Source of the DNA: Xanthomonas sp. DAR 35659
Lineage (GTDB): Bacteria; Pseudomonadota; Gammaproteobacteria; Xanthomonadales; Xanthomonadaceae
Direction: 5' to 3'
DNA length: 64,000 nucleotides
Assembly (NCBI RefSeq): GCF_041242975.1
Contig: NZ_CP162488.1
Location: 3,090,001-3,154,000 of the forward strand
Each line of letters begins with the position of its first letter. Position 1 is the stretch's first letter. Under the pieces are notes generated by a model. That model made no database searches, had not been told where the DNA came from, and was given only the letters and a program-made list of their open reading frames with translations. The position numbers and the translations under genes were made by a program. This document shows positions 1 to 64,000 of the stretch, one piece after another.

Positions 1-1
1 C

Positions 2-1006
2 AGCGTGCAGCATACGTTGCTAGCCGGACTGGACTACCAACGCACGCGCATCGACCAGGTCAGCCACAGCGGCGGCACCACCACGCCGCTGGACATTCGC
101 CACCCGGTCTACGGCGATCCGGTGCAGATGCCCGCGCCCTGGTACGACGGCATCGCCACGCTGAGCCAGACCGGGCTGTACGTGCAGGACCAGATCCGCT
201 GGCGCGAGCGTTGGCTGCTCACCGTCGGCGCGCGCTACGACCGTGCCGAAAGCCGCGTGGACAACCGCCTGGACGGCAGCCGCGGCAGCATCGTCGAACG
301 CAAGGCGAGCAAGCGCGCCGGCCTGACCTACGTGGCCGAGAACGGCTGGGCGCCGTATCTGAGCTACAGCGAATCGTTCGTGCCGACCGCGATGCGCGAC
401 CCGCGCAGCGGCCGCGCGTTCCGCGCGGAAACCGGCCGCCAGTACGAAGCCGGCCTGCGCTTCCAGCCCGACGGCGGCACGCAGACGTACAGCGCCGCCG
501 TGTTCGATCTGCGCCGGCGCAATTACCTGACCTACGATCCGGACTTCATCCCGCGCCAGACCGGCGAAACCCTGGTACGCGGCCTGGAACTGGAGACGTC
601 GCTGCAGCCACTGCCGCACTTGCACGTCGTCGGCTCCTACACCTACACCCCGACGGTCGAAGTCACCGCCAGCAGCAATCCGCGCGAACTGGGCAAGCCG
701 CTGTCGGCGGTGTCACGCCACGCCGCCGCGTTGTGGGCGGACTACCGCTTCGACAACGGCATCCGCGTCGGCCTCGGCGCCCGTTACACCGGCGCCAACC
801 GCGGCGACCTGGATGCCGCACGCGCCGAGGTGCCGGCGTTCACCGTGTTCGATGCGCTGCTCGGCTACGACCTCGATCGCTGGAACCTGGCCTTGAACGT
901 GCACAACCTCGGCGACAGGACCTACCTCAGCAACTGCGACGCCTACGACAACTGCTACTACGGCGAGCAGCGGCGCGTGACGGCCACGGCCACCTATCGC
1001 TGGTGA
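2..1006 (+). CDS. TonB-dependent siderophore receptor, C-terminal part (5' end outside window)
   Basis: Outer-membrane beta-barrel of a TonB-dependent receptor, probably for a ferric siderophore. The frame is open at the window edge, so only about 334 residues of barrel are visible and the signal peptide, TonB box and plug are missing. Visible signs are alternating amphipathic strands, the SYSESFVPT strand typical of FhuA/FpvA-like barrels, the late NLGDRTYLS turn, and a C-terminal aromatic residue (ending TYRW) as required for BAM-dependent insertion. It is followed by about 240 bp without a gene and then tRNA-Cys on the other strand. The siderophore class cannot be told from this part. Confidence 0.88.
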   Translation, partial: SVQHTLLAGLDYQRTRIDQVSHSGGTTTPLDIRHPVYGDPVQMPAPWYDGIATLSQTGLYVQDQIRWRERWLLTVGARYDRAESRVDNRLDGSRGSIVERKASKRAGLTYVAENGWAPYLSYSESFVPTAMRDPRSGRAFRAETGRQYEAGLRFQPDGGTQTYSAAVFDLRRRNYLTYDPDFIPRQTGETLVRGLELETSLQPLPHLHVVGSYTYTPTVEVTASSNPRELGKPLSAVSRHAAALWADYRFDNGIRVGLGARYTGANRGDLDAARAEVPAFTVFDALLGYDLDRWNLALNVHNLGDRTYLSNCDAYDNCYYGEQRRVTATATYRW

Positions 1007-1206
1007 AGCGGCGCGGGCGCGATGGCGATGCGTGCCGTGCGTCCACGGCATGCGCCGCGAGGCCAACGCCGCGCTGCGCATACCACCCTGCGGCGCCGGA
1101 CGTCTTGTTTGGCGCCACGGGCTCCATGGATGCCCACGCCGACGCAATGGCGGTGCCGGCACGCACGTACCACGATTGCGGAACACCGCGGCGAATTCCG
1201 GAACGG

Positions 1207-1229
1207 AAAAGGGCCGCGAAAAGCGGCCC
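1207..1229 (-). terminator. Rho-independent terminator of tRNA-Cys
   Basis: Read on the minus strand, a 7-bp GC stem (GGGCCGC/GCGGCCC) with a short A/T loop is followed by TTTT. It lies 17 bp beyond the CCA end of tRNA-Cys. Confidence 0.75.
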
Positions 1230-1246
1230 AAGTCGTTGTTTCTAGA

Positions 1247-1320
1247 TGGAGGCCTGGGTCGGAATTGAACCGGCGTACGCGGATTTGCAGTCCGCTGCAT
1301 AACCACTCTGCCACCAGGCC
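1247..1320 (-). tRNA. tRNA-Cys (GCA)
   Basis: A 74-nt cloverleaf is read on the minus strand. The acceptor stem is GGCCTGG/CCAGGCC, the discriminator is T, and CCA is encoded. The anticodon loop CTGCAAA gives anticodon GCA. The T arm is GCCGGTTCAATTCCGAC. In many gammaproteobacteria tRNA-Cys directly follows tRNA-Gly downstream of pgsA; here that tRNA-Gly is about 7.5 kb away at 8870-8945, with foreign-looking DNA between. Confidence 0.97.
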
Positions 1321-1360
1321 GGTGGACTGACGTCTTGCCGCGGCGCCTGAGGGCGCCCGA

Positions 1361-1386
1361 CAAAAACAAAGCCCCGCTGCCGGGGC
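1361..1386 (-). terminator. Minus-strand terminator upstream of tRNA-Cys
   Basis: Minus-strand GCCCCG/CGGGGC stem with a 4-nt loop, followed by a T-rich tract (TTTGTTTTTG). It would stop transcription entering tRNA-Cys from the island, so the tRNA needs its own promoter in 1321-1360 or read-through. Confidence 0.65.
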
Positions 1387-1697
1387 CTGGCGACGGACGT
1401 GGACGATGCCTGACGGCTCCTATCCAACACATTGATTCAAAAGGTCTTTTTGAACCAGCCCGACGCATGACGGACTGCATTGTGTACCAAGCCCCGCGGC
1501 TTGGCAAGCCTGCTCCGCGCATGTGCATGCGCGCGTGCGCGGCGCGATGCGGGCGCGGCACCTGCGCTGAACCAGCGGCGCGACTGGAATGCCGACCACA
1601 GCGCGGCAGCGGCGGCGGTAGACAAGCGCCGCAGCGCGCGAGTCCGCACGCTCGTGCGCTCTAGCATGCCTCCACACACACGAAACGAGACATCGCC
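1387..1697. other. Intergenic stretch, no gene recognised
   Basis: About 310 bp between the terminator and the pepsin-like gene. Open frames here are short and show no family signature. The region presumably carries the promoter of the plus-strand gene at 1698. Reading the minus strand gives a short frame ending near 1420 with no recognised match. Confidence 0.5.
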
Positions 1698-2897
1698 ATG
1701 AACCGATGGACACGCTGGAGCGCGGTCGCCCTGTGCCTGGCCGCGAGCGCGAGCGCCACCGCCGCCGCGCAGACCTGCGCGCTGCGCGCGCAGACCGTGG
1801 ACCTGCCGCTGGCCTCCAAGGCCACGCCGAAATTCGCTTACCAGGTGCGCGTGCAGCTCGGCAGCGATGCCGACGGCGACAGCGGCGGCAGCCAGGTGCT
1901 GGAGGTGGATACCGGCTCCACCGGCGTGGTGGTGCCGCTGAGCGACGCGCTACGCAGCGCCTGGGACGCCTCGACCACGCCCGGCCACATCTTCTACTCC
2001 AGCGACAGCAAGTATCACCCGGGCAAGTACGTGGACGTGCCGATGCGGCTCGGCGTCTCCCCCGATGGCACGACCGCGGCGGCGCGCGTCGACCACATCA
2101 CCGTGCTCGCCGCGCAGTGCACCTGCGATGTCGCCGGCGTCGCGCGGCAGCCCAAGCCGCTGGCGCAGGTGCCGGCCACGTGCGCTGGCTACAACGGCAG
2201 CCCCGCGCTGAGCAGCAGTACGCAGGTGCTGCGCAACTGCGCCACGATCTCCTCCAGCTTCGGCATGATGGGCGTGGGCTACGATCGCGGCGTCGACCCC
2301 GCGCGCAATCCCTTCCTCAACATCGCACCGATGCGCGCGAAGGCCATGAGCCCCGGCTACATCTTCGGCGCCAAGCGCATCACTCTGGGCGTCAGCGCGG
2401 ATGCGCTGAAGCACTTCGCCCTGGTCCCGTTGCAGCGCGGTCCGTCCAGCGCCGGCGTGCCGGGCGACTGGCAGGCGCCCACCGCCTGCGCCAGCTTCCC
2501 GGACAGCGGCAGCGACTACCGTGTCTGCGGCAAGCTGCTGCCGGACACCGGCGTGTCCTACATGATGCTCAACCCGGTGGTGCCGCCGCAGGTCCCCGCC
2601 GCCTTGCAGCAGACCGTGGCGGACGCCACCGACCCGCCGCGGACCTCGCGCGTCGTGCCCGACAAGACCCAGCTTCGGCTCGACGTCGTGGACGCCGGCG
2701 GACGCGCGGTGTTCGGTTACGGCTTCGCGGTCGGCGACGGCCAGCCGGCAACGCCGGACAGCGTGCAGTGGCGCGGACCGCTGCAGGCGCCGCCGGCGCA
2801 CATCAACAGCGGCCGGCACCTGCTCGCCGCGGGCGACTATGCCTACGACGCGGACTGCGGCCGCGCGGGGTTCCACGCCACCGCGAAACAACACTGA
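1698..2897 (+). CDS. Exported pepsin-like (two-DTG) hypothetical protein
   Basis: A 399-residue protein with a classical signal peptide (R3/R6, hydrophobic core 8-22, cleavage near AAA-QT at 24-25). It carries two Asp-Thr-Gly motifs, VDTGSTG at 70-76 and LPDTGVS at 281-287, about 210 residues apart. A FGMMGVGYD segment at 189-197 resembles the glycine-rich turn that follows the first lobe of pepsins. This spacing fits a two-lobed aspartic-protease fold, and bacterial DUF3443-like proteins also show a VDTGS motif. Several cysteines (27, 141, 143, 162, 181, 264, 277) suggest disulfides and a periplasmic or secreted location. It is the first island gene after tRNA-Cys. Catalytic activity is an inference; it could be an inactive fold relative. 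Confidence 0.6.
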   Translation: MNRWTRWSAVALCLAASASATAAAQTCALRAQTVDLPLASKATPKFAYQVRVQLGSDADGDSGGSQVLEVDTGSTGVVVPLSDALRSAWDASTTPGHIFYSSDSKYHPGKYVDVPMRLGVSPDGTTAAARVDHITVLAAQCTCDVAGVARQPKPLAQVPATCAGYNGSPALSSSTQVLRNCATISSSFGMMGVGYDRGVDPARNPFLNIAPMRAKAMSPGYIFGAKRITLGVSADALKHFALVPLQRGPSSAGVPGDWQAPTACASFPDSGSDYRVCGKLLPDTGVSYMMLNPVVPPQVPAALQQTVADATDPPRTSRVVPDKTQLRLDVVDAGGRAVFGYGFAVGDGQPATPDSVQWRGPLQAPPAHINSGRHLLAAGDYAYDADCGRAGFHATAKQH

Positions 2898-3403
2898 GCG
2901 GTGCGCCCGTCCCGCGTGGACGGGCCGCGCCATCGTGCTGCTGACGATCCCACGCCCCCATCCACGCGATGCGGCGCGGATGGGCGGCCCCGCGTACCTT
3001 CCGCTACAACGCCGAATACGATGCCCGGCGCAACGATCCGCGCAACGATCGCGCCTTCAACGGGGAGCCGCGAACGGATCGCGCGCCCACCCACTGGCTT
3101 CCCATCACTCCAAGGCGAGCGTTTCGCCATCCCGTGGCTGGCCTTGCGCCGCAATCGTCAGCAATAATCGATCCAAGGACGACGGACACGGAACAAAAGG
3201 ATGCATCTACAGCTCGGCACCTCCGGCGACGCAGGCCATGCGCAGCCATCGCAACCACTGCGCGAACACCTGAGTTCAGTCAGGACGTTGCGCCACGGCC
3301 ATGCGCGCCCGAATCCGCCGCAGCGCAAAACGCGCAGCCACGACGACGGCATCGCCTCCGCGCGCGATGTCGCGCCGGGCCACCGCCGTCGACAGTGCCG
3401 TCC
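2898..3403. other. Intergenic region, nothing recognised
   Basis: About 500 bp. Frames are open upstream of 3404 in the frame of the next gene, but their composition (Arg/Pro/Thr/Ala-rich, no family features) looks like non-coding GC-rich sequence. No terminator, RNA or repeat was recognised. Confidence 0.4.
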
Positions 3404-4297
3404 ATGAGCGCGCTGTCCGGGTTCGAGGCCCTGTCGCGTGAGACCGGCATCGCGCTGCCGCCATTGCTGCACGCGCTGCTCGCCAGCGGCAACACCACCT
3501 ATTTCCCGCAGTGGTTCGATGCGTGGAAGGACCCCGAGCAGCCACGCGTGGTGCCCTTCCTCAGTTGGTGGGACTACGAGTGGATCGATGCCGAAGAAAG
3601 CGCACACGGGATCGCCAGGTGGCTGCACCCCGAAGCACAGGAAGGCCGCCGCTTCCTGCCGTTCGCCCAATCCGGCGCCGGCGATCTCTACTGTCTGGTG
3701 CCCGACGACGCCGGCAACGTCGGGGTCGCCCTGGCATGGCACGACAACGACCGCTGCAAGATCGGGCACCGCACGTTCGACGATTTCGTGTATGCGCGGT
3801 ATCTGGAGACGCTGGGCGATGCCAGTCACCTGACCGACGACTACGGCGACCTGACCGCCGCGGCGATCGCCGCCGACATCCGCAGCGTGAGCGGCTTGAT
3901 GGACCCGCAGCGCGGCGAACGGCTGCGCCAGTTGTGCCAACGCCCGCTGGTACTGCACGATCTGCGTCGCGGCCCCAGAGCCTGCGTCGAGCAGGTTCCC
4001 GCCTTCATCTCGCAGCAGGAACTGGAAGGGTATCTCGCGGAACTCGCCGAAGCGCTGCCGCCTTTCACCATCACGATGCGCTATGAGATGGCGGCACGCG
4101 ACCATGGCAGCGCCGCATCGCCTCCACCGCCACCGCCGCCACCGCCACCGCCCGATTGGCTCGAACTGGCGAAACAGCCAGGCACCAAGATGCAGGCGAT
4201 CCGCGCCTACCAGCAGGAATGCGCCTGCACGCTGGCGGAGGCGAAACAGGCGATCGACGACTTCCTCGCCTCGGCGCGGGAGAACCGACTACCCTGA
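3404..4297 (+). CDS. SMI1/KNR4 (SUKH)-like protein with polyproline linker and L7/L12-like tail
   Basis: A 297-residue cytosolic protein; the start is the ATG before SALSGFEAL. Residues 1-110 have the aromatic and acidic pattern of SUKH proteins (YFPQWFDAWKDPEQ, FLPFAQSGAGDLYCL, DDFVYARYLE). These are often immunity proteins against polymorphic toxins. Near residue 240 there is a run of 11 prolines, then a 50-residue segment (KMQAIRAYQQECACTLAEAKQAIDDFL) resembling the C-terminal domain of ribosomal protein L7/L12. No toxin gene is next to it; it is an orphan in the island. The SUKH assignment is by pattern only, and an immunity role is inferred from the family. Confidence 0.65.
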   Translation: MSALSGFEALSRETGIALPPLLHALLASGNTTYFPQWFDAWKDPEQPRVVPFLSWWDYEWIDAEESAHGIARWLHPEAQEGRRFLPFAQSGAGDLYCLVPDDAGNVGVALAWHDNDRCKIGHRTFDDFVYARYLETLGDASHLTDDYGDLTAAAIAADIRSVSGLMDPQRGERLRQLCQRPLVLHDLRRGPRACVEQVPAFISQQELEGYLAELAEALPPFTITMRYEMAARDHGSAASPPPPPPPPPPPDWLELAKQPGTKMQAIRAYQQECACTLAEAKQAIDDFLASARENRLP

Positions 4298-4702
4298 TGC
4301 TTCAGCACGTAGCGCGCGCGCCCGGCGACGCTCCCTGCCAAGGCCTTGGCACCCCGCCACACTTTCCGGCGCAAGCTGCTCGATGGCCGGTGTCATCTGT
4401 TGCGTGCTCAACTCAAGCGCAACAAACCCGAAGCGTCCGATGGCTGACTGAGGCAGGACGCTCTCTGGCCGATCAGCAAGGCCCTATCGGGCAAGATGCG
4501 GGCGCATCTGCAGTCCCAAGGCATGGATGGCATCCCGATGAGTCGCAGATCGTGACGAGCCATCGGCCATCGATTGCCACAGGCTAGCAAATGGCCTCAC
4601 AGGTCATCGTTTGACCTGGCAGAAGTCTCCGACCTCGATGAAAGGCAGACTGGAGCACTTCGCCTGCGCCGCAATGCACTCGCCGCGGCGACGGCAAGAC
4701 AC
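4298..4702. other. Intergenic region, possible decayed coding sequence
   Basis: About 400 bp between convergent genes. A short plus-strand frame near 4443-4555 (LRQDALWPISKALSGKMRAHL, in part) has a protein-like composition and could be a fragment of a lost gene. No convincing family match; no terminator was seen. Confidence 0.3.
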
Positions 4703-5167
4703 TCATTCGCACTCGAAATGAATGTCGATCGGATGATGGTTGCGGTCCTCGCGCGTTCTTGCCATGCAGGACCGGATGTCGTCGCTGGCGCGCTTGTAGA
4801 CTTGCACCGCGCCAGCGGCACCGTATTCGCACACCAGATAGATTCCGTAAGGATCCTTGCGGTCGAATTTCCAGAAGGCCACCGAGACCCCGGATGATGC
4901 CTGCTCCTCGCCACTGTCGGAGATCAGCGAGGCCAAATCGCGCGGGTGCCCCGAAAAGACCGCCATGGAGAAGAATGGCAGCGACGTGGCGCCCTTGAGA
5001 ATGACCTGGGTCCCTTCGGGTACATCCTGGGCATGCAGTACGGTCTCTGAAACGGTGAGCGATGTCGGGCAGTCCAGGGTGTCCTTGGCCAACGCCACGT
5101 CGCAGAGGAACAGCCCAGCCAGCGACAATGCCGCCATCACCGTGGCGGAAAAATGCTTGAATGACAC
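4703..5167 (-). CDS. STY0301-family exported protein
   Basis: A 154-residue protein starting at GTG 5167, chosen because AGGAG lies 7 nt upstream and the frame then opens with a clean signal peptide (SFKHFSATVMAALSLAGLF, cleavage after VALA). The mature part follows the STY0301 pattern: an early DCPTSLTVSE, a middle AFWKFD...GIYLVCEYG, and a closing CE, with four cysteines likely to form disulfides. It lies 26 nt after the larger exported-protein gene at 5194-6288 and is probably co-transcribed. The family is named after a Salmonella Typhi locus and its function is unknown; a periplasmic role is inferred. It is part of the tRNA-flanked island. Confidence 0.7.
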   Translation of the reverse strand: MSFKHFSATVMAALSLAGLFLCDVALAKDTLDCPTSLTVSETVLHAQDVPEGTQVILKGATSLPFFSMAVFSGHPRDLASLISDSGEEQASSGVSVAFWKFDRKDPYGIYLVCEYGAAGAVQVYKRASDDIRSCMARTREDRNHHPIDIHFECE

Positions 5168-5193
5168 GCGAATGCTCCTGGATGTCACTGGGT

Positions 5194-6288
5194 TTATTGT
5201 TTGGAGTGCAACGGTGGCAACAGGTGCACGAGCGCAATAGGCTGCGCGACGCCATCCGGGTGGCACTGGCGAAGGCGCTCGGTCTCCGCAAGCGCCTCGG
5301 CCTGCTCCCAGGTCACCCGGATCAATGCATACCGATGACGCGACACCGACTGGGTCGGCCCGGTATCGATCGCGCTGTACCCCGAAAGGCAGTCCGAGGC
5401 GGCCCTGGCCAGCCGTGCCGCGCTCAGGGTGCGGTAGAAGCCCGCGACGACGGCCTGCACCTGCGGCGGCGCGGGCTCTTCGGAAAACACCCGATCACGG
5501 GCATCCCACGTCAGTTGGCGAGCGGACACGGTATCCGCCGCATCGTCATAGGGAGAAAAAAACAGCGAGACGTAGACAGGCGCGTGGCGTTTGGGGAGCG
5601 CGACCCAGGACACATAGGGCCCCTGCGGTTCTGCCTTGGACCACGCCACCTTCAACTCTCCAGACACCGCCGCCAACAGGACATGGTGACGCTTCGGATG
5701 CTCGAATCCCGCGGTCTGCGTCACGAGCAGCGCGTGGGCACCTGTCTGCTCGCCCCGCCCCAGCGGCACCACATCGGCAGACACGGCGACCTGATCCTCC
5801 TCCTCGCCTGTCATCCATACACGCGGCAGAGCAGCCCCAAAAAAAGCGATGGGGTCAGCGGTGTACGCTCGGGCATCGGCTCCCCAAGCCGGCGCGCTCG
5901 GCGCGTTCCACATCAACCTGACTGCAGGCTTGTCACTGCCGCCCTTTGCGCTTCTTCCCGCTGTTTCTCCTTCCGATGGTCTTGCGAGCAGGCGCACTTC
6001 AAAAGGGCATGCGGCACCGTCACATGGAATCAGGGAGAGCTCGTAGGTCAGCAGGCGCCGACCGTCGGGCGCAACATCTGCGGGAAGAGATTCGAGCACT
6101 TGCCGGACCGGCGCGTCGGCCATGACGTGGTCAGCCGGCGCCGAAATCCGTTCCGCGTCGGCGACATGCCCCACACCGACCACATCATCGGCGGCGAAAG
6201 CGGGACTGGCGGCGTGCAGGCCGCACATCATCGCGGCCGCGGCAAAGGCGACCGCTTGTGCGATGCGAAGCACTTGCGCTAGCAGCAC
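5194..6288 (-). CDS. Exported hypothetical protein, partner of STY0301-like gene
   Basis: A 364-residue protein. GTG 6288 is preferred over the longer frame (ATG 6369) because AGGAG lies 8 nt upstream and the product then begins with a signal peptide (LLAQVLRIAQAVAFAAAAMM, cleavage near AFA-AD). The rest has no recognised domain: a beta-rich, Trp-containing region with one CDGAAC pair in the N-terminal half and a final segment with SDCLSG and RQCHPD cysteines. Its start overlaps the end of the small frame at 6279-6698, suggesting translational coupling. Together with the STY0301-like gene it forms a two-gene exported pair of unknown function. Confidence 0.6.
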   Translation of the reverse strand: MLLAQVLRIAQAVAFAAAAMMCGLHAASPAFAADDVVGVGHVADAERISAPADHVMADAPVRQVLESLPADVAPDGRRLLTYELSLIPCDGAACPFEVRLLARPSEGETAGRSAKGGSDKPAVRLMWNAPSAPAWGADARAYTADPIAFFGAALPRVWMTGEEEDQVAVSADVVPLGRGEQTGAHALLVTQTAGFEHPKRHHVLLAAVSGELKVAWSKAEPQGPYVSWVALPKRHAPVYVSLFFSPYDDAADTVSARQLTWDARDRVFSEEPAPPQVQAVVAGFYRTLSAARLARAASDCLSGYSAIDTGPTQSVSRHRYALIRVTWEQAEALAETERLRQCHPDGVAQPIALVHLLPPLHSKQ

Positions 6289-6698
6289 GTGGAGCACTCC
6301 TGGTTCATCCGCGGCTCGGCGCGATGCCTGAGCCAGCAGGGATGCAAGTTGTCCTTCGGCCAGCCCCATGGTGCCTCTTCCCTATGTCTTCCGATGCCAA
6401 GCCGTTCCACTGGGCGATCCCCTGCCGAGGAATCGGCCCCATCGGCATGACGACTCCATCCAGATTTCGGGAGAGTGAAGGTTACCCAGACCGGATCGAG
6501 GCTGAAGTTCGCCAGGCCCCGCACCTCGATCTCGCGCGCGACGTCGACACGACGGCCATCGCCCGGGAACCCGATCGTATCGCCGAGCTCATGGTGCCTG
6601 GCTGAGGGATGAAATGACATTCCATGAAGATGGATTTTCAAGGCATGAACTTGCTTTTCCGATGGAGGAGCGGCTGTAAAACCCAATGATTGCGACAT
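6279..6698 (-). CDS. Hypothetical protein, possibly first gene of the exported-pair operon
   Basis: A 139-residue open frame from ATG 6698 with AGAAGAG 4 nt upstream. It ends 10 nt inside the next gene, so its stop region contains that gene's ribosome binding site. The N-terminal half (HALKIHLHGMSFHP, FSLDPVWVTFTLPK) reads like protein; the C-terminal half is Arg/Trp/Pro-rich and less convincing. No signal peptide or family is recognised. It may be a real small gene or a decayed one. Confidence 0.35.
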   Translation of the reverse strand: MSQSLGFTAAPPSEKQVHALKIHLHGMSFHPSARHHELGDTIGFPGDGRRVDVAREIEVRGLANFSLDPVWVTFTLPKSGWSRHADGADSSAGDRPVERLGIGRHREEAPWGWPKDNLHPCWLRHRAEPRMNQECSTCC

Positions 6699-7148
6699 CG
6701 GACTCTTCTGATTTCCATTTGGAAGACGAACGAGAGGCCGGCTTCCCCACCCGCAACAGTCGACATGGGGCCGTCATCTAGTGCCCCTTCCAATCAAGCG
6801 CCGGATCGTGAAAACCACCGCACCTTTCTCGACACAGATGTCGTCCCGACCGACGAGGACATCGAGACCAGTACGTATCTCGTCAGCCGCCCTTGGGTGG
6901 AGCACATGCTTGCGTAGTGCCGGCGCATAGTCATCCGGGTGAGCGTTGCTGCATTCAACCCACACGCCCTTGAAGAGAGCAGTCAGGGCCGGGACCGCCT
7001 GCCCGCCGCCTCACGCCGAGCTCGCCACCAGCACCGACGCCAGCCCGCTCCGGTCAAGGGTGTAGTCCCTGCCGACTGTCCTGGTCCGCCGCACGGCAGT
7101 AGCTGTCGACGCCATCGACATTTCGCCCGGGCCGCTGGGCACCAACCT
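6699..7148. other. Degenerate region of the island
   Basis: No intact gene is recognised. A minus-strand 63-codon frame at 6774-6965 (starting MWVECSNAHPDDYAPALRKH) has plausible composition but no known family. The right part leads into an ISL3 transposase fragment, so this is likely scarred mobile DNA. Confidence 0.35.
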
Positions 7149-7292
7149 GGCCGAGACATCAACAACAAGATCAGAGCCATCAAACGCACGACCCACGGCT
7201 ACCGCGATGACACCTACGTCTTCCTGAAGATCAGGGCCGCTTCCCAGGACTTGGGTGGAACCAAGAAAAAAAGGCCCTTCATCTGCCGATGA
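7149..7292 (+). pseudogene. ISL3-family transposase, C-terminal remnant
   Basis: Codons from 7149 encode GRDINNKIRAIKRTTHGYRD, then DTYVFLKIRAA. This matches the conserved end of ISL3-type DDE transposases (NNKIKxIKRxxxGYRDxxYFxLKI). The upstream catalytic region is absent and no initiation codon with a sensible protein precedes it, so it is a fragment. The last codons run into the terminator-like hairpin at 7265-7302. Confidence 0.7.
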
Positions 7293-7302
7293 AAGGCCTT
7301 TC
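7265..7302. terminator. Bidirectional terminator-like hairpin
   Basis: A-run, AAAGGCCCTTCATC, loop TGCC, then GATGAAAGGCCTTT: a 14-bp stem with one mismatch and T-rich tracts on both sides. It could end transcription of the ISL3 remnant in either direction. Confidence 0.65.
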
Positions 7303-7427
7303 GTTTCAAAACTGATTCAGGGCCGGAGTGTATTTCTCCCAGTCCTCCCTCAGCTCCCGGGCCACAGCCTGGCGAAGTCGAACGAGGTCAGCAGCAAGCG
7401 CTTGCCTGGGTCAGCGGGCGAAACCGG

Positions 7428-7754
7428 TCAAGGTGTGTAGCCCCACGCCGCGATGATGGATTGCAACATCGCTTGATTCGTCGGGTTCGTGGTCACGCCC
7501 GGACATGTCATCAGATAGGTCCGGCGTGCCGCGGCCGTGGCCGGCGGGTTGAAAGCCGGGCTCCATACCTGGATGGCGTGGAAGACCGCGATCGGCGCTG
7601 TACATTGGGGACTCGGAGCACCTGCGCCAGTCACGCTGGCCATGCAAAGAAAGACCGAGCAAGGATCGGGCGCCTGGGCGCGAGCAGGAGTGCTCAAGCC
7701 AAGGCCTAAAGCCGCAGCCAGCGCGAGAGTAGCGGAAACGGTGCGTAGCTTCAT
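7428..7754 (-). CDS. trbM: TrbM/KikA-family exported conjugation-type protein
   Basis: A 108-residue protein. The start ATG 7754 has GGAGGT 7 nt upstream. The signal peptide (KLRTVSATLALAAALGLGLS, cleavage after ARA) is followed by DPCSVFLCMASVTGAG, a QCTAPIAVF segment and RRTYLMTCPGV. These are the cysteine-spaced features of TrbM-type proteins found in conjugative transfer regions. Such proteins act in the periplasm, possibly with the mating-pair apparatus. No other transfer gene is present, so this is a leftover of a conjugative or integrative element. The gene itself looks intact. Confidence 0.72.
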   Translation of the reverse strand: MKLRTVSATLALAAALGLGLSTPARAQAPDPCSVFLCMASVTGAGAPSPQCTAPIAVFHAIQVWSPAFNPPATAAARRTYLMTCPGVTTNPTNQAMLQSIIAAWGYTP

Positions 7755-7853
7755 GATGAATACCTCCATGGTAGTGGTTGAAACGACGTGCTTGTCTTTG
7801 GGCGACTTGTGATCAGCGTGGCTCCGCGGGACAACGCCGGCGCCGCTTGCCAT

Positions 7854-8015
7854 CTATGACGTCAGCTGGATTAGGCAATGCGTGATTCTCGGCATGGCGG
7901 GCAGCTTTAGTCGGTTCGTGGAAGCGGACGGCGCGGCCCAAGGGATGCGGTGCAGTTGTATCAAGTCTTCCGCTCGAAGGTGGGTATAGCGCTCCAGCAT
8001 CTGCATAGCAGCCAT
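7854..8015 (-). pseudogene. Tyrosine recombinase (integrase) C-terminal remnant
   Basis: The minus-strand frame encodes MQMLERYTHLRAEDL, the segment around the catalytic tyrosine of XerC/phage-type integrases. The usual preceding GHSS motif is out of frame (a GAGCACTC just upstream reads EHS in another frame), and the catalytic Arg/His boxes are not found. The remaining tail (IQLHRIPWAAPS onwards) is unrelated to the family. It lies about 0.85 kb from tRNA-Gly, where an island integrase would be expected. Confidence 0.65.
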
Positions 8016-8800
8016 GAGTGCTCCACAATACGGCCCGCGCCGCATTACTTTACCGAAACTATAGCTGACCACAACTTCAGAAAACCTTCCGGGGGCGAAA
8101 CCGGGCAGGCCAGCGATTCAAATATTTGATTTTATTAAATATTTTCGATTCTCCCGCCTTGCCGCAGCAACTGCCGTGGCGGACACCGGTCACCGTGAAC
8201 GAAGGCAGGCGCTCGGTCGCCGGTGCATTTGCAATGCCCAGCGTGACGCCCGGACACGCACCCCATGCCATCTGATGATGTCAGCGACATGCGAGGCAAG
8301 CATTGATCTTCGAGGTTGCGGCGCAACTCCCGCTGCGGGACATGGCCGGCTCGCACAGCATGCATTCGCGAGCGACCACCGCGCTGTCCGGAGGCGAGTG
8401 CTTCCACCCCACCACCCCCATCCCGGGGTTGCGTGCTTTCCCCTGACGGCTCTGGCCCGGCTCTCGGATCAGGGGCTACGCCACGCGTTCCTTGCGCGAT
8501 CTGCCAGGGTGCCGGTCAGCCCGGTCAGCGGTAGCGTCGAGTGTCGGACTTGCACAACGAACGCCTTGCGGCAGACAGGGAATCGCCGCAGCGGGGGTCA
8601 GACTCTCCCACCCTACTGCCACATCGCTCACCGGCAAAGCGGCAGGCGGTGACCGCACAGTCCGGACTTAGGCACGATGCCGCCGGTCATCCCGATCCAA
8701 CCCCAGCAACGCCCGCAACCGGCACAGCCACATTCCTTGGCCTGAGTTTGGCCTCAAGAACGTCAATTACCCATGGGTTTGCGTGGCGTTTGCTGAAACG
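8016..8800. other. Non-coding or decayed region next to tRNA-Gly
   Basis: About 800 bp with no recognised gene. It includes an AT-rich patch at 8117-8150 (AAATATTTGATTTTATTAAA), unusual in this GC-rich background. Frames here are open only because of GC content. The composition switch and the nearby integrase remnant point to a degraded island end. Confidence 0.4.
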
Positions 8801-8801
8801 C

Positions 8802-8825
8802 AAAAAGGAGCCGAAGCTCCTTTTT
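8802..8825. terminator. Terminator downstream of tRNA-Gly
   Basis: Perfect hairpin AAAAAGGAGC-CGAA-GCTCCTTTTT, able to act in both directions. On the minus strand it ends the uvrC-pgsA-tRNA-Gly transcript. Confidence 0.88.
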
Positions 8826-8869
8826 GTGTACGGCCTACAGACGTCACTGCAGGTCTGTAGATCACTATT

Positions 8870-8945
<76 letters not shown>

Positions 8946-8981
8946 TTGAGGCCGCGAATTCTACCGGGTACGCGCAGGCTG

Positions 8982-9617
8982 TCAACCGTTGCCTTCGATT
9001 TTCTTCGCGTTCTTTTCCGCCACCGCCGCGCGCTCGTCGGCGCGCAGGCTGGGCCAGGCCGCATGCAGGTACTGGATGCCCGACAACAGGGTCAGGATCG
9101 ACGCGATCGCCAGGGTCCAGTCGCCCACGTGGAAGATGAACGCACCCATCCACACGCTCTCCGGCGGCGCGCCGTCGGGCATCACCGAGTACAGCAGGCA
9201 CAGCAGCGCCACCATCTGCGCGGTGGTCTTGATCTTGCCGATCATCGCCACCCGCACCTTGGCGCGCTGGCCGATCTCGGCCATCCATTCGCGCAGCGCC
9301 GACACCGCGATCTCGCGGCCGACGATCACCGCCGCCCAGAACGCCATCCACGGCGTCGGGTGGCCCTGCACGATCAGGAACAGCGCCACCGCCACCATCA
9401 GCTTGTCCGCCACCGGATCCAGGAACGCGCCGAACGCGGAGTACTGGTGATAGCGCCGCGCCACCCAGCCGTCCAGCCAGTCGGTGAAGGCGGCCAAGCC
9501 GAAGATCGCCGCCGAGGCGAAGTTGGTCCAGGTGTACGGCAGATAGAACACCAGCACCAGCACGGGGATCATCAGGATCCGCAGCAGCGTGAGCCAGGTG
9601 GGGATGGTCAACTTCAT
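8982..9617 (-). CDS. pgsA: CDP-diacylglycerol--glycerol-3-phosphate 3-phosphatidyltransferase
   Basis: Makes phosphatidylglycerol phosphate from CDP-diacylglycerol and glycerol 3-phosphate in the inner membrane, the committed step to phosphatidylglycerol and cardiolipin. The 211-residue protein has the full CDP-alcohol phosphotransferase signature: D46, D49, G50, A53, R54, G63, D67 and D71 (starting DWLDGWVARR). Several membrane helices are visible (8-27, 33-45, 73-90, 160-180). It starts 10 nt after the uvrC stop, so uvrC and pgsA are one transcription unit that runs on to tRNA-Gly, an arrangement also known in E. coli. Confidence 0.96.
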   Translation of the reverse strand: MKLTIPTWLTLLRILMIPVLVLVFYLPYTWTNFASAAIFGLAAFTDWLDGWVARRYHQYSAFGAFLDPVADKLMVAVALFLIVQGHPTPWMAFWAAVIVGREIAVSALREWMAEIGQRAKVRVAMIGKIKTTAQMVALLCLLYSVMPDGAPPESVWMGAFIFHVGDWTLAIASILTLLSGIQYLHAAWPSLRADERAAVAEKNAKKIEGNG

Positions 9618-9626
9618 TGCGCTGCT

Positions 9627-11483
9627 CTACTCGCCTGCCGAATCGGGTACCGGCAGTCCGTGCAGGTTAGCGTAGATTCGCGCGGCCAGTGCGTCGTTGA
9701 TGCCCTCCACGCGCGCGATCTCCGCTTCGCCGGCGGCTTTCAGCCCGGCCAACCCGCCGAAATGCTTCAACAGGCTGGCGCGGCGGCGCGGGCCGATGCC
9801 GGGAATGTCCTCCAGCTTGCTGGTCATGCGCGCCTTCTGGCGCCGTCCGCGGTGGCCGGTGATGGCGAAACGGTGCGCCTCGTCACGCACCTGCTGAATG
9901 AACTGCAGCGCCGGCGAAGCCGCGCCGGGACGCAGTTCGCGCCCGTCCGGCATCACCAGCGTCTCGTGGCCGGCGCGGCGTTCGGCGCCCTTGGCCACGC
10001 CGATCACCAGGATGCCCTCCACGCCCAGGTCGGCGAGCGCGGCGTTGGCCTGCGCCAACTGCCCGGCGCCGCCGTCGATCAGCAGCACGTCGGGCAGCAC
10101 CACGTCGGCCTTGTCGCCTTCGGCGGCGCGGCGGAAGCGGCGTTCGATCGCCTGCCGCATCGCCGCGTAGTCGTCGCCCGGCTCGATGCCGCTGATGTTG
10201 TAGCGCCGGTACTGGCTGCGCACCGGGCCGCTGGCGTCGAACACCACGCAAGAAGCCACAGTGGCCTCGCCCATGGTGTGGCTGATGTCGAAACATTCGG
10301 CGCGCTTGACCGGCTCGGCCAGCCCCAGCATCTCGCGCAGCGCTTCGCTGCGCGCATGCTGCGCGTTGCGGCTGGTCAACTCGTTGGCCAGCGTGGCCTG
10401 CGCGTTGCGGCTGGCCAGTTCCAGGTAACCGGCGCGCTCGCCGCGCACGTTCCATTTCAACTGCACCTTGCGCTCGGCGGCCGAGGCCAGCGCCGCCTCG
10501 ATCAGCTCGGCGTCGGGGATCTCGCGGTCCAGCAGCACCTCGCGCGGCGGCGGCTGCTCGGCGTAGTACTGCGACACGAAGGCGCCCAGCACTTCGGCGG
10601 CGCTGTCCTCGCCGTTGGTCTTGGGGAAGAACGCGCGGGTACCGAGATTGCGGCCGTCGCGGAACGCCAGCAGCAGCACGCAGGCGTTGGCGCCCTGCAT
10701 CGCGCAGGCCAGCACGTCCAGGTCGGCGGCGCGGCCGTCCACGTACTGTCGGCTCTGCATGCTGCGCAGCGAGCCAAGCAGGTCGCGCAGGCGCGCGGCG
10801 CGTTCGAACTCCAGTTGTTCGCTGGCCGCCTGCATCGCCTGCACCAGCTCCTCGCCGAGCTGGTCGCTGCGCCCGTCCAGGAACATCGTCGCGCGGCGCA
10901 CCGATTCGGCGTAGTCGTCGGCCGCCACCAGCGCCACGCACGGCGCGCTGCAGCGGCCGATCTGGTACTGCAGGCACGGCCGCGAGCGGTTGCGGAACAC
11001 GCTGTCCTCGCAACTGCGCAGCTTGAACAGCTTGTGCATCAGGTTCAGCGTCTCGCGTACCGCGGTCACGCCCGGATACGGACCGAAGTAGCGACCGGGT
11101 ACCGCGCGCGGGCCGCGGTGCAGCGCGATGCGCGGCCACTCCTCGCGGGTCAGCAGCACGAACGGATAGCTCTTGTCGTCGCGCAGCGACACGTTGTAGC
11201 GCGGCGCCAGCGACTTGATCAGCTGGTTTTCCAGCAGCAGCGCCTCGCCCTCGCTGCGGGTCACGGTCACGTCCATGCGCGCGACCTGGGCCAGCATCGC
11301 CATGGTCCGCGCGTTCTTCGGCGAGGCGCTGAAATAGCTGGACACGCGCTTGCGCAGCGCGCCGGCCTTGCCGACGTACAGCAAGGTATCGTCGGCCGCG
11401 TACATGCGGTAGACGCCGGGTGCGGTGCTGAGGTTGGCGGCGAAGGCCTTGCCGTCGAACGCGGGGTGCGGGGTCGCGGTCAT
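9627..11483 (-). CDS. uvrC: Excinuclease ABC subunit C
   Basis: A 618-residue nuclease that makes both incisions in nucleotide excision repair after UvrAB locate damage. The N-terminal GIY-YIG-type domain is at about 18-95 (PGVYRMYAADDTLLYVGKAG). The cysteine cluster RPCLQYQIGRCSAPC is followed by a UVR domain (QLEFERAARLRDLLGSL) and the RNase H-like endonuclease (CFDISHTMGEATVASCVVFD; DEAHRFAITGHRGRR). Two C-terminal helix-hairpin-helix motifs follow (LEDIPGIGPRRRASLLKHFG). The ATG overlaps the stop of the upstream NHL gene in ATGA. Length is normal. Confidence 0.97.
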   Translation of the reverse strand: MTATPHPAFDGKAFAANLSTAPGVYRMYAADDTLLYVGKAGALRKRVSSYFSASPKNARTMAMLAQVARMDVTVTRSEGEALLLENQLIKSLAPRYNVSLRDDKSYPFVLLTREEWPRIALHRGPRAVPGRYFGPYPGVTAVRETLNLMHKLFKLRSCEDSVFRNRSRPCLQYQIGRCSAPCVALVAADDYAESVRRATMFLDGRSDQLGEELVQAMQAASEQLEFERAARLRDLLGSLRSMQSRQYVDGRAADLDVLACAMQGANACVLLLAFRDGRNLGTRAFFPKTNGEDSAAEVLGAFVSQYYAEQPPPREVLLDREIPDAELIEAALASAAERKVQLKWNVRGERAGYLELASRNAQATLANELTSRNAQHARSEALREMLGLAEPVKRAECFDISHTMGEATVASCVVFDASGPVRSQYRRYNISGIEPGDDYAAMRQAIERRFRRAAEGDKADVVLPDVLLIDGGAGQLAQANAALADLGVEGILVIGVAKGAERRAGHETLVMPDGRELRPGAASPALQFIQQVRDEAHRFAITGHRGRRQKARMTSKLEDIPGIGPRRRASLLKHFGGLAGLKAAGEAEIARVEGINDALAARIYANLHGLPVPDSAGE

Positions 11484-12901
11484 TCGTTGATCGGCACGTC
11501 GCTCAGTTCGCCGCTGGCGATGTCGTAGCGCAACACCGCGTGGGCGTCGGTCTCGGCGATCCATACCGCGCCGGCGCTCACCGCCAGCCCGGCCGGGCCG
11601 TGCAGGCGCCGCGGCAGGACCGTGGTCGACAGGTCGCCGCCACCCAGGCGCAGGCTGCGCAGGCTGCCGTTGCCGCTGTCGGCGATCCACAGCAGCGGCG
11701 CGTCCGGACTCAGCGCGATCGCCTGCGGGAACTGCAGCCGCGCGCGACTGCGCGGGCCGTCCTCGTTGCCGAAATCCCACGGGCCCTGCCCGCCGAGCAG
11801 GGTCTGCACCAGGTCGCCGCGCAGTTGCAGCGAGCGCACCGCCGAGCCCAGCGCATCGCACACGTACAGCGCCTGCTGCACCGCGGCCAGGCTGCACGGC
11901 TGCGCGAACGCGGCCAGGTGGCCGCTGCCGTCGCGTAGCTCCAGCACGCCCGCACCGGCACGCCAGCGCAGGCTGCGCGTACCCAGTTCGTAGCTCCAGA
12001 TGCGGTTGTCGCCAGCCATCGCGATATGCACCTGGTTGTCGGCCACCACCACGTCCTGCGGGTGGTTCAACGGCGCCTGTTGCGGCAGTTGCACCGGCCC
12101 CTCGACCGGCTCGCCGGCGCGGCCGTTGCCGCACAGGGTATCGACGTGGCCGTTGAGCAGGTTGATCCGGCGCAGCGCGTGGTTGCCGGTGTCGGCGACG
12201 TACAGCACGCCGCGCTCCAGTGCCAGGCCGCGCGGGCGGTGGAAGGCGGCTTCGCCGACGCCGCCATCGATGAAATCGGCGGTGCCCAGCCCGAACTGAC
12301 GCAGCACGCGGCCGCCGGTGGTGCATTCGAGGATCCGGTGATGGCCGCTGTCGGCGACGTACAGGCGATCCTCGGCCACGGCCAGGCCGACCGGGAAGCG
12401 CAGGGTCAGGCGCGGCTCGGGCTGGGTCTCGCGCGGCTGGCGCAGTTCCTCGTCCGGCGGCAACGTTTGCCCGGCGCACAGCGCGGCGAGCGCCCGGTCC
12501 AGATCGGCGCCGCCGGTGCCGACCAGCCGCTCGCGTTCCTGGCCGCCGGCGTCGATCAGCAGCAGCGTCGGCCAGGCCTGCACACCGAAACGCTGCCAGG
12601 CGGCCCAGTCGGCGTCGAGCAGGATCGGGGCCGACACGCCCTGGCTGCGCAGCAGCTTCAGCGCCCGCTGCGGTTCGCGCTCGCAGTCGAAGCGCGGCAC
12701 CTGCACCACGATCAATTGCAGGCGTCCGGGATTGCGTGCCTGCCACTGGCCGAGTTCGGCCAGGCGCTGCGCGCACCACGCCGAGGCGGCGTTGACGAAG
12801 GCTAGCACCAGCGCCCGGCCCTGCTGCTCGCGCAGCGTGGACGGCGCCGCGTTGAGCCAGAGACCGGACTGCGGCAGTTCCAGGGCGGCGATCGAGTTCA
12901 T
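11480..12901 (-). CDS. Thioredoxin-like fold plus NHL-repeat protein
   Basis: A 473-residue protein. Residues about 10-150 form a thioredoxin-like domain (ALVLAFVNAASAWCAQRLAE). It has a single Cys (WCAQR) instead of CxxC and a later WPTLLLID strand, so disulfide chemistry is doubtful. Residues about 170-470 contain NHL beta-propeller repeats: FPVGLAVAEDRLYVADSGHHRI, HRPRGLALERGVLYVADTGNHALR (both seen in part) and later blades ending in IADSGNGSLR. No signal peptide is seen. It overlaps uvrC and the phosphatase gene by 4 nt each (ATGA). Human NHLRC2 has the same two-domain plan; the bacterial role is unknown. Confidence 0.85.
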   Translation of the reverse strand: MNSIAALELPQSGLWLNAAPSTLREQQGRALVLAFVNAASAWCAQRLAELGQWQARNPGRLQLIVVQVPRFDCEREPQRALKLLRSQGVSAPILLDADWAAWQRFGVQAWPTLLLIDAGGQERERLVGTGGADLDRALAALCAGQTLPPDEELRQPRETQPEPRLTLRFPVGLAVAEDRLYVADSGHHRILECTTGGRVLRQFGLGTADFIDGGVGEAAFHRPRGLALERGVLYVADTGNHALRRINLLNGHVDTLCGNGRAGEPVEGPVQLPQQAPLNHPQDVVVADNQVHIAMAGDNRIWSYELGTRSLRWRAGAGVLELRDGSGHLAAFAQPCSLAAVQQALYVCDALGSAVRSLQLRGDLVQTLLGGQGPWDFGNEDGPRSRARLQFPQAIALSPDAPLLWIADSGNGSLRSLRLGGGDLSTTVLPRRLHGPAGLAVSAGAVWIAETDAHAVLRYDIASGELSDVPINE

Positions 12902-13382
12902 CGCTCGATTATGCCGGAGCCGCCGTCTAGGGAGAGTCGCGTCACGCTGCGCGCCGCGGCCTCGTCCACGAGGGCCCAGACCTCCTCGAATTGCGCGCTG
13001 CCGCCGGTGTAGGGATCGGGGATCTCGCGACGGCCCTCCATCCCGGCCCAGGGCAGCCACAGCGCGATCCGTTCGCGCGCGGCATCCGGCGCGCGCTGGC
13101 GCACATCGCGCAGGTTGGCCGCGTCGGCGCACAGGATCCAGTCGAACCCGGCGAAGTCGGCATCGCGCAGTTGCCGCGCGCGCAGCCCGGCGATGTCTAC
13201 GCCATGGCCGCGGGCGCAGGCGATGGCGCGCCGGTCCGGCGGCTCGCCGCGATGCCAGCCGCCGGTGCCGGCCGAATCCACCTGCACCTGGCCAGCCAGC
13301 GGCGAGCGCTCCAGATGATGGCGCAGCGCGCCCTCGGCCATCGGCGAGCGGCAGATGTTGCCCAGGCAGACGAGCAGCAGCT

Positions 13383-13386
<4 letters not shown>
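12898..13386 (-). CDS. Low-molecular-weight protein-tyrosine phosphatase
   Basis: A 162-residue cytosolic phosphatase. The catalytic loop is C7-L-G-N-I-C-R13-S14 (the C-X5-R signature, with nucleophile Cys7). The general-acid loop IPDPYTGG is near the C-terminus, also typical. In exopolysaccharide loci such enzymes (Wzb-like) act on tyrosine autokinases, but here the gene is embedded between kdsB and the NHL gene, with 4-nt ATGA overlaps on both sides, so the partner is not evident. Confidence 0.93.
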
Positions 13387-14156
<770 letters not shown>

Positions 14157-14236
14157 GCGGCGCCCGCGCCCGGGGTCATGGCTGAACGCTGGAACTCAGG
14201 AAACCGAAACATGCGTTGATCTTTCCTCATCACTTA

Positions 14237-14256
14237 TTGAGAATAGTTCGTATTCG
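14237..14256. promoter_or_regulatory. Putative Fur box
   Basis: TGAGAATAGTTCGTATTCGC contains the inverted repeat GAATA...TATTC and resembles the Fur consensus (GATAATGATAATCATTATC). It lies 93 bp before the start of the siderophore receptor and in the divergent interval shared with kdsB, so iron could influence both. Confidence 0.6.
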
Positions 14257-14348
14257 CTAACGCAACGGCAGCCAGCCATCCGCCGATGGCGCGCGCTGCC
14301 CACCACGTGGCGCGCCGCCGTTCCCTCCCATTCTATAGATCCCGCCCG

Positions 14349-16553
14349 ATGAACCTTCCCGTCCGTTCCGCCCGGCTCGCCGCACCGCCGGTTTGTGTCC
14401 CCGTCCATCGCCGCGCGCTGTGCCTGGCGCTCGCCGCCCTGCTGGCGCCGTTGGCCGCCAGCGCGGCCGACGCGGATGCGAGCACCGCCGACGCGGCCAC
14501 GACCGGCGACGCCGCGCCGACGCTGCTGGACAAGCTGCAAGTGGTCGCGCAGCGCAGCGACGGCTATACCCCGCCGGCCAGCGCCACCGGCACCGGCCTG
14601 GTGTTGAGCCCCCTGCAGACGCCGCAGTCGGTGAGCACGATCGGCCGCGAGCAGATGGACGATTTCGGCCTGGGCAACGCCAACGCGGTGCTGGCCCTGG
14701 CGACCGGCGTCAACGTGGAGAAGATCGAGACCGACCGCACCTACTACAACGCGCGCGGCTTCGACATCACCAATTTCCAGGTCGACGGGCTGGGCCTGCC
14801 GTTCACCAACGGTGGCGCCGAGGGCGACCTGGACACGGCGATGTACGAGCGCGTGGAGGTGCTGCGCGGCGCCAACGGCCTGCTGTCCTCGACAGGCAAC
14901 CCGTCGGCGACGGTCAACTTCGTGCGCAAGCGCCCGACCCAGGAACTGCAGGGCAGCGTCGGCGTCACCGCCGGCAGCTGGGACACGCGGCGCGTGGACG
15001 CCGACCTGGCCGGCAAGCTCAATCGCAGCGGCAGCGTGCGCGGGCGCATCGTCGCAGCCGGCCAGGACGGCGACAGCTACCTGGACCGCTATTCGCTGAA
15101 GAAGCGCAGCGTCTACGGCATCGTCGAAGCCGATCTGAGCGACAGCACCTTGCTCAGCGTCGGCGCCAGCTACCAGAAGAACGAACCCCACGGCGGCATG
15201 TGGGGCGCCCTGCCCCTGTACTACAGCGACGGCAGCGCCACCGACTACGCGCGCTCGACCAGCACCTCGGCCGACTGGTCGTACTGGAACAGCACCGACA
15301 AGCGCGCCTTCGTGGAACTGCAGCAGGCGCTGGGCGGCGGCTGGCAGCTCAAGGCCGCACTGAACTACCGCAAGCTGGAGTCGGACGGCAACCTGTTCTA
15401 CGCCTACGGCACGCCGGACCGCGCCACCGGGCTGGGGCTGTACTCCTATCCCTCGCGTTACTTCAGCCACGAGACCCAGAAGTACGCCGACCTCTACGCC
15501 AGCGGCCCGTTCGTCCTGGGCGGACGCGAGCACGAACTTGTGGCCGGCGTGAAGTGGGCCGGCATCGACGTCTCGCAGGTCTCCACCTACCCCGATTCCC
15601 GCGACACCAGCGCCTGGTTCGCGCTGCCCAGCCTGGAGAACTGGACCGGCGACATCGCCTTGCCGGCGTTCACCACCGCGCCGACCGGCGCGGAGTTCGA
15701 CATGATCCGCCGCAGCGCCTACGCCACCGCGCGCTGGAACCTGAGCGACGCGCTGAAGCTGATCACCGGCGTCAACCACACCCGGATCGAGAGCCGCGGC
15801 CAGAACTACGGCGTGCAGCACGCCTACGACGACAGCGAGACCACCCCGTTCGTCGGTGCGGTCTACACCTTCGATCCGAACTACGCGCTGTACGCCAGCT
15901 ATGCGGAGATCTTCAATCCGCAGACCGAACTGGACCGCAACCTGCGGGTGCTGGACCCGATCACCGGCAGCAACGCCGAACTGGGCATCAAGGGCCAGTG
16001 GCTGCAGCAGCGGGTCAACGCCTCGTTCGCGCTGTTCCGCGCCAAGCAGGACAACACCGCCGAAGCCGACACCTACGTCGGCACGCTGCAGACCTACAAG
16101 CCGGTGGACGCGACCTCCACCGGCTACGAGTTCGACCTCGCCGGCCGGCTCGGCGACCACTGGCAGCTCAACGCCGGCTACACCCAGCTGAGCCTCAAGG
16201 ACGATGCCGGCCGCAACGTGCGCACCTATGTGCCGCGCCGCACCTTCAAGCTCGCCACCACTTACACCGTCCCGCAGTGGGAAGCGCTGAAACTGGGCGC
16301 GACGCTGACCTGGCAAGGCGATATCTACCGCGATCAGCAAGCGCTGGATACCAGCGGCAACGAGATCTTCACCCGCCAGAACAGCTATGCGCTGCTCGGG
16401 CTGATGGCGCACTACGACTTCACCCCGCAGCTCAGCGCCACGCTCAACGTCTACAACGTCACCGACCGCAAGTACATCAACAGCCTGTACTGGGCGCAGG
16501 GCTACTACGGCGCACCCCGTAACACCGCCCTGTCGCTGACCTACAGGTTCTAG
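14349..16553 (+). CDS. TonB-dependent siderophore receptor (FhuE-like)
   Basis: A 734-residue outer-membrane receptor. The start ATG 14349 gives a signal peptide (basic to residue 18, hydrophobic CLALAALLAPLAASA). The mature N-terminus has a TonB-box-like LDKLQVVAQ. The plug has TPQSVSTIGREQM, NARGFDITNFQVDG and VEVLRGANGLLSSTGNPSATVN, close to FhuE/FpvA receptors for hydroxamate-type siderophores. The barrel ends in NVTDRKYINSLYWAQGYYG and a final Phe. Preceded by a likely Fur box. It is cargo of the segment inserted between kdsB and lpxK. The ligand is inferred only to class level. Confidence 0.93.
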   Translation: MNLPVRSARLAAPPVCVPVHRRALCLALAALLAPLAASAADADASTADAATTGDAAPTLLDKLQVVAQRSDGYTPPASATGTGLVLSPLQTPQSVSTIGREQMDDFGLGNANAVLALATGVNVEKIETDRTYYNARGFDITNFQVDGLGLPFTNGGAEGDLDTAMYERVEVLRGANGLLSSTGNPSATVNFVRKRPTQELQGSVGVTAGSWDTRRVDADLAGKLNRSGSVRGRIVAAGQDGDSYLDRYSLKKRSVYGIVEADLSDSTLLSVGASYQKNEPHGGMWGALPLYYSDGSATDYARSTSTSADWSYWNSTDKRAFVELQQALGGGWQLKAALNYRKLESDGNLFYAYGTPDRATGLGLYSYPSRYFSHETQKYADLYASGPFVLGGREHELVAGVKWAGIDVSQVSTYPDSRDTSAWFALPSLENWTGDIALPAFTTAPTGAEFDMIRRSAYATARWNLSDALKLITGVNHTRIESRGQNYGVQHAYDDSETTPFVGAVYTFDPNYALYASYAEIFNPQTELDRNLRVLDPITGSNAELGIKGQWLQQRVNASFALFRAKQDNTAEADTYVGTLQTYKPVDATSTGYEFDLAGRLGDHWQLNAGYTQLSLKDDAGRNVRTYVPRRTFKLATTYTVPQWEALKLGATLTWQGDIYRDQQALDTSGNEIFTRQNSYALLGLMAHYDFTPQLSATLNVYNVTDRKYINSLYWAQGYYGAPRNTALSLTYRF

Positions 16554-16933
16554 CGCAAGCGCCCTGGGGGACCGCGCCGCGGCAAGGCATCGCCGCGGCG
16601 CGTGGCGCGTGGCGCGGTCGCGCACGAGCACGATTGCGACACGTGCGCCGGCCGATGGCCGCCGCCTGTTCGCGCAGCGGCCGGACCCCGCCAACGGCGC
16701 AGGCGACATCGGCGCGGCCGTGCGCCGCGCGGCTCCATCGCAGGACGCGATATGCCACCGTCCCGCCTGCGCGCCGCCGGGTGCGCGGCTAGGTGTGATC
16801 TCTCAGCAGGTTGTTCATCCGGGCCGATCTGGACGATGGGGTTACTAGACCAACCCAGCAGCAGGAGCCCCGAATGAACGTGCATCTGCCAGGCGGGCGA
16901 AGTCAGTGCTCGTCATTCTCTCGGACCACGCGT
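16554..16933. other. Convergent intergenic region, no gene recognised
   Basis: About 380 bp between the convergent receptor and tail-sheath genes. The first part is rich in GCGC-type inverted repeats (GCCGCGGCAAGGCATCGCCGCGGC at 16574-16597, in part), which could terminate the receptor transcript although no T-run follows. Nothing else was recognised. Confidence 0.4.
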
Positions 16934-18535
16934 TTACCTTTCGACGGCTGCAGCGGTCGTCAGCACGATAGGCAGGGCAATGAACTCCGTTGGATAGATC
17001 GGCGCCAAGCCAATATCGACGTAGAGCCGGCCCTGCGCCTGTGCCTCCGCCGGATTGTTGGAGGCGTTGCAGATCACATTGAACGCTTCGCTCGGGTTTG
17101 ATCCGACCAATGCGCCCTCCCGCCATAGCGAGGTCAGGAATGCGTTGATCTCGCGGCTGACTGCTGCCCACAGCATCGAGTCACTTTTCTCGAACACCGT
17201 CCATTGATGGCTGATTTTCAGGCTTTGCTCGATATGGATGAACAGACGGCGGACAAGAACATACGTCCAGTCGCTTTCCAACGAGAGCGTGCGCGCGCCA
17301 TACACGACGTAGGCGTCGAGGAATTTTCGCAGCGCATTGATGCCATTTGGATTGAGTTCGTTTTGCTCGGCATCGCCCACTCTCGTCTCCAGATCGACAA
17401 CCGTCCGCATCGCGCCATTATGGATGCCTGCCGGAGATGTCCACACGCCGTTCTCGGCATCGCTGCGGACATAGCAGGCCAATACAGGACCTGAGGGCGG
17501 CATCGGCACCTTGCCGTTGTCGAAGGGACTGCGAATCCAGACCCACGGGTAGTACAGGGCGCCGTAGCTGGAGTTCAGCGGCTCGGCATGTGGGGTGCCG
17601 ACCTTGAATGCCAGCACATTCTGTATGTCCAGCCCGTAGGGCGGGTCGACCACATGGAACGTGATGGCCTGCTGCTCGCATTGCAGCAACGTCTGTCGCG
17701 CCCTCTGGCGCTGCTGTGCGATATCGCTATTGCCGGCGCTGTCGGCCATGCCGACCGTATCCGGGGTGGCCAGTAGGCCGATGCCCTGTATCTCCTTCAG
17801 CGTCTCCAGACCCGCCTGGAACGCCAACGTTCCATCATGGCCGCCGGCCAACGGGCTTGGCGGTGCGCCGACGCTGGTTGCGCGCCCGCTGGCCGGCACC
17901 CCGACACGGACGAACATCGACTGACTGTTGATGCGCTGTTGTGATTCCGGACCAAGATCCGCCAACTCAGTGAAGCTTTCCAGGATGTAATAAAGACAGT
18001 CGCCGAGCGTGACCTGCGCCAGTTGGTTGTGGTTCGCGTAGGCGCCAAGCAACTGTCTAGACAATCGCGCGGTCGCATTCGCGCCGGTCTCGTGGACGCG
18101 CGATGCGGGCAGAAGCACCTGCAAGTTCAATCGCAGCGGCTGCGCCGCGTCACCGGCAACGGAGTGACCGCCGCCGCTGTCGGTCAAATAGACGCATAGG
18201 CTGTTACCCCAGTCGCCGTTGCTGGCCGCCATCAACGTCGCACCAGCCAGTTCAAGCGTGGCGGGCGTACCGCCGCTGTCCTGCAGACGCACGACATGAC
18301 ATCGCTCGCCGCCTTCCTGGAAGAACGCATGCACGGCCCACGCGTTGAATGCTTGCCAGGCCAGGTGACCGAATTCACGGACGTAGGCAGCCCAACTCTC
18401 GATCAGGGTCGGGGTGTTGAACGCCCCACGTTCGGCCACCCCAACGAAGGCCGGGACGGAGGTCTCGGCGTGCAGGATGGTGCGCGAGGTCGGAATTTCA
18501 ACGATCGAGACGCCGGGGTACGGAAAGTTCTTCAC
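16934..18535 (-). CDS. Phage/eCIS-type contractile tail sheath protein, solitary
   Basis: A 533-residue protein. The start GTG 18535 has AAGGAG 7 nt upstream. The N-terminus (FPYPGVSIVEIPTSRTILHA then SVPAFVGVAERGAFNTPTLI) is the hallmark of contractile tail sheaths of phages, R-pyocins and extracellular injection systems. The C-terminal third has RKFLDAYVVYGARTL, YVLVRRLFIHIEQSLK and YVDIGLAPIYPTEFI, typical of the sheath C-terminal domain. No tube, baseplate, spike, ATPase or cap gene accompanies it. It may be an orphan from a lost particle, or supply sheath to a particle encoded elsewhere. The reading frame is intact. Confidence 0.88.
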   Translation of the reverse strand: MKNFPYPGVSIVEIPTSRTILHAETSVPAFVGVAERGAFNTPTLIESWAAYVREFGHLAWQAFNAWAVHAFFQEGGERCHVVRLQDSGGTPATLELAGATLMAASNGDWGNSLCVYLTDSGGGHSVAGDAAQPLRLNLQVLLPASRVHETGANATARLSRQLLGAYANHNQLAQVTLGDCLYYILESFTELADLGPESQQRINSQSMFVRVGVPASGRATSVGAPPSPLAGGHDGTLAFQAGLETLKEIQGIGLLATPDTVGMADSAGNSDIAQQRQRARQTLLQCEQQAITFHVVDPPYGLDIQNVLAFKVGTPHAEPLNSSYGALYYPWVWIRSPFDNGKVPMPPSGPVLACYVRSDAENGVWTSPAGIHNGAMRTVVDLETRVGDAEQNELNPNGINALRKFLDAYVVYGARTLSLESDWTYVLVRRLFIHIEQSLKISHQWTVFEKSDSMLWAAVSREINAFLTSLWREGALVGSNPSEAFNVICNASNNPAEAQAQGRLYVDIGLAPIYPTEFIALPIVLTTAAAVER

Positions 18536-18749
18536 GATCGGGCTCCTTGGCTGAAGGAAGGCGCTGGTGCGCCACATGTAGTTTCGACCATGCGCGCGAT
18601 GCCATTGCCGGGGAGCCATTCGGCGCTATCGTTGAGCCTGGCGCTGCGGGGTGCGTCCGAGAGGCTAGATCGTTTCGGTAGGGAATGCGAATCCTGCATC
18701 CGTTCCCTCTTCGCGATGCGGTGGGCACGATCGCTGCGAGTGCCCCACC

Positions 18750-18956
18750 CCGCGCACCAACGGCAACGCCGAGCGACTGGTGCAGCCCCCTGCGCGAATG
18801 GGCCTACGCGGGGTCCGACATCACCTCCCAACAGCGCGCCGACGCCTTCCCCGCCCGGGTCCATCACGACAACTGGCAGCGTGCTCACGCCAGCCTCGGA
18901 TACTACCGCCCATCTCACGTGTCCCAATGAACAACGTACTGGGTTTACACGGCTAG
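18750..18956 (+). pseudogene. IS481-family transposase C-terminal remnant
   Basis: Plus-strand codons spell PRTNGNAERLVQP, then in the next frame LREWAYAGSDITSQQRADAF and VHHDNWQRAHASLGYYRP, then NNVLGLHG and a stop. IS481 transposases end as PRTNGKAERFIQTxLREWAYA...HRYNWHRPHxxL...NNLLRLH, so this is the end of one with at least two frameshifts. Its stop overlaps the lpxK stop codon, marking one edge of the insertion between lpxK and kdsB. Confidence 0.82.
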
Positions 18957-19984
18957 TCGCCAGCCTCGCCCGCGCGACCGCGCAGCTTGTCCAGCCGGTC
19001 CAGCAGGCCGATCCAGAACGCCGCCGGCAGTTCGGCCACCAGCGGCACGCTGAAGCACCAGTCGTTGACGAAGGCGGCGCACTTGACTGCATCCTTCTCG
19101 GTCATCAGGACCGGCAGCTCGCTGCCGAACGAGAGGTCCGCGGCGCGATAGCGGTGATGGTCCGGAAACGCATGCGGCACCACGCCGATGCCCTGCGCGC
19201 GCAGCATGTCGAAGAAGCGCTGCGGATGGGCGATGCCGGCGACGGCGTGCACGCGCTGCCCGGCGAAGCTGCGCAGCGGCCGCGTGCGGCCGCCCCGCAG
19301 CGGCTGCGCGCTGTCGATGCGCAGGCGCATCGCCCACTCGCCGAAGCCGGCCTGGACCTCGCCGGCGTCGCTGGCCTGGCCCAGGTTGATGACCCGGAAA
19401 TCGCATTCGCGGCCGCGCTCGACCGGCTCGCGCAGCGGCCCGGCCGGCAGCAGGCGGCCGTTGCCGTAGCGGCGATGGCCGTCGACCACCTCGATCTCGA
19501 CGTCGCGCTGCAGGCGGTAATGCTGCAGGCCGTCGTCGCAGACCACGATGTCGCAACCGGCCTGCAGCAGCGCGCGCGCGGCGGCGACGCGGTCGCGGTC
19601 GACCCGCACCGGCACGCCGGTCTTGTGCGCGATCAGCACCGGCTCGTCGCCGCCCAGTTCCGGCGTGGTGCCCGGCTCGATCCAGCGCGCGACCTTGTCC
19701 TGGCTGCGGCCGTAGCCGCGCGAGGCGACGCCGGGGGTCCAGCCGGCCTCCTGCAGCTTGCGCACCAAGGCGATGGTCAGGGGGGTCTTGCCGGTGCCGC
19801 CGGCGGTGAGGTTGCCGACCACCACCACCGGCACCGCGACGCTGTGGCGCTTGCGCCAACCGCGTCGGTACAGCGCGCGGCGCAGGCCGATCGCCGCCGC
19901 GTACAGCGGGGTCAGCAGCCGCGCATGCAGCGGCGGCGTGCCATGGCCGTACCAGTAGCCAGGCGTGTGCGGGCCGCGACTCAT
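18953..19984 (-). CDS. lpxK: Tetraacyldisaccharide 4'-kinase
   Basis: Phosphorylates the 4' position of the lipid A disaccharide precursor at the inner membrane. The 343-residue protein has the P-loop [20 protein letters not shown] at about 55-74, followed by SRGYGR, GDEP and [20 protein letters not shown], all LpxK hallmarks. A hydrophobic N-terminal anchor ([17 protein letters not shown]) precedes the P-loop. The ATG overlaps the msbA stop in ATGA. Its stop abuts the IS481 remnant, where the operon would normally continue to kdsB. Confidence 0.96.
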
Positions 19985-21753
19985 CCGCCCTGCCTTTCGC
20001 GGAACTGCATGCTGTGCAGATGCGCGTACAGGCCGCCCTGCGCGAGCAGCGCCTGGTGGGTGCCGCGCTCGACGATGCGGCCGTTGTCCATCACCAGCAC
20101 CTGGTCGGCGTGTTCGATGGTGGACAGGCGGTGCGCGATGACCAGGGTGGTGCGCTCGGGCATCAGCCGCTGCAGCGCGTCCTGCACCAGGCGCTCGGAT
20201 TCGTTGTCCAGCGCCGCGGTGGCCTCGTCGAGGATCAGGATCGGCGCATCCTTGAGCATCGCCCGGGCGATCGCCAGGCGCTGGCGCTGGCCGCCCGAGA
20301 GACGTCCGCCCTTGGCCCCGACCTGCGCCTGCAGGCCGTCCGGCAGGTGCTCGACGAACTCCATCGCGTTGGCGTCGGCGATCGCCTGGCGCAGTCGCGC
20401 CGCGTCGGCCTCGCGCATCTCGCCGTAGGCCACGTTCTCGGCGATGGTGCCGTCGAACAGCATCACCTGCTGGCCGACCAGGGCGATCTGCCGGCGCAGG
20501 TCGTCCAGGCGATAGTCCTGCAACGGCTGGCCATCGAGCAGGATCTGCCCGGATTGCGGGTCGTAGAAGCGCGGGATCAGCTTGACCAGGCTCGACTTGC
20601 CGCTGCCGGAGCGGCCGACGATGGCGGTGACGGTGCCGGGTTCGGCGACGAAGCTGACCTCGGCCAGCGCCGGCCGCGCCTGCCCCGGGTAGGCGGCGGT
20701 GACCTCACGGAACTCGATCCGGCCCTGCGCGCGCTCGATGCGGCGGGTGCCGCTGTCCTGTTCCTCGGGCGCATCCAGCACCACGAACAGCCGCTGCGCC
20801 GAGGCCACGCCCCGCTGCAGCATGTTCTGCACATTGGTGAGGTTCTTCAGCGCCGGGATGATCGCCATCATCGCGGTCATCAGCGAGACGAACTCGCCGG
20901 CGGTCAGGCGTCCGGCCAGGGCCTCGTGGCCGGCCATCAGCAGCAGCACGGCCAGGCCGATCGCACCCAGCAGCTGCACCGCCGCCGAGGAGATGCCGCG
21001 GGTGGATTCGACCTTCATCGCCAGACGCAGATTGGTGTCGGCCAACTGCCGGTAGCGCTCCATCTCGCTGGCGCGCGCGCCGTACACCTTGACCTCCTGG
21101 TTGCCGGACAACGCCTGCTCGGCGGTCTGCATCAAATCCGCGTTGCTCTCCTGGATACGGTGGCTGACCCGCCGGTAGCGCTTGGCGACGCGATCCATGA
21201 CCCACGACAGCGGCGGCGCCACCAACAGGATGGTCACGGTCACGCTCCAGCTATACCAGAGCATCACCGCCAGCGCGCCGACGATCTGCAGCGTCTGCTG
21301 CACCATCACCTTCATCGCATCGACCGCGGCCTGCGCCACCTGGTCGCTGTCCGACCCCAGCCGCACCAGCATCGAGGCCACCGGCTCGGCATCGAAACGG
21401 CTGCCCGGCAGGCGCAAGTACTTGTCCAGCACGTTGACCCGGAAATCGCGGGCGATGCTGCGCGCCGCGCGGCCCATCGACATGTCGGTGATGTAGCCGG
21501 CGATACCGCGCAGCACGAACAGGCCCACGATCTGCAGCGGCAGCCACATCGCCACCTCGCGGTTGCGGGCGATGAAGGTCTCGTCGGTGATCGGCTTCAT
21601 CAGCGCCAGGAAGCCGGAACCGGCCAGCGCCTCCAGCAGCGCGCCGACCGCGGCGATCAGCAGCAGGCCGCGATAGCCGCCGGCATAGGACAACAAACGG
21701 CGATAGGTCCGCCAGGGCGAATCCTGGACGGGCACGTCGGTGGGTACGTTCAC
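19981..21753 (-). CDS. msbA: Lipid A export ABC transporter MsbA
   Basis: A 590-residue half-transporter that flips lipid A-core across the inner membrane. The N-terminal half has six membrane helices and the C-terminal half is an ABC domain: Walker [15 protein letters not shown]-loop [19 protein letters not shown], signature [16 protein letters not shown], Walker [12 protein letters not shown] and the H-loop [11 protein letters not shown]. It starts with GTG, which overlaps the exbD stop (GTGA), and ends in a 4-nt overlap with lpxK, so translation along exbD-msbA-lpxK is coupled. Confidence 0.97.
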
Positions 21754-22187
21754 TTGGAGCTTCCGTCCCTGTTGACTTCGGGAGCAGTGGCGATGGCGAT
21801 GCGGCGGAACCCGAGCTGGCCCAGCGCGTCCTGCGCGGTGACCACCGCCTGGTAGGGCGTGCGCGCGTCGGCGCGCAGCAGCACCGGCTGCTCGCGGTCG
21901 TCGCCGGCGACCTGCGCGATGCTGCGCTTGACCGATTCCACGTCGGTACGCAGCACTTCCTGATCGTTGACGAAATAGCGCCCGTCGGCGTTCACCAGCA
22001 CGCTCAGCGCGCGCGGCGGCGACGGGGTGTGCTGGTCGCTGGCGTTGGGCAACTGCAGTTGCAAGGTGGAGCGCGCATCGAACGTGGTGGTCACGACGAA
22101 GAAGATGATCAGCACCAGGATGACGTCGATCAAGGGCACCAGGTCGATATGGGGCTCGTCCTGGCCGCGGTCGTCGCGGATCCGCAT
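21750..22187 (-). CDS. exbD: ExbD/TolR-family biopolymer transport protein
   Basis: A 145-residue inner-membrane protein with one N-terminal helix carrying the essential aspartate (HIDLVPLIDVILVLIIFFVV) and a periplasmic domain ending RRIAIATAPEV. With ExbB it forms a proton-driven motor. It starts 4 nt after exbB ends and overlaps msbA. In xanthomonads this exbB2-exbD2 pair is distinct from the tonB-linked pair; its place before msbA suggests an envelope role, which is an inference. Confidence 0.94.
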   Translation of the reverse strand: MRIRDDRGQDEPHIDLVPLIDVILVLIIFFVVTTTFDARSTLQLQLPNASDQHTPSPPRALSVLVNADGRYFVNDQEVLRTDVESVKRSIAQVAGDDREQPVLLRADARTPYQAVVTAQDALGQLGFRRIAIATAPEVNRDGSSK

Positions 22188-22191
22188 CGGC

Positions 22192-22863
22192 TCAGCCCTT
22201 GGCCGGCGCGGTGGCGCCCGCCGCCGCGGCCGCGCGCGACGGCACCTGCGTCCCGGGACGGCCGTGGCCGTCGAGGACATCGCTCAGGGCGGTGGCTTCC
22301 TGCTCCATCTCGATGACGTAGCCGGCGATGCGGCCCTTGAAGTAGCGATGGAAGACCAAGGCCGGCACCGCGATGATCATGCCGGTGGCGGTGCACACCA
22401 GCGCCTTGCCGATGCCGCCAGCGAGCTGGTTCACGTCGCCGACGCCGTGGTCGAGGATGCCCAGGAACATCTGGATCATGCCGACCACGGTGCCGAGCAG
22501 GCCGAGCAGCGGGCCGGCCGAGGCCACCGTGCCCAACGCGTTCAGGAACCGCTCCATGCGGTGCACCACGTGGCGACCGGTATCCTCGATGCGCTCGCGG
22601 ACGATCTCGCGCGGCCGGTTGCGCACGTCCAGCCCGGCGGCGAGCAACGCACCCAGCGGCGAGTTGTGCCGCAGCGATTCGATGTGGGTCTGGTCCAGCT
22701 TGCCGCGCGTGGCCCAGTTGCGCACTTCCTGGCCCAGCCCCGGCGGCAACACCTCGCTACGGCGCAGGCTCCAGAACCGCTCCAGGATGATCGCCAGCGC
22801 GACCACGCCCAACAGCAGCAACGGCACCATCGGCCAGCCACCGGCCTTGACCAGTTCCCACAC
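22192..22863 (-). CDS. exbB: ExbB/TolQ-family motor protein
   Basis: A 223-residue protein. The start GTG 22863 has GGAGG 8 nt upstream. The three-helix topology of ExbB is visible: 9-27 (GWPMVPLLLLGVVALAIIL), about 105-130 (ASAGPLLGLLGTVVGMIQMF) and 150-170 (GIGKALVCTATGMIIAVPAL). The tail is Ala/Pro-rich. It begins inside the 3' end of comEC (107-bp overlap, different frame) and is followed 4 nt later by exbD. Confidence 0.94.
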   Translation of the reverse strand: MWELVKAGGWPMVPLLLLGVVALAIILERFWSLRRSEVLPPGLGQEVRNWATRGKLDQTHIESLRHNSPLGALLAAGLDVRNRPREIVRERIEDTGRHVVHRMERFLNALGTVASAGPLLGLLGTVVGMIQMFLGILDHGVGDVNQLAGGIGKALVCTATGMIIAVPALVFHRYFKGRIAGYVIEMEQEATALSDVLDGHGRPGTQVPSRAAAAAGATAPAKG

Positions 22864-25327
22864 GTCGCAACCCTCCGGCACGCTCGGCCGTTCGTTCACT
22901 GGCCGATAGGATAGCAGCCGCCCGCGCCCGCTCCGCGGCGTCCCACAGGCGCGCGCGCCAGGGCCGCCGTTCGCGCAGCTGCAGGCCGGCCTGCCCCAGC
23001 CAGACCCGCAGCGCGCCGCCATGCGGGGTGGTCGCGACCTCGGCCCCCGCCGCCTGCCAGCGCGCCACCACCGCCGGCCGCGGATGGCCGAAGCGGTTGC
23101 CCTCGCCCGCCGAGATCAAGACCAGCCGCGCACCGGTGGCGGCGACGAAGGCGGCCTGCGAGGAATGCGCGCTGCCGTGGTGCGGCGCCAGCACCACCTC
23201 GGCGCGCAGGTCCTGCGGCGCCTGGCGCAGCAGCCGGTCCTCGATGACGTCGCCGACGTCGCCGGTGAGCAGCATCGCGCCATGTGCGCTCTCCACCCGC
23301 AGCACGCAACTGGACTCGTTGTCGAGGTAGGGGAATCCGCGCGCCGGATGCAGGAAGCGGAACCGCACCCCGTCCCATTCCCAGCCCGCGCCCGCCTCGC
23401 ATGGCCGGTCCACCCGCAACGGCGCGCCGGCCGGCGCCTGCGCCAGGCCGATCGGCAGCGCCGCGCGGACCGCCTCGAAGCCGCCGGCGTGGTCGTTGTC
23501 GCCGTGGCTGATCACCGCCCGGTCCAGGCGTGCCACGCCGAGCGCGTGCAGCGCCGGCACCACCGCGCGCTCGCCGGCGTCGTAGCCGTCCTTGATCGCC
23601 GGCCCGGCATCGAACAGCACCTGGTGCCGCGCAGTGCGCACCAGGACCGACAGGCCCTGGCCGACGTCGATCATCACCAGCTCCACCTCGCCCGCCGCCG
23701 GGCGCTCCAACGGCGGCCAGAACAACGGCAGCCACAGCAGCGCCGCCAGCGGCTTGCCCGGCACCGCGCGCGGCAGCAGCAGCCAGAACGCGCCCAGCAT
23801 GGCCAGCGGCAACGCCCAGTCGCGCGCCTCCGGCAGCCACCACAGCGCGAAACGGCTCTCGCCCAAGGTCGCGAACAGCGGCCAGGACAGGTCGAAGCAG
23901 GCAGCCGCCGCGCGCCACGCCCAGGTCCCGGCCCCCGCGTGCAGCGCCTCCAGCGCCGTGCCCAGCAGCGCCAGCGGCACCACCACCAGGCTCCACCAGG
24001 GAATGGCCAGCAGATTGGCGAGCGGCCCGGCCGCCGACGCCTGCCCGAACAGCATCGTGCTCAGCGGCAGCAAGCCCAGCGTCGCCACGCCCTGCGCCGT
24101 CAGGAACTCGCGCAGTTTTCCGCGCCAGCCGCTGCCGGCGACCGGCATGCACCAGGCCAGCCAGGCCACGCCGAGGAAACTCAGCCAGAAGCCCGGCGCG
24201 AGCACCGCCAACGGATCGAAGGCCAGCATGGCGATCGCTGCAAGCGCCAAGGCATCCACCACCCGGACAGGACGCCGCCATAGCCGCGCGACCACCACCA
24301 CCGCGATCATCAGCAGGGTGCGCACGGTCGGCAGGGCCATTCCCGACAGCACCGTGTAGCCACCGGCGCCGAGCACCGCCAGTACTGCCGCCGCCTGGCG
24401 GCGCGGCCATCGCCGCCCGAGACGCGGCCAGCATCGCCACAGACCACCGCCGAGCAGCGCGAAGGCACCGGCGACCAAGCCGACGTGGAAGCCGGAGATC
24501 GCGATCAGGTGGGTCAGCCCGGCGGCACGCAGGATGCGCCAGTCGCGGTCGTCCAGCATGCGCGTGTCGCCGAGCGCCAGCGCCTGCACGTAGCGCGCCG
24601 ACACGCTCGGTACCGCCGCCGCGATCCGCGCCGATAGCCGTTCGCGCCAGGCGTCGACGCCCTGTCCCGCCGCCAGTTCAATGGCGTCGGCCGGCGCGGT
24701 CACGTAGCCGCTGGCGCTGATCCGCTGCGCCAGTGCATACGCTTCGGCATCGAACCCGCCCGGATTGCTGAGCCCGCGCGGCGCGCGCAGGCGCAGGCTC
24801 AGGCGCCAGCGCGCGCCGGCATGCAGCGCCGTGCGCGGACCAGGCGCCTGCGCGCCGAAATCGTCGTACCAGGCCAGTTGCAGCAGGCGCCCGCGCAGCG
24901 GTGCCGGCTGCGCGGCATCGGCATCCACCCGGAACAGGAAGCGGGTGCGCCGCACCTCGGCCTGCGGCAGTTCCACCACCTGCCCGCTCACGGTCGCCAC
25001 GCGCTTCTCCCACTCGGCGGGCAATTGGCGCGCGAGTACCATGCCGGCGACCAGGCCGAGCCACCCGCAGCCCACGGCGAACGCGCCCAGCCAGCGCCAG
25101 CGCGGCAGGCCGAGATACACCGCGAAGCCACCGAGCAGCAGCGCCAACGACAATGGCCAGGGCGCCAGCCGCGGCAGCCACAGTGCCGCCAGCACGCCGG
25201 CGGCGAGGCTGGCGGCCACGGCGATGCCGAACGGGGCGACCGCGCTGACGCCCGTCGGCGCGGACGTCGATGCGGACGCTGACGCCACGGCCGCATGACC
25301 ATCGGCGGATCCGGAACACTGCTGCAT
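22757..25327 (-). CDS. comEC: DNA internalization protein ComEC/Rec2
   Basis: Forms the inner-membrane channel for single-stranded DNA in natural transformation. The start ATG 25327 (QQCSGSADG) is chosen for AAGGAG 10 nt upstream; two further upstream ATGs are in frame. The protein has about 856 residues: an N-terminal helix pair and OB-like domain, the competence domain with the marker GLTHLIAISGFHVGLVAG, and a C-terminal metallo-beta-lactamase domain with SHGDNDHAGGFEAV and LAPHHGSAHSSQ. Its last 35 codons overlap exbB, an unusually long overlap. The final residues (after RARAAAILS) look non-conserved, so the stop may have drifted by frameshift. Confidence 0.93.
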   Translation of the reverse strand: MQQCSGSADGHAAVASASASTSAPTGVSAVAPFGIAVAASLAAGVLAALWLPRLAPWPLSLALLLGGFAVYLGLPRWRWLGAFAVGCGWLGLVAGMVLARQLPAEWEKRVATVSGQVVELPQAEVRRTRFLFRVDADAAQPAPLRGRLLQLAWYDDFGAQAPGPRTALHAGARWRLSLRLRAPRGLSNPGGFDAEAYALAQRISASGYVTAPADAIELAAGQGVDAWRERLSARIAAAVPSVSARYVQALALGDTRMLDDRDWRILRAAGLTHLIAISGFHVGLVAGAFALLGGGLWRCWPRLGRRWPRRQAAAVLAVLGAGGYTVLSGMALPTVRTLLMIAVVVVARLWRRPVRVVDALALAAIAMLAFDPLAVLAPGFWLSFLGVAWLAWCMPVAGSGWRGKLREFLTAQGVATLGLLPLSTMLFGQASAAGPLANLLAIPWWSLVVVPLALLGTALEALHAGAGTWAWRAAAACFDLSWPLFATLGESRFALWWLPEARDWALPLAMLGAFWLLLPRAVPGKPLAALLWLPLFWPPLERPAAGEVELVMIDVGQGLSVLVRTARHQVLFDAGPAIKDGYDAGERAVVPALHALGVARLDRAVISHGDNDHAGGFEAVRAALPIGLAQAPAGAPLRVDRPCEAGAGWEWDGVRFRFLHPARGFPYLDNESSCVLRVESAHGAMLLTGDVGDVIEDRLLRQAPQDLRAEVVLAPHHGSAHSSQAAFVAATGARLVLISAGEGNRFGHPRPAVVARWQAAGAEVATTPHGGALRVWLGQAGLQLRERRPWRARLWDAAERARAAAILSASERTAERAGGLRRVGTGQGRWLADGAVAAVGRGRAGDHPGAVLEPAP

Positions 25328-25640
25328 GCGATCGCCGCTCCTTGGCATGGGGGGCACCGGTGCGACGCGACCTATCCGCGCTCAGTTGCAGGCAGCGCGC
25401 CTGGCGCGACGACGTCACTGACACCGTATCGCCAGCCTCGCGTACCGACGGTCCGCGCGCTATCGGTCAAGCCCCGCGCCGCGGGTAGGAATTCGCCGCT
25501 GTCGCCGAACTGATGCAAGGCGAGCGACATTCGGCCTCGGCAACCGCTTCATGACTACTCCACCCCACCCGGGCGGCTTCGCTGCACGTTCATCGGCCCG
25601 CGACTACGGTGCGGTGTTTGGTCGCAAAGGAAATCCGCGC
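25328..25640. other. Divergent promoter region of comEC and the PRISE reductase
   Basis: About 310 bp between divergent starts. AAAGGA lies 9 nt before the reductase ATG. No clear operator, RNA or repeat was seen. Confidence 0.4.
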
Positions 25641-26705
25641 ATGCGCAAGGGCACCGCACTGGTGGTCGGGGTCACCGGCATCTCCGGCTACAACCTGGCG
25701 AACGTGCTCGTCGCCGATGGCTGGACCGTGTACGGCCTGGCACGCCGGCCGCTTGCGCAGGAGGGCGTGATTCCGGTCGCGGCCGACCTGCTCGACCGCC
25801 AGGCGACCGTGGCCGCATTGCGCAGGCTGCCGATCACCCACGTGTTCTTCTGCACCTGGACGCGGCGCGACACCGAGAAGGAAAACGTCGCCGCCAACGG
25901 CGCGATGCTGCGCCACCTGCGCGAGGGTCTGGACGGCGCGGCGCTGCAGCACATGGCGCTGGTCACCGGCACCAAACACTATCTGGGCTCGTTCGAGCAC
26001 TACGGCACCGGCAAGGCGGAGACGCCATTCCGCGAAAGCGAGCCGCGCCAGCCGGGCGAGAATTTCTACTACACGCTGGAAGACCTGCTGTTCGACGCCG
26101 CCGCGCGCCACGGCTTCGGCTGGAGCGTGCATCGCTCGCACACCATGATCGGCCAGGCCAACGGCAGCAATGCGATGAACATGGGCGTGACCCTGGCGGT
26201 GTATGCGACGCTGTGCAAGCACATTGGGCAGCCGTTCGTGTTCCCAGGCTCGCGCGCGCAGTGGGACAGCCTCACCGACCTCACCGACGCCGGCCTGCTC
26301 GGCCGCCAGCTGGCCTGGGCCGCGACCAGTCCGGCCGCGCGCAACCAGGCCTTCAACACCGTCAACGGCGACGTGTTCCGCTGGCGCTGGATGTGGGCCG
26401 AGATCGCCGCGTTCTTCGGCCTGGAGGCGGCGCCGTATCCGGATGCGCCGATGCCGCTGCAACCGCGCCTGCAGCACACCGCGCCGGCGCTGTGGCGCGA
26501 GATCGCCGAGCGCCATGGGCTGGTGCAGGCGGACGTGGACCAGTTGGCGTCTTGGTGGCATACCGACGCCGACCTCGGCCGCGAGATCGAGTGCGTGAAC
26601 GACATGACCAAGAGTCGCGACCTCGGTTTCCTCGGCTACTACGACAGCCGCGCCTCGTTCCTGGAACTGTTCGCGCGGCTGCGCGCGCAGCGGGTGATTC
26701 CCTGA
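25641..26705 (+). CDS. PRISE-type SDR reductase (progesterone 5-beta-reductase/iridoid synthase-like)
   Basis: A 354-residue NAD(P)H-dependent oxidoreductase of the extended SDR class. The N-terminal Rossmann motif is VGVTGISGYNLANVL (10-24). The family motifs FFCTWTRRDTEKENVAANG and ALVTGTKHYLGSFEHYG are present, with the PRISE catalytic Lys in TGTKHY and Tyr in ENFYYTLEDLL, plus WSVHRSHTMIG. In plants the family reduces enones; the bacterial substrate is unknown. Stand-alone gene, with an ATG preceded by AAAGGA. REP-like repeats follow it. Confidence 0.87.
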   Translation: MRKGTALVVGVTGISGYNLANVLVADGWTVYGLARRPLAQEGVIPVAADLLDRQATVAALRRLPITHVFFCTWTRRDTEKENVAANGAMLRHLREGLDGAALQHMALVTGTKHYLGSFEHYGTGKAETPFRESEPRQPGENFYYTLEDLLFDAAARHGFGWSVHRSHTMIGQANGSNAMNMGVTLAVYATLCKHIGQPFVFPGSRAQWDSLTDLTDAGLLGRQLAWAATSPAARNQAFNTVNGDVFRWRWMWAEIAAFFGLEAAPYPDAPMPLQPRLQHTAPALWREIAERHGLVQADVDQLASWWHTDADLGREIECVNDMTKSRDLGFLGYYDSRASFLELFARLRAQRVIP

Positions 26706-26998
26706 CGGTCGCAGAGTCGCAGCATCGGCTGTTTAGCTGCTGCCGCTGCGAGAGCGGCGGCGCGGGATTGCCGAATTGATGGGATTTTAGGGTCTTCGTC
26801 CGGTGGGTCTGGGAGCGACTTCGGTCGCGACGAGCGAAGCATTGGAGGTGCCGCGACCGAACCGCGTCGGGACTGAAGTCTCTCCCACAGTCCGCCGCTC
26901 TCGCTGTGGGAGCGACTCCGCGTGGCTTCGGCCCATCGGCCACCGGTTGTTCCATGACCGGACAAACTCCGGCTCCGTTCGTCGCGGCTGAAGCCGCT
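26706..26998. repeat. Intergenic REP-like palindromes left of the IS110 element
   Basis: Contains degenerate palindromes of the family GGGAGCGACTTCGGTCGCGAC (26811-26831, seen in part) and its inverse, a second GTGGGAGCGACT near 26905, and at 26981-26998 the left half of a GTCGCGGCTGAAGCCGCT repeat cut by the IS110 insertion. These belong to the REP/GTAG-type repeats common in Xanthomonas and Stenotrophomonas. Confidence 0.75.
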
Positions 26999-27214
26999 TG
27001 TGTCTTATTAGGCTCTATCGTTATAGGTGAGAGCGGAGTGCGGCAGGCCGTTTAGCCGCAGTGCCAAACGAGCACGAGTAGGAGTCAGTGCCGCCGCACT
27101 CCGTTTCTCCTGCCTGACAAGCCCGAACAGTTGCCCGAGCCACGAACTCGAACTCCACAAGCGTGGGCATTGGCAGGAGCGCTCTCGTCCTTGAGTCTAC
27201 TGCGGAGAACGTCT
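26999..27214 (+). ncRNA. Predicted bridge RNA of the IS110 element
   Basis: Two stem-closed internal loops are visible. Target loop: perfect 10-bp stem 27034-27043/27094-27103, distal hairpin GTGC/GCAC (27061-27064/27072-27075), left guide AGCCGC at 27054-27059 identical to the left flank (26992-26997), and right guide GTAGGAG at 27078-27084, the reverse complement of the right flank CTCCTAC (28146-28152). Donor loop: 8-bp stem CTCCTGCC/GGCAGGAG (27107-27114/27172-27179), inner GCCC/GGGC, distal CGAG/CTCG, left guide ACAGTT (27127-27132) identical to the element's right end (28138-28143), and right guide CACAAG (27156-27161), the complement of CTTGTG at the left junction. RNA ends are not defined; the core is about 27030-27185. 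Confidence 0.8.
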
Positions 27215-28138
27215 ATGCGGCGCTTTGTCGGGATCGATGTTGCCAAGGCCGAACTGGTCATTCATGTTCTGCCGGACCACGTGGCCTGGACCCAGCCCAA
27301 CACGCTGCAAGGACGGCGTGAGTTGGTCCAGCGTCTGTCCACGATGGCTTGTGAGCGGATCGTGTTGGAAGCCAGTGGCGGCTATGAGACGGCGGTGCTG
27401 CGGGCTCTGCGCCAGGCCGACCTGCCGGCGGTGCGCATGTCTGCCAAGCGCCCGCGTGCGTTGGCCAACGCCCTAGGCCTGCATGCCAAGACCGACGCCC
27501 TGGACGCGCGGCTGCTGGCCATCGCGGCTGAGCACATCCCGACCACGCCTACGACCGTGCTGCCAGAGCACCTGCAGCAGCTACGCGAACTGCTCGACCT
27601 GCGCACCACCGTGGTCGGCCAGCGCGATGCCCATCGGCGCCGCCTGGATCACATCACCAGTCCCGACGTGCGCCACCAGTGCGAGTTGGTCATCGCCCTG
27701 CTGAATCAACAGATCCGGGCCCTGGATCGGCAGGTCGAGCAACAGACCAGAACATGTTCGACCCTGCCCAAGGTCCCAGGGGTCGGAGCGATCCTGCGCG
27801 CCACCCTGGCCGCACGGCTGCCGGAACTGGGAACGCTGCCGCCGCGCAAGCTCGCCGCCCTGGTCGGGCTGGCCCCGTTCAATCGCGACAGCGGCGGCTG
27901 GAACGGTCAACGCCGCATCACAGGCGGGCGCGCTGACGTGCGACGGGTCCTGTACATGGCCACATGGGCCTCCATCCGCGCAGGGTCGCCCCTGGCCAAC
28001 ACCTACGCGCGCCTGAAGGCTGCAGGCAAACCGTCCAAGGTCGCCATCGTCGCTTGCATGCACAAGTTCCTGCGCTGGCTCAATGCCATCGCACGCGATC
28101 AGACCTCCTACGCGCCCCCGGTCATCGCTGCTGCATGA
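27215..28138 (+). CDS. IS110-family DEDD/serine recombinase (transposase)
   Basis: A 307-residue enzyme. The RuvC-like N-terminal domain has the acidic tetrad D8 (FVGIDVAK), E52 (IVLEASGGYE), D94 and D97 (KTDALDARL). A coiled-coil middle (about 120-180) is followed by the Transposase_20 domain with PKVPGVGAILRATLA and a candidate catalytic serine S226 in NRDSGGWNGQRRITGGRADV. Family enzymes cut and rejoin DNA at a dinucleotide core through the serine, guided by a bridge RNA from the element's non-coding end. All key residues are present, so it is probably active. Confidence 0.95.
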   Translation: MRRFVGIDVAKAELVIHVLPDHVAWTQPNTLQGRRELVQRLSTMACERIVLEASGGYETAVLRALRQADLPAVRMSAKRPRALANALGLHAKTDALDARLLAIAAEHIPTTPTTVLPEHLQQLRELLDLRTTVVGQRDAHRRRLDHITSPDVRHQCELVIALLNQQIRALDRQVEQQTRTCSTLPKVPGVGAILRATLAARLPELGTLPPRKLAALVGLAPFNRDSGGWNGQRRITGGRADVRRVLYMATWASIRAGSPLANTYARLKAAGKPSKVAIVACMHKFLRWLNAIARDQTSYAPPVIAAA

Positions 28139-28147
28139 CAGTTAACT

Positions 28148-28260
28148 CCTACAGGGGGCGGCTGGGTGCACTGTAGGAGCGGCTTCAGCCGCGACCGATC
28201 GCCGGGGCCATCATGGTTCCGGGATGCATTGGTCGCGGCTGGGGGCCGCGGCCATCCGGG
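28148..28260. repeat. REP-like repeat pair right of IS110
   Basis: Right half of the split repeat (CCTACAGGGGGCGGC), then an inverted intact copy TGTAGGAGCGGCTTCAGCCG at 28172-28191 continuing CGACC, then a degenerate GGTCGCGGCTGGGGGCCGCG near 28230. Before the insertion the first two would have formed a REP doublet in opposite orientation. Confidence 0.8.
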
Positions 28261-28288
28261 CACGCGTCCCACGCCGGCACGCACGCCG

Positions 28289-28999
28289 CTACACGTCGGC
28301 CGGCGCCAGTTCGCGCAGCCGGCCCTGGTGCAGTTCCAGCACGCGGTCCAGCTTGCGCGCCAGGCCGCGGTCGTGGGTGACCAGGGCCAGGCTGGTGCCG
28401 TGCGCGCGATTGAGCTCGAGCATCAGCGCGAACACGTTGGCCGCGGTCTTGTCGTCGAGGTTGCCGGTGGGCTCGTCGCCGAGCACGCAGGCCGGACGAT
28501 TGACCAGCGCGCGCGCCACCGCCGCACGCTGGCGTTCGCCGCCGGACAGCTCGCCCGGCTTGTGTTCCAGGCGATGGCCCAGCCCAACCGACTCCAGCAA
28601 GGCGCGCGCGCGCGCCTCGGCGTCCTTGACCACCGCGCCGCCCAGCAGCACCGGCATCATCACGTTCTCCAGCGCGGTGAACTCCGGCAGCAGGTGATGG
28701 AACTGGTAGACGAAGCCGAGCGAGCGATTGCGCAACCGCCCGCGCGCCGCATCCGACAACGCCGACATGCGCTGCCCGGCCACGTAGACCTCGCCCGCGG
28801 TCGGCACGTCGAGCCCGCCGAGCAGGTGCAGCAGCGTGCTCTTGCCGGCGCCGGAGGCGCCGACGATGGCCACGGTTTCGCCCGGCGCCACGCTCAGGTC
28901 CAGCCCGTCGAACACGGGCGTGCGCATCTTGCCTTCGGCGTAGGTCTTGCCCAGGCCTTCGGCCCGAATCGCCGCGTCCGCGTGCTGTTGCTTCTGCAT
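28289..28999 (-). CDS. lolD: Lipoprotein-releasing ABC transporter ATP-binding protein LolD
   Basis: A 236-residue ATPase that drives release of outer-membrane lipoproteins to LolA. Walker A is [16 protein letters not shown], the signature [15 protein letters not shown], Walker [14 protein letters not shown], with the MacB/LolD-type EPTGNLD. ATG 28999 is preferred over ATG 29044 because the extra 15 codons (reading NRES, GIG) are just a translated GGGAATC repeat array. No normal Shine-Dalgarno precedes it; the start codon itself sits in a GGGAATG unit. It follows lolC/E on the same strand. Confidence 0.94.
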
Positions 29000-29032
29000 T
29001 CCCGATTCCCGATTCCCGATTCCCACTTCCCG
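28997..29032. repeat. GATTCCC heptad array covering the lolD start
   Basis: Four tandem 7-bp units of ATTCCCG/ATTCCCA type. On the lolD strand this reads GGGAATCGGGAATCGGGAAT immediately before and through the ATG, replacing the usual leader. Related arrays occur at 31883-31979, 35743-35767, 40444-40546 and 43233-43377. Confidence 0.8.
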
Positions 29033-29036
29033 GCCC

Positions 29037-30281
29037 TCATTCATAACGCAGCGCCTCCGCCGGTTGCGTGCGCGCCGCGCGCCAGGCCGGATACAGCGTG
29101 GCCAGGAAACTCATCAGCAACGCGACGATGGTGATGACGACCACGTCGTGCGGCTGCATGTCGGTGGGCAGGCCGGTGATGTAGTACACGTCTTCCGGCA
29201 GCAGCTTGATGTTGAACAGCGCCTCGATGCCGGCCAGGATCCGCTCCAGGTTCAAGGTGAGCACGATGCCGCCGATCACGCCGGCGACGGTGCCGATCAC
29301 GCCGATCAGCGTGCCCTGCACCATGAACACCTGCATCACCCCGCCCGGGCTCAAGCCCAACGTGCGCAGGATGGCGATGTCGGCCTGCTTGTCGGTGACC
29401 AGCATCACCTGCGAAGACACCAGGTTGAAGGCGCCCATCGCGATGATCAGCGACAGCAGGATGCCCATCACCGTCTTCTCCATCTTCAGCGACTGGTAGA
29501 GGTTGGCGTTCTCGCGGGTCCAGTCGCTGACCATGTACGGGCCATGCAGGTTCAGCGCCAGGTCGCGCGCCACGTCCCAGGCCAGGTCCATGTTGTGCAG
29601 CTTCAGGCGCACGCCGGTGACGCCGTCGCCCATGCGCAGTACGCGTTGCATGTCCGGCATGCTGGTCACCGCCAGGCCGCGGTCGATCTCGTTGTAGCCG
29701 GCCTCGAAGATGCCGCTGACGGTGAAACGCTTGTAGCGCGGCACCATGCCCATCGGGCTGGCCTGCGGCTCGCCGAGCATCACCACGACCTTGTCGCCCA
29801 CGCCCACGCCCAGCCACAGCGCCAGTTCCTGGCCGAGCAGGATGTTGTAGGAACCCGGGGTGAGGCTGTCGATCGAGCCCTGCTTCATCTTCTGCGCCAG
29901 CACCGAGACCTTGGCTTCCTCGTTGGGCAGGATGCCGCGCACGATCGCCGGCTGGTTGCGCTGGCCGGTGAGCAGCGCTTCCTCCTCGACGTAGGGCGCG
30001 GCGCCGGCGACGCGCGGATCGCGGGTGGCCACGTCCACCGCGTGCTGCCAGTTCTCCATCGGCGCGCCCTGCGCGCTGACCGTGGCGTGCGCCGCCATCT
30101 GCAGCAGGCGGTCGCGGATTTCCTTCTGGAAGCCGCTCATCACCGCCAGGGTGGTGATCAGCACGGTCACGCCCAGGGCGATGCCGAGGATCGAGGCCAT
30201 CGAGATGAAGGAGATGAAGTTGTTGCGGCGCTTGGCGCGCAGGTAGCGCAGGCCGATCGCCACGGGTAAGGGTTTGAACAT
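29037..30281 (-). CDS. lolC: Lipoprotein-releasing ABC transporter permease LolC/LolE
   Basis: A 414-residue inner-membrane permease. An N-terminal helix (about 24-48, [20 protein letters not shown]) is followed by a large periplasmic domain and three C-terminal helices (about 270-300, 315-345, 378-398), the MacB/LolCE topology. The end [16 protein letters not shown] is the family signature. Only one permease gene is next to lolD, so it may form a homodimer as LolF-type systems do, or pair with a distant copy. The gap to lolD holds a heptad repeat array. Confidence 0.93.
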
Positions 30282-30305
30282 GCGCAGCCACCGTCCTGAG
30301 GAGCG

Positions 30306-30761
30306 CTATGGTGCCATTTGCGGCGGCGCAGACGAAGCGGCGCGGGCCTGAGCGGCCAGACGCAGTTCACGTCGTGCCGGCGGCGGCAACGTGTCCGGCC
30401 ACCATGCCAGGCGCGCCGTGCGGCCCTGCGCATCGCGCCAGCGCACGAACGCCAGCGGCCCGCGCCAGTGCACCTGCAGATCCTGCAGCGGCTGCCCGTC
30501 CAGGCTCGCCGCCACGGCGCCCTGCGGTGGCAGCAGCAGCACGCGCGGCGCGCGGCGCGCTTCGCGCCGCAGCAGCAGCGCCGCGTACAGCGCGGCCAGC
30601 GCCGCGACCGGCCAGGCCCAGGGGCGCGGCATGTCCGAGCCCAGCACCGACAGCGGCGCCAGCAGGCTCAGCAGCGCCAGCGCCGCCAGCAGCCAGCGCG
30701 AGGGACGCCACTCAAGTCGGCATGGCGCGGATGGAGGCGATGAGATCGGCGGCGGGTGCAT
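30306..30761 (-). CDS. ygfX: YgfX (CptA)-like membrane protein
   Basis: A 151-residue protein with two hydrophobic helices (about 23-42 [20 protein letters not shown] and 46-64 [15 protein letters not shown]), then a soluble beta-rich domain ([31 protein letters not shown]). This is the arrangement of YgfX, which is encoded after SdhE in many proteobacteria. Its only sensible start overlaps sdhE by 50 nt in another frame, so translation is coupled. It has been described both as a toxin affecting cytoskeletal proteins and as a partner of SdhE; the role here is not decided. Confidence 0.75.
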
Positions 30762-30963
30762 CGGGACAGGCCTCGTAGCCCATGAACCAGCGCCACAACT
30801 TATCGTCCTCGCAGTCGAGCAGGTATAGGAAAACCCCGCGCTCGGCCTCGGAGGCCTGCGCCCAGCGCCGGTCCAGGTAGCGGCCGAACAACTGGTCCAG
30901 TTCGCGCATGCCGCGCCGGCAGCGCCAGCGCAGCTTCTTCAGTTCGGTGGCTTCGTCCAGCAT
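30712..30963 (-). CDS. sdhE: FAD assembly factor SdhE
   Basis: An 83-residue cytosolic chaperone that helps attach FAD to SdhA. It contains the family RGMRELD motif ([16 protein letters not shown], about 16-31) and [20 protein letters not shown]. It starts at ATG 30963 and follows sdhB by about 130 bp on the same strand, so it can be made together with succinate dehydrogenase. Confidence 0.95.
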
Positions 30964-31090
30964 CGCATCGCACCCTGCTTCGTGGACGGACGCCGCGCCG
31001 GCGGCCGTCGAAAACGCGCGCGGCACCGAACCCGAAAGCCGGTGCCGCGCAGTCGGACGGGCACGCCGTCCGTCGTGGAACGCTCGCCGA

Positions 31091-31873
31091 TCAGGCGCGG
31101 CGCGCCATCATCAGCTTCTTGATCTCGGCGATCGCCAGCGCCGGGTTCAGCCCCTTCGGGCAGGTCCGCGCGCAGTTCATGATGGTGTGGCAGCGGTACA
31201 GCTTGAACGGATCCTCCAGGTCGTCCAGGCGCGCACCGGTGTCCTCGTCGCGCGAGTCGATGATCCAGCGGTAGGCCTGCAGCAGGATCGCCGGGCCCAG
31301 GTAGCGCTCGCCGTTCCACCAGTAGCTCGGGCAGCTGGTCGAGCAGCAGGCGCACAGGATGCACTCGTACAGGCCGTCGAGCTTCTTGCGGTCCTCCGGC
31401 GACTGCAGCCGCTCGCGGTCCGGCGGCGGCGGGGTCTGGGTGCGGATCCACGGCTTGATCGAGGCGTACTGCGCGTAGAAGTGGGTCAGATCCGGCACCA
31501 GATCCTTGATCACGCTCATGTGCGGCAGCGGATAGATCGGCACTTCCTTCTTGCCGCAGTCGCTGATCGCCTTGGTGCAGGCCAGCGTGTTGGTGCCGTC
31601 GATGTTCATCGCGCACGACCCGCAGATGCCTTCGCGGCACGAGCGGCGGAAGGTCAGAGTCGGATCGATTTCGTTCTTGATCTTGATCAGCGCGTCCAGG
31701 ACCATCGGGCCGCAGCTGTCGAGATCGATCTCGTAGGTGTCGGTGCGCGGATTGCTGTCGTCGTCCGGATTCCACCGGTAGACCTTGAAGGTCCGCACGT
31801 TCTTCGCGCCCTTGGCGGGAAAGTGCTTGCCCTTGCCGATCTTGGAATTCTTGGGGAGGGTGAACTCTGCCAT
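31091..31873 (-). CDS. sdhB: Succinate dehydrogenase iron-sulfur subunit
   Basis: A 260-residue subunit that carries electrons from SdhA flavin to ubiquinone. All cluster ligands are present: [2Fe-2S] C79, C84, C87, C99; [4Fe-4S] and [3Fe-4S] ligands C171, C174, C177, C181 and C228, C234, C238. The quinone-site SYWW follows C181. It lies after sdhA with a 110-bp gap filled by GGGAATC-type arrays, and ahead of sdhE-ygfX. Confidence 0.97.
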
Positions 31874-31882
31874 GGCTTTAAA

Positions 31883-31979
31883 ATCCGGGAATGGGGATTG
31901 GGGAATGGGGAATGGGAAGCAGGAGCGAAGAGCGTATGCGCTGGTTTCGATTCCCGATTCCCTACTCCCGTTTCCCGGC
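31883..31979. repeat. Inverted pair of GGGAATS heptad arrays between sdhA and sdhB
   Basis: Left arm of four imperfect units (GGGAATGGGGATTGGGGAAT), a 30-bp spacer, and a right arm GATTCCCGATTCCCTACTCC. The arms can pair into a long imperfect hairpin in the sdhA-sdhB mRNA and could affect processing or relative expression. Confidence 0.75.
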
Positions 31980-31984
31980 TGTGG

Positions 31985-33775
31985 TCAGTAGACGCGCGGC
32001 TTCGGCGGCACCACGTCCACGTCCTTGCTGAGCGTGTACATGTGCACCGGGCGGTAGTCGAAGCTGCACTGGCCCTTGTCGTCGACGGTGACCAGCGTGT
32101 GCTTCTGCCAGTTGACGTCGTCGCGGTCGGGGAAATCCTCGTGGGCGTGCGCGCCGCGGCTTTCCTTGCGCTGCTCGGCCGAGTTGATCGTCGCCACCGC
32201 GTTGAGCAGCAGGTTGTTCAGCTCGTAGGTCTCGATCAGGTCCGAATTCCACACCAGCGAACGGTCGGAGACCTTCACGTCCTGGAAGCTGGCGAAGATC
32301 TCCGCCATCTTGTCCACGCCTTCCTTCAGCGTCTTGCTGGTGCGGAACACCGCCGCGTCCGACTGCATGGTGCGCTGCATCTTGTCGCGGATCACCGAGG
32401 TCGGCGTGCCGCCATTGGAGTTGCGCAGCTTGTCCAGCAGACCCAGCGCCTTGTCGCAGGCGTCGCCTGGCAGGGTCTTGTGCGGGGCGCCGGTCTTGAT
32501 CGTCTGGGCACAGCGGTTGGCCACCGCGCGGCCGAACACCACCAGATCCAGCAGCGAGTTGGACCCCAGGCGGTTGGCGCCGTGCACCGACACGCAGGCG
32601 GCCTCGCCGATCGCGTACAGGCCGGGCACCACCGCATCGGGGTTGTCGCCGTCCTTGCGCACCACTTCGCCGTGGTAGTTGGTGGGGATGCCGCCCATGT
32701 TGTAGTGCACGGTCGGGATCACCGGGATCGGCTGCTTGGCCACATCGACGCCGGCGAAGATGTGCGCGCTCTCGGCGATGCCGGGCAGCTTCTCGTTGAT
32801 CACTTCCGGGCCGAGGTGGGTCAGGTCGAGCAGGATGTGGTCCTTGTGCTCGCCGACGCCGCGGCCTTCGCGGATCTCGATGGTCATCGAGCGCGACACC
32901 ACGTCGCGCGAGGCCAGATCCTTGTAATGCGGTGCGTAGCGCTCCATGAAGCGCTCGCCGTTGCTGTTGCGCAGGATGCCGCCTTCGCCGCGCACGCCCT
33001 CGGTGATCAGGCAGCCGGCGCCGTAGATGCCGGTGGGGTGGAACTGCACGAACTCCATGTCCTGCATCGGCAGGCCGGCGCGCATCACCAGGCCGCCGCC
33101 GTCGCCGGTGCAGGTATGCGCGGAGGTGGCGCTGAAGTAGGCGCGGCCGTAGCCGCCGGTGGCCAGCACCACGCCGTGGGCGCGGAACAGGTGCAGCGAG
33201 CCTTCGGCCATGTCCAGCGCGAGCACGCCGCGGCACACGCCTTCCTCGTCGAAGATCAGGTCGAGCGCGAAGTACTCGATCATGAAGCGTGCGTTGTGCG
33301 CCAGCGACTGCTGGTACAGCGTGTGCAGCATGGCGTGGCCGGTACGGTCGGCGGCGGCGCAGGTGCGCTGCGCGGACGGGCCTTCGCCGTACTTGGTGGT
33401 CATGCCGCCGAACGGACGCTGGTAGATCTTGCCGTCCTCGGTGCGGCTGAACGGCACGCCGTAGTGCTCCAGCTCGATGATCGCGGGAATGGCCTCGCGG
33501 CACATGTACTCGATCGCGTCCTGGTCGCCCAGCCAGTCCGAGCCCTTGATGGTGTCGTAGAAGTGGTAGCGCCAGTCGTCCTCGCCCATGTTGCCGAGCG
33601 CGGCGGAGATGCCGCCCTGCGCGGCCACGGTGTGCGAACGGGTCGGGAAGACCTTGGTCAGGCAGACCGTCTGCAGGCCCTTCTGGGCCAGGCCGAAGGT
33701 CGCGCGCAGGCCGGCGCCGCCGGCGCCGACCACGACCATGTCGTACTTGTGTTCGGTGATCTTGTAAGCGGACAT
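31985..33775 (-). CDS. sdhA: Succinate dehydrogenase flavoprotein subunit
   Basis: A 596-residue catalytic subunit oxidising succinate to fumarate. The FAD-binding start is [14 protein letters not shown] (12-25). The covalent FAD histidine H48 is in [34 protein letters not shown] provides substrate-site residues, and [20 protein letters not shown] is conserved. The gene follows sdhD by about 30 bp in the sdhCDAB order on the minus strand. Length is normal. Confidence 0.98.
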
Positions 33776-33804
33776 CTAATTTGAATTCCTGTTCCGGGCG
33801 CCGA

Positions 33805-34191
33805 TCAGGCGCTGCCCAGCGCGATGCGGGCGACCGCGAATACACCGACGATCGCACCGAGCACGGCGACGAACTTCACCGTGGTCTGCAGCGCCAGGGC
33901 CAGCAACGAGTTGTGCACGTAGTCTTCGAGGATCACCTGCAGGCCGATCTGCGCATGCCAGAACATCGCGATCAGGAAGCCGACCAGCAGCACCGCGTTC
34001 CACGGCTTGGCCACGGCCTCGGTGGCGGTGACGTAGTCGGCGCCGAGCAGGCTCAGCACGAACACCAGGAACCAGATGGTCAGGCCGACCAAGGCGGTGG
34101 CGGTGAGCCGCTGCAGCACGAAGTGCTCGGTGCCGGACTTGGCGGCGCCGAGGCCGCGCACATTCTTCAATGGGGTGCGGTAGCGGTTCAT
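33805..34191 (-). CDS. sdhD: Succinate dehydrogenase membrane anchor subunit
   Basis: A 128-residue three-helix anchor (about 29-50, 61-85, 100-125). The second helix has FWHAQIGLQVILEDYVH, with the His and Asp-Tyr typical of the heme b/quinone region in SdhD. ATG 34191 overlaps the sdhC stop in ATGA. Confidence 0.93.
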   Translation of the reverse strand: MNRYRTPLKNVRGLGAAKSGTEHFVLQRLTATALVGLTIWFLVFVLSLLGADYVTATEAVAKPWNAVLLVGFLIAMFWHAQIGLQVILEDYVHNSLLALALQTTVKFVAVLGAIVGVFAVARIALGSA

Positions 34192-34580
34192 GCGGCGGCT
34201 CCGGTCAGGACGTAGGCCCAGATCAGCGCGACGATGATCAGGCTGCCGATCACCGACAGCCAGCTGCTGCGCACGAAGGCGGGAATGCTGAAGCCGTGGC
34301 CGAAGTCCTGCACGATGTGGCGCAGGCCATTGCACAGGTGGTAGGCGAAGGCCCAGCTCCAGGCGAACAGGAACAGTTGGCCGTACCAGGCGCCGGCCAT
34401 GTCGCGGAAGCAGTTCCAGGAGGCCGGGCCGAGCATCAGCACCAGCAGCGCGGCCGCAATGATCAGGGCACCGACCGACAGGATGATGCCGGTGGCTCGA
34501 TGCAGGATCGAGGTGGCCATCTGGATCTGCCAGCGATAGACCTGCAGATGAGGGGACAGGGGACGTTCGCGCGTAGCCAT
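34188..34580 (-). CDS. sdhC: Succinate dehydrogenase cytochrome b556 subunit
   Basis: A 130-residue subunit. The N-terminal RPLSPHLQVYRWQIQMATSI and SILHRATG are family signatures, and the heme-ligand helix has YHLCNGLRHIVQDFGHG. Three membrane helices are visible. ATG 34580 is chosen because the family start motif begins a few residues later; the upstream 18 codons in frame are Arg/Gln-rich. First gene of sdhCDAB; the promoter should lie in 34581-34640. Confidence 0.95.
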   Translation of the reverse strand: MATRERPLSPHLQVYRWQIQMATSILHRATGIILSVGALIIAAALLVLMLGPASWNCFRDMAGAWYGQLFLFAWSWAFAYHLCNGLRHIVQDFGHGFSIPAFVRSSWLSVIGSLIIVALIWAYVLTGAAA

Positions 34581-34640
34581 TCGCTGGGCTCGTTGTCTCG
34601 GCTGGGCGGCGTGCTTAAGGCCGCGTTGGCTCAAAGCTGC

Positions 34641-34811
34641 TCAGAAATCGATGCAGCGTCCGTTTTTCTCCCAGTCGCCGTAGCGCGTCGGCTCGAGGCC
34701 GCCGCGTCCGCCGATCTCCCGCGGCGCAGGCTCGGTCTGCGGAGGGGTGTCCTCGGCGGGCCGCTGCGTTTCGGGATCGGACTCGGGTGTGGGGGTTGGT
34801 TGGCCTATCAT
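34641..34811 (-). CDS. SdhAF4-like succinate dehydrogenase assembly factor (DUF1674)
   Basis: A 56-residue protein with a Pro/Glu-rich disordered N-terminus and the diagnostic end GGLEPTRYGDWEKNGRCIDF. Eukaryotic SDHAF4 (Sdh8) shields flavinated SdhA before assembly with SdhB; bacterial members usually lie near sdh genes. It is 60 bp upstream of sdhC on the same strand, so the operon would carry assembly factors at both ends (this gene and sdhE). The start is divergent from ygfZ with 39 bp between. Confidence 0.9.
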   Translation of the reverse strand: MIGQPTPTPESDPETQRPAEDTPPQTEPAPREIGGRGGLEPTRYGDWEKNGRCIDF

Positions 34812-34850
34812 GCGGGTCTCACAACTCGTCAATTTTAGTCCTCCCCTCTC

Positions 34851-35717
34851 GTGCCTGACAACCTGAATCTGGAATCCGGCGGTTTTTCCGCCCTGCCACA
34901 CCTGCAATACGTCGCCCTGCGCGGCCCGGATGCAGTGGCCTTCGCCCATGCCCAGTTCGCCAACGACGTGCAGGCGCTGGCGCTGGGCCAGTGGCAGTGG
35001 AACGCCTGGCTGACCGCCAAGGGCCGGGTGATCGCGGTGTTCGCGCTGCTGCGCCAGGCCGACGATGCGCTACTGATGCTGCTGCCCGATGGCGATGCCG
35101 CCGACCTGGCGGCGGCGCTGGGCCGCTTCGTGTTCCGGCGCAAGCTGCGCGTCACCGTCGAGGACACGCTGCAGGCGTCCGGGCGGTTGAGCCTACCGGA
35201 CCAGGCCCGGGGCGCGGCGTCGGCGCACGATGAGGCCGGCGTGATCGAACTGGACATGAGTGGCGACGGGCTGCCGCGCACGCTGCGCCTGGCGGCGGCG
35301 TCGGACCCGCCCGCCGCCGACCCGGCGCTGGCGGCGGCCTGGCGCGAGGCCGACCTGCGCCTGGGCCTGGCCCGGCTGGAGCCGGCGCAGCGCGAGCAAT
35401 GGACGCCGCAGCAACTGGGCCTGGACCGGCTGCATGCCTTCAGCGTCAAGAAGGGCTGCTATCCCGGCCAGGAAATCGTCGCCCGCACCCATTTCCTGGG
35501 CAAGGCCAAGCGCGCGGTGCAACTGCTGGACCTGGACGGCACCGCCGCGGCCGGCGCGCCGGTCCTGCGCGAGGACCAGCCGTTCGGCAGCGTGGTCAGC
35601 GTCGCCGGGCGCCTGGCGCTGGCGGTGCTGCCACTGGAAGACACGCCGCCGAGCGGCCTGAGCATCGACGGCCACGCCGCGCACTGGCAGCCACTGGCCG
35701 ACGGCCTGGCGCGCTGA
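34851..35717 (+). CDS. ygfZ: Folate-binding Fe-S cluster protein YgfZ
   Basis: A 288-residue GcvT-like protein that supports tetrahydrofolate-dependent maintenance or repair of certain Fe-S enzymes. The signature KGCYPGQEIVARTHFLGKAK (about 199-218) contains the family cysteine. It starts with GTG 34851. Its divergent pairing with the sdh cluster, whose SdhB carries three clusters, is functionally sensible. Ends just before a heptad repeat and the convergent ATPase gene. Confidence 0.92.
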   Translation: MPDNLNLESGGFSALPHLQYVALRGPDAVAFAHAQFANDVQALALGQWQWNAWLTAKGRVIAVFALLRQADDALLMLLPDGDAADLAAALGRFVFRRKLRVTVEDTLQASGRLSLPDQARGAASAHDEAGVIELDMSGDGLPRTLRLAAASDPPAADPALAAAWREADLRLGLARLEPAQREQWTPQQLGLDRLHAFSVKKGCYPGQEIVARTHFLGKAKRAVQLLDLDGTAAAGAPVLREDQPFGSVVSVAGRLALAVLPLEDTPPSGLSIDGHAAHWQPLADGLAR

Positions 35718-35742
35718 GCGCGCCTGCGCCTCGCCTCACCGC

Positions 35743-35767
35743 GATTGCGATTCCCGAATCCCGATTA
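35743..35767. repeat. Short GATTCCC heptad array at the ygfZ-ugpC junction
   Basis: GCGATTCCCGAATCCCGATT overlaps the stop codon of the convergent ATPase gene. Two to three units of the same family as the other arrays in this window. Confidence 0.6.
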
Positions 35768-36853
35768 CCGGCTCTCCAGCCGCTCGCCGCTCTCCGCATC
35801 GAAGAAATGCAGTGCGTCGCCGCGCACCGCCACCCGCAGCCGCTCGCCCAGGCCAGGCAGCGCGCGCGGCGCCACCCGCATCACCAACGGCTGCCCGGCA
35901 TGGCTGAGATTGACGAAGATCTCGTTGCCGACCGGCTCGATCACCTCGATGGTGGCCTCGAACCCGCCCTGCCCGTCCTCGCTGGGCTGCAGGTGCTCCG
36001 GACGCACGCCGACCGCGATCTGCCGGCCCAGCCACTGCGGCACGACGTGGGCGCCATGCAACGGTACGCGCGCGCCGCCGGCCAATTGCAGTTGCAGGCC
36101 GCCGTCCTCGACCAGTTGTCCCTGCAGCACGTTCATCGCCGGGCTGCCGAGGAAGCCGGCCACGAACAGATTGGCCGGACGGTCGTACAACGCCATCGGC
36201 GTGTCGATCTGCTGGATCCGCCCGTCCTTGAGCACCACGATGCGTTGGCCCAGGGTCATCGCCTCGACCTGGTCGTGGGTGACGTAGATCATGGTGGTAC
36301 CGAGCTTGCGGTGCAGTTGCGCGATCTCGGTGCGCACCGAATGGCGCAGCTTGGCATCCAGGTTGGACAGCGGCTCGTCGAGCAGGAACACCGCCGGCTC
36401 GCGCACCAGCGCGCGGCCCAGCGCCACGCGCTGGCGCTGGCCGCCGGACATCGCCCGCGGCAGCTTGTCCAGCATCGGGGTCAGGCCCAGCGTCTCGGCG
36501 GCGGCGGCGACGCGGCTGGCGATGACCTCCTTGCTCTCGCCGCGCAGCTTCAGCCCGAACGCCAGGTTCTCGGCCACGGTCATGTGCGGGTACAGCGCGT
36601 AGCTCTGGAACACCATCGCGATGTCGCGGTCCTTCGGCGCCACGTCGTTGACCACGCGCTCGCCGATGCGCAGCTCGCCGCCGCTGATCTCCTCCAGGCC
36701 GGCGATCATCCGCAGCAGCGTGGACTTGCCGCAGCCCGAGGGCCCGACCAGCACCATCAGCTCGCCATCGGCCACTTCGAAGCTGGCCCCGTGCACGGCG
36801 ACCTGGCCGTTGTCGTAGACCTTGCGGATGTTGTCCAGTTGTACTTTCGCCAT
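35765..36853 (-). CDS. ugpC: UgpC/MalK/MsmX-type sugar ABC transporter ATPase
   Basis: A 362-residue ATPase. Walker A GPSGCGKS at 37-44, Q-loop FQSYALYPH, signature SGGQ at 136-139, Walker B FLLDE, D-loop SNLDAKLR, H-loop THDQVEAMTLGQR. The C-terminal 120 residues form the OB-fold regulatory domain of MalK-type proteins (VGVRPEHL, EVIEPVGNEIFVNL). No permease is adjacent. The CUT1 transporter at 46904-49919 lacks an ATPase, and both loci carry the same LacI-type palindrome upstream, so this protein probably energises it and possibly others. Confidence 0.93.
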   Translation of the reverse strand: MAKVQLDNIRKVYDNGQVAVHGASFEVADGELMVLVGPSGCGKSTLLRMIAGLEEISGGELRIGERVVNDVAPKDRDIAMVFQSYALYPHMTVAENLAFGLKLRGESKEVIASRVAAAAETLGLTPMLDKLPRAMSGGQRQRVALGRALVREPAVFLLDEPLSNLDAKLRHSVRTEIAQLHRKLGTTMIYVTHDQVEAMTLGQRIVVLKDGRIQQIDTPMALYDRPANLFVAGFLGSPAMNVLQGQLVEDGGLQLQLAGGARVPLHGAHVVPQWLGRQIAVGVRPEHLQPSEDGQGGFEATIEVIEPVGNEIFVNLSHAGQPLVMRVAPRALPGLGERLRVAVRGDALHFFDAESGERLESR

Positions 36854-37259
36854 GGTGCGGTATCCGATTTCCGGCAGGAGAGACGGGCTGCCGCCGGTCC
36901 CTCCCGATGGCAGTGCATACGAATGCGGTTCGCATCGTGCCAGCGACACAGGCAACAATGGGAGCGCAATGCGGTATTCTGCCATGTAACCGTTTTCACG
37001 GGGCAACATCGACGCCTGGGAGGGCGCTGCGATCCGCCGGCCACCGCCGCCCACGGCGCGCGTGGAGCACCGGACTGATGCTTGAGGCATCGGACAGGTA
37101 TGCTCAGAGGTCTGGCCGTCGTATTCATCTCCGGCTCGTACGGTCCCGCTAGGCGGTCACACCGCTTCGCCCCGCATGCGCCGCAGGACGGATACCGACA
37201 GGCCCGGCCCCGCAGCTCCACAACGCCACGTCACTACTAGCCCCCAGGTGATCGACGAA
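36854..37259. other. Divergent regulatory region between ugpC and zwf
   Basis: About 400 bp upstream of both genes. It holds one LacI-type palindrome (36985-36998), 131 bp before ugpC and 262 bp before zwf. AGGTG precedes the zwf ATG. No other element was recognised. Confidence 0.5.
36985..36998. promoter_or_regulatory. LacI-family operator-like palindrome
   Basis: TGTAACCGTTTTCA, a near-palindrome centred on CG. It differs by one base from 55801-55814 and by two from 51553-51566. Probably bound by the LacI-type regulator at 54737-55756. Confidence 0.7.
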
Positions 37260-38723
37260 ATGTCACCCGAAACCGAAAACCGGTCGATGCACGATACGTT
37301 CCTGCTGTTTGGCGCCACCGGCGATCTGGCCCAGCGCTACCTGTTCCCGTCCCTGCTGCGCATGCTCGACGACGGCTTCCTGCCGGAGAACTTCCGCATC
37401 CGCGCGCTGGCGCTGTCGCCGCACGACACCGCCAAGTTCCACGAGATCCTCAAGCCGCGCCTGCAGGCGGCGATGCCGCAGGTCAGCGAGGCGGTGATCC
37501 AGTCGCTGCTGGACCGCACCGACTACCGTTCGGTGGACCTGCGCAACGCCGAGTCGGTGGCCGAGGCGGTGCGCGAGCTGACCTCGCGCCGCTGCGTGAG
37601 CTACCTGGCGATCCCGCCGGGGCTGTACATCAGCACTTGCCAGGGCCTGGCCTTGGGCGGAGCGCTGGCCGCGCCGCACCGGCTGATGCTGGAGAAGCCG
37701 ATCGGCCACGATTCGGAGAGCGCGCGCGAGATCGTGCAGGCCATCGGCGCGCTGATCGACGAGGACCGCGTGTTCCGCCTGGACCATTACCTGGGCAAGG
37801 CCGCGGTGCAGAACCTGATCGCGCTGCGCTTCGGCAACACCCTGCTGGAAGCGGTGTGGAACCGCAACTACATCGAGTCGGTGGAGATCCTGGTCGCCGA
37901 GAGCGAGGGCGTGGACGGGCGCGACGCCTACTACGCCCGCTCCGGCGCGCTGCGCGACATGGTCCAGAGCCACATCCTGCAGCTGCTGTGCCTGGTGGCG
38001 ATGGAACCGCCGGCCTCGCTGGAGGCCGACCGCATCCGCGACGAGAAGGTCAAGGTGCTGCGCGCGCTGCGGCCGCTGAGCGCCGAGCACGCCGCGCGCG
38101 ACAGCGTGCGCGGGCGCTACACCGCCGGCAGCATCAACGGCCAGCCGGCGCAGGCCTACCAGCCGCCGGAAGGCAGCGACGTGGAGACCTTCGTCGGCGT
38201 CACCGCCTACATCGACAACTGGCGCTGGGCCGGGGTGCCGTTCCGGCTGTGCACCGGCAAGCGCCTGGCCGAACGCACCACGCGCATCGTGGTCACGCTC
38301 AAGCCGGTCACCCACTGGCTGTTCGAGCGCCCCGACGCGCGGCACGTGGCGCCGAACCGGCTGACCTTCCAACTGCAGCCGCAGGAGAACATCGAACTGG
38401 GCCTGATGAGCAGCCTGGCCGGCCCGGAATGGGGCGCGCTGGAGCTGCAGCCGCTGGAACTGGAGCTGTCGGTCCCGACCGGCCTGCACCGCCGCATCGC
38501 CTACGAACGGCTGATGCTCGATGCGCTCAACGGCAACCACGCGCTGTTCGTGCGCGACGACGAGGTGCGCGCGGCCTGGGCCTGGATCGACAGCGTCAGC
38601 GATGCCTGGGCGCAGGCGCAACTGCCGCTGCAGCCCTACCCTGCCGGCAGTTGGGGGCCGAAGGACGCCGAACGCTACGTGTCCGCCGACGACGCCAGCG
38701 CCGTGCACCGGGACGCGCCATGA
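37260..38723 (+). CDS. zwf: Glucose-6-phosphate 1-dehydrogenase
   Basis: Oxidises glucose 6-phosphate to 6-phosphogluconolactone, making NADPH. The start ATG 37260 (SPETENRSMHD) has AGGTG upstream; ATG 37287 (HDTFLLFGATG) is an alternative. The nucleotide-binding motif is FGATGDLAQRYLFPSLLRM. The substrate loop reads FRLDHYLGKAAVQNL, where RIDHYLGKE is usual, so Glu is replaced by Ala after GK. EKPIGHDSESA is also conserved. First gene of the Entner-Doudoroff operon; overlaps glk by 4 nt. Confidence 0.96.
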   Translation: MSPETENRSMHDTFLLFGATGDLAQRYLFPSLLRMLDDGFLPENFRIRALALSPHDTAKFHEILKPRLQAAMPQVSEAVIQSLLDRTDYRSVDLRNAESVAEAVRELTSRRCVSYLAIPPGLYISTCQGLALGGALAAPHRLMLEKPIGHDSESAREIVQAIGALIDEDRVFRLDHYLGKAAVQNLIALRFGNTLLEAVWNRNYIESVEILVAESEGVDGRDAYYARSGALRDMVQSHILQLLCLVAMEPPASLEADRIRDEKVKVLRALRPLSAEHAARDSVRGRYTAGSINGQPAQAYQPPEGSDVETFVGVTAYIDNWRWAGVPFRLCTGKRLAERTTRIVVTLKPVTHWLFERPDARHVAPNRLTFQLQPQENIELGLMSSLAGPEWGALELQPLELELSVPTGLHRRIAYERLMLDALNGNHALFVRDDEVRAAWAWIDSVSDAWAQAQLPLQPYPAGSWGPKDAERYVSADDASAVHRDAP

Positions 38724-39723
38724 GCGCGCCGCTGCGCCCGGTGCTGGTCGCCGACATCGGCGGCACCAACGCACGCTTCGCGCTCGCCGACCTCGGCGCG
38801 TCCACGCCGCTGCTCGACGACAGCACGCAGACCTTCGCGGTGGTGGACTTCCCGTCGCTGGGCGACGCGGCCCGCTACTACCTGCAGCAGACCGGGGTGG
38901 AAGCGCGCAGCGGCGTGTTCGCCGTGGCCGGGCGCGTGGACGGCGACGAGGCGCGGATCACCAACCATCCGTGGGTGATCTCGCGCTCGCGCACCCGCGC
39001 CATGCTCGGCTTCGACGACCTGCACCTGATCAACGACTTCGCCGCGCAGGCGATGGCGATCAGCCTGCTGCAGCCGCAGGACGTGGTCCAGGTCGGCGGC
39101 GCCGCGTGGCAGCCGGCGCCGGTCGCGCTGCCGCGCAACTACGCGGTGATCGGCCCGGGCACCGGCCTGGGCGTGGGCGGCCTGCTGATCCGCGGCGGCC
39201 GCTGCTATCCACTGGAGACCGAGGGCGGCCATGTCAGCTTCCCGCCGGGCACGCCGGAGGAAATCCGCATTCTTGAACTGCTGTCGCAGCAGTTCGGTCG
39301 CGTCTCCAACGAACGCCTGATCTGCGGCCCCGGCCTGGTCAACATCCACCGCGCGCTGAGCGAGATCGCCGGCGACGATCCCGGCCCGCTGCAGCCGGAG
39401 GACATCACCGCCCGCGCCGCGCAGGGCGACTACCGCGCGATGCGCACCATCGACGTGTTCTGCGCGGTGTTCGGCGCCATCGCCGGCGATCTGGTGCTGG
39501 TCCAGGGCGCCTGGGACGGCGTGTTCCTGACCGGCGGGCTGGTGCCGAAGATGCTCGATGCGATCCAGCATTCCGGCTTCCGCCAGCGCTTCGAGCACAA
39601 GGGCCGGTTTTCGTCGATCATGGCGCGGGTGCCGTCGCTGGCGGTGGTCCACCCGCGCCCCGGCCTGCTCGGCGCCGCCGCCTACGCGGTGGATGCCGAG
39701 CGCGAATCTCCAGGAGTCGTCGC

Positions 39724-39727
<4 letters not shown>
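38720..39727 (+). CDS. glk: Glucokinase
   Basis: Phosphorylates glucose to glucose 6-phosphate in the cytosol. The 335-residue protein has the N-terminal phosphate motif VADIGGTNARFALAD, the glucose-site LINDFAAQA, IGPGTGLGVGGLLI and the ETEGGHVSFPP motif of bacterial glucokinases. Its ATG overlaps the zwf stop and its stop overlaps the pgl start (ATGA both times), which implies coupled synthesis with the enzymes that use its product. Confidence 0.96.
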
Positions 39728-40443
<716 letters not shown>

Positions 40444-40546
40444 GGCCGGGAGTGGGGAGTCGGGATTGGGGATTCGCAACGGCCGCGCGCTGACGCATTC
40501 CCGCTCTTCCGATTCCCCATTCTCCATTCCCGATTCCCCCTTCATA
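40444..40546. repeat. Inverted heptad-array pair between pgl and edd
   Basis: Left arm GGGAGTGGGGAGTCGGGATT, a spacer of about 35 bp, right arm GATTCCCCATTCTCCATTCC continuing CGATTCCC. Complementary arms could form a hairpin in the operon mRNA. Same family as at 31883-31979. Confidence 0.75.
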
Positions 40547-40559
40547 GCCCCTTCCGCCA

Positions 40560-42476
40560 ATGAGCCTGCATCCGACCCTCCACGCGATCACCGAACGCAT
40601 CCGCGAGCGCAGCGCGCCGTCGCGGCGCGCCTACCTGGCCGGCATCGACGCCGCATTGCGCGACGGCCCGTTCCGCGCCCGCCTGAGCTGCGGCAACCTG
40701 GCGCACGGCTTCGCCGCCTGCGGCCCGACCGACAAGAGCCGGCTGGAAGGCGGGATCACCCCCAACCTGGGCATCGTCACCGCCTATAACGACATGCTCT
40801 CGGCGCACCAGCCGTTCGAACACTATCCGGAGATGATCCGCAGCACCGCGCGCGCGCTCGGCGCCACCGCGCAGGTCGCCGGCGGCGTGCCGGCGATGTG
40901 CGACGGCGTGACCCAGGGCCGCCCGGGCATGGAACTGTCGCTGTTCTCGCGCGACGTGATCGCCCAGGCCACCGCGATCGGCCTCAGCCACGACATGTTC
41001 GACAGCACGATCTACCTGGGCGTGTGCGACAAGATCGTGCCCGGCCTGCTGATCGGCGCGCTGGCCTTCGGCCACCTGCCGGCGGTGTTCGTGCCGGCCG
41101 GGCCGATGACCCCGGGCATCCCCAACAAGCAGAAGGCCGAGGTGCGCGAGCGCTATGCCGCCGGCCAGGCCACGCGCGAGGAACTGCTGGCCGCCGAGTC
41201 GGCCTCCTACCACGCGCCCGGCACCTGCACCTTCTACGGCACCGCCAACTCCAACCAGGTGCTGCTGGAAGCGATGGGCGTGCAACTGCCCGGCGCCTCC
41301 TTCGTCAATCCGGGCACGCCGCTGCGCGATGCGCTGACCCAGGAAGCCACCGAGCGCGCGCTGCGCATCACCGCGCTGGGCAGCGACTTCCGTCCGCTCG
41401 GCCGGCTGATCGACGAACGCGCGATCGTCAACGCCGCGGTCGCGCTGATGGCCACCGGCGGTTCCACCAACCACACCATCCACTGGGTGGCGGTGGCGCG
41501 CGCGGCCGGCATCGTGCTGACCTGGGACGACCTGGACGCGCTGTCGCAGCTGGTGCCGCTGCTGACCCGCGTATATCCCAACGGCGAAGCCGACGTGAAC
41601 CATTTCGCCGCGGCCGGCGGCATCGGCTTCGTGTTCCGCGAACTGATGGACGCCGGGCTGATGCACGACGACCTGCCCACCATCGTGCCCGGCGGCATGC
41701 GCGCCTACGGCGACGAGCCGTGCGTGCAGAACGGCGCGCTGGCCTACGTGCCGAGCCCGGCCAAGAGCGCCGACGAGACCGTGGTGCGCCCGGCCTCCAA
41801 CCCGTTCGAGGCGCAGGGCGGGCTGCGCCTGCTGCGCGGCAACCTCGGCAAGTCGCTGATCAAGCTGTCGGCGGTGAAGCCGCAGTTCCGCACCATCGAG
41901 GCGCCGGCGGTGGTCATCGACGCGCCGCAGGCCCTCAACAAGTTGCATGCCGCCGGCGTGCTGCCGCAGGACTTCGTGGTGGTGCTGCGCTACCAGGGGC
42001 CGCGCGCCAACGGCATGCCGGAACTGCATTCGCTGGCGCCGCTGCTGGGCCTGCTGCAGAACCAGGGCCGGCGCGTGGCGCTGGTCACCGACGGGCGCCT
42101 GTCCGGCGCCTCGGGCAAGTTCCCGGCGGCGATCCACGTGACCCCGGAAGCGGCGCGCGGCGGCCCGATCGCGCGCGTGCGCGAAGGCGACATCGTGCGC
42201 CTGGATGGCGAGGCCGGCACCCTGGAAGTGCTGGTGGAGGCCGCCGAATGGGCGGCGCGCGCGCTGGCGCCGAACACCTCCCCGGCCGCGCACGACATCG
42301 GCCGCAACCTGTTCGCGATCAATCGCCGCGTGGTCGGCCCCGCCGACCAGGGCGCGATGTCGATCTCCTGCGGCCCGCCGGCCGCCGACGGCGACGTGTG
42401 GGACTACGACGCCGAGTACGACCTGGGCCGCAGCGCCGAGGCCGCGGCCGCGCCGCACGAGGAAAAGGACGCATAA
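40560..42476 (+). CDS. edd: 6-phosphogluconate dehydratase
   Basis: Dehydrates 6-phosphogluconate to KDPG, the first specific Entner-Doudoroff step. The 638-residue enzyme of the IlvD/Edd family has the Fe-S ligand regions [19 protein letters not shown] and [15 protein letters not shown], then [15 protein letters not shown] and [20 protein letters not shown]. Length and motifs are normal. The start ATG lies 14 bp after the repeat array. Confidence 0.97.
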
Positions 42477-42574
42477 CCCGACCGCGGCGCGACGGCGCGG
42501 AGTGCGCCCTCGCCTCGCCCCGCGCTGGCCGATTGCGGCCAGCGCCCTGCCATCATCGCGAACCCGAGACCGTC

Positions 42575-43234
42575 ATGACGATTGCCGAACACCAGACCAC
42601 CGCCGAAACCCTGCTGCGCGCCGCCGGCATCCTGCCGGTGGTGACCGTCCACAGCCTGGACGAGGCGCGCCGCGTCTCCGCCGCCCTGCTCGACGGCGGT
42701 CTGCCCGCGATCGAGCTGACCTTGCGCACGCCGGTGGCGATGGAGGCGCTGGCGATGCTCAAGCGCGAACTGCCGGACATCAAGATCGGCGCCGGCACCG
42801 TGCTCACCGAGACCCAGCTGCAGCAGTCCATCGACGCCGGCGCCGACTTCATCGTCACCCCCGGCACGCCGCCGGCGCTGGCCGACGCGCTGGCGCGGGC
42901 GCCGCTGCCGGTGGTGCCGGGCGCCGCCACCCCGACCGAATTGCTGGCGCTGATGGCGCGCGGCTTCCGCGTGTGCAAGCTGTTCCCGGCCACCGCGGTC
43001 GGCGGCCTGGCGATGCTCAAGGGCCTGGCCGGTCCGCTGGCCGACCTCAAGCTGTGCCCCACCGGCGGCATCGGCGAGAGCACCGCCGCCGAGTACCTGG
43101 CGCAGCCGAACGTGGTCTGCATCGGCGGCTCGTGGATGGTGCCCAAGGACTGGCTGGCCAACGGCGAGTGGGACAAGGTGCGCGAGAGCGCGGCGAAGGC
43201 GGCGGCGATTGTGGCGGCGGCGCGGAGCGCCTAG
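42575..43234 (+). CDS. eda: KDPG aldolase
   Basis: Cleaves 2-keto-3-deoxy-6-phosphogluconate to pyruvate and glyceraldehyde 3-phosphate. A 219-residue class I aldolase with E47 in AIELTLRT and the Schiff-base lysine K135 in [19 protein letters not shown] forms the phosphate site. Last gene of the operon, 98 bp after edd, followed by heptad arrays and a strong terminator. Confidence 0.97.
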
Positions 43235-43377
43235 CTGGGAATGGGGAATGGGGAATCGTTAAAGCCAGAACCCCGGCTCTCATAACCCAAAACTCCAGAA
43301 ACAAAAAAGCGCCGGCATGCCGGCGCTTTTTCTTTTGCTGTTGCGATTCCCGATTCCCCATTCCCGATTCCCAGCCT
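43233..43377. repeat. Inverted heptad arrays flanking a terminator
   Basis: Left array GGGAATGGGGAATGGGGAAT at about 43238-43257 and right array GATTCCCGATTCCCCATTCC at about 43345-43364 are complementary, with the bidirectional terminator hairpin between them. They sit between the convergent eda and discoidin-enzyme genes. Confidence 0.75.
43303..43336. terminator. Bidirectional terminator of eda and the discoidin enzyme gene
   Basis: AAAAA then AGCGCCGGCATGCCGGCGCT (43309-43328, a perfect palindrome) then TTTTCTTTT. Works in both directions for convergent genes. Confidence 0.92.
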
Positions 43378-46300
43378 CAACGCACCTCGATCTGCACATC
43401 CGCGGGCAAACTGCGAATCCGCAACTCGCCGCCTTCCCACTGCGCCGCTTCGCCGTTGATCTGGGTGCGGCCCGGTTCGCCCGGGTACGGCCAGGGCAAT
43501 ACCAAGCCGCCCGTGGGCACGCGCAGGCCGTCGGGGATGTGCAGCAGCAGGCGGTTCTTCTGCCGCCGCAGCTGATAGCTGAGCGGTCCCTGCGGGGTGC
43601 GCAACTGCTCGATCGCCACGCCCTTGCCGTCCAGCCACGTCGCCGGCACGCCGGCCGCCAGGACCAGGCTGTCGTCCACGTCTCGCGCGTAGGCGAACAT
43701 GTCCAGCACCGAGCGCACGAAGTCCGAGGCCACCCAGGCGTGCGGCAGGTCGCCGACGAAGAACGGCTTGCGCGGCGTGCGCGAGACCACTTCGGCCCAC
43801 TGGTTCCACGGCTGCGGCGCGCGGTCCTTGAAGAAGAACGCGGTCGCGTCCCAGGCGCGCTCGCGCCAGCCCAGCCGCACGAACGCGGCGACGTTGCGCC
43901 ACTCGTAGGGGGTGTAGTCCTTCCACTCGCGCTTGCCGTCGCGGCGGCTGGCGAACTCGCCCCAGTAACGCTCGAAGGTGTTGTTCAGCAGCTGCGTCGG
44001 CAGCCGTCCCTGCTCGCCGCCGGGGGCCAGCGCGATGGTGGTGGAGGTGGGGTCGAAATCGCCCAGTTCCGCCGAGCCCGGCAGGAAGTCGATGTGGTGC
44101 TGCGCGGTGGCGCTCTGCAGCGAGGCGTACAGGTCCTGGCGGAACTCGTCGCGGGCGGCGGCGAAACGCGCCGCATCGTCGACCCGGCCCAGCTCGGCGG
44201 CGATCGCCACCGCGTCCTTGTAGCCGCGCAGCGCCCAGAAGTTGTCCCAGTACGAATGCATCGGCTTGGCCGAATAGCCTTCGTGGCTGATCGACACCGG
44301 CATCATCCCGTAAAACGCCGGATTGCGCGCCCGGTTCTCCTCGGTGCGCTCGCTGGCGCGCAACTGCTCCATGTACTCGTAGGCGGCCAGCACGTGCGGC
44401 CACATCTGTTCCAGGAACGCGCGATCGCCGCTGTAGCGGTAGTAGTCGGCGACGCCGAAGATCAGCTCGCCATGGCTGTCGTTCTCCGGCACCGGGTCGC
44501 TGCCGCGGTCGTCCACGCAGCACGGCACCATGCCGTTGGCGAACTGGTACGGCGCATACCACTCCAGGTACTCGCGCGCCACGTCGGCGCGGCCCAGGCG
44601 CAGCAGGCCTTCGGAGATCATCGCGCCGTCGCGGATCCAGCTGCGCGAGTACGAGCGCGTGCCCGGCTGCAGGCGCGGCCCGATCCGCGAGATCAGCATG
44701 TGCGCCAGCGCAGTGCGCAGGGTGTCGGCCACGGCCTTGCCCTCGGCCGGCACGTGCAGTTGCACGCGGTCCAGCTTGTCGCGCCACTGCGCGGCGACCT
44801 GCTGCTGGGCGGCTGCCGCGTCGAAGCCGGGCGGCAGCGCCTGCGTGCCGGTCTGCGGGATCAGCAGCGCCACCTCGCGCACTTCGCCCGGGGCCAGCCG
44901 CCCGCGGTACAGCAGCGCGCCGGAGGCCAGGCCATCGGGATCCTGCGCCTGCTGCGGCAGGCCGCTGCTGTCGGGGCCCAGCCGCTCGATGTCGATGCCG
45001 GCGTCGAATGCGGTGGCGTAGCTCGCGTCCGGCTTCTGCACCGCGAACACGCGCGGCTGGCCGTTGACCTGCACCTGGCCGCCGGCGAAGGCCAGCGAGC
45101 GGATCGGACTGACGCCGCCGACGGTGTTGAGGAACTGGCTGGGCGGATTCACCTGGAACGGCCGCACCGCCAGCGCCAGGGTGTAGTCGTGCGGCTGCTT
45201 GCTCGGATTGCTGAGCCGGTAGCGCGCCACCAGTTGCGCCTGCTCCGGGGTGCCCTGGACGAAGGCGGTGACGCGCAGGCCGGCGTTGTCGTGGCGCCAG
45301 TCCACGCTGGGGATCGGCAGGTAATCGTCCTGCAGGCTCTGCGTGGTGGTCACGTCGGCCCAGCTCAGGCGCTTGCCGTCCAGCAGCAGGAACGGCTCGA
45401 TGCTGAAACCGCCCTTGCCCACCTCGATCGCGCCGTCCTCGCCGACCAGGCCCTGCTCGCGGCCGCCGTCCAGGCCGACGATGGTCCAGTACGGCTGCTC
45501 GCCGCTGAACCCGCGCGGGAACCAGCCGTGGGTCGACTCGGCGGCCACCGACTTGATGAAGTCGTTCGGGGTCGCGGCGAAGGCCAGCGGCTGCAGTGCG
45601 ATGTCGGCGATCCCATAGCGGAAACTGGGGCCGTCCTCCAGGTCGATGCGCACGTAGCGCGCCTCGGTCTCGGGCATCGGCAGCCAGTCGGTGCCGCCGT
45701 TGCCGGCGGTGACCCGGCGCAGTTCGCGCCAGCTACGGCCGTCGGCCGAGCCCTGCAGCGTGTAGCGCGAGGCATGCACGCCCGGCGCCCACTGCACCTT
45801 GGCGCCGCCGAATTCGCGCACCTTGCCCAGGTCCAGCATGATGGTCTGGCGCTTGGCGTTGCCGCTGTACCACACCGTCTCCGGCTTGCCGTCGGCGATG
45901 CGCTGCTCCAGCGCCGGCGCGGTGTCGGCGCTGACCTTGGCGGTCAGCGGCGAGGTGTCCTGCGGCGGCAGCGGGGTCAGGGTCAACTGGTCGAAGCACA
46001 CCGAGCCCTTGCCGCCGACCTGGTTGTAGATGGTGAACTCGACCTGCGCGCTGCGCTTGAGTTCCTTGTCCGGACTCGGCCCCCAGGCCTTGTCGATCTG
46101 CCGCTTCTTGTAGCTGACCGTGCTCCATTGCTTGGGGAAGTCGTAGCGCGGGCGGTTGACCCACCACACGTTGTCGCCGCTGGCGTCGGCCAGCTTGAAC
46201 TGCAGGTCGTTGCTCGGCGAATCGCCGCGCAGTTGGAACGAGAGCTGGTAGTTGTCCGGATACTCGATCGGGATCGCGCGGCGGATCCCGGCGTAGCCGG

Positions 46301-46538
46301 AGACGCCGTTGAAGTCGTAGTCCAGGCAGATCGCCTTGGCGCGCCCGCCGCTGGCGGCCTGCACCAGCCGGGTCGAGGCGGTGACCTGGTTGGAGACGAC
46401 GATCTGCCAGTTGTCCAGGTTGTTGAAGCCGTCCAGCGCCACCGGCGCGGTCGGCGGCGCGGCGCTGGCGTGTGCCGCCGCCAGGCCCAGCAAGGCCATC
46501 GCCCACCACCTGCTCGTCGTCGCCGCTGCTTCCGTCAT
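43377..46538 (-). CDS. Exported discoidin-domain (alpha/alpha)6-barrel glycoside-active enzyme
   Basis: A 1053-residue protein with a signal peptide (TEAAATTSRWWAMALLGLAA, cleavage near ASA-AP); ATG 46538 has GGAG 10 nt upstream. An N-terminal carbohydrate-binding-like region (about 30-190) is followed by an F5/8-type discoidin domain (about 200-330, GKVREFGGAKVQWAPGVHAS and RYVRIDLEDG) and a beta-sandwich. The C-terminal (alpha/alpha)6 barrel has SYSRSWIRDGAMISEGLLRL, QFANGMVPCCVDDRGSDPVP and ENDSHGELIFG, like GH15/GH63-type clans. The acidic residues in WIRDG and ENDSHGE are candidate catalytic groups. It follows the transporter operon on the same strand. The substrate is unknown, but the neighbourhood suggests an oligosaccharide. 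Confidence 0.75.
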   Translation of the reverse strand: MTEAAATTSRWWAMALLGLAAAHASAAPPTAPVALDGFNNLDNWQIVVSNQVTASTRLVQAASGGRAKAICLDYDFNGVSGYAGIRRAIPIEYPDNYQLSFQLRGDSPSNDLQFKLADASGDNVWWVNRPRYDFPKQWSTVSYKKRQIDKAWGPSPDKELKRSAQVEFTIYNQVGGKGSVCFDQLTLTPLPPQDTSPLTAKVSADTAPALEQRIADGKPETVWYSGNAKRQTIMLDLGKVREFGGAKVQWAPGVHASRYTLQGSADGRSWRELRRVTAGNGGTDWLPMPETEARYVRIDLEDGPSFRYGIADIALQPLAFAATPNDFIKSVAAESTHGWFPRGFSGEQPYWTIVGLDGGREQGLVGEDGAIEVGKGGFSIEPFLLLDGKRLSWADVTTTQSLQDDYLPIPSVDWRHDNAGLRVTAFVQGTPEQAQLVARYRLSNPSKQPHDYTLALAVRPFQVNPPSQFLNTVGGVSPIRSLAFAGGQVQVNGQPRVFAVQKPDASYATAFDAGIDIERLGPDSSGLPQQAQDPDGLASGALLYRGRLAPGEVREVALLIPQTGTQALPPGFDAAAAQQQVAAQWRDKLDRVQLHVPAEGKAVADTLRTALAHMLISRIGPRLQPGTRSYSRSWIRDGAMISEGLLRLGRADVAREYLEWYAPYQFANGMVPCCVDDRGSDPVPENDSHGELIFGVADYYRYSGDRAFLEQMWPHVLAAYEYMEQLRASERTEENRARNPAFYGMMPVSISHEGYSAKPMHSYWDNFWALRGYKDAVAIAAELGRVDDAARFAAARDEFRQDLYASLQSATAQHHIDFLPGSAELGDFDPTSTTIALAPGGEQGRLPTQLLNNTFERYWGEFASRRDGKREWKDYTPYEWRNVAAFVRLGWRERAWDATAFFFKDRAPQPWNQWAEVVSRTPRKPFFVGDLPHAWVASDFVRSVLDMFAYARDVDDSLVLAAGVPATWLDGKGVAIEQLRTPQGPLSYQLRRQKNRLLLHIPDGLRVPTGGLVLPWPYPGEPGRTQINGEAAQWEGGELRIRSLPADVQIEVR

Positions 46539-46609
46539 AGACCGTGTGCTCCGTTGTGTCGTTGGCGTTGGTTGCAGGAGCGGCGCGTCCGACACTGTGC
46601 CGGGAAAGC

Positions 46610-46637
46610 GTCGCGGCTGAAGCCGCTCCTACAGGGG
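46610..46637. repeat. Intact REP repeat identical to the IS110 target
   Basis: GTCGCGGCTGAAGCCGCTCC then TACAGGGG. All 28 bases equal the sequence rebuilt from the two flanks of the IS110 element, so this is an unoccupied equivalent site. Confidence 0.9.
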
Positions 46638-46723
46638 CATTCCTGTTGGCCTGCTGCTGGGCGCAAGTGGTGCGCGATACTGCGTGTTGCTGCGGCCGTC
46701 CGTGGCACCACATCCCCTCACAT

Positions 46724-46781
46724 GAACGTCCGGCCCGGCCATCCATGGATGGGCGTTCGGCGCAACGCGCGCCAGTGGCGC
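46724..46781. repeat. 58-bp direct repeat, copy 1
   Basis: Starts GAACGTCCGGCCCGGCCATC and ends GCGCCAGTGGCGC. It matches copy 2 at 56 of 58 positions; the two differences fall in the central palindrome (GGATGG here, GGCCGG there). Confidence 0.88.
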
Positions 46782-46831
46782 TCCATGATCGGCAAAACCG
46801 CCGCCATCCATGGCGCAACACTCCTACACCA

Positions 46832-46889
46832 GAACGTCCGGCCCGGCCATCCATGGCCGGGCGTTCGGCGCAACGCGCGCCAGTGGCGC
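46832..46889. repeat. 58-bp direct repeat, copy 2
   Basis: Same start and end as copy 1, 108 bp further on. The centre GCCCGGCCA-TCCA-TGGCCGGGC (46841-46862) is a perfect 9-bp stem. Between the copies, GCCATCCATGGCGCAAC repeats part of the motif. Lies just after the MalG-type stop codon on the minus strand. Confidence 0.88.
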
Positions 46890-46903
46890 GCAAGCGTTGC
46901 GCC

Positions 46904-47740
46904 TCACCCCTTGACGCTGCCCAGCAACAGCCCCTGGATGTAGTAGCGCTGCAAGGCCAGGAACAGCGCCAGCACCGGGATCACCGTGACCACCGCGCCG
47001 GCCATCATCATCTCCACGTCCATGATGTGCTCGCGCGACAGCGCCGCCAGCGCCACCGGCAAGGTGTAGTGCTCCTGGTCGGTCAGCACGATCAACGGCC
47101 ACATGAAGTCGTTCCAGGCAGCCATGAAGGTGAAGATGGTCAGCGTCACCAGCACCGGCTTAAGCATCGGCAGCACGATCTGGAAGAAGATGCGCAGCTC
47201 ACCGGCGCCGTCGATGCGGGCGGCCTCCAGCAGTTCGTCCGGGATCGAGCGCGCGTACTGCCGCACCAGGAAGATGCCGAACACCGTGGCCAGCGCCGGC
47301 ACCACCACCCCGCCGAAGTTGTTGACCAGGTGCAGCTGCTTCATCAGCAGGAACAGCGGCAGCATCGCCACCTGCGCCGGGATCACCAGCGCCGCCAGCA
47401 GGATCTGGAAGATCCGCTCCTTGCCGACGAAGCGCAGCTTGGCGAAGGCGTAGCCGGCCATGGTGTTGACCAGCAGCGAGCCGAAGGTGATCGCGCACGA
47501 CACCAGCAGGCTGTTGGCGAAGTTGCGCGCCATGCCGGTGCGCGAGAACAGCTCGCCGTAGTTGGCCAGGGTCGGGCCGGTGGGCAGCAGCGGCGGCGGG
47601 AAGCGGCTGGCCTGCCCGGCCGGCATGAACGACACCGACACCATCCACAGCAGCGGCGCCAGGCTGATCAGCGCCAACACCAGCAGCCCGCCGTTGACCA
47701 GCACCGCGTTCCAGCGCGAGGCGCCGATTTCGCGGCTCAT
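46904..47740 (-). CDS. CUT1 sugar ABC transporter permease (MalG/LacG type)
   Basis: A 278-residue inner-membrane permease with six helices. The EAA loop EAARIDGAGELRIFFQIVLP (about 190-209) contacts the ATPase. The N-terminal first helix (VLVNGGLLVLALISLAPLLW) and the end QRYYIQGLLLGSVKG (family ending QRxFxxGLxxGAVKG) are classic. It overlaps the upstream permease by 4 nt. No ATPase gene follows; two 58-bp repeats and a REP come next. Confidence 0.94.
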   Translation of the reverse strand: MSREIGASRWNAVLVNGGLLVLALISLAPLLWMVSVSFMPAGQASRFPPPLLPTGPTLANYGELFSRTGMARNFANSLLVSCAITFGSLLVNTMAGYAFAKLRFVGKERIFQILLAALVIPAQVAMLPLFLLMKQLHLVNNFGGVVVPALATVFGIFLVRQYARSIPDELLEAARIDGAGELRIFFQIVLPMLKPVLVTLTIFTFMAAWNDFMWPLIVLTDQEHYTLPVALAALSREHIMDVEMMMAGAVVTVIPVLALFLALQRYYIQGLLLGSVKG

Positions 47741-48618
47741 ACCAGGTCCTTCTTGCGGCCGAAGCGCAACATCACGGAGGTCACTCCCAGGATGATCAGG
47801 AACAACAGGAACGCCACCGCCGACGCGCGGCCGAGGTTCCACCACTTGAAGCCTTCCTCGAACATGAAGTACAGCACGCTGACCGTGCTCTGCAGCGGAT
47901 CGCCGCGGGTCATCACGTAGGGTTCGGCGAACAGCTGGAAGTAGCCGGACACGGTGATCACGCCGACCACCAACAGCACCGGCCCCAGCATCGGCAGGGT
48001 GATGTGCAGGAACTGCCGCCATTTCGACGCGCCGTCGATGCGCGCGGCCTCGTACAGGTCCTGCGGGATGCCCTGCAGGCCGGCGAGGAAGATCACCATG
48101 TTGTAGCCGAAGTTCTTCCACACCGCGAACAGCATGATGGTCGGCATCGCCCAGTGCGGGTCGCCGAGCCAGTCGATCGGGCCGATGCCCAGGTGCGCCA
48201 GACCATAGTTGACCAGGCCGTAGCTGGTGTGGAACAGGTAGCGCCAGATCACCGCCACCGCCACCAGCGTGGTCACCACCGGCGCGAACAGCGCGGTGCG
48301 GAACAGCGCCTTGAACCGCGCCATCGGCGCGTTGAGCAGCAGCGCCGAGCCCAGCGAGGCGCCGATCGACAGCGGCACGCCGACGATCACGAAGTACGTA
48401 GTGTTCCACAACGACTTCCAGAACATCTGGGTCTGCAGCAACTCGATGTAGTTGCCGAAGCCGACGAAGCGCAGATGGTTGCTGTCGGCCAGCGCGTACA
48501 GATCGAAGTCGGTGACGCTCAGCGCCAGCGCCGACAGCACCGGCAGGCCGAAGAACACGCCGATCACGATCAGCGCCGGACCGGCGAACAGCCAGCCGGC
48601 CAGGGACCCGCGCTTCAT
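47737..48618 (-). CDS. CUT1 sugar ABC transporter permease (MalF/LacF type)
   Basis: A 293-residue permease with six helices and the EAA loop EAARIDGASKWRQFLHITLP. The N-terminus AGWLFAGPALIVIGVFFGLP and the ending RFGRKKDL are typical of the MalF-like subunit. Overlaps the binding protein gene and the MalG-type gene by 4 nt each (ATGA). Confidence 0.94.
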   Translation of the reverse strand: MKRGSLAGWLFAGPALIVIGVFFGLPVLSALALSVTDFDLYALADSNHLRFVGFGNYIELLQTQMFWKSLWNTTYFVIVGVPLSIGASLGSALLLNAPMARFKALFRTALFAPVVTTLVAVAVIWRYLFHTSYGLVNYGLAHLGIGPIDWLGDPHWAMPTIMLFAVWKNFGYNMVIFLAGLQGIPQDLYEAARIDGASKWRQFLHITLPMLGPVLLVVGVITVSGYFQLFAEPYVMTRGDPLQSTVSVLYFMFEEGFKWWNLGRASAVAFLLFLIILGVTSVMLRFGRKKDLV

Positions 48619-49919
48619 GGCGCCGCTCCCGCGGCCGGTGCCGCCTGCGGATGCTGCTGCTGGTAGATCCAGCGCCGCTTCTCCAGGATCTCGTCCACAC
48701 GCTTGTCCAGGTCCTGCACCGCCTTCTCCTGGGATTCGCCGCCGCGCACCACGCGCTCGGTGACCAGCCGCATTTCCTGCACGATGCGCTCCCATTCCAA
48801 CACCTTCGGCGCCGGCTTGACCCGCTCCAACTGGTCGCGAAACGCATGCGCCAGCGGGTCGTTGGCCAGCGACGGATAGTTCCAGGTGCTGCGCCGCGGC
48901 GGCATGTCGCCGATCAGCGCATGGAAGCGCGCCTGGGTCTGCGGCCGCGACAGGAACTCGATCAGCTTCCACGCCGCCTCTTTCTGCTGCGACTTGCGGA
49001 AGATCACCAGGCTGGTGCCGCCAGCGATGCCGGCGCCCGGACCGTCCGGGCCGGGTAGCGGCATCGTGCCCCACTGCCCTTTCAGCGCCGCCGGCTCCAG
49101 CTTGCGGAATTCGCGGATGTTCCAGGGCCCGGAGATGTAGAACGCATAGAACCCGTTGAAGAACTCGTCCCAGACATTGGAGATCTGGGTCTCGGACATC
49201 TTCGGCGCCCAGCCCTGTTCGAACATGTTGGCGTAGAACCCCAACGCCTTGCGGAAACCGGGGCTGCGGAAATTGCCGTAGTTGTCGTGGTCGCGCAGCA
49301 GCGGATCGTCGAGCTGCAGGCCCAACGAGAGCTGTTGTTCGAATTCGTTGATCGGCATCAGGATCGCGTAGCGCTTGGGCCCGACGTGCCGCTTCACCGC
49401 GGCCATCGCCTGTTCCCACTCGGCCCAGGTCTGCGGCAGCTTGGTCACGCCGGCCTCGCGCAGCATGTCCTTGCGGTAGAACAGCAGGCGCGTGTCCACG
49501 TACCACGGCACCCCGTACAACTGGCCGTCGATGACGCTGGTGTCCCAGATGCCCGGGAAGTAGTCCTTGGGATCAACCACCTTGGAGCGGTCGACGTAGG
49601 GCTGCAGCGGCTGCAGCGTATCCAGCGCGGCGAACTCGGGGATCCAGGTGTTGCCGAGCTGGCACACGTCCGGCAACCCGTCGGCGGCGAAAGCCGTCAG
49701 CAGCTTTTCGTGCGCGGCGGTCCACGGGATGTTCTGGATGTCCACGTGGATGCCGGGATTCTCCTTCTCGAACTCCGGGATCAGCTCGGCCACGACCTCG
49801 GCCTCGCGCCCCATCGCCCAGAACCGCACCACCTCGCCCTGCGGCTCGCGCGCGCAGCCGCCTACGGCCAGCAGCAGCAGGCCCAGCGCCATCCAACGGC
49901 GGATCGACGATGCGCTCAT
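48615..49919 (-). CDS. Sugar-binding lipoprotein of CUT1 ABC transporter
   Basis: A 434-residue cluster 1 (MalE-like) solute-binding protein. The lipobox VGGC puts the lipidated Cys at 22. The mature part starts VVRFWAMGREAEVVAELIPEF and has PDVCQLGNTWIPEFAAL, YGVPWYVDTRLLFYRKDML and AGIAGGTSLVIF, with many Trp residues for sugar stacking. The C-terminal 40 residues are helical and charged. The gene overlaps both the GH144-like gene upstream and the MalF-type gene downstream by 4 nt, so enzyme, binding protein and permeases are translationally coupled. Confidence 0.93.
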   Translation of the reverse strand: MSASSIRRWMALGLLLLAVGGCAREPQGEVVRFWAMGREAEVVAELIPEFEKENPGIHVDIQNIPWTAAHEKLLTAFAADGLPDVCQLGNTWIPEFAALDTLQPLQPYVDRSKVVDPKDYFPGIWDTSVIDGQLYGVPWYVDTRLLFYRKDMLREAGVTKLPQTWAEWEQAMAAVKRHVGPKRYAILMPINEFEQQLSLGLQLDDPLLRDHDNYGNFRSPGFRKALGFYANMFEQGWAPKMSETQISNVWDEFFNGFYAFYISGPWNIREFRKLEPAALKGQWGTMPLPGPDGPGAGIAGGTSLVIFRKSQQKEAAWKLIEFLSRPQTQARFHALIGDMPPRRSTWNYPSLANDPLAHAFRDQLERVKPAPKVLEWERIVQEMRLVTERVVRGGESQEKAVQDLDKRVDEILEKRRWIYQQQHPQAAPAAGAAP

Positions 49920-51538
49920 TCGGGGTTCTGCGGCTGGCGCTGCGCGGGATTGGGCTGCGCCTCGGCGGACGCGGCGCGCGATTCGGCGATGCCCAGCGCG
50001 CGCGCCGTCGCCGCCTGCTCGTCCTTCTTCGGCAGGGGCTGCGCCTCGCCTTCCGGGGTCAGCCAGCCGCCGCTGAAGCCGGCGCGCTCCAGCCCGGTGC
50101 GCAGGTACTTGTTCTTCTTCATCACGTTCCAGACGAACTCGTTGCGGTAGTTGGCGATCATGGTGACGATCGCGCCCTGGTCGATGCCGATGTAGTCGCC
50201 GGCCACCCAGCCGCGGTTGGGGACCATGCGGCCGGTCTTGAGCGGAATATCGTAGTTGAAGCTGGGATTGAACGAATCCAGGAAGCCGTAGCTGGAGTAG
50301 ATGTAGTCGCCGAAGCGCTTGTGCATCTCCTGCGTGGCCGGGATCACCACTTCCGGGGCGAACACGATCGAGGACACCGCCGCGGTCGGCGCGATGGTGC
50401 CGTCGTCGAAGGCCTCGAACAGGCCGGCGCCGCGGGTGCGGTAGTGGAAGAACTGACGCTGCTCGCCGCGGTATTCCTGGGTGGTGTTCTGCGGACCGTC
50501 GCTGGCGGTCAGGCCCCACACGTTCTCGCCATACTCCTTCCACTTCATCGGGTTGTCGATGGCGTACTCGCGCTGAGCGAGCGTGGCGCGGCGGCTGTTG
50601 AGGAAGTAGTCGATGCCGTGCTCGCGCATGTACTGGTCCTGGATGTCGCGGAAGTCGATCCAGACGTGGTTGTACTGATGCGCGAACAGCGGTCCGAACG
50701 CCAGGTATTCCTGGCCGTAGTACACGCCCCAGTCCTTGTTGTAGGTGCGGGTCCATTCCAGCCACGCATCCGGCTCGACCGCATGGGTCGGCGAACCCAG
50801 CGCCAGCAGGTAGACCATCATGCCCTCGTTGTAGCCCATCCAGTCGTGCTGGATGAAGCCGCGCTCGGGGTACCAGCCCATCGTGATCAGCGGCGTGCGC
50901 TGCTGCATCCACTTCCAGTCCACGCGGCGGTACAGCGTGTCGGCGATCTGGCGGATCTCCTTCTCGTCGGCGGTGTCGCCTTCGTAGTAGGACTGCGCGA
51001 ACAGCACGCCCATCATCAGCAGCGCGGTGTCCACGGTCGACAGTTCCACCCACTGGTCGTAGCGCAGACCCTTCTGCATGTCCAGGAAGTGGTAGTAGAA
51101 CCCCTTGTAGCCGGCGCGGCCGGTGCGCTGCGGGCCGACCGGCACATCGCGCAGGAAGCGCAGCGTGGTCAGGGTGCGCTGCACCGCCTGCTCGCGGCTG
51201 ATCCAGCCGTTCTCATAGCCGATCGGATACACGGTGAGCGCGAAGCCGATCGAGGCAATGCTGGCGAACGGGCGCGACGGGTAGCGGTCCACCGCCATGC
51301 CGTTCTGTTCGTTGGTGGTATCCCAGAAGAACTGGAAGGTGCGCCGTTCGATGTCGTCGAACAGCGGCGGCAATTCGGGTTTGAGCAGCTTCGGCGGCAG
51401 TTCGGCTTCCACCAGGATCACCTTCACCGGCTTCTTCTCGGCGACGACCGGTTCATCGGTCTTCTTGCACGACGTCAACAACACGCCGACCGCGACCGTC
51501 AGCATCAGCGAAAAACGTACGAAAGCGCGCTGCCTCAT
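49916..51538 (-). CDS. GH144-like (PF10091 glycoamylase) lipoprotein
   Basis: A 540-residue lipoprotein (lipobox LTSC, Cys24), ATG 51538. The catalytic region from about 60 has FDDIERRTFQFFWDTTNEQNG, GFALTVYPIGYENGW, GFYYHFLDMQ, ELSTVDTALLMMG and, further on, DGTIAPTAAVSSIVF and YGFLDSFNPS, ending GDYIGIDQGAIVTMIANYRN. This is the COG5368/PF10091 family, whose characterised members define GH144, endo-beta-1,2-glucanases from Chitinophaga and relatives. It heads the transport operon under a LacI-type palindrome. Beta-1,2-glucan as substrate is inferred from the family, and the C-terminal 50 residues are a low-complexity tail. Confidence 0.85.
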   Translation of the reverse strand: MRQRAFVRFSLMLTVAVGVLLTSCKKTDEPVVAEKKPVKVILVEAELPPKLLKPELPPLFDDIERRTFQFFWDTTNEQNGMAVDRYPSRPFASIASIGFALTVYPIGYENGWISREQAVQRTLTTLRFLRDVPVGPQRTGRAGYKGFYYHFLDMQKGLRYDQWVELSTVDTALLMMGVLFAQSYYEGDTADEKEIRQIADTLYRRVDWKWMQQRTPLITMGWYPERGFIQHDWMGYNEGMMVYLLALGSPTHAVEPDAWLEWTRTYNKDWGVYYGQEYLAFGPLFAHQYNHVWIDFRDIQDQYMREHGIDYFLNSRRATLAQREYAIDNPMKWKEYGENVWGLTASDGPQNTTQEYRGEQRQFFHYRTRGAGLFEAFDDGTIAPTAAVSSIVFAPEVVIPATQEMHKRFGDYIYSSYGFLDSFNPSFNYDIPLKTGRMVPNRGWVAGDYIGIDQGAIVTMIANYRNEFVWNVMKKNKYLRTGLERAGFSGGWLTPEGEAQPLPKKDEQAATARALGIAESRAASAEAQPNPAQRQPQNPE

Positions 51539-51552
51539 CGTGCCACCCCCCG

Positions 51553-51566
51553 TGTAATCGTTTACA
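51553..51566. promoter_or_regulatory. LacI-family operator-like palindrome before the GH144-like gene
   Basis: TGTAATCGTTTACA is a near-perfect palindrome centred on CG, 15 bp from the start codon and just downstream of a TATAGT -10-like box on the minus strand. This fits repression by roadblock or occlusion. Confidence 0.75.
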
Positions 51567-51599
51567 TCCACGCGTGAAACTATATCCCACTCTGCAAGC

Positions 51600-51629
51600 G
51601 CCGCGGCTCCGATCACGCGGAGCCGCGGC
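51600..51629. terminator. Strong hairpin between the TonB receptor and the GH144-like gene
   Basis: GCCGCGGCTCC and GGAGCCGCGGC form a perfect 11-bp stem with an 8-nt loop right after the receptor stop. No T-run follows, so it may attenuate or protect the mRNA rather than fully terminate. Confidence 0.55.
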
Positions 51630-51637
51630 GGCCGGGC

Positions 51638-54607
51638 TTACCAGTTCAAGCCGAACGACAGCTTGAACGTCCGCATCGGCGACGCCAGCACGCCATTGGG
51701 CGTGCCGTAGGCCGTGTTCGGGTCATCGAAGGTACCGGTCGCGGTGTTGTAGTCCGCATAGTTGGTCCAGTTGAACAGGTTGATGATGTCGGCGCGCACG
51801 TTGAACTTGATGCCGGCGCCGGTATCCCATTCCTTGTTCGCCGCCAGGCTGAATTCCTTGTAGCCCAACGTGGAATCCGGCTTGTACTGGATGATATAGC
51901 ACTGGTCGTTGCCCGCCAGGCAGTTGGTGCCGTAGCGCGGGGTCTGGCTGGCCAGCGAGAGCTTGCCGGACAGGGTGATGGCATACGGCAGGTCGTAGAT
52001 GCCGGTCACCACCAGGCGGTTCTTCGGAATGCCGCCCGCCTCGCGCCAGCCGTAACCGGCCATCGACTCCTGATCCAGCGCGTAGTGCTCGCCGTACTGG
52101 CGGTTCTCCTTGGCGTCGGAGAAGGTGTAGGCCACGGTCAGGCCCCAGCCCGACTCCTTGTCGTAGGGCTTGTCCAGCTTCAGCGCCAACTGGTTGTTGC
52201 GCGTCTTCAGGCCGTTGGTGCCCAGCACGATCGCGTTGTAGCCGTCGGGCGAGTCGGTCGGCACGCCGGAGGTGGTGCCCGGCAGGAAGAACGACCCGTC
52301 GGCGCGGCGGTTGCCGCGCAGGAACACGAAGCCATCCTCGCTGACGATCCGGCTCAGGGTCACGTCGGTGTACCAGTCGTTGCCCCAGAAATGCAGCATG
52401 TTGCGCATGCCCAGGCTGAACTGGTCGGAGTACGGCACCTTGATGTTGTTGTCGATCAGGTAGATCTCGCGACCGCCGCCGCCGGTGCTGCCTGCGCGCA
52501 GCGCGTCCAGGCCGGCCTGGGTGGCGTAGCTGTCGTTCCACTGCACACAGGGGCTACCCAGGCAGTCGGCGGGATTGCCTGTCTGATTGAAGTAGTAGCT
52601 ATACGACTTGAAGCTGTTGTTGAGCTGCTCCAGCGCCAGGTAATCGAAGATGTTGCGGTCGTAGGCACGGCCTGCACCACCGTAGATTACGTGCGCCTGA
52701 TCGCCAGCCAGGTCGTAGGAGAAGCCCAGGCGCGGCTGCCAGGCATCCTTGAACGCCTTGCGGTTGTTGCCGGTGCTGATGTAGTTGGCGATGTCGTAGT
52801 TGGCGTTGTTGAGGTTGCTCCAGTTCAACAGCGCGCCGGCGACCTCGGGCGGGGTCACGAAGTCCAGGAACGAGGGAGTCTTCTCGTAGTCGTAGCGCAC
52901 GCCCAGGTTCAGGGTCAGGTGCTCGTTGACCTCCCAGTCGTCCTGCAGGTAGATGCCGTACTGCTTGTTCTTGGACACCACCGAACCGCCGCCGCCGGTG
53001 TCGCCCCAGCGCACCCGGTACGGCGTGTCGACGTCGGTCAGGATGTTGTAGTAGTACTGCGGATTGGCCGGATTGATCTGGGTCGAATCCAATTCGATGT
53101 CCTTGTACTTGAAGCCCATCTTGACCGTGTGGCTGCCGTGCCAGTCCATGCTGTTCAAGGTCAGGTCGTCCTGCAGCGTCCAGCCTTCCTGGCCCTTGTT
53201 CTGGAAGCTGCTGCCGGCGCCGGCGGTGAGGATGGTGGTCTCGTTGCCGGCCTGCGGCACGTACGACAGCACGTAGCCGCTGCCGTTGGTGAGCGGGTCC
53301 TGGGTCCAGTACGCGCTCTCGTAGCTCAGGTTCAGATCATTGAGGAACGCCGCGCCGGTGTACTGCCAGCGCAGGTTGGCGCGCTTTTCCTTCTGCCCGT
53401 TGGTGCTGCCGTGCTGGTAGGTGGTGGTCTGGCCGATGTCCGACAGTTCGTCTTCCTTGCGGTACTTACCGCTCAGCTCGAACAGGTTGTTGTCGCCGAT
53501 GGTCCAGTCGATCTTGGCGAAGTACAGGTCTTCCTTGAACGGGGTGCTGTAGGTGGCGACCAGCGGCTGCAGCTGCGCCGGCAACTGGTCGACGCGGTCG
53601 GCGTAGATGCCGCCCGGGATCACCGTGTTCGGCGTGTTGTATTCCTTGGCCTCGTAGGCAACGAAGAAGTGCGCGCGGTCCTTGAGGATCGGGCCGCTGA
53701 AGGTGGCGCCGTACTGGGTCTCGGAGAAGTCGTCGCGCTCGCCGGCCTTGCGCTCCAGCGGGCTTTCGGCGCGCCAGTCGTCGTTGGTGGTATCCCAGAA
53801 GAAGCTGCCGTGGAAATCGTTGGTGCCGGACTTGGTCGAGGCGACGATCGCCGCGCTGCTGACCTGGTCGAACTCGGCCTTGTAGTTGGAGGTGATGACC
53901 TTGTACTCGCCGATCGCCGACTGCGGGAACGGATTGCCGCGGCTGGAATCCTGGCCGCTGACGCCGCCGGTCAGCACATAGTTCTTCTGGCTGATGCCGT
54001 CGATGTAGACGTTGGTGCCGTTGGCCGAGGTCGCGCCCGAACGCACCGTGGTGTTGCCCTTGGCGTCGCGCTGGAACTGCACGCTGGGCACGCTGTCGGC
54101 CAGCTCCAGGAAGTTGCGCGTGGCCTGCGGCAGCTTCTCGATCTGCACGTTGGAGATGTAGGTGGCGTTCTCGGAGGTGCGGGTCTCCACCAGCACCGGC
54201 GGCGCGGTGACCTGGACCGCGTCGAGCGTGGTGGCGCCCTCGCCGTTGGCGCCGGCGGCCGGCGCGCCGCCGCCGAGATTCAGCGTGGCGGTCTGGCCGA
54301 CCTGCACGGTGACGGTCTGGCTGGTGGTCTGGCCGTTGGCGGTCAGGTCGATGCGGTAGGAACCCGGCGGCAGGCCGCCGACCGCGTAGCTGCCGTTGCT
54401 GACCGGCACGGTGCGGGTCAGGCCGGTGGCCAGGTTGGTGGCGGTGACCTGCGCCTGCGCGGCGGCATCGGCCGCGACCTGGCCGCGGATGGTGGCGGCG
54501 GTGCTCTGCGCGAACGCCGGCGCGGCGCCCAGCAGCAGGCAGCTGGCCAGCGCGGCGCTGAGCAGCTTGCGGGCCGGCTTGGCCGTCGTGTGGGTAAGGT
54601 GATTCAT
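51638..54607 (-). CDS. Oar-like TonB-dependent receptor with CarboxypepD_reg domain
   Basis: A 989-residue outer-membrane receptor. ATG 54607 has GGAGG 5-6 nt upstream and gives a signal peptide ending PAFA. The N-terminal carboxypeptidase-regulatory-like domain (about 35-105) has ATIRGQVAADAAAQAQVTAT and GLPPGSYRIDLT. The plug has LPQATRNFLELADSVPSVQF and SGATSANGTNVYIDGISQKN. The large barrel ends FKLSFGLNW. Such receptors in Xanthomonas often import plant- or glucan-derived oligosaccharides. Located between the repressor and the GH144/ABC operon, it is probably the outer-membrane entry for the same substrate. Confidence 0.92.
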   Translation of the reverse strand: MNHLTHTTAKPARKLLSAALASCLLLGAAPAFAQSTAATIRGQVAADAAAQAQVTATNLATGLTRTVPVSNGSYAVGGLPPGSYRIDLTANGQTTSQTVTVQVGQTATLNLGGGAPAAGANGEGATTLDAVQVTAPPVLVETRTSENATYISNVQIEKLPQATRNFLELADSVPSVQFQRDAKGNTTVRSGATSANGTNVYIDGISQKNYVLTGGVSGQDSSRGNPFPQSAIGEYKVITSNYKAEFDQVSSAAIVASTKSGTNDFHGSFFWDTTNDDWRAESPLERKAGERDDFSETQYGATFSGPILKDRAHFFVAYEAKEYNTPNTVIPGGIYADRVDQLPAQLQPLVATYSTPFKEDLYFAKIDWTIGDNNLFELSGKYRKEDELSDIGQTTTYQHGSTNGQKEKRANLRWQYTGAAFLNDLNLSYESAYWTQDPLTNGSGYVLSYVPQAGNETTILTAGAGSSFQNKGQEGWTLQDDLTLNSMDWHGSHTVKMGFKYKDIELDSTQINPANPQYYYNILTDVDTPYRVRWGDTGGGGSVVSKNKQYGIYLQDDWEVNEHLTLNLGVRYDYEKTPSFLDFVTPPEVAGALLNWSNLNNANYDIANYISTGNNRKAFKDAWQPRLGFSYDLAGDQAHVIYGGAGRAYDRNIFDYLALEQLNNSFKSYSYYFNQTGNPADCLGSPCVQWNDSYATQAGLDALRAGSTGGGGREIYLIDNNIKVPYSDQFSLGMRNMLHFWGNDWYTDVTLSRIVSEDGFVFLRGNRRADGSFFLPGTTSGVPTDSPDGYNAIVLGTNGLKTRNNQLALKLDKPYDKESGWGLTVAYTFSDAKENRQYGEHYALDQESMAGYGWREAGGIPKNRLVVTGIYDLPYAITLSGKLSLASQTPRYGTNCLAGNDQCYIIQYKPDSTLGYKEFSLAANKEWDTGAGIKFNVRADIINLFNWTNYADYNTATGTFDDPNTAYGTPNGVLASPMRTFKLSFGLNW

Positions 54608-54638
54608 GAAACCCTCCAGGTTGGTTCTTGGTGTTGTA

Positions 54639-54681
54639 GTGATTGCGTACACAAGGGAGAAAAGTGCAACAAGTGATTGCG
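54639..54681. promoter_or_regulatory. Direct repeats CGCAATCAC upstream of the TonB receptor
   Basis: On the receptor's strand CGCAATCAC occurs twice, at 54647-54639 and 54681-54673, 34 bp apart, within 75 bp of the start codon. They could be activator or repressor half-sites, distinct from the TGTAAYCGTTTWCA palindrome. Confidence 0.35.
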
Positions 54682-54736
54682 ACGAATGGACAGCGACAAA
54701 CAGGCGCGGCGCGCTGGCCGCGGGGTTTCCTCCTGA

Positions 54737-55756
54737 TTACTCCTTGCTCACGTTGCGGCTCGAATCGCGCACGACCAGCAGCGGCGTCAGCGTCTGCCGC
54801 AGCCCCGCGTCGTTGCCGGGTTGATCGATCAGCTGCAGCAGGCGCCGCATCGCCTGCTCGCCGAGGCCGGCGATACTCACCTGCATGGTGGTGAGGGATG
54901 GGTGAACGAAACGCGCCAGCGGAATGTCGTCGAAGCCGGCCAGGGCGACGTCGTCGGGCACGCGCACGCCGGCCTGGGCGAAGGCGTACAGGCAGCCGAG
55001 CGCGGTCATGTCGTTGGCGGCGAACACCGCGTCCGGCAGCACGCCGGCCTGCAGCATCGCCTGCCCCGCGCGATGGCCCGAGGCCTCGTCGAACTCGCCC
55101 GGAAACTCCAGGCCTTCGGCCACGCCCGGATGCGCGGCGATGACGTCGCGGAATCCGCGCAGGCGCTCGCGCGCATCGAAGTTGAGATCCGGGCCGCCGA
55201 CGAAGGCGATGCGGCGGTGGCCCATCGCCAGCAGATGCTCGGTCATCGCCACCGCGCCGGCATGGTCGTCGATGCTCAGCACCGGATAGCCGCCGTCGGG
55301 CAGATGGGTGTTGATCAGCACCGTCGGCAAGGCCTGCGGCAGGTTGTCGGTCAAGAAGCCCGGGCGCTCGGCGTAGGGCGACAGCACTAGCAGGCCGTCC
55401 ACGCGCCCGCGCATCGCGCGCAGCGCGCGGCCCTGCTCTTCCGGGTCGCCGTGGTAGCTGGACACCAGCAGGTGCTGGCGGCGCGCGCGCGCGGCGCCGT
55501 CGATGCCGCGGATCAGTTCGGAGAAGAACTCGCCGTACAGGTCCGGCAGCACCACGCCGATGGTCTGGGTGTGGCGGCTGCTGAGGCTGCGCGCGGCCGC
55601 GTGCGGGCTGTAGCGCAAGCGCTCGGCCACCTCCAGCACCAGGGTGCGGACCGGCTCGGCGACGTTCTCGTGGCCGTTGAGCGCACGCGACACCGTGGCC
55701 ACGGATACCCGGGCCTCGCGTGCGACATCCTTGATGGTGACCGCGCTCTTCGCCAT
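54737..55756 (-). CDS. LacI/GalR-family transcriptional regulator
   Basis: A 339-residue repressor. The N-terminal helix-turn-helix TIKDVAREARVSVATVSRAL (7-26) and hinge helix (PHAAARSLSS) are intact. The periplasmic-binding-like core has IGVVLPDLYGEFFSELIRGI, HRRIAFVGGPDLNFDARERL, AVFAANDMTALG and VALAGFDDIPLARFVHPSLT. A matching palindrome lies 45 bp upstream of its start, which suggests autoregulation, and the same sequence precedes the GH144/ABC operon and ugpC. The inducer is probably an oligosaccharide or its product. Confidence 0.95.
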   Translation of the reverse strand: MAKSAVTIKDVAREARVSVATVSRALNGHENVAEPVRTLVLEVAERLRYSPHAAARSLSSRHTQTIGVVLPDLYGEFFSELIRGIDGAARARRQHLLVSSYHGDPEEQGRALRAMRGRVDGLLVLSPYAERPGFLTDNLPQALPTVLINTHLPDGGYPVLSIDDHAGAVAMTEHLLAMGHRRIAFVGGPDLNFDARERLRGFRDVIAAHPGVAEGLEFPGEFDEASGHRAGQAMLQAGVLPDAVFAANDMTALGCLYAFAQAGVRVPDDVALAGFDDIPLARFVHPSLTTMQVSIAGLGEQAMRRLLQLIDQPGNDAGLRQTLTPLLVVRDSSRNVSKE

Positions 55757-55800
55757 CGTGCCGCCCTCCGCGGCAGAGACATTGAGAAACTGGCGCGGAC

Positions 55801-55814
55801 TGTAATCGTTTTCA
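55801..55814. promoter_or_regulatory. LacI-family operator-like palindrome before the regulator gene
   Basis: TGTAATCGTTTTCA, one base different from the ugpC site and one from the GH144 site. Position fits autoregulation of the regulator gene. Confidence 0.72.
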
Positions 55815-56049
55815 GCGCGAGGCAGAAGCCTTTTGTTATTTTTCCAATAAAAAACTTATGATTCAACGACTTGGATTATCACGAAATCGCCCGATTCATG
55901 ATGCGTCGCAACATAATTCAAGGGCAAATTCCGCTCTGCACCCCAATTTCAATTGCCCGGACAGCGCAACCCGCGATCCGTCGTTCCGCCACATCCGCAG
56001 CCGCAAACCCGGCACGCGTCGCCCGGGGGCCAACGCGACCCGGCCACCG

Positions 56050-56349
56050 TCAGGCGCCGCCGGGCGGCGCCTCGGCGCGGATCGACAACGCATGGATATC
56101 GGTCTGCATCATCTCGCCGAGCGCGGCATAGACCGCCCGGTGCCGGGCCAGCGGCGCCATCCCGGCGAACGCGACGCTGACGATGCGGACATTGAAATGG
56201 CCGCGCCCGTCGCGCGCGCCGGCATGGCCGGCATGGCGGTGGCTGTCGTCCTCCACCTCCAGCGCCTGCGGCGCGAAGGCGGCCTGCAGCGCGGCGCGGA
56301 TGCGCCCCACCCGGCCCGTCGCGGTGCCGTCCTGGACAGGCGCGCTCAT
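56050..56349 (-). CDS. bolA: BolA-family protein
   Basis: A 99-residue protein. The BolA core is visible: [41 protein letters not shown] and [20 protein letters not shown]. BolA proteins pair with monothiol glutaredoxins around Fe-S clusters and affect envelope and stress genes. The loop is His-rich ([16 protein letters not shown]), supplying possible cluster ligands. It overlaps the yciI gene by 4 nt (ATGA). Confidence 0.92.
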
Positions 56350-56645
56350 GGCAAGGTCTTCCGGAACGGCCGTACCTCGACCCGCGCATACACGCCGGCG
56401 GCCACGTACGGGTCGGCCTCGGCCCAGTCACGCGCCTGCGTCAGCGACGCGAATTCGGCCACCACCAGGCTGCCGCTGAAGCCGGCCGGGCCCGGGTCCT
56501 CGGCGTCGATGGCCGGGCACGGACCGGCCAGCAGCAGGCGTCCGGCCTCCTGCAGCGCCACCAGCCGCGCCAGGTGCGCCGGCCGCGCCGCCGCGCGCCG
56601 CGGCAGCGCATCGGCGCCGTCGTATCCCTCGATCACATACCACAT
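56346..56645 (-). CDS. yciI: YciI-family protein
   Basis: A 99-residue ferredoxin-like-fold protein. [14 protein letters not shown] opens the domain, with [33 protein letters not shown] and [20 protein letters not shown] following the family order (the conserved His is in RPAHL and Asp in EADPY). The function of YciI proteins is unsettled. It is co-translated with bolA. Confidence 0.93.
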
Positions 56646-57000
56646 ACCGCCACCCTGCCCTTCGTTGCGCACATGAACCCCGCGCAATTCTAGCGCCACG
56701 GCGCTGGACACCGACCCGGCAGGCGCATTACCCTTGGTTCCATTGCACGCGGCCGGATGCAGCGGCCCGTCGGTGATTGGCGCCCCAGCCCCTTCCGACG
56801 ACCGATTCGCTGCCCGATACCCGCCCGCGCAGACGTCCTCCTCAAGCTGTCCCGTCGCCGCGACGCGTGCGGCGTACGCCTTGTGTCCTGTTGAAGTGGA
56901 TCGCGTTGCGGCAACGACGCGACGTGAACCGCGGTAGGCAAGCGCCGAGCCGGACCGCCCCTGCCGGCCTTTCGCTACCGCAACACCTGATGTCCGACCG
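56646..57000. other. Divergent promoter region of yciI-bolA and scpA-scpB-rluB
   Basis: About 355 bp without a supported gene. It must contain two divergent promoters. No repeats or operators recognised. Confidence 0.45.
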
Positions 57001-57939
57001 ATGACCTCCGAACTCGCGCTCGCCGCGAACCCGCCAACCCAGCCGACCGCCCCACAGCAGCAGGAAATGCCGCTGGCGGTGGTGCATGGGCAGCCGGTGC
57101 TGCAGATCCCGCAGGACCTGTACATCCCGCCGGACGCGCTGGAAGTGATCCTGGATGCGTTCGAAGGCCCGCTGGACCTGCTGCTGTACCTGATCCGCCG
57201 GCAGAACCTGGACATCCTGGACATCCCCGTCGCCGAGATCACCCGGCAGTACGTGGACTACATCAACGTGATGCAGGAGCTGCGCTTCGAACTGGCGGCC
57301 GAGTACCTGGTGATGGCCGCGATCCTGGCCGAGATCAAGTCGCGCATGCTGCTGCCGCGGCCGCCGGCGGAAGACGGCGAGGAATCCGATCCGCGCGCCG
57401 AACTGGTCCGCCGCTTGCAGGAGTACGAACGCTTCAAGCAGGCCGCCGAGGACATCGACGCGCTGCCGCGGCAGGATCGCGACACCACCCCGGCGCACGC
57501 CCACGTGCCGGACCGCGCCGCGGTCAAGCTGCCGCCGCCGGTGGAGCTGAAGGAAATGCTGCTGGCGCTGTACGACGTGCTCAAGCGCGCCGAACTGTTC
57601 AGCGGCCACGCGATCAAGCGCGAGGCGCTGAGCGTGCGGCAGCGGATGGGCGATGTGCTGAGCCGGCTGGACGACGGCCGCTTCTACCGCTTCGAATCGC
57701 TGTTCAACGCCGAGGAAGGCAAGCTCGGCGTATTGGTCACCTTCCTGGCCCTGCTGGAGCTGGCCAAGGAGCAACTGCTGGACATCGTCCAGGAGCCGAT
57801 GGAGCACGTCGTGCGCGACGGCGAACGCCTGCCGATGGCGCCGATCTACGTCAAGTCGCTGGCACTGGGCAACACCAACGCGCCGCTGCAGTTCAACAGC
57901 GAATTCGACGACAGCGACGCCGCCAACGACCCCACCTGA
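57001..57939 (+). CDS. scpA: Segregation and condensation protein A
   Basis: The kleisin subunit of the SMC-ScpAB complex, linking SMC heads in chromosome segregation. The 312-residue protein has the N-terminal kleisin helices ([55 protein letters not shown]) and a C-terminal winged helix ([20 protein letters not shown]). The first 45 residues are a Pro/Gln-rich extension. scpB follows after 22 bp. An SMC protein rather than MukB is expected in this organism. Confidence 0.95.
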
Positions 57940-57961
57940 GTCCACCAAGACCCTCCCACGC

Positions 57962-58978
57962 ATGGATCAAGCGCTGATCAACCGCATCGTCGAGGCCGCC
58001 CTGCTCGCCGCCAACCAACCGCTGCCGCTGGCCCAGCTGCACGGCCTGTTCCCCGAGGACGAGCCGGCCCCGCCGGGCAGCATCGAGCGCGCGCTGGAAC
58101 AGTTGCGCGAGGCCTGCGCCGGCCGCGGCGTGGAACTGGTGGAAGTGGCCTCGGGCTTCCGCTACCAGGTCAGCAGCGAGGTCCACCCGTGGGTGGCGCG
58201 GCTGTGGACCGAGCGCAAGACCCGCTACACCCGCGCCACGCTGGAGACGCTGGCGCTGATCGCCTACCGCCAGCCGATCACCCGCGGCGAGATCGAGCAG
58301 GTGCGCGGCGTGGCGGTCAGCAGCAACATCATCCAGGCGCTGGAAGAACGCGAGTGGATCCGCGTGGTCGGCCACCGCGACGTGCCCGGCAAGCCGGCGC
58401 TGTTCGGCACCACCAAGGGCTTCCTGGACTACTTCGGGCTCAAGCGCCTGGACGAACTGCCGCCCTTGTCGGAACTGAAGGACATCGGCGAGCTGGAACC
58501 GCAACTGCAGTTGGACCGCGACACGCTGCCGGTCGGCGACATCGCCCAGGCCGGCGCGGACGGCGCGGATGCGGGTACCGCACCGACAGACGCCGACGCC
58601 GCCGAGGGCACCGGCCCCCTCGGCACCGCGACCGACGCCGAGGACGAACTCGCCGCAGCGAGCGACGCGGACACGGACGAAGCCGACCAGGCCGACGCCG
58701 ACGCCGACGCCGCGCCAGAGACCACAGGCGACGCCACCGCGGCGCCCGGCGCCACCACCGACGCCACACGCGATGCGGACCCCGCCTCCCCGGCGGTTGT
58801 CGCATCTCCCGACACCGCCCCGACGGGCGAACCCGAAGCCGCGCCGGGAGAGCGCGCGGCGGATGCGAACGAAGCCGAAGACAACGCCGTCGCGACGACG
58901 ACCGTGGCTGTTGACGATGCCGATTCCGAACCACAGGCCGACGCGATCCGCGCCGGCCGGAGCCAAGTGAATGAGTGA
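57962..58978 (+). CDS. scpB: Segregation and condensation protein B with long acidic tail
   Basis: A 338-residue partner of ScpA. The two winged-helix domains occupy about 1-180 (NRIVEAALLAANQPLPLAQL, TLETLALIAYRQPITRGEIE, VVGHRDVPGKPALFGTTKGF). The remaining 150 residues are a low-complexity Asp/Ala/Thr/Glu tail with almost no hydrophobics, far beyond the usual ScpB length of about 190. The tail is probably disordered and strongly negative. Its last 8 bp overlap the start of rluB. Confidence 0.94.
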   Translation: MDQALINRIVEAALLAANQPLPLAQLHGLFPEDEPAPPGSIERALEQLREACAGRGVELVEVASGFRYQVSSEVHPWVARLWTERKTRYTRATLETLALIAYRQPITRGEIEQVRGVAVSSNIIQALEEREWIRVVGHRDVPGKPALFGTTKGFLDYFGLKRLDELPPLSELKDIGELEPQLQLDRDTLPVGDIAQAGADGADAGTAPTDADAAEGTGPLGTATDAEDELAAASDADTDEADQADADADAAPETTGDATAAPGATTDATRDADPASPAVVASPDTAPTGEPEAAPGERAADANEAEDNAVATTTVAVDDADSEPQADAIRAGRSQVNE

Positions 58979-60521
58979 CACCTCCCGCAAGCTGTCGTTG
59001 AACAAGCTCTCGCTCAAGCGCGATGCCGCCGAGCAGCCGAAACTGGAAGAACGCCTGCACAAGGTCCTGGCGCAGGCCGGGCTGGGCTCGCGCCGCGCGC
59101 TGGAGCAGCGCATCGCCGACGGCCTGGTCAAGGTCAACGGCGAGGTCGCGCAGACCGGCATGTCGGTCAAGAGCGGCGACAAGATCGAACTGGACGGCCG
59201 CAGCTTCGTCGCCAGCGCGCTGACCGAGCCGGCGCGCGTGCTGATCTACAACAAGCCCGAAGGCGAAGTGACCACGCGCGAGGATCCCGAAGGCCGCCCG
59301 ACCATCTTCGAGGCGCTGCCGGCGCTGAAGGGCTCGCGCTGGATCGCGATCGGGCGCCTGGACATCAACACCACCGGCCTGCTGCTGCTCACCACCGACG
59401 GCGAACTGGCCAACGCGATGATGCACCCCTCCTACGAGATCGAGCGCGAGTACGTGGTGCGCGTGCGCGCCCCGGAAGGCGAGGAGAAGGTGCCGGACAG
59501 CATGATCGAGCGCCTGTCGCGCGGCGTGCTGCTGGAAGACGGCGGCGCCAAGTTCGACGAGATCGAGCGCATCGGCGGCACCGATTCGCACGATTGGTTC
59601 CGGGTGGTGGTCAAGGAAGGCCGCAACCGCGAAGTGCGCCGGCTGTGGGAATCGCAGGGCTGCCAGGTCAGCCGCCTCAAGCGCACCCGCTACGGCAAGA
59701 TCGCGCTGCCGCGCGAACTGCTGCGCGGGCACTCGATCGAACTGGCGCAGGACAAGGTCGAGGCGCTGCGCGCCGAGCTGAAGCTGGAGGAAGGCACGCC
59801 GTCGGCGCTGACCCTGCAGCCGGTGATCGGCCAGCGCAAGGCGGCCAAGGCCACGGTGCAGGTCGGCCGCGGCGGCAACGCCTACGTCAACGGCCACAAC
59901 ACCGCCGACGAAGGCCGCGAGCTGCGCCGCTTCGACAATTTCCGCGAGGACCGCGGCCGCGGCCGCGGCGGCAAGAAGCCGCACGGCGGCCTGACCGTCA
60001 GCGGCGAAATGGCCGCCAAGCAGGCGCAGAAGCCGTTCAAGCAACGCACGCCGAAGGGTCCCAAGCCGCTGCCGGACGGCAACCCGGCCGCGTTCCGCAC
60101 CTGGTACGTGCCCGATGGCGTCAGCACCGGCCCGACCGGCCACCGCAATGCCGGCCCGGCGGCGCGCGGCGGCGCCGGCCAGGGACAAGGCCGTCCCTAC
60201 GGCAAGCCGCGTCCCGCCGGCGCCGGCGCGGGAGCTGGCCAGGGTGCCGGCCGTAGCCAGGGCCAGGGGCAAGGTCAGCGCAAGGCGCATCCGTACGGGC
60301 ACCCGGGCAATGCGCCGAGCTTCCCGTCCGATCACGCCACGCCCGGGTTCAGCCCCTACGGCGCCGCGCCGCGCTCGGCGCGTCCGGCCGGCCCGCGCGC
60401 CGACGGGCAGAAGCGCGGCCCCGGCGGCCGTCCGGGCGGCAATCGTCCCGGCGGCGGGCGTCCGGGTGGCGGCGGCCGCCCCGGCGGCGGCGGCAATCGC
60501 GGCCCGCGCGGCGGCGGCTGA
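58971..60521 (+). CDS. rluB: 23S rRNA pseudouridine synthase RluB with long basic tail
   Basis: A 516-residue enzyme that makes pseudouridine at the position equivalent to E. coli U2605. The N-terminal S4 domain (about 27-75, LHKVLAQAGLGSRRALEQRI) is followed by the catalytic domain with D131 in AIGRLDINTTGLLLLTTDGE and EGRNREVRRLWESQGC. From about 290 on, the protein is Gly/Arg/Pro/Gln-rich, ending in Gly-Gly-Arg-Pro repeats. Such RG-rich tails often bind RNA. Encoded with scpAB, a conserved arrangement. Confidence 0.95.
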   Translation: MSDTSRKLSLNKLSLKRDAAEQPKLEERLHKVLAQAGLGSRRALEQRIADGLVKVNGEVAQTGMSVKSGDKIELDGRSFVASALTEPARVLIYNKPEGEVTTREDPEGRPTIFEALPALKGSRWIAIGRLDINTTGLLLLTTDGELANAMMHPSYEIEREYVVRVRAPEGEEKVPDSMIERLSRGVLLEDGGAKFDEIERIGGTDSHDWFRVVVKEGRNREVRRLWESQGCQVSRLKRTRYGKIALPRELLRGHSIELAQDKVEALRAELKLEEGTPSALTLQPVIGQRKAAKATVQVGRGGNAYVNGHNTADEGRELRRFDNFREDRGRGRGGKKPHGGLTVSGEMAAKQAQKPFKQRTPKGPKPLPDGNPAAFRTWYVPDGVSTGPTGHRNAGPAARGGAGQGQGRPYGKPRPAGAGAGAGQGAGRSQGQGQGQRKAHPYGHPGNAPSFPSDHATPGFSPYGAAPRSARPAGPRADGQKRGPGGRPGGNRPGGGRPGGGGRPGGGGNRGPRGGG

Positions 60522-60560
60522 GTCCCCCGGCCGGTGCTCAGCACCGGCCATGCAGACACG

Positions 60561-60590
60561 AAGGGCGCCTGCGCAGATGGCGCCCTTTTT
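60561..60590 (+). terminator. Rho-independent terminator of scpA-scpB-rluB
   Basis: AAGGGCGCC (60561-60569), 9-nt loop, GGCGCCCTT (60579-60587) and TTT. A second GC hairpin (GCCGGTGCTCAGCACCGGC) lies just upstream. The rest of the interval to 60839 shows nothing recognisable. Confidence 0.9.
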
Positions 60591-60839
60591 GCTGGGCGCC
60601 TCGACAGACATTGCAGGCAAGCGCTAGCGAGCCGATGCCGCCAGCGGCAACCGGAGCAGCGCTGCGGTCACCACGCGTCCCGCACCAGCGCCGACGGGGA
60701 TGCGTCATCGTCAAATCCCGAACGGCTTGCGCCGGCGCGGGTCATCTCCGCGCTCTGGCACAAACCGTTGTTCCTGCCTTGCGCTTGCACGGCGCTCCTG
60801 CAAGCGTGACGCCGCCTGTTGGGACGATGACATGCCCTC

Positions 60840-61466
60840 CTAAGGCGAGCCTGCCCGGCATCCCTGGCTGTAAGCCACGGCGTAGGATTTCTCCATGCAC
60901 CGCACCAATCCGTCGACCACGTCGGCATTGGGCGGCCAGTGCATCTTGAGCATTTGCCCATTCTGCATCGGCAACTCGACGAAGCCGTCGTGCAACGGCG
61001 GCAGGTCCGGCGCTGGCGGGACCGCGTCCAGGGCCTTCTTCGCCGCCGCCAGACCCTTTCCATCGTGGGCGAGGAAGGCAATCGTCGCGTCGACATAGGG
61101 ATTCCATCCAGCAGGATCCTGTGCCGCGGGCTTCTTGGACGCCTGCATCAGTGCCATCGCGGCCGGATAGTCGCCGGCGAAGGCGCGCAACTGGCCCTCG
61201 TGCCAATACAGAAGGCCCGGGTCGTCGGGATGCGCCTGCCTGTAGTCGCGAATCAGATCGGCAGCGGCCGTTTCGCAGCCGGGACGCGCCGCGACGGCAC
61301 GCCAACCACCGCCGCCATCGCTCACCTCCTGATCGAACTGGTGCTGATCCAGGGCCAGCAACCTGGTCCTGTCGACGTCGCAACCCTGCATGTGCTGCTC
61401 CGCTGCAGGCGCCTCGCGCACCGACAGCAGCAGGAGGACAACCGTCGCCAGCACAATCCTGCCCAT
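60840..61466 (-). CDS. Exported hypothetical protein with TPR-like helices
   Basis: A 208-residue protein. ATG 61466 has GGAGGG upstream. The signal peptide is GRIVLATVVLLLLSVREAPA, cleavage near AA-EQ. The mature part has helix pairs resembling a tetratricopeptide pattern (TAAADLIRDYRQAHPDDPGL, LYWHEGQLRAFAGDYPAAMA) and a C-terminal segment with CMEKSYAVAYSQGCRAG, where two Cys may form a disulfide. No known family. Stand-alone gene, divergent from the lipoprotein at 61713. Confidence 0.7.
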   Translation of the reverse strand: MGRIVLATVVLLLLSVREAPAAEQHMQGCDVDRTRLLALDQHQFDQEVSDGGGGWRAVAARPGCETAAADLIRDYRQAHPDDPGLLYWHEGQLRAFAGDYPAAMALMQASKKPAAQDPAGWNPYVDATIAFLAHDGKGLAAAKKALDAVPPAPDLPPLHDGFVELPMQNGQMLKMHWPPNADVVDGLVRCMEKSYAVAYSQGCRAGSP

Positions 61467-61712
61467 CGCTCGTCCCTCCTGCCTGCCGCATGCGCCGGAT
61501 ATCCGTCGCGATCTTGCCACGGCAGAAGCCTGCCTGCGCACCAACGTTCCACCGGTCCCGGTCCTGCAGCCACGCATGGCGCTACGCTGTGCCGCGACGG
61601 CCCTGCACGGGGGCATGCCCCTGTCGCCGCTGCACGACCGCGGCGAAGCCGATATCCTAGACCGCCTCGGCTGCCCACTTCCGCGGCAGCCTCCACCGAT
61701 CGGGATATCTCC

Positions 61713-62417
61713 ATGTCACGGAAGATGCTGCTGCCGTTGTTGATCGCCACCGTGCTGAGCCTGGGCGCCTGCAAGAAGGTGCAGGAAAAGGTGCAGGAAG
61801 AAGTCGCCGCCGCGCAGAACCCCTACCCAAAGAGCTCGCCGCTGCACGAGCCCTTCGACCGCATGTTGCGCAAGCTGGTCAACGACCCGCGCTACATGGC
61901 GCTGCTCAAGCAGGGCGACAAGGCGAAGGCGCAGCAGGCCGGCTTCGAACTGGCGCAGAAGGGCATCGCCCGGCTCGATCACGCCACGCTGGAAAAGCGC
62001 CTGGAAATCCTCGCCGCGGTCAGCGAGAAGGTGGACGTGCCGCAGTGCGCGGTCCTGGCGCGCGGCGGCAATCCGAACGACGCGCAGGCGATGAGCGCGG
62101 CGATGCTGCAGGGCCTGGAAAGGCTGCCGCCGGCGCAGATCGACGCCTGGTTCGACATGTCGCTCAAGGCCACCAACGCGCAACTGAGCAACACGCCGCC
62201 GCAGCCGGTGGCGCCGGCCGACGTGCAGGCGGCGATGGGCAGCCTGGTCAAGGCATTGCCCGCCGACGAACAGCAGCGGTTGATGAAGGTGCTGCCGCAG
62301 ATCGCCCAGGCCAACGACGACGATGCCTGCTGGGCCGCACGCACGCTGTACAAACAAGCCTTGGCGGCCAAGGAACCGGAGCGCGGCCAGTTGGCCTGGG
62401 TGTTCGCGCAGCAGTAA
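61713..62417 (+). CDS. Lipoprotein, hypothetical
   Basis: A 234-residue lipoprotein. The start ATG 61713 (SRKMLLPLLIATVLSL) gives a lipobox LGAC with Cys20; the longer in-frame extension upstream lacks coding character. After a lysine-rich linker (KKVQEKVQEE) the protein is all-helical: YMALLKQGDKAKAQQAGFEL, LEKRLEILAAVSEKVDVPQC, LVKALPADEQQRLMKVLPQI. Three further Cys-containing sites. No recognised family; probably periplasmic-facing. Confidence 0.75.
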   Translation: MSRKMLLPLLIATVLSLGACKKVQEKVQEEVAAAQNPYPKSSPLHEPFDRMLRKLVNDPRYMALLKQGDKAKAQQAGFELAQKGIARLDHATLEKRLEILAAVSEKVDVPQCAVLARGGNPNDAQAMSAAMLQGLERLPPAQIDAWFDMSLKATNAQLSNTPPQPVAPADVQAAMGSLVKALPADEQQRLMKVLPQIAQANDDDACWAARTLYKQALAAKEPERGQLAWVFAQQ

Positions 62418-62540
62418 ACGCACCAGGGCGGACGCAGCTGGCCTCTTGGCGGGGCCGGCTCGATTGCGGCACGGCGTGGAGCGCGACGTTGGCGAGTCGC
62501 GGAGACGTTCAACGCGAGCGCGGCACGCTCGGCGATTCGT

Positions 62541-62579
62541 AAAAAGCGAACCCAGGCGCACCACTACGCCTGGGTTCGC
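62541..62579 (-). terminator. Terminator of the exported protein gene at 62634
   Basis: GCGAACCCAGGCG and CGCCTGGGTTCGC form a perfect 13-bp stem with an 8-nt loop. On the minus strand it is followed by TTTTT. Confidence 0.9.
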
Positions 62580-62633
62580 AATTCGCCGCTTGCTCCCTCG
62601 CGCGCAACGCGTCGCGAGGAAAGCCGTGGCGCC

Positions 62634-63071
62634 TTACTTGCGGCGTTCGATCACGAAGTTGCCGACGTTGACGCCCAGGTCCACGCCCTCGCCGGTGCCG
62701 GCCAGGGCCAGCGAGATATCGCCCTTGGTGACGACCTGCGCGGTGCTGGACTTCACCACGCCGGCGTGGGCCTCGGCGGCGGCATAGGTGCCGAACAGAT
62801 CGTTGAGGCTGTAGGCGCCGCTGAAGGTGCCTCGGCCGCCGACGATCTTCGACTTGCCGACGGTCAGGCCACCGCCCTTGCTGCTGATCTTGACCGGAAT
62901 CACCGCACCGTCGTTGCAGGTGATGGTGCCGGTGCCGCTGGCGGTCTTGTAGAACACCGACCAGCCCGACAGGTTGAACGACAGCTTGCAATCGATGTTG
63001 CCCGCGGCCTGGGCCTGCGGCGCGAGCGCGGCGGCGCCCAGCAGCGCCAACAGAGAGAGCGACTTAATCAT
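62634..63071 (-). CDS. Exported beta-rich hypothetical protein
   Basis: A 145-residue protein with a clear signal peptide (IKSLSLLALLGAAALAPQAQ, cleavage after AQA). The mature part starts NIDCKLSFNLSGWSVFYKTA and has GTGTITCNDG; the two Cys may pair. Then come alternating Gly-rich strands (GGGLTVGKSKIVGGRGTFSG, GVDLGVNVGNFVI) ending in ERRK. The pattern suggests a small beta-barrel or sandwich resembling DUF992-type exported proteins, but this is not firm. It has its own strong terminator. Confidence 0.75.
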   Translation of the reverse strand: MIKSLSLLALLGAAALAPQAQAAGNIDCKLSFNLSGWSVFYKTASGTGTITCNDGAVIPVKISSKGGGLTVGKSKIVGGRGTFSGAYSLNDLFGTYAAAEAHAGVVKSSTAQVVTKGDISLALAGTGEGVDLGVNVGNFVIERRK

Positions 63072-63211
63072 GTGGGCATTTCCATGGATGGGAACGGCGC
63101 GAGCGTAGCAGCGCCGATGTGGCGGCCGTGACAACGCAACAGGGCGCCGGAGCGCCCGTTCAGCAGACATTTCCACTTGCGCCGCGGCTGCCCTGCGGCT
63201 CCCAGCGCAGC

Positions 63212-64000
63212 CTACTCGTGCAGGGTGAAGGCGTCGGCGTCGAGCATCGCCGGGAAGCGCGCGCGGTGCGCGGCCAGGGCCGCCGCCGAGATCGTGGTGG
63301 TGGCCACCTGCTCGCGCTCGCGGATCTCCAGTTGCGGCTGGCCGAGGAAGTCGATCACCGCGCTGTCGCCGGCGTAGTGCAGGCCGTTGCCGTCCTCGCC
63401 GACCCGGTTGACCGCGGCCACGTAGCACAGGTTCTCGATCGCCCGCGCGCGCAGCAGGGTGCGCCACGGATGCGCGCGCGCCGACGGCCAGTTGGCGACG
63501 AACAGCTGCAGGTCGAAATCCAGCTGGCCCGGGCGCTCGACGTCGTAGCGGTTGCGGCAGAACACCGGGAAACGCAGGTCGTAGCAGACCTGCGGATTGA
63601 TCCGCCAGCCCTTCCACTCCACGCACAGCCGCGCGCGCCCGGCGGCGTAGCGCTGGTGCTCGTTGGCGTAGCGGAACAGGTGGCGCTTGTCGTAATGCTG
63701 CAGTCCACCGTCGGGCGTGGCCCACAGCAGGCGGTTGAAGACCTTGGTCCCGCCGTCGTCGTCGGCCACCCGCAACTGCACGCTGCCGGTCACCGCCGCG
63801 CCCAGCCGCGCCGCCTGCTCGCGGATCCAGGCCACGGTCGGCCCGTCCATGTCCTCGGCCCGGTCCAAGGCGTCGTTGGAGAACCCGCTGGTGAAGGTTT
63901 CCGGCAGGATCACCAGGTCGGTGGCGCCGGCCAGCGGCGCCAGCAGCTCGGCGTAGTGCGCGCGATTGCCGGCCGGATCGTGCCAGCGGGTGTCGCCTTG
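63212..64000 (-). CDS. Carbon-nitrogen hydrolase, omega-amidase (YafV)-like, N-terminus outside window
   Basis: A nitrilase-superfamily amidase; YafV/Nit2 enzymes hydrolyse alpha-ketoglutaramate. The frame runs off the window end. Residues seen from QGDTRWHDPAGNRAHYAELL onward include the catalytic triad: Glu in VILPETFTSGF, Lys in HYDKRHLF, Cys in NPQVCYDLRFPVF. LLRARAIENLCYVAAVNRVG and AGDSAVIDFLG follow. Only the first 10-20 residues are missing. The C-terminus (FPAMLDADAFTL) is complete. Confidence 0.93.
   Translation of the reverse strand, partial: QGDTRWHDPAGNRAHYAELLAPLAGATDLVILPETFTSGFSNDALDRAEDMDGPTVAWIREQAARLGAAVTGSVQLRVADDDGGTKVFNRLLWATPDGGLQHYDKRHLFRYANEHQRYAAGRARLCVEWKGWRINPQVCYDLRFPVFCRNRYDVERPGQLDFDLQLFVANWPSARAHPWRTLLRARAIENLCYVAAVNRVGEDGNGLHYAGDSAVIDFLGQPQLEIREREQVATTTISAAALAAHRARFPAMLDADAFTLHE

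Follow-up and report, generated by a model that had tools for sequence, protein, structure and literature searches.

In the window (the whole stretch of 64,000 nucleotides analysed here), the non-coding left end of an IS110 element very probably encodes the bridge RNA of this multicopy element, and the opposite strand of the same region is the Rfam family sX15, which we read as an antisense RNA. The reading as a bridge RNA whose REP target can be read off the sequence is supported: two loops carry guides that match target and donor, in the correct order and strand sense. Bridge RNAs have been known since 2024 and the element itself belongs to this known kind; the new parts are the link to sX15 and a possible anti-bridge RNA.

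The element, its REP target and the four guides

The borders of the element read ..GAAGCCG-CT|TGTGTC on the left and ACAGTTAA-CT|CCTACAG on the right, so the shared core is CT. The left end is long, as against a short right end that closes 9 bp past the stop codon. In the relative G250, whose left flank is 93% identical to that of the window, the same place is uninterrupted (..GTCGCGGCTGAAGCCGCTCCTACAGGG.. and then the inverted copy). Hence the insertion left no scar and occupies one arm of a REP pair, in keeping with the IS110 trait of recombination at a short core with no target duplication. In form the target is close to the GTAGGAG.. REPs that PMC2817692 lists for Xanthomonas and Pseudomonas, and a search of the element's own genome (5.4 Mb, one contig) found the target word GCCGCTCCTAC 449 times, versus 45 times for the same word read backwards as control. 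With a clean insertion in a REP pair and its empty form in G250, the programmed target can indeed be read directly, as the initial annotation had claimed, and the target choice of an IS110 element becomes readable from raw genome sequence.

Features of the IS110 element and its surroundings (positions in the window)
Feature	Position	Strand	Remarks
Target REP, left half	26981..26998	+	GTCGCGGCTGAAGCCG + core CT (26997-26998); empty site in G250
IS110 element	26999-28147	+	core CT at both borders
Non-coding left end, 216 bp	26999..27214	+	right donor TGTGTC at 26999-27004
Junction -10 box TATCGT, predicted	27016..27021	+	spacer of 17 bp to the right-end -35 box
Rfam RF02234 sX15 match	27021..27189	-	36.8 bits, under the gathering cut-off of 55; antisense to bridge RNA
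Bridge RNA body	27029..27186	+	basal stem GAGAG 27029-27033 / CTCTC 27182-27186
Target-binding loop	27034..27103	+	outer stem 27034-27043/27094-27103; inner hairpin 27061-27064/27072-27075
Left target guide AGCCGC	27054..27059	+	9-mer from 27051
Right target guide GTAGGAG	27078..27084	+	complement of core CT + CCTAC
Donor-binding loop	27107..27179	+	outer stem 27107-27114/27172-27179
Donor-loop helices	27121-27124/27165-27168; 27137-27139/27147-27149	+	GCCC/GGGC; inner hairpin GAG/CTC
Left donor guide ACAGTTG	27127..27133	+	
Right donor guide CACAAG	27156..27161	+	complement of core CT + TGTG
Conserved TAnnnT (TAGACT), candidate -10 box	27194..27199	-	antisense RNA start near 27187-27189
IS110 recombinase, 307 aa	27215..28138	+	PF01548 + PF02371; NCBIfam 'RNA-guided transposase'
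Short right end	28137..28147	+	left donor ACAGTTAA + core CT (28146-28147)
Target REP, right half (CCTACAG), and second, inverted REP of the pair	28148..28195	+	

The recombinase has relatives in ISCro4 (9t56, E 4e-18) and IS621 (8wt6, E 7e-16), and its candidate active site (D8, E52, D94, D97 and S226) was drawn from alignment to ISCro4, spacing and the residues named for IS621. Judged by its sequence the protein is a member of the IS110 group, with a DEDD RuvC-like domain and a C-terminal domain bearing a predicted catalytic serine. Matches at E 1e-60 or better were found in 18 of 395 Xanthomonadaceae genomes, and Xanthomonas sp. AmX2 carries a relative locus that is 71% identical. A plasmid search with the recombinase of locus L021 gave 2320 records under 60% identity and a single one in the range 60-80%.

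The two outer stems proved to be perfect helices of 10 and 8 bp, and the four words that the initial annotation had picked as guides (AGCCGC, GTAGGAG, ACAGTT and CACAAG) lie where it had placed them, each occurring once in 26999-27214. The identity of the left donor guide with the element's right end holds at six bases and fails at the seventh base of ACAGTTG: the right end is ACAGTTGACT in 15 of the 16 copies in this genome, and the window copy alone has ACAGTTAACT. A reader free in the choice of words might find such flank matches by chance, and the single 6-mer AGCCGC does turn up in 19% of dinucleotide shuffles of 27010-27214 (n=200000; 2.2%, 5.3% and 6.3% for the other three words singly). 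All four words in order, however, occurred in 0/200000 shuffles, and relatives have the same layout with different words and again show guide-target agreement; we thus give chance a negligible probability. Since the words were picked after the event, the relatives are the real test of the guides.

The proposed RNA resembles that of IS621 in its left-end location, its two guide loops, their order LTG-RTG-LDG-RDG and their strand sense, in agreement with the earlier reading of the published plan (PMC11208160, PMC11208158); CT core, REP target and a promoter re-formed at the joined ends are also common to both elements in these accounts. In the IS621 RNA as drawn in PMC11208160, on the other hand, two stem-loops follow one at the 5' end, whereas here a basal GAGAG/CTCTC stem joins both loops in a three-way junction, and guides and host are different. 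No separate 5' stem-loop was seen in the leader, where a start as predicted, after 27016-27021, would leave no room for one.

Guide-target agreement and fold among relatives

The sX15 searches supplied 86 loci (46 from RF02234 searches and 40 fetched). Nine of them had no exact donor motif CCG[AG]ACAGTTG and were left out (L094, L099, L100, L101, L103, L106, L109, L112 and L116), as were second, spurious or repeated donor motifs in L001, L095 and L097. From the recombinase search we omitted L117, L135 and L145 (own copies, already in), L147 (duplicate of L125), and L127 and L134 (no full leader). Of the 102 remaining elements 7 were dropped as cut off or containing N, two for lack of a clear left junction and one for an N in the flank. 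The guide-target test thus covered 92 (42 window-type and 50 sX15-type), with the right side usable in 65. L110 and L133 represent a single place, which reduces the 42 window-type elements to 41 places and the 68 junction elements to 67 and leaves class means unaffected; L035 was kept in an alignment shifted by one base, at a cost to its own score.

In the window's own clade the targets hardly vary. The right border CT-CCTAC was present in 29/30 fetched loci of relatives of the window recombinase (L129 showed no right end), and the right guide falls into only three near-identical classes. Left guides do change: TGTCGC goes with flank GTCG (L126, L142), TTGCGC goes with flank GGCG (L131, L144), and AGTCGC is found at AGCCG-CT, with one mismatch, in five elements (L122, L124, L125, L140 and L141); in L130 the guide-target fit is poor. 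Over the eight left-guide classes of this clade the agreement, 4.69 of 8 vs 4.17 when permuted, was not significant (1312/20000).

In the sister clade of sX15-type elements, the left guide scored 4.80 of 7 vs 2.39 permuted (20 classes, 50 elements) and the right guide 4.87 of 7 vs 2.61 permuted (12 classes, 26 elements), each at 0/20000, where permuting classes leaves some relatedness in the statistics. The covariation of guides and targets by which the initial annotation had proposed to judge the model is thus found for both guides in the sister clade, but is not significant in the window's clade; the flanks of relatives that carry these guides match them, and are not unrelated as the model's failure would have it.

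These results bear on the reading of the leader as a mere 5' untranslated region with a role in controlling translation of the recombinase, with incidental guide matches. The leader does end beside the ribosome site, and for ISPpu9, in work that predates the discovery of bridge RNAs, translation is reported to be under the control of a 244-nt structured 5'-UTR together with an antisense RNA (PMC8450116); guide words that track the flanks in 20 and 12 sister-clade classes are nevertheless hard to place under such a reading, and translation control and guide roles can coexist. We therefore regard a leader without guide function as very unlikely and retain the bridge RNA.

Among the targets that the sister-clade guides match are REPs, attC-like sites and others, and natural guide changes track different REP families and attC-like sites. 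In one subclade (L037, L039-L043, L046, L077-L083 and others) guides are like ATAACGCCT / GTAATTCAG and sites read (G)CTAACGC-CT-GAATTAAGCC or close forms, the site of L042 continuing to GTTAGGC; by its letters this target looks like an integron attC site. In L034, L085 and L105 a left guide with CGGCTCT matches flanks shaped like the Stenotrophomonas REP, whose form is given as TGTAGAGCCGAGC.. (PMC2817692), and guide sequence seems to go with the host's REP family. A further target type, around CCAACCC-CT-CTCCCG, occurs in L084, L089, L093, L098 and L108, of which L098 and L108 are decayed copies at one common site in two genomes.

On the donor side, the right donor places G opposite C of the guide in 42/42 window-type elements and A opposite U in 47/51 sX15-type elements (with three G-U and one mismatch), a co-change between the clades that mainly reflects a single event. 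ACAGTTG, the left donor guide, does not vary across the alignment and served to select every element; the left donor pairing therefore lies outside the covariation test.

Single-sequence folding gave an ordinary result where a stable fold had been expected: the leader folds at -80 kcal/mol (z -1.30), a stability that 23 of 200 shuffles also reach, and in the minimum-energy structure there is pairing within the loops. Folding energy was dropped as an uninformative test of the RNA and, the energy being ordinary, structural support comes from covariation. Across 73 distinct sequences the six helices were paired in 92.1% of cells vs 79.4% in shuffled alignments, 19/35 pairs had changes on both sides vs 15.1, and the covariation score of the fold was 0.307 vs 0.110 on shuffling and no more than 0.108 on sliding; further pair types in this alignment were not above shuffles (38 vs 39.2), and helix 4, poorly aligned between clades, was 65.5% paired. 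Thus the objection that these loops might have no fold did not hold, the fold covarying across relatives. G-U vs A-C cells numbered 61:20 on sense-fold pairs, 21:14 on antisense-fold pairs and 20:12 on pairs in both, counts that favour the bridge strand too weakly to decide and are compatible with a folded antisense RNA. Another such count (132:20) was set aside, as one nearly constant G-U pair had inflated it.

The opposite strand and the family sX15

The single Rfam match obtained in 26000-29500 with E no higher than 1 was RF02234 (sX15) on the minus strand, which the initial annotation had missed. Its model positions 1-159 overlie the bridge RNA over the full length. Neither the window nor the other copies in its genome (up to 46 bits) reach the gathering cut-off, and sister-clade elements score up to 183.6 bits; the family's name and description, as supplied with the match, make no mention of an element. 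The cut-off was passed by 6/8 scanned relatives, including L110, L131 and L128, and failed by L123 and L126. L110, L131 and L128 share the window's leader type, and the two clades are therefore joined. Among 395 Xanthomonadaceae genomes RF02234 had matches at E 0.01 in 90 and above the cut-off in 70; in a class-wide sample, 2/369 matched at E 1e-4, both of them Xanthomonadaceae.

Within its own genome the model found 16 places, all of them IS110 elements with near-identical guides and with the recombinase opposite sX15 (16/16); the same arrangement was seen in 24/30 other loci, the remaining six having no match in that search. With six recombinase queries, a match was obtained in 54/70 non-own sX15 loci, and wherever the donor motif allowed orientation (48/48 non-own loci) the recombinase was on the strand opposite sX15. 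In the loci examined, sX15 is the reverse complement of IS110 left ends. That sX15 should instead be an independent small RNA gene which stands beside IS110 by chance, its antisense match being a coincidence, would suit its Rfam entry as a plain sRNA, the 17/54 recombinase matches of under 200 residues (cut off or broken), and the six of 70 loci in which the contig runs on but no recombinase was matched at E 1e-5 (L030, L098, L100, L101, L108 and L113). Yet the whole model overlies the bridge RNA and most loci have the recombinase; of the 16 loci without a match, nine are cut short where their contig ends, for L114 the sequence retrieved lay on the wrong side, and L030, L098 and L108 retain the first recombinase codons. 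We thus consider an independent gene extremely unlikely and take sX15 as the reverse of the IS110 left end, which gives the Rfam family a likely origin and makes sX15 annotations in Xanthomonadaceae probable IS110 ends. L100 and L101 are decayed sX15-like remnants without recombinase, apparently at the same place in two genomes. An Rfam sX9 match (57.8 bits) at L021:1011-1083 adjoins an sX15-type element.

sX15 was reportedly discovered via strand-specific sequencing and Northern blot. Just upstream of its 5' end lies a conserved TAnnnT: read backwards, as ANNNTA, it occurs in 69/71 scored leaders (of 73), 6-11 bases from the stem and between bridge RNA and ribosome site, compared with a mean of 7.9 and a maximum of 18 in 2000 rounds of shuffled leaders, a control for composition and not for relatedness. 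It is missing from L044 and L088, whose recombinase genes are broken or partial. A -35 box to go with this candidate antisense -10 box was looked for and not found, nor was a full promoter on either strand, and a site listing of 26980-27300 gave plus-strand sites only, with no terminator for the antisense RNA; TAnnnT may have another role.

A precedent is ISPpu9, likewise an IS110/IS492 element in REPs, of Pseudomonas, whose antisense RNA Asr9 (~180 nt) covers the leader and has a -10 box overlapping the recombinase ribosome site, whereas the TAnnnT of the window is just upstream of GGAG (PMC8450116). Asr9 is read in PMC8450116 as a translation activator rather than an anti-bridge RNA. Among the papers listed in our literature search, of which PMC6337395 alone dealt with sX15, none was found to link sX15 to IS110. 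By analogy with Asr9, antisense sX15 suggests an 'anti-bridge' RNA. Tentatively, and with some doubt, we propose that Xanthomonadaceae IS110 left ends may combine a bridge RNA made only from the circle with a standing antisense sX15 that would pair with it full length and limit or prime recombination, and that Asr9 might act likewise. Such an antisense partner would be a possible control layer in a system studied for DNA engineering.

The joined ends and the proposed course of insertion

Joining the two ends would place a -35 box before the left-end -10 box, and by sequence a promoter for the bridge RNA appears to be re-formed across the junction, in agreement with the promoter described at the joined ends of IS621 (PMC11208160). 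Among 68 elements with both ends, TTG..T-17-(T/C)AnnnT was fully kept in 36/39 distinct junctions; the exceptions are the window copy, L086 (TTGCTC) and L093 (-10 box CCAAAT). The -35 box is TTGACT in 15/16 own copies and TTAACT in the window copy, whose circle may give less bridge RNA. No such junction-type promoter was found in the integrated window.

Following the IS621 scheme, excision would join the ends and create a promoter that transcribes the left end, and the recombinase would bind the resulting bridge RNA. Loop 1, which matches the target, would pair with both REP strands around the core CT, and loop 2 with the junction between the two ends of the element itself; recombination at CT, catalysed as in IS621, would then insert the element without target duplication, consistent with the scarless site. 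From the opposite strand, sX15 would be transcribed antisense to the bridge RNA, from its own putative start beside the recombinase ribosome site, as homology and position suggest.

The sites of the 16 copies in this genome are nearly uniform: the right flank is CT-CCTACA in 16/16 and the left flank AGCCG-CT in 15/16, L008 having AACCG-CT. L011 and L014 have about 60 bases of left flank in common and differ beyond them and in their right flanks, as after rearrangement.
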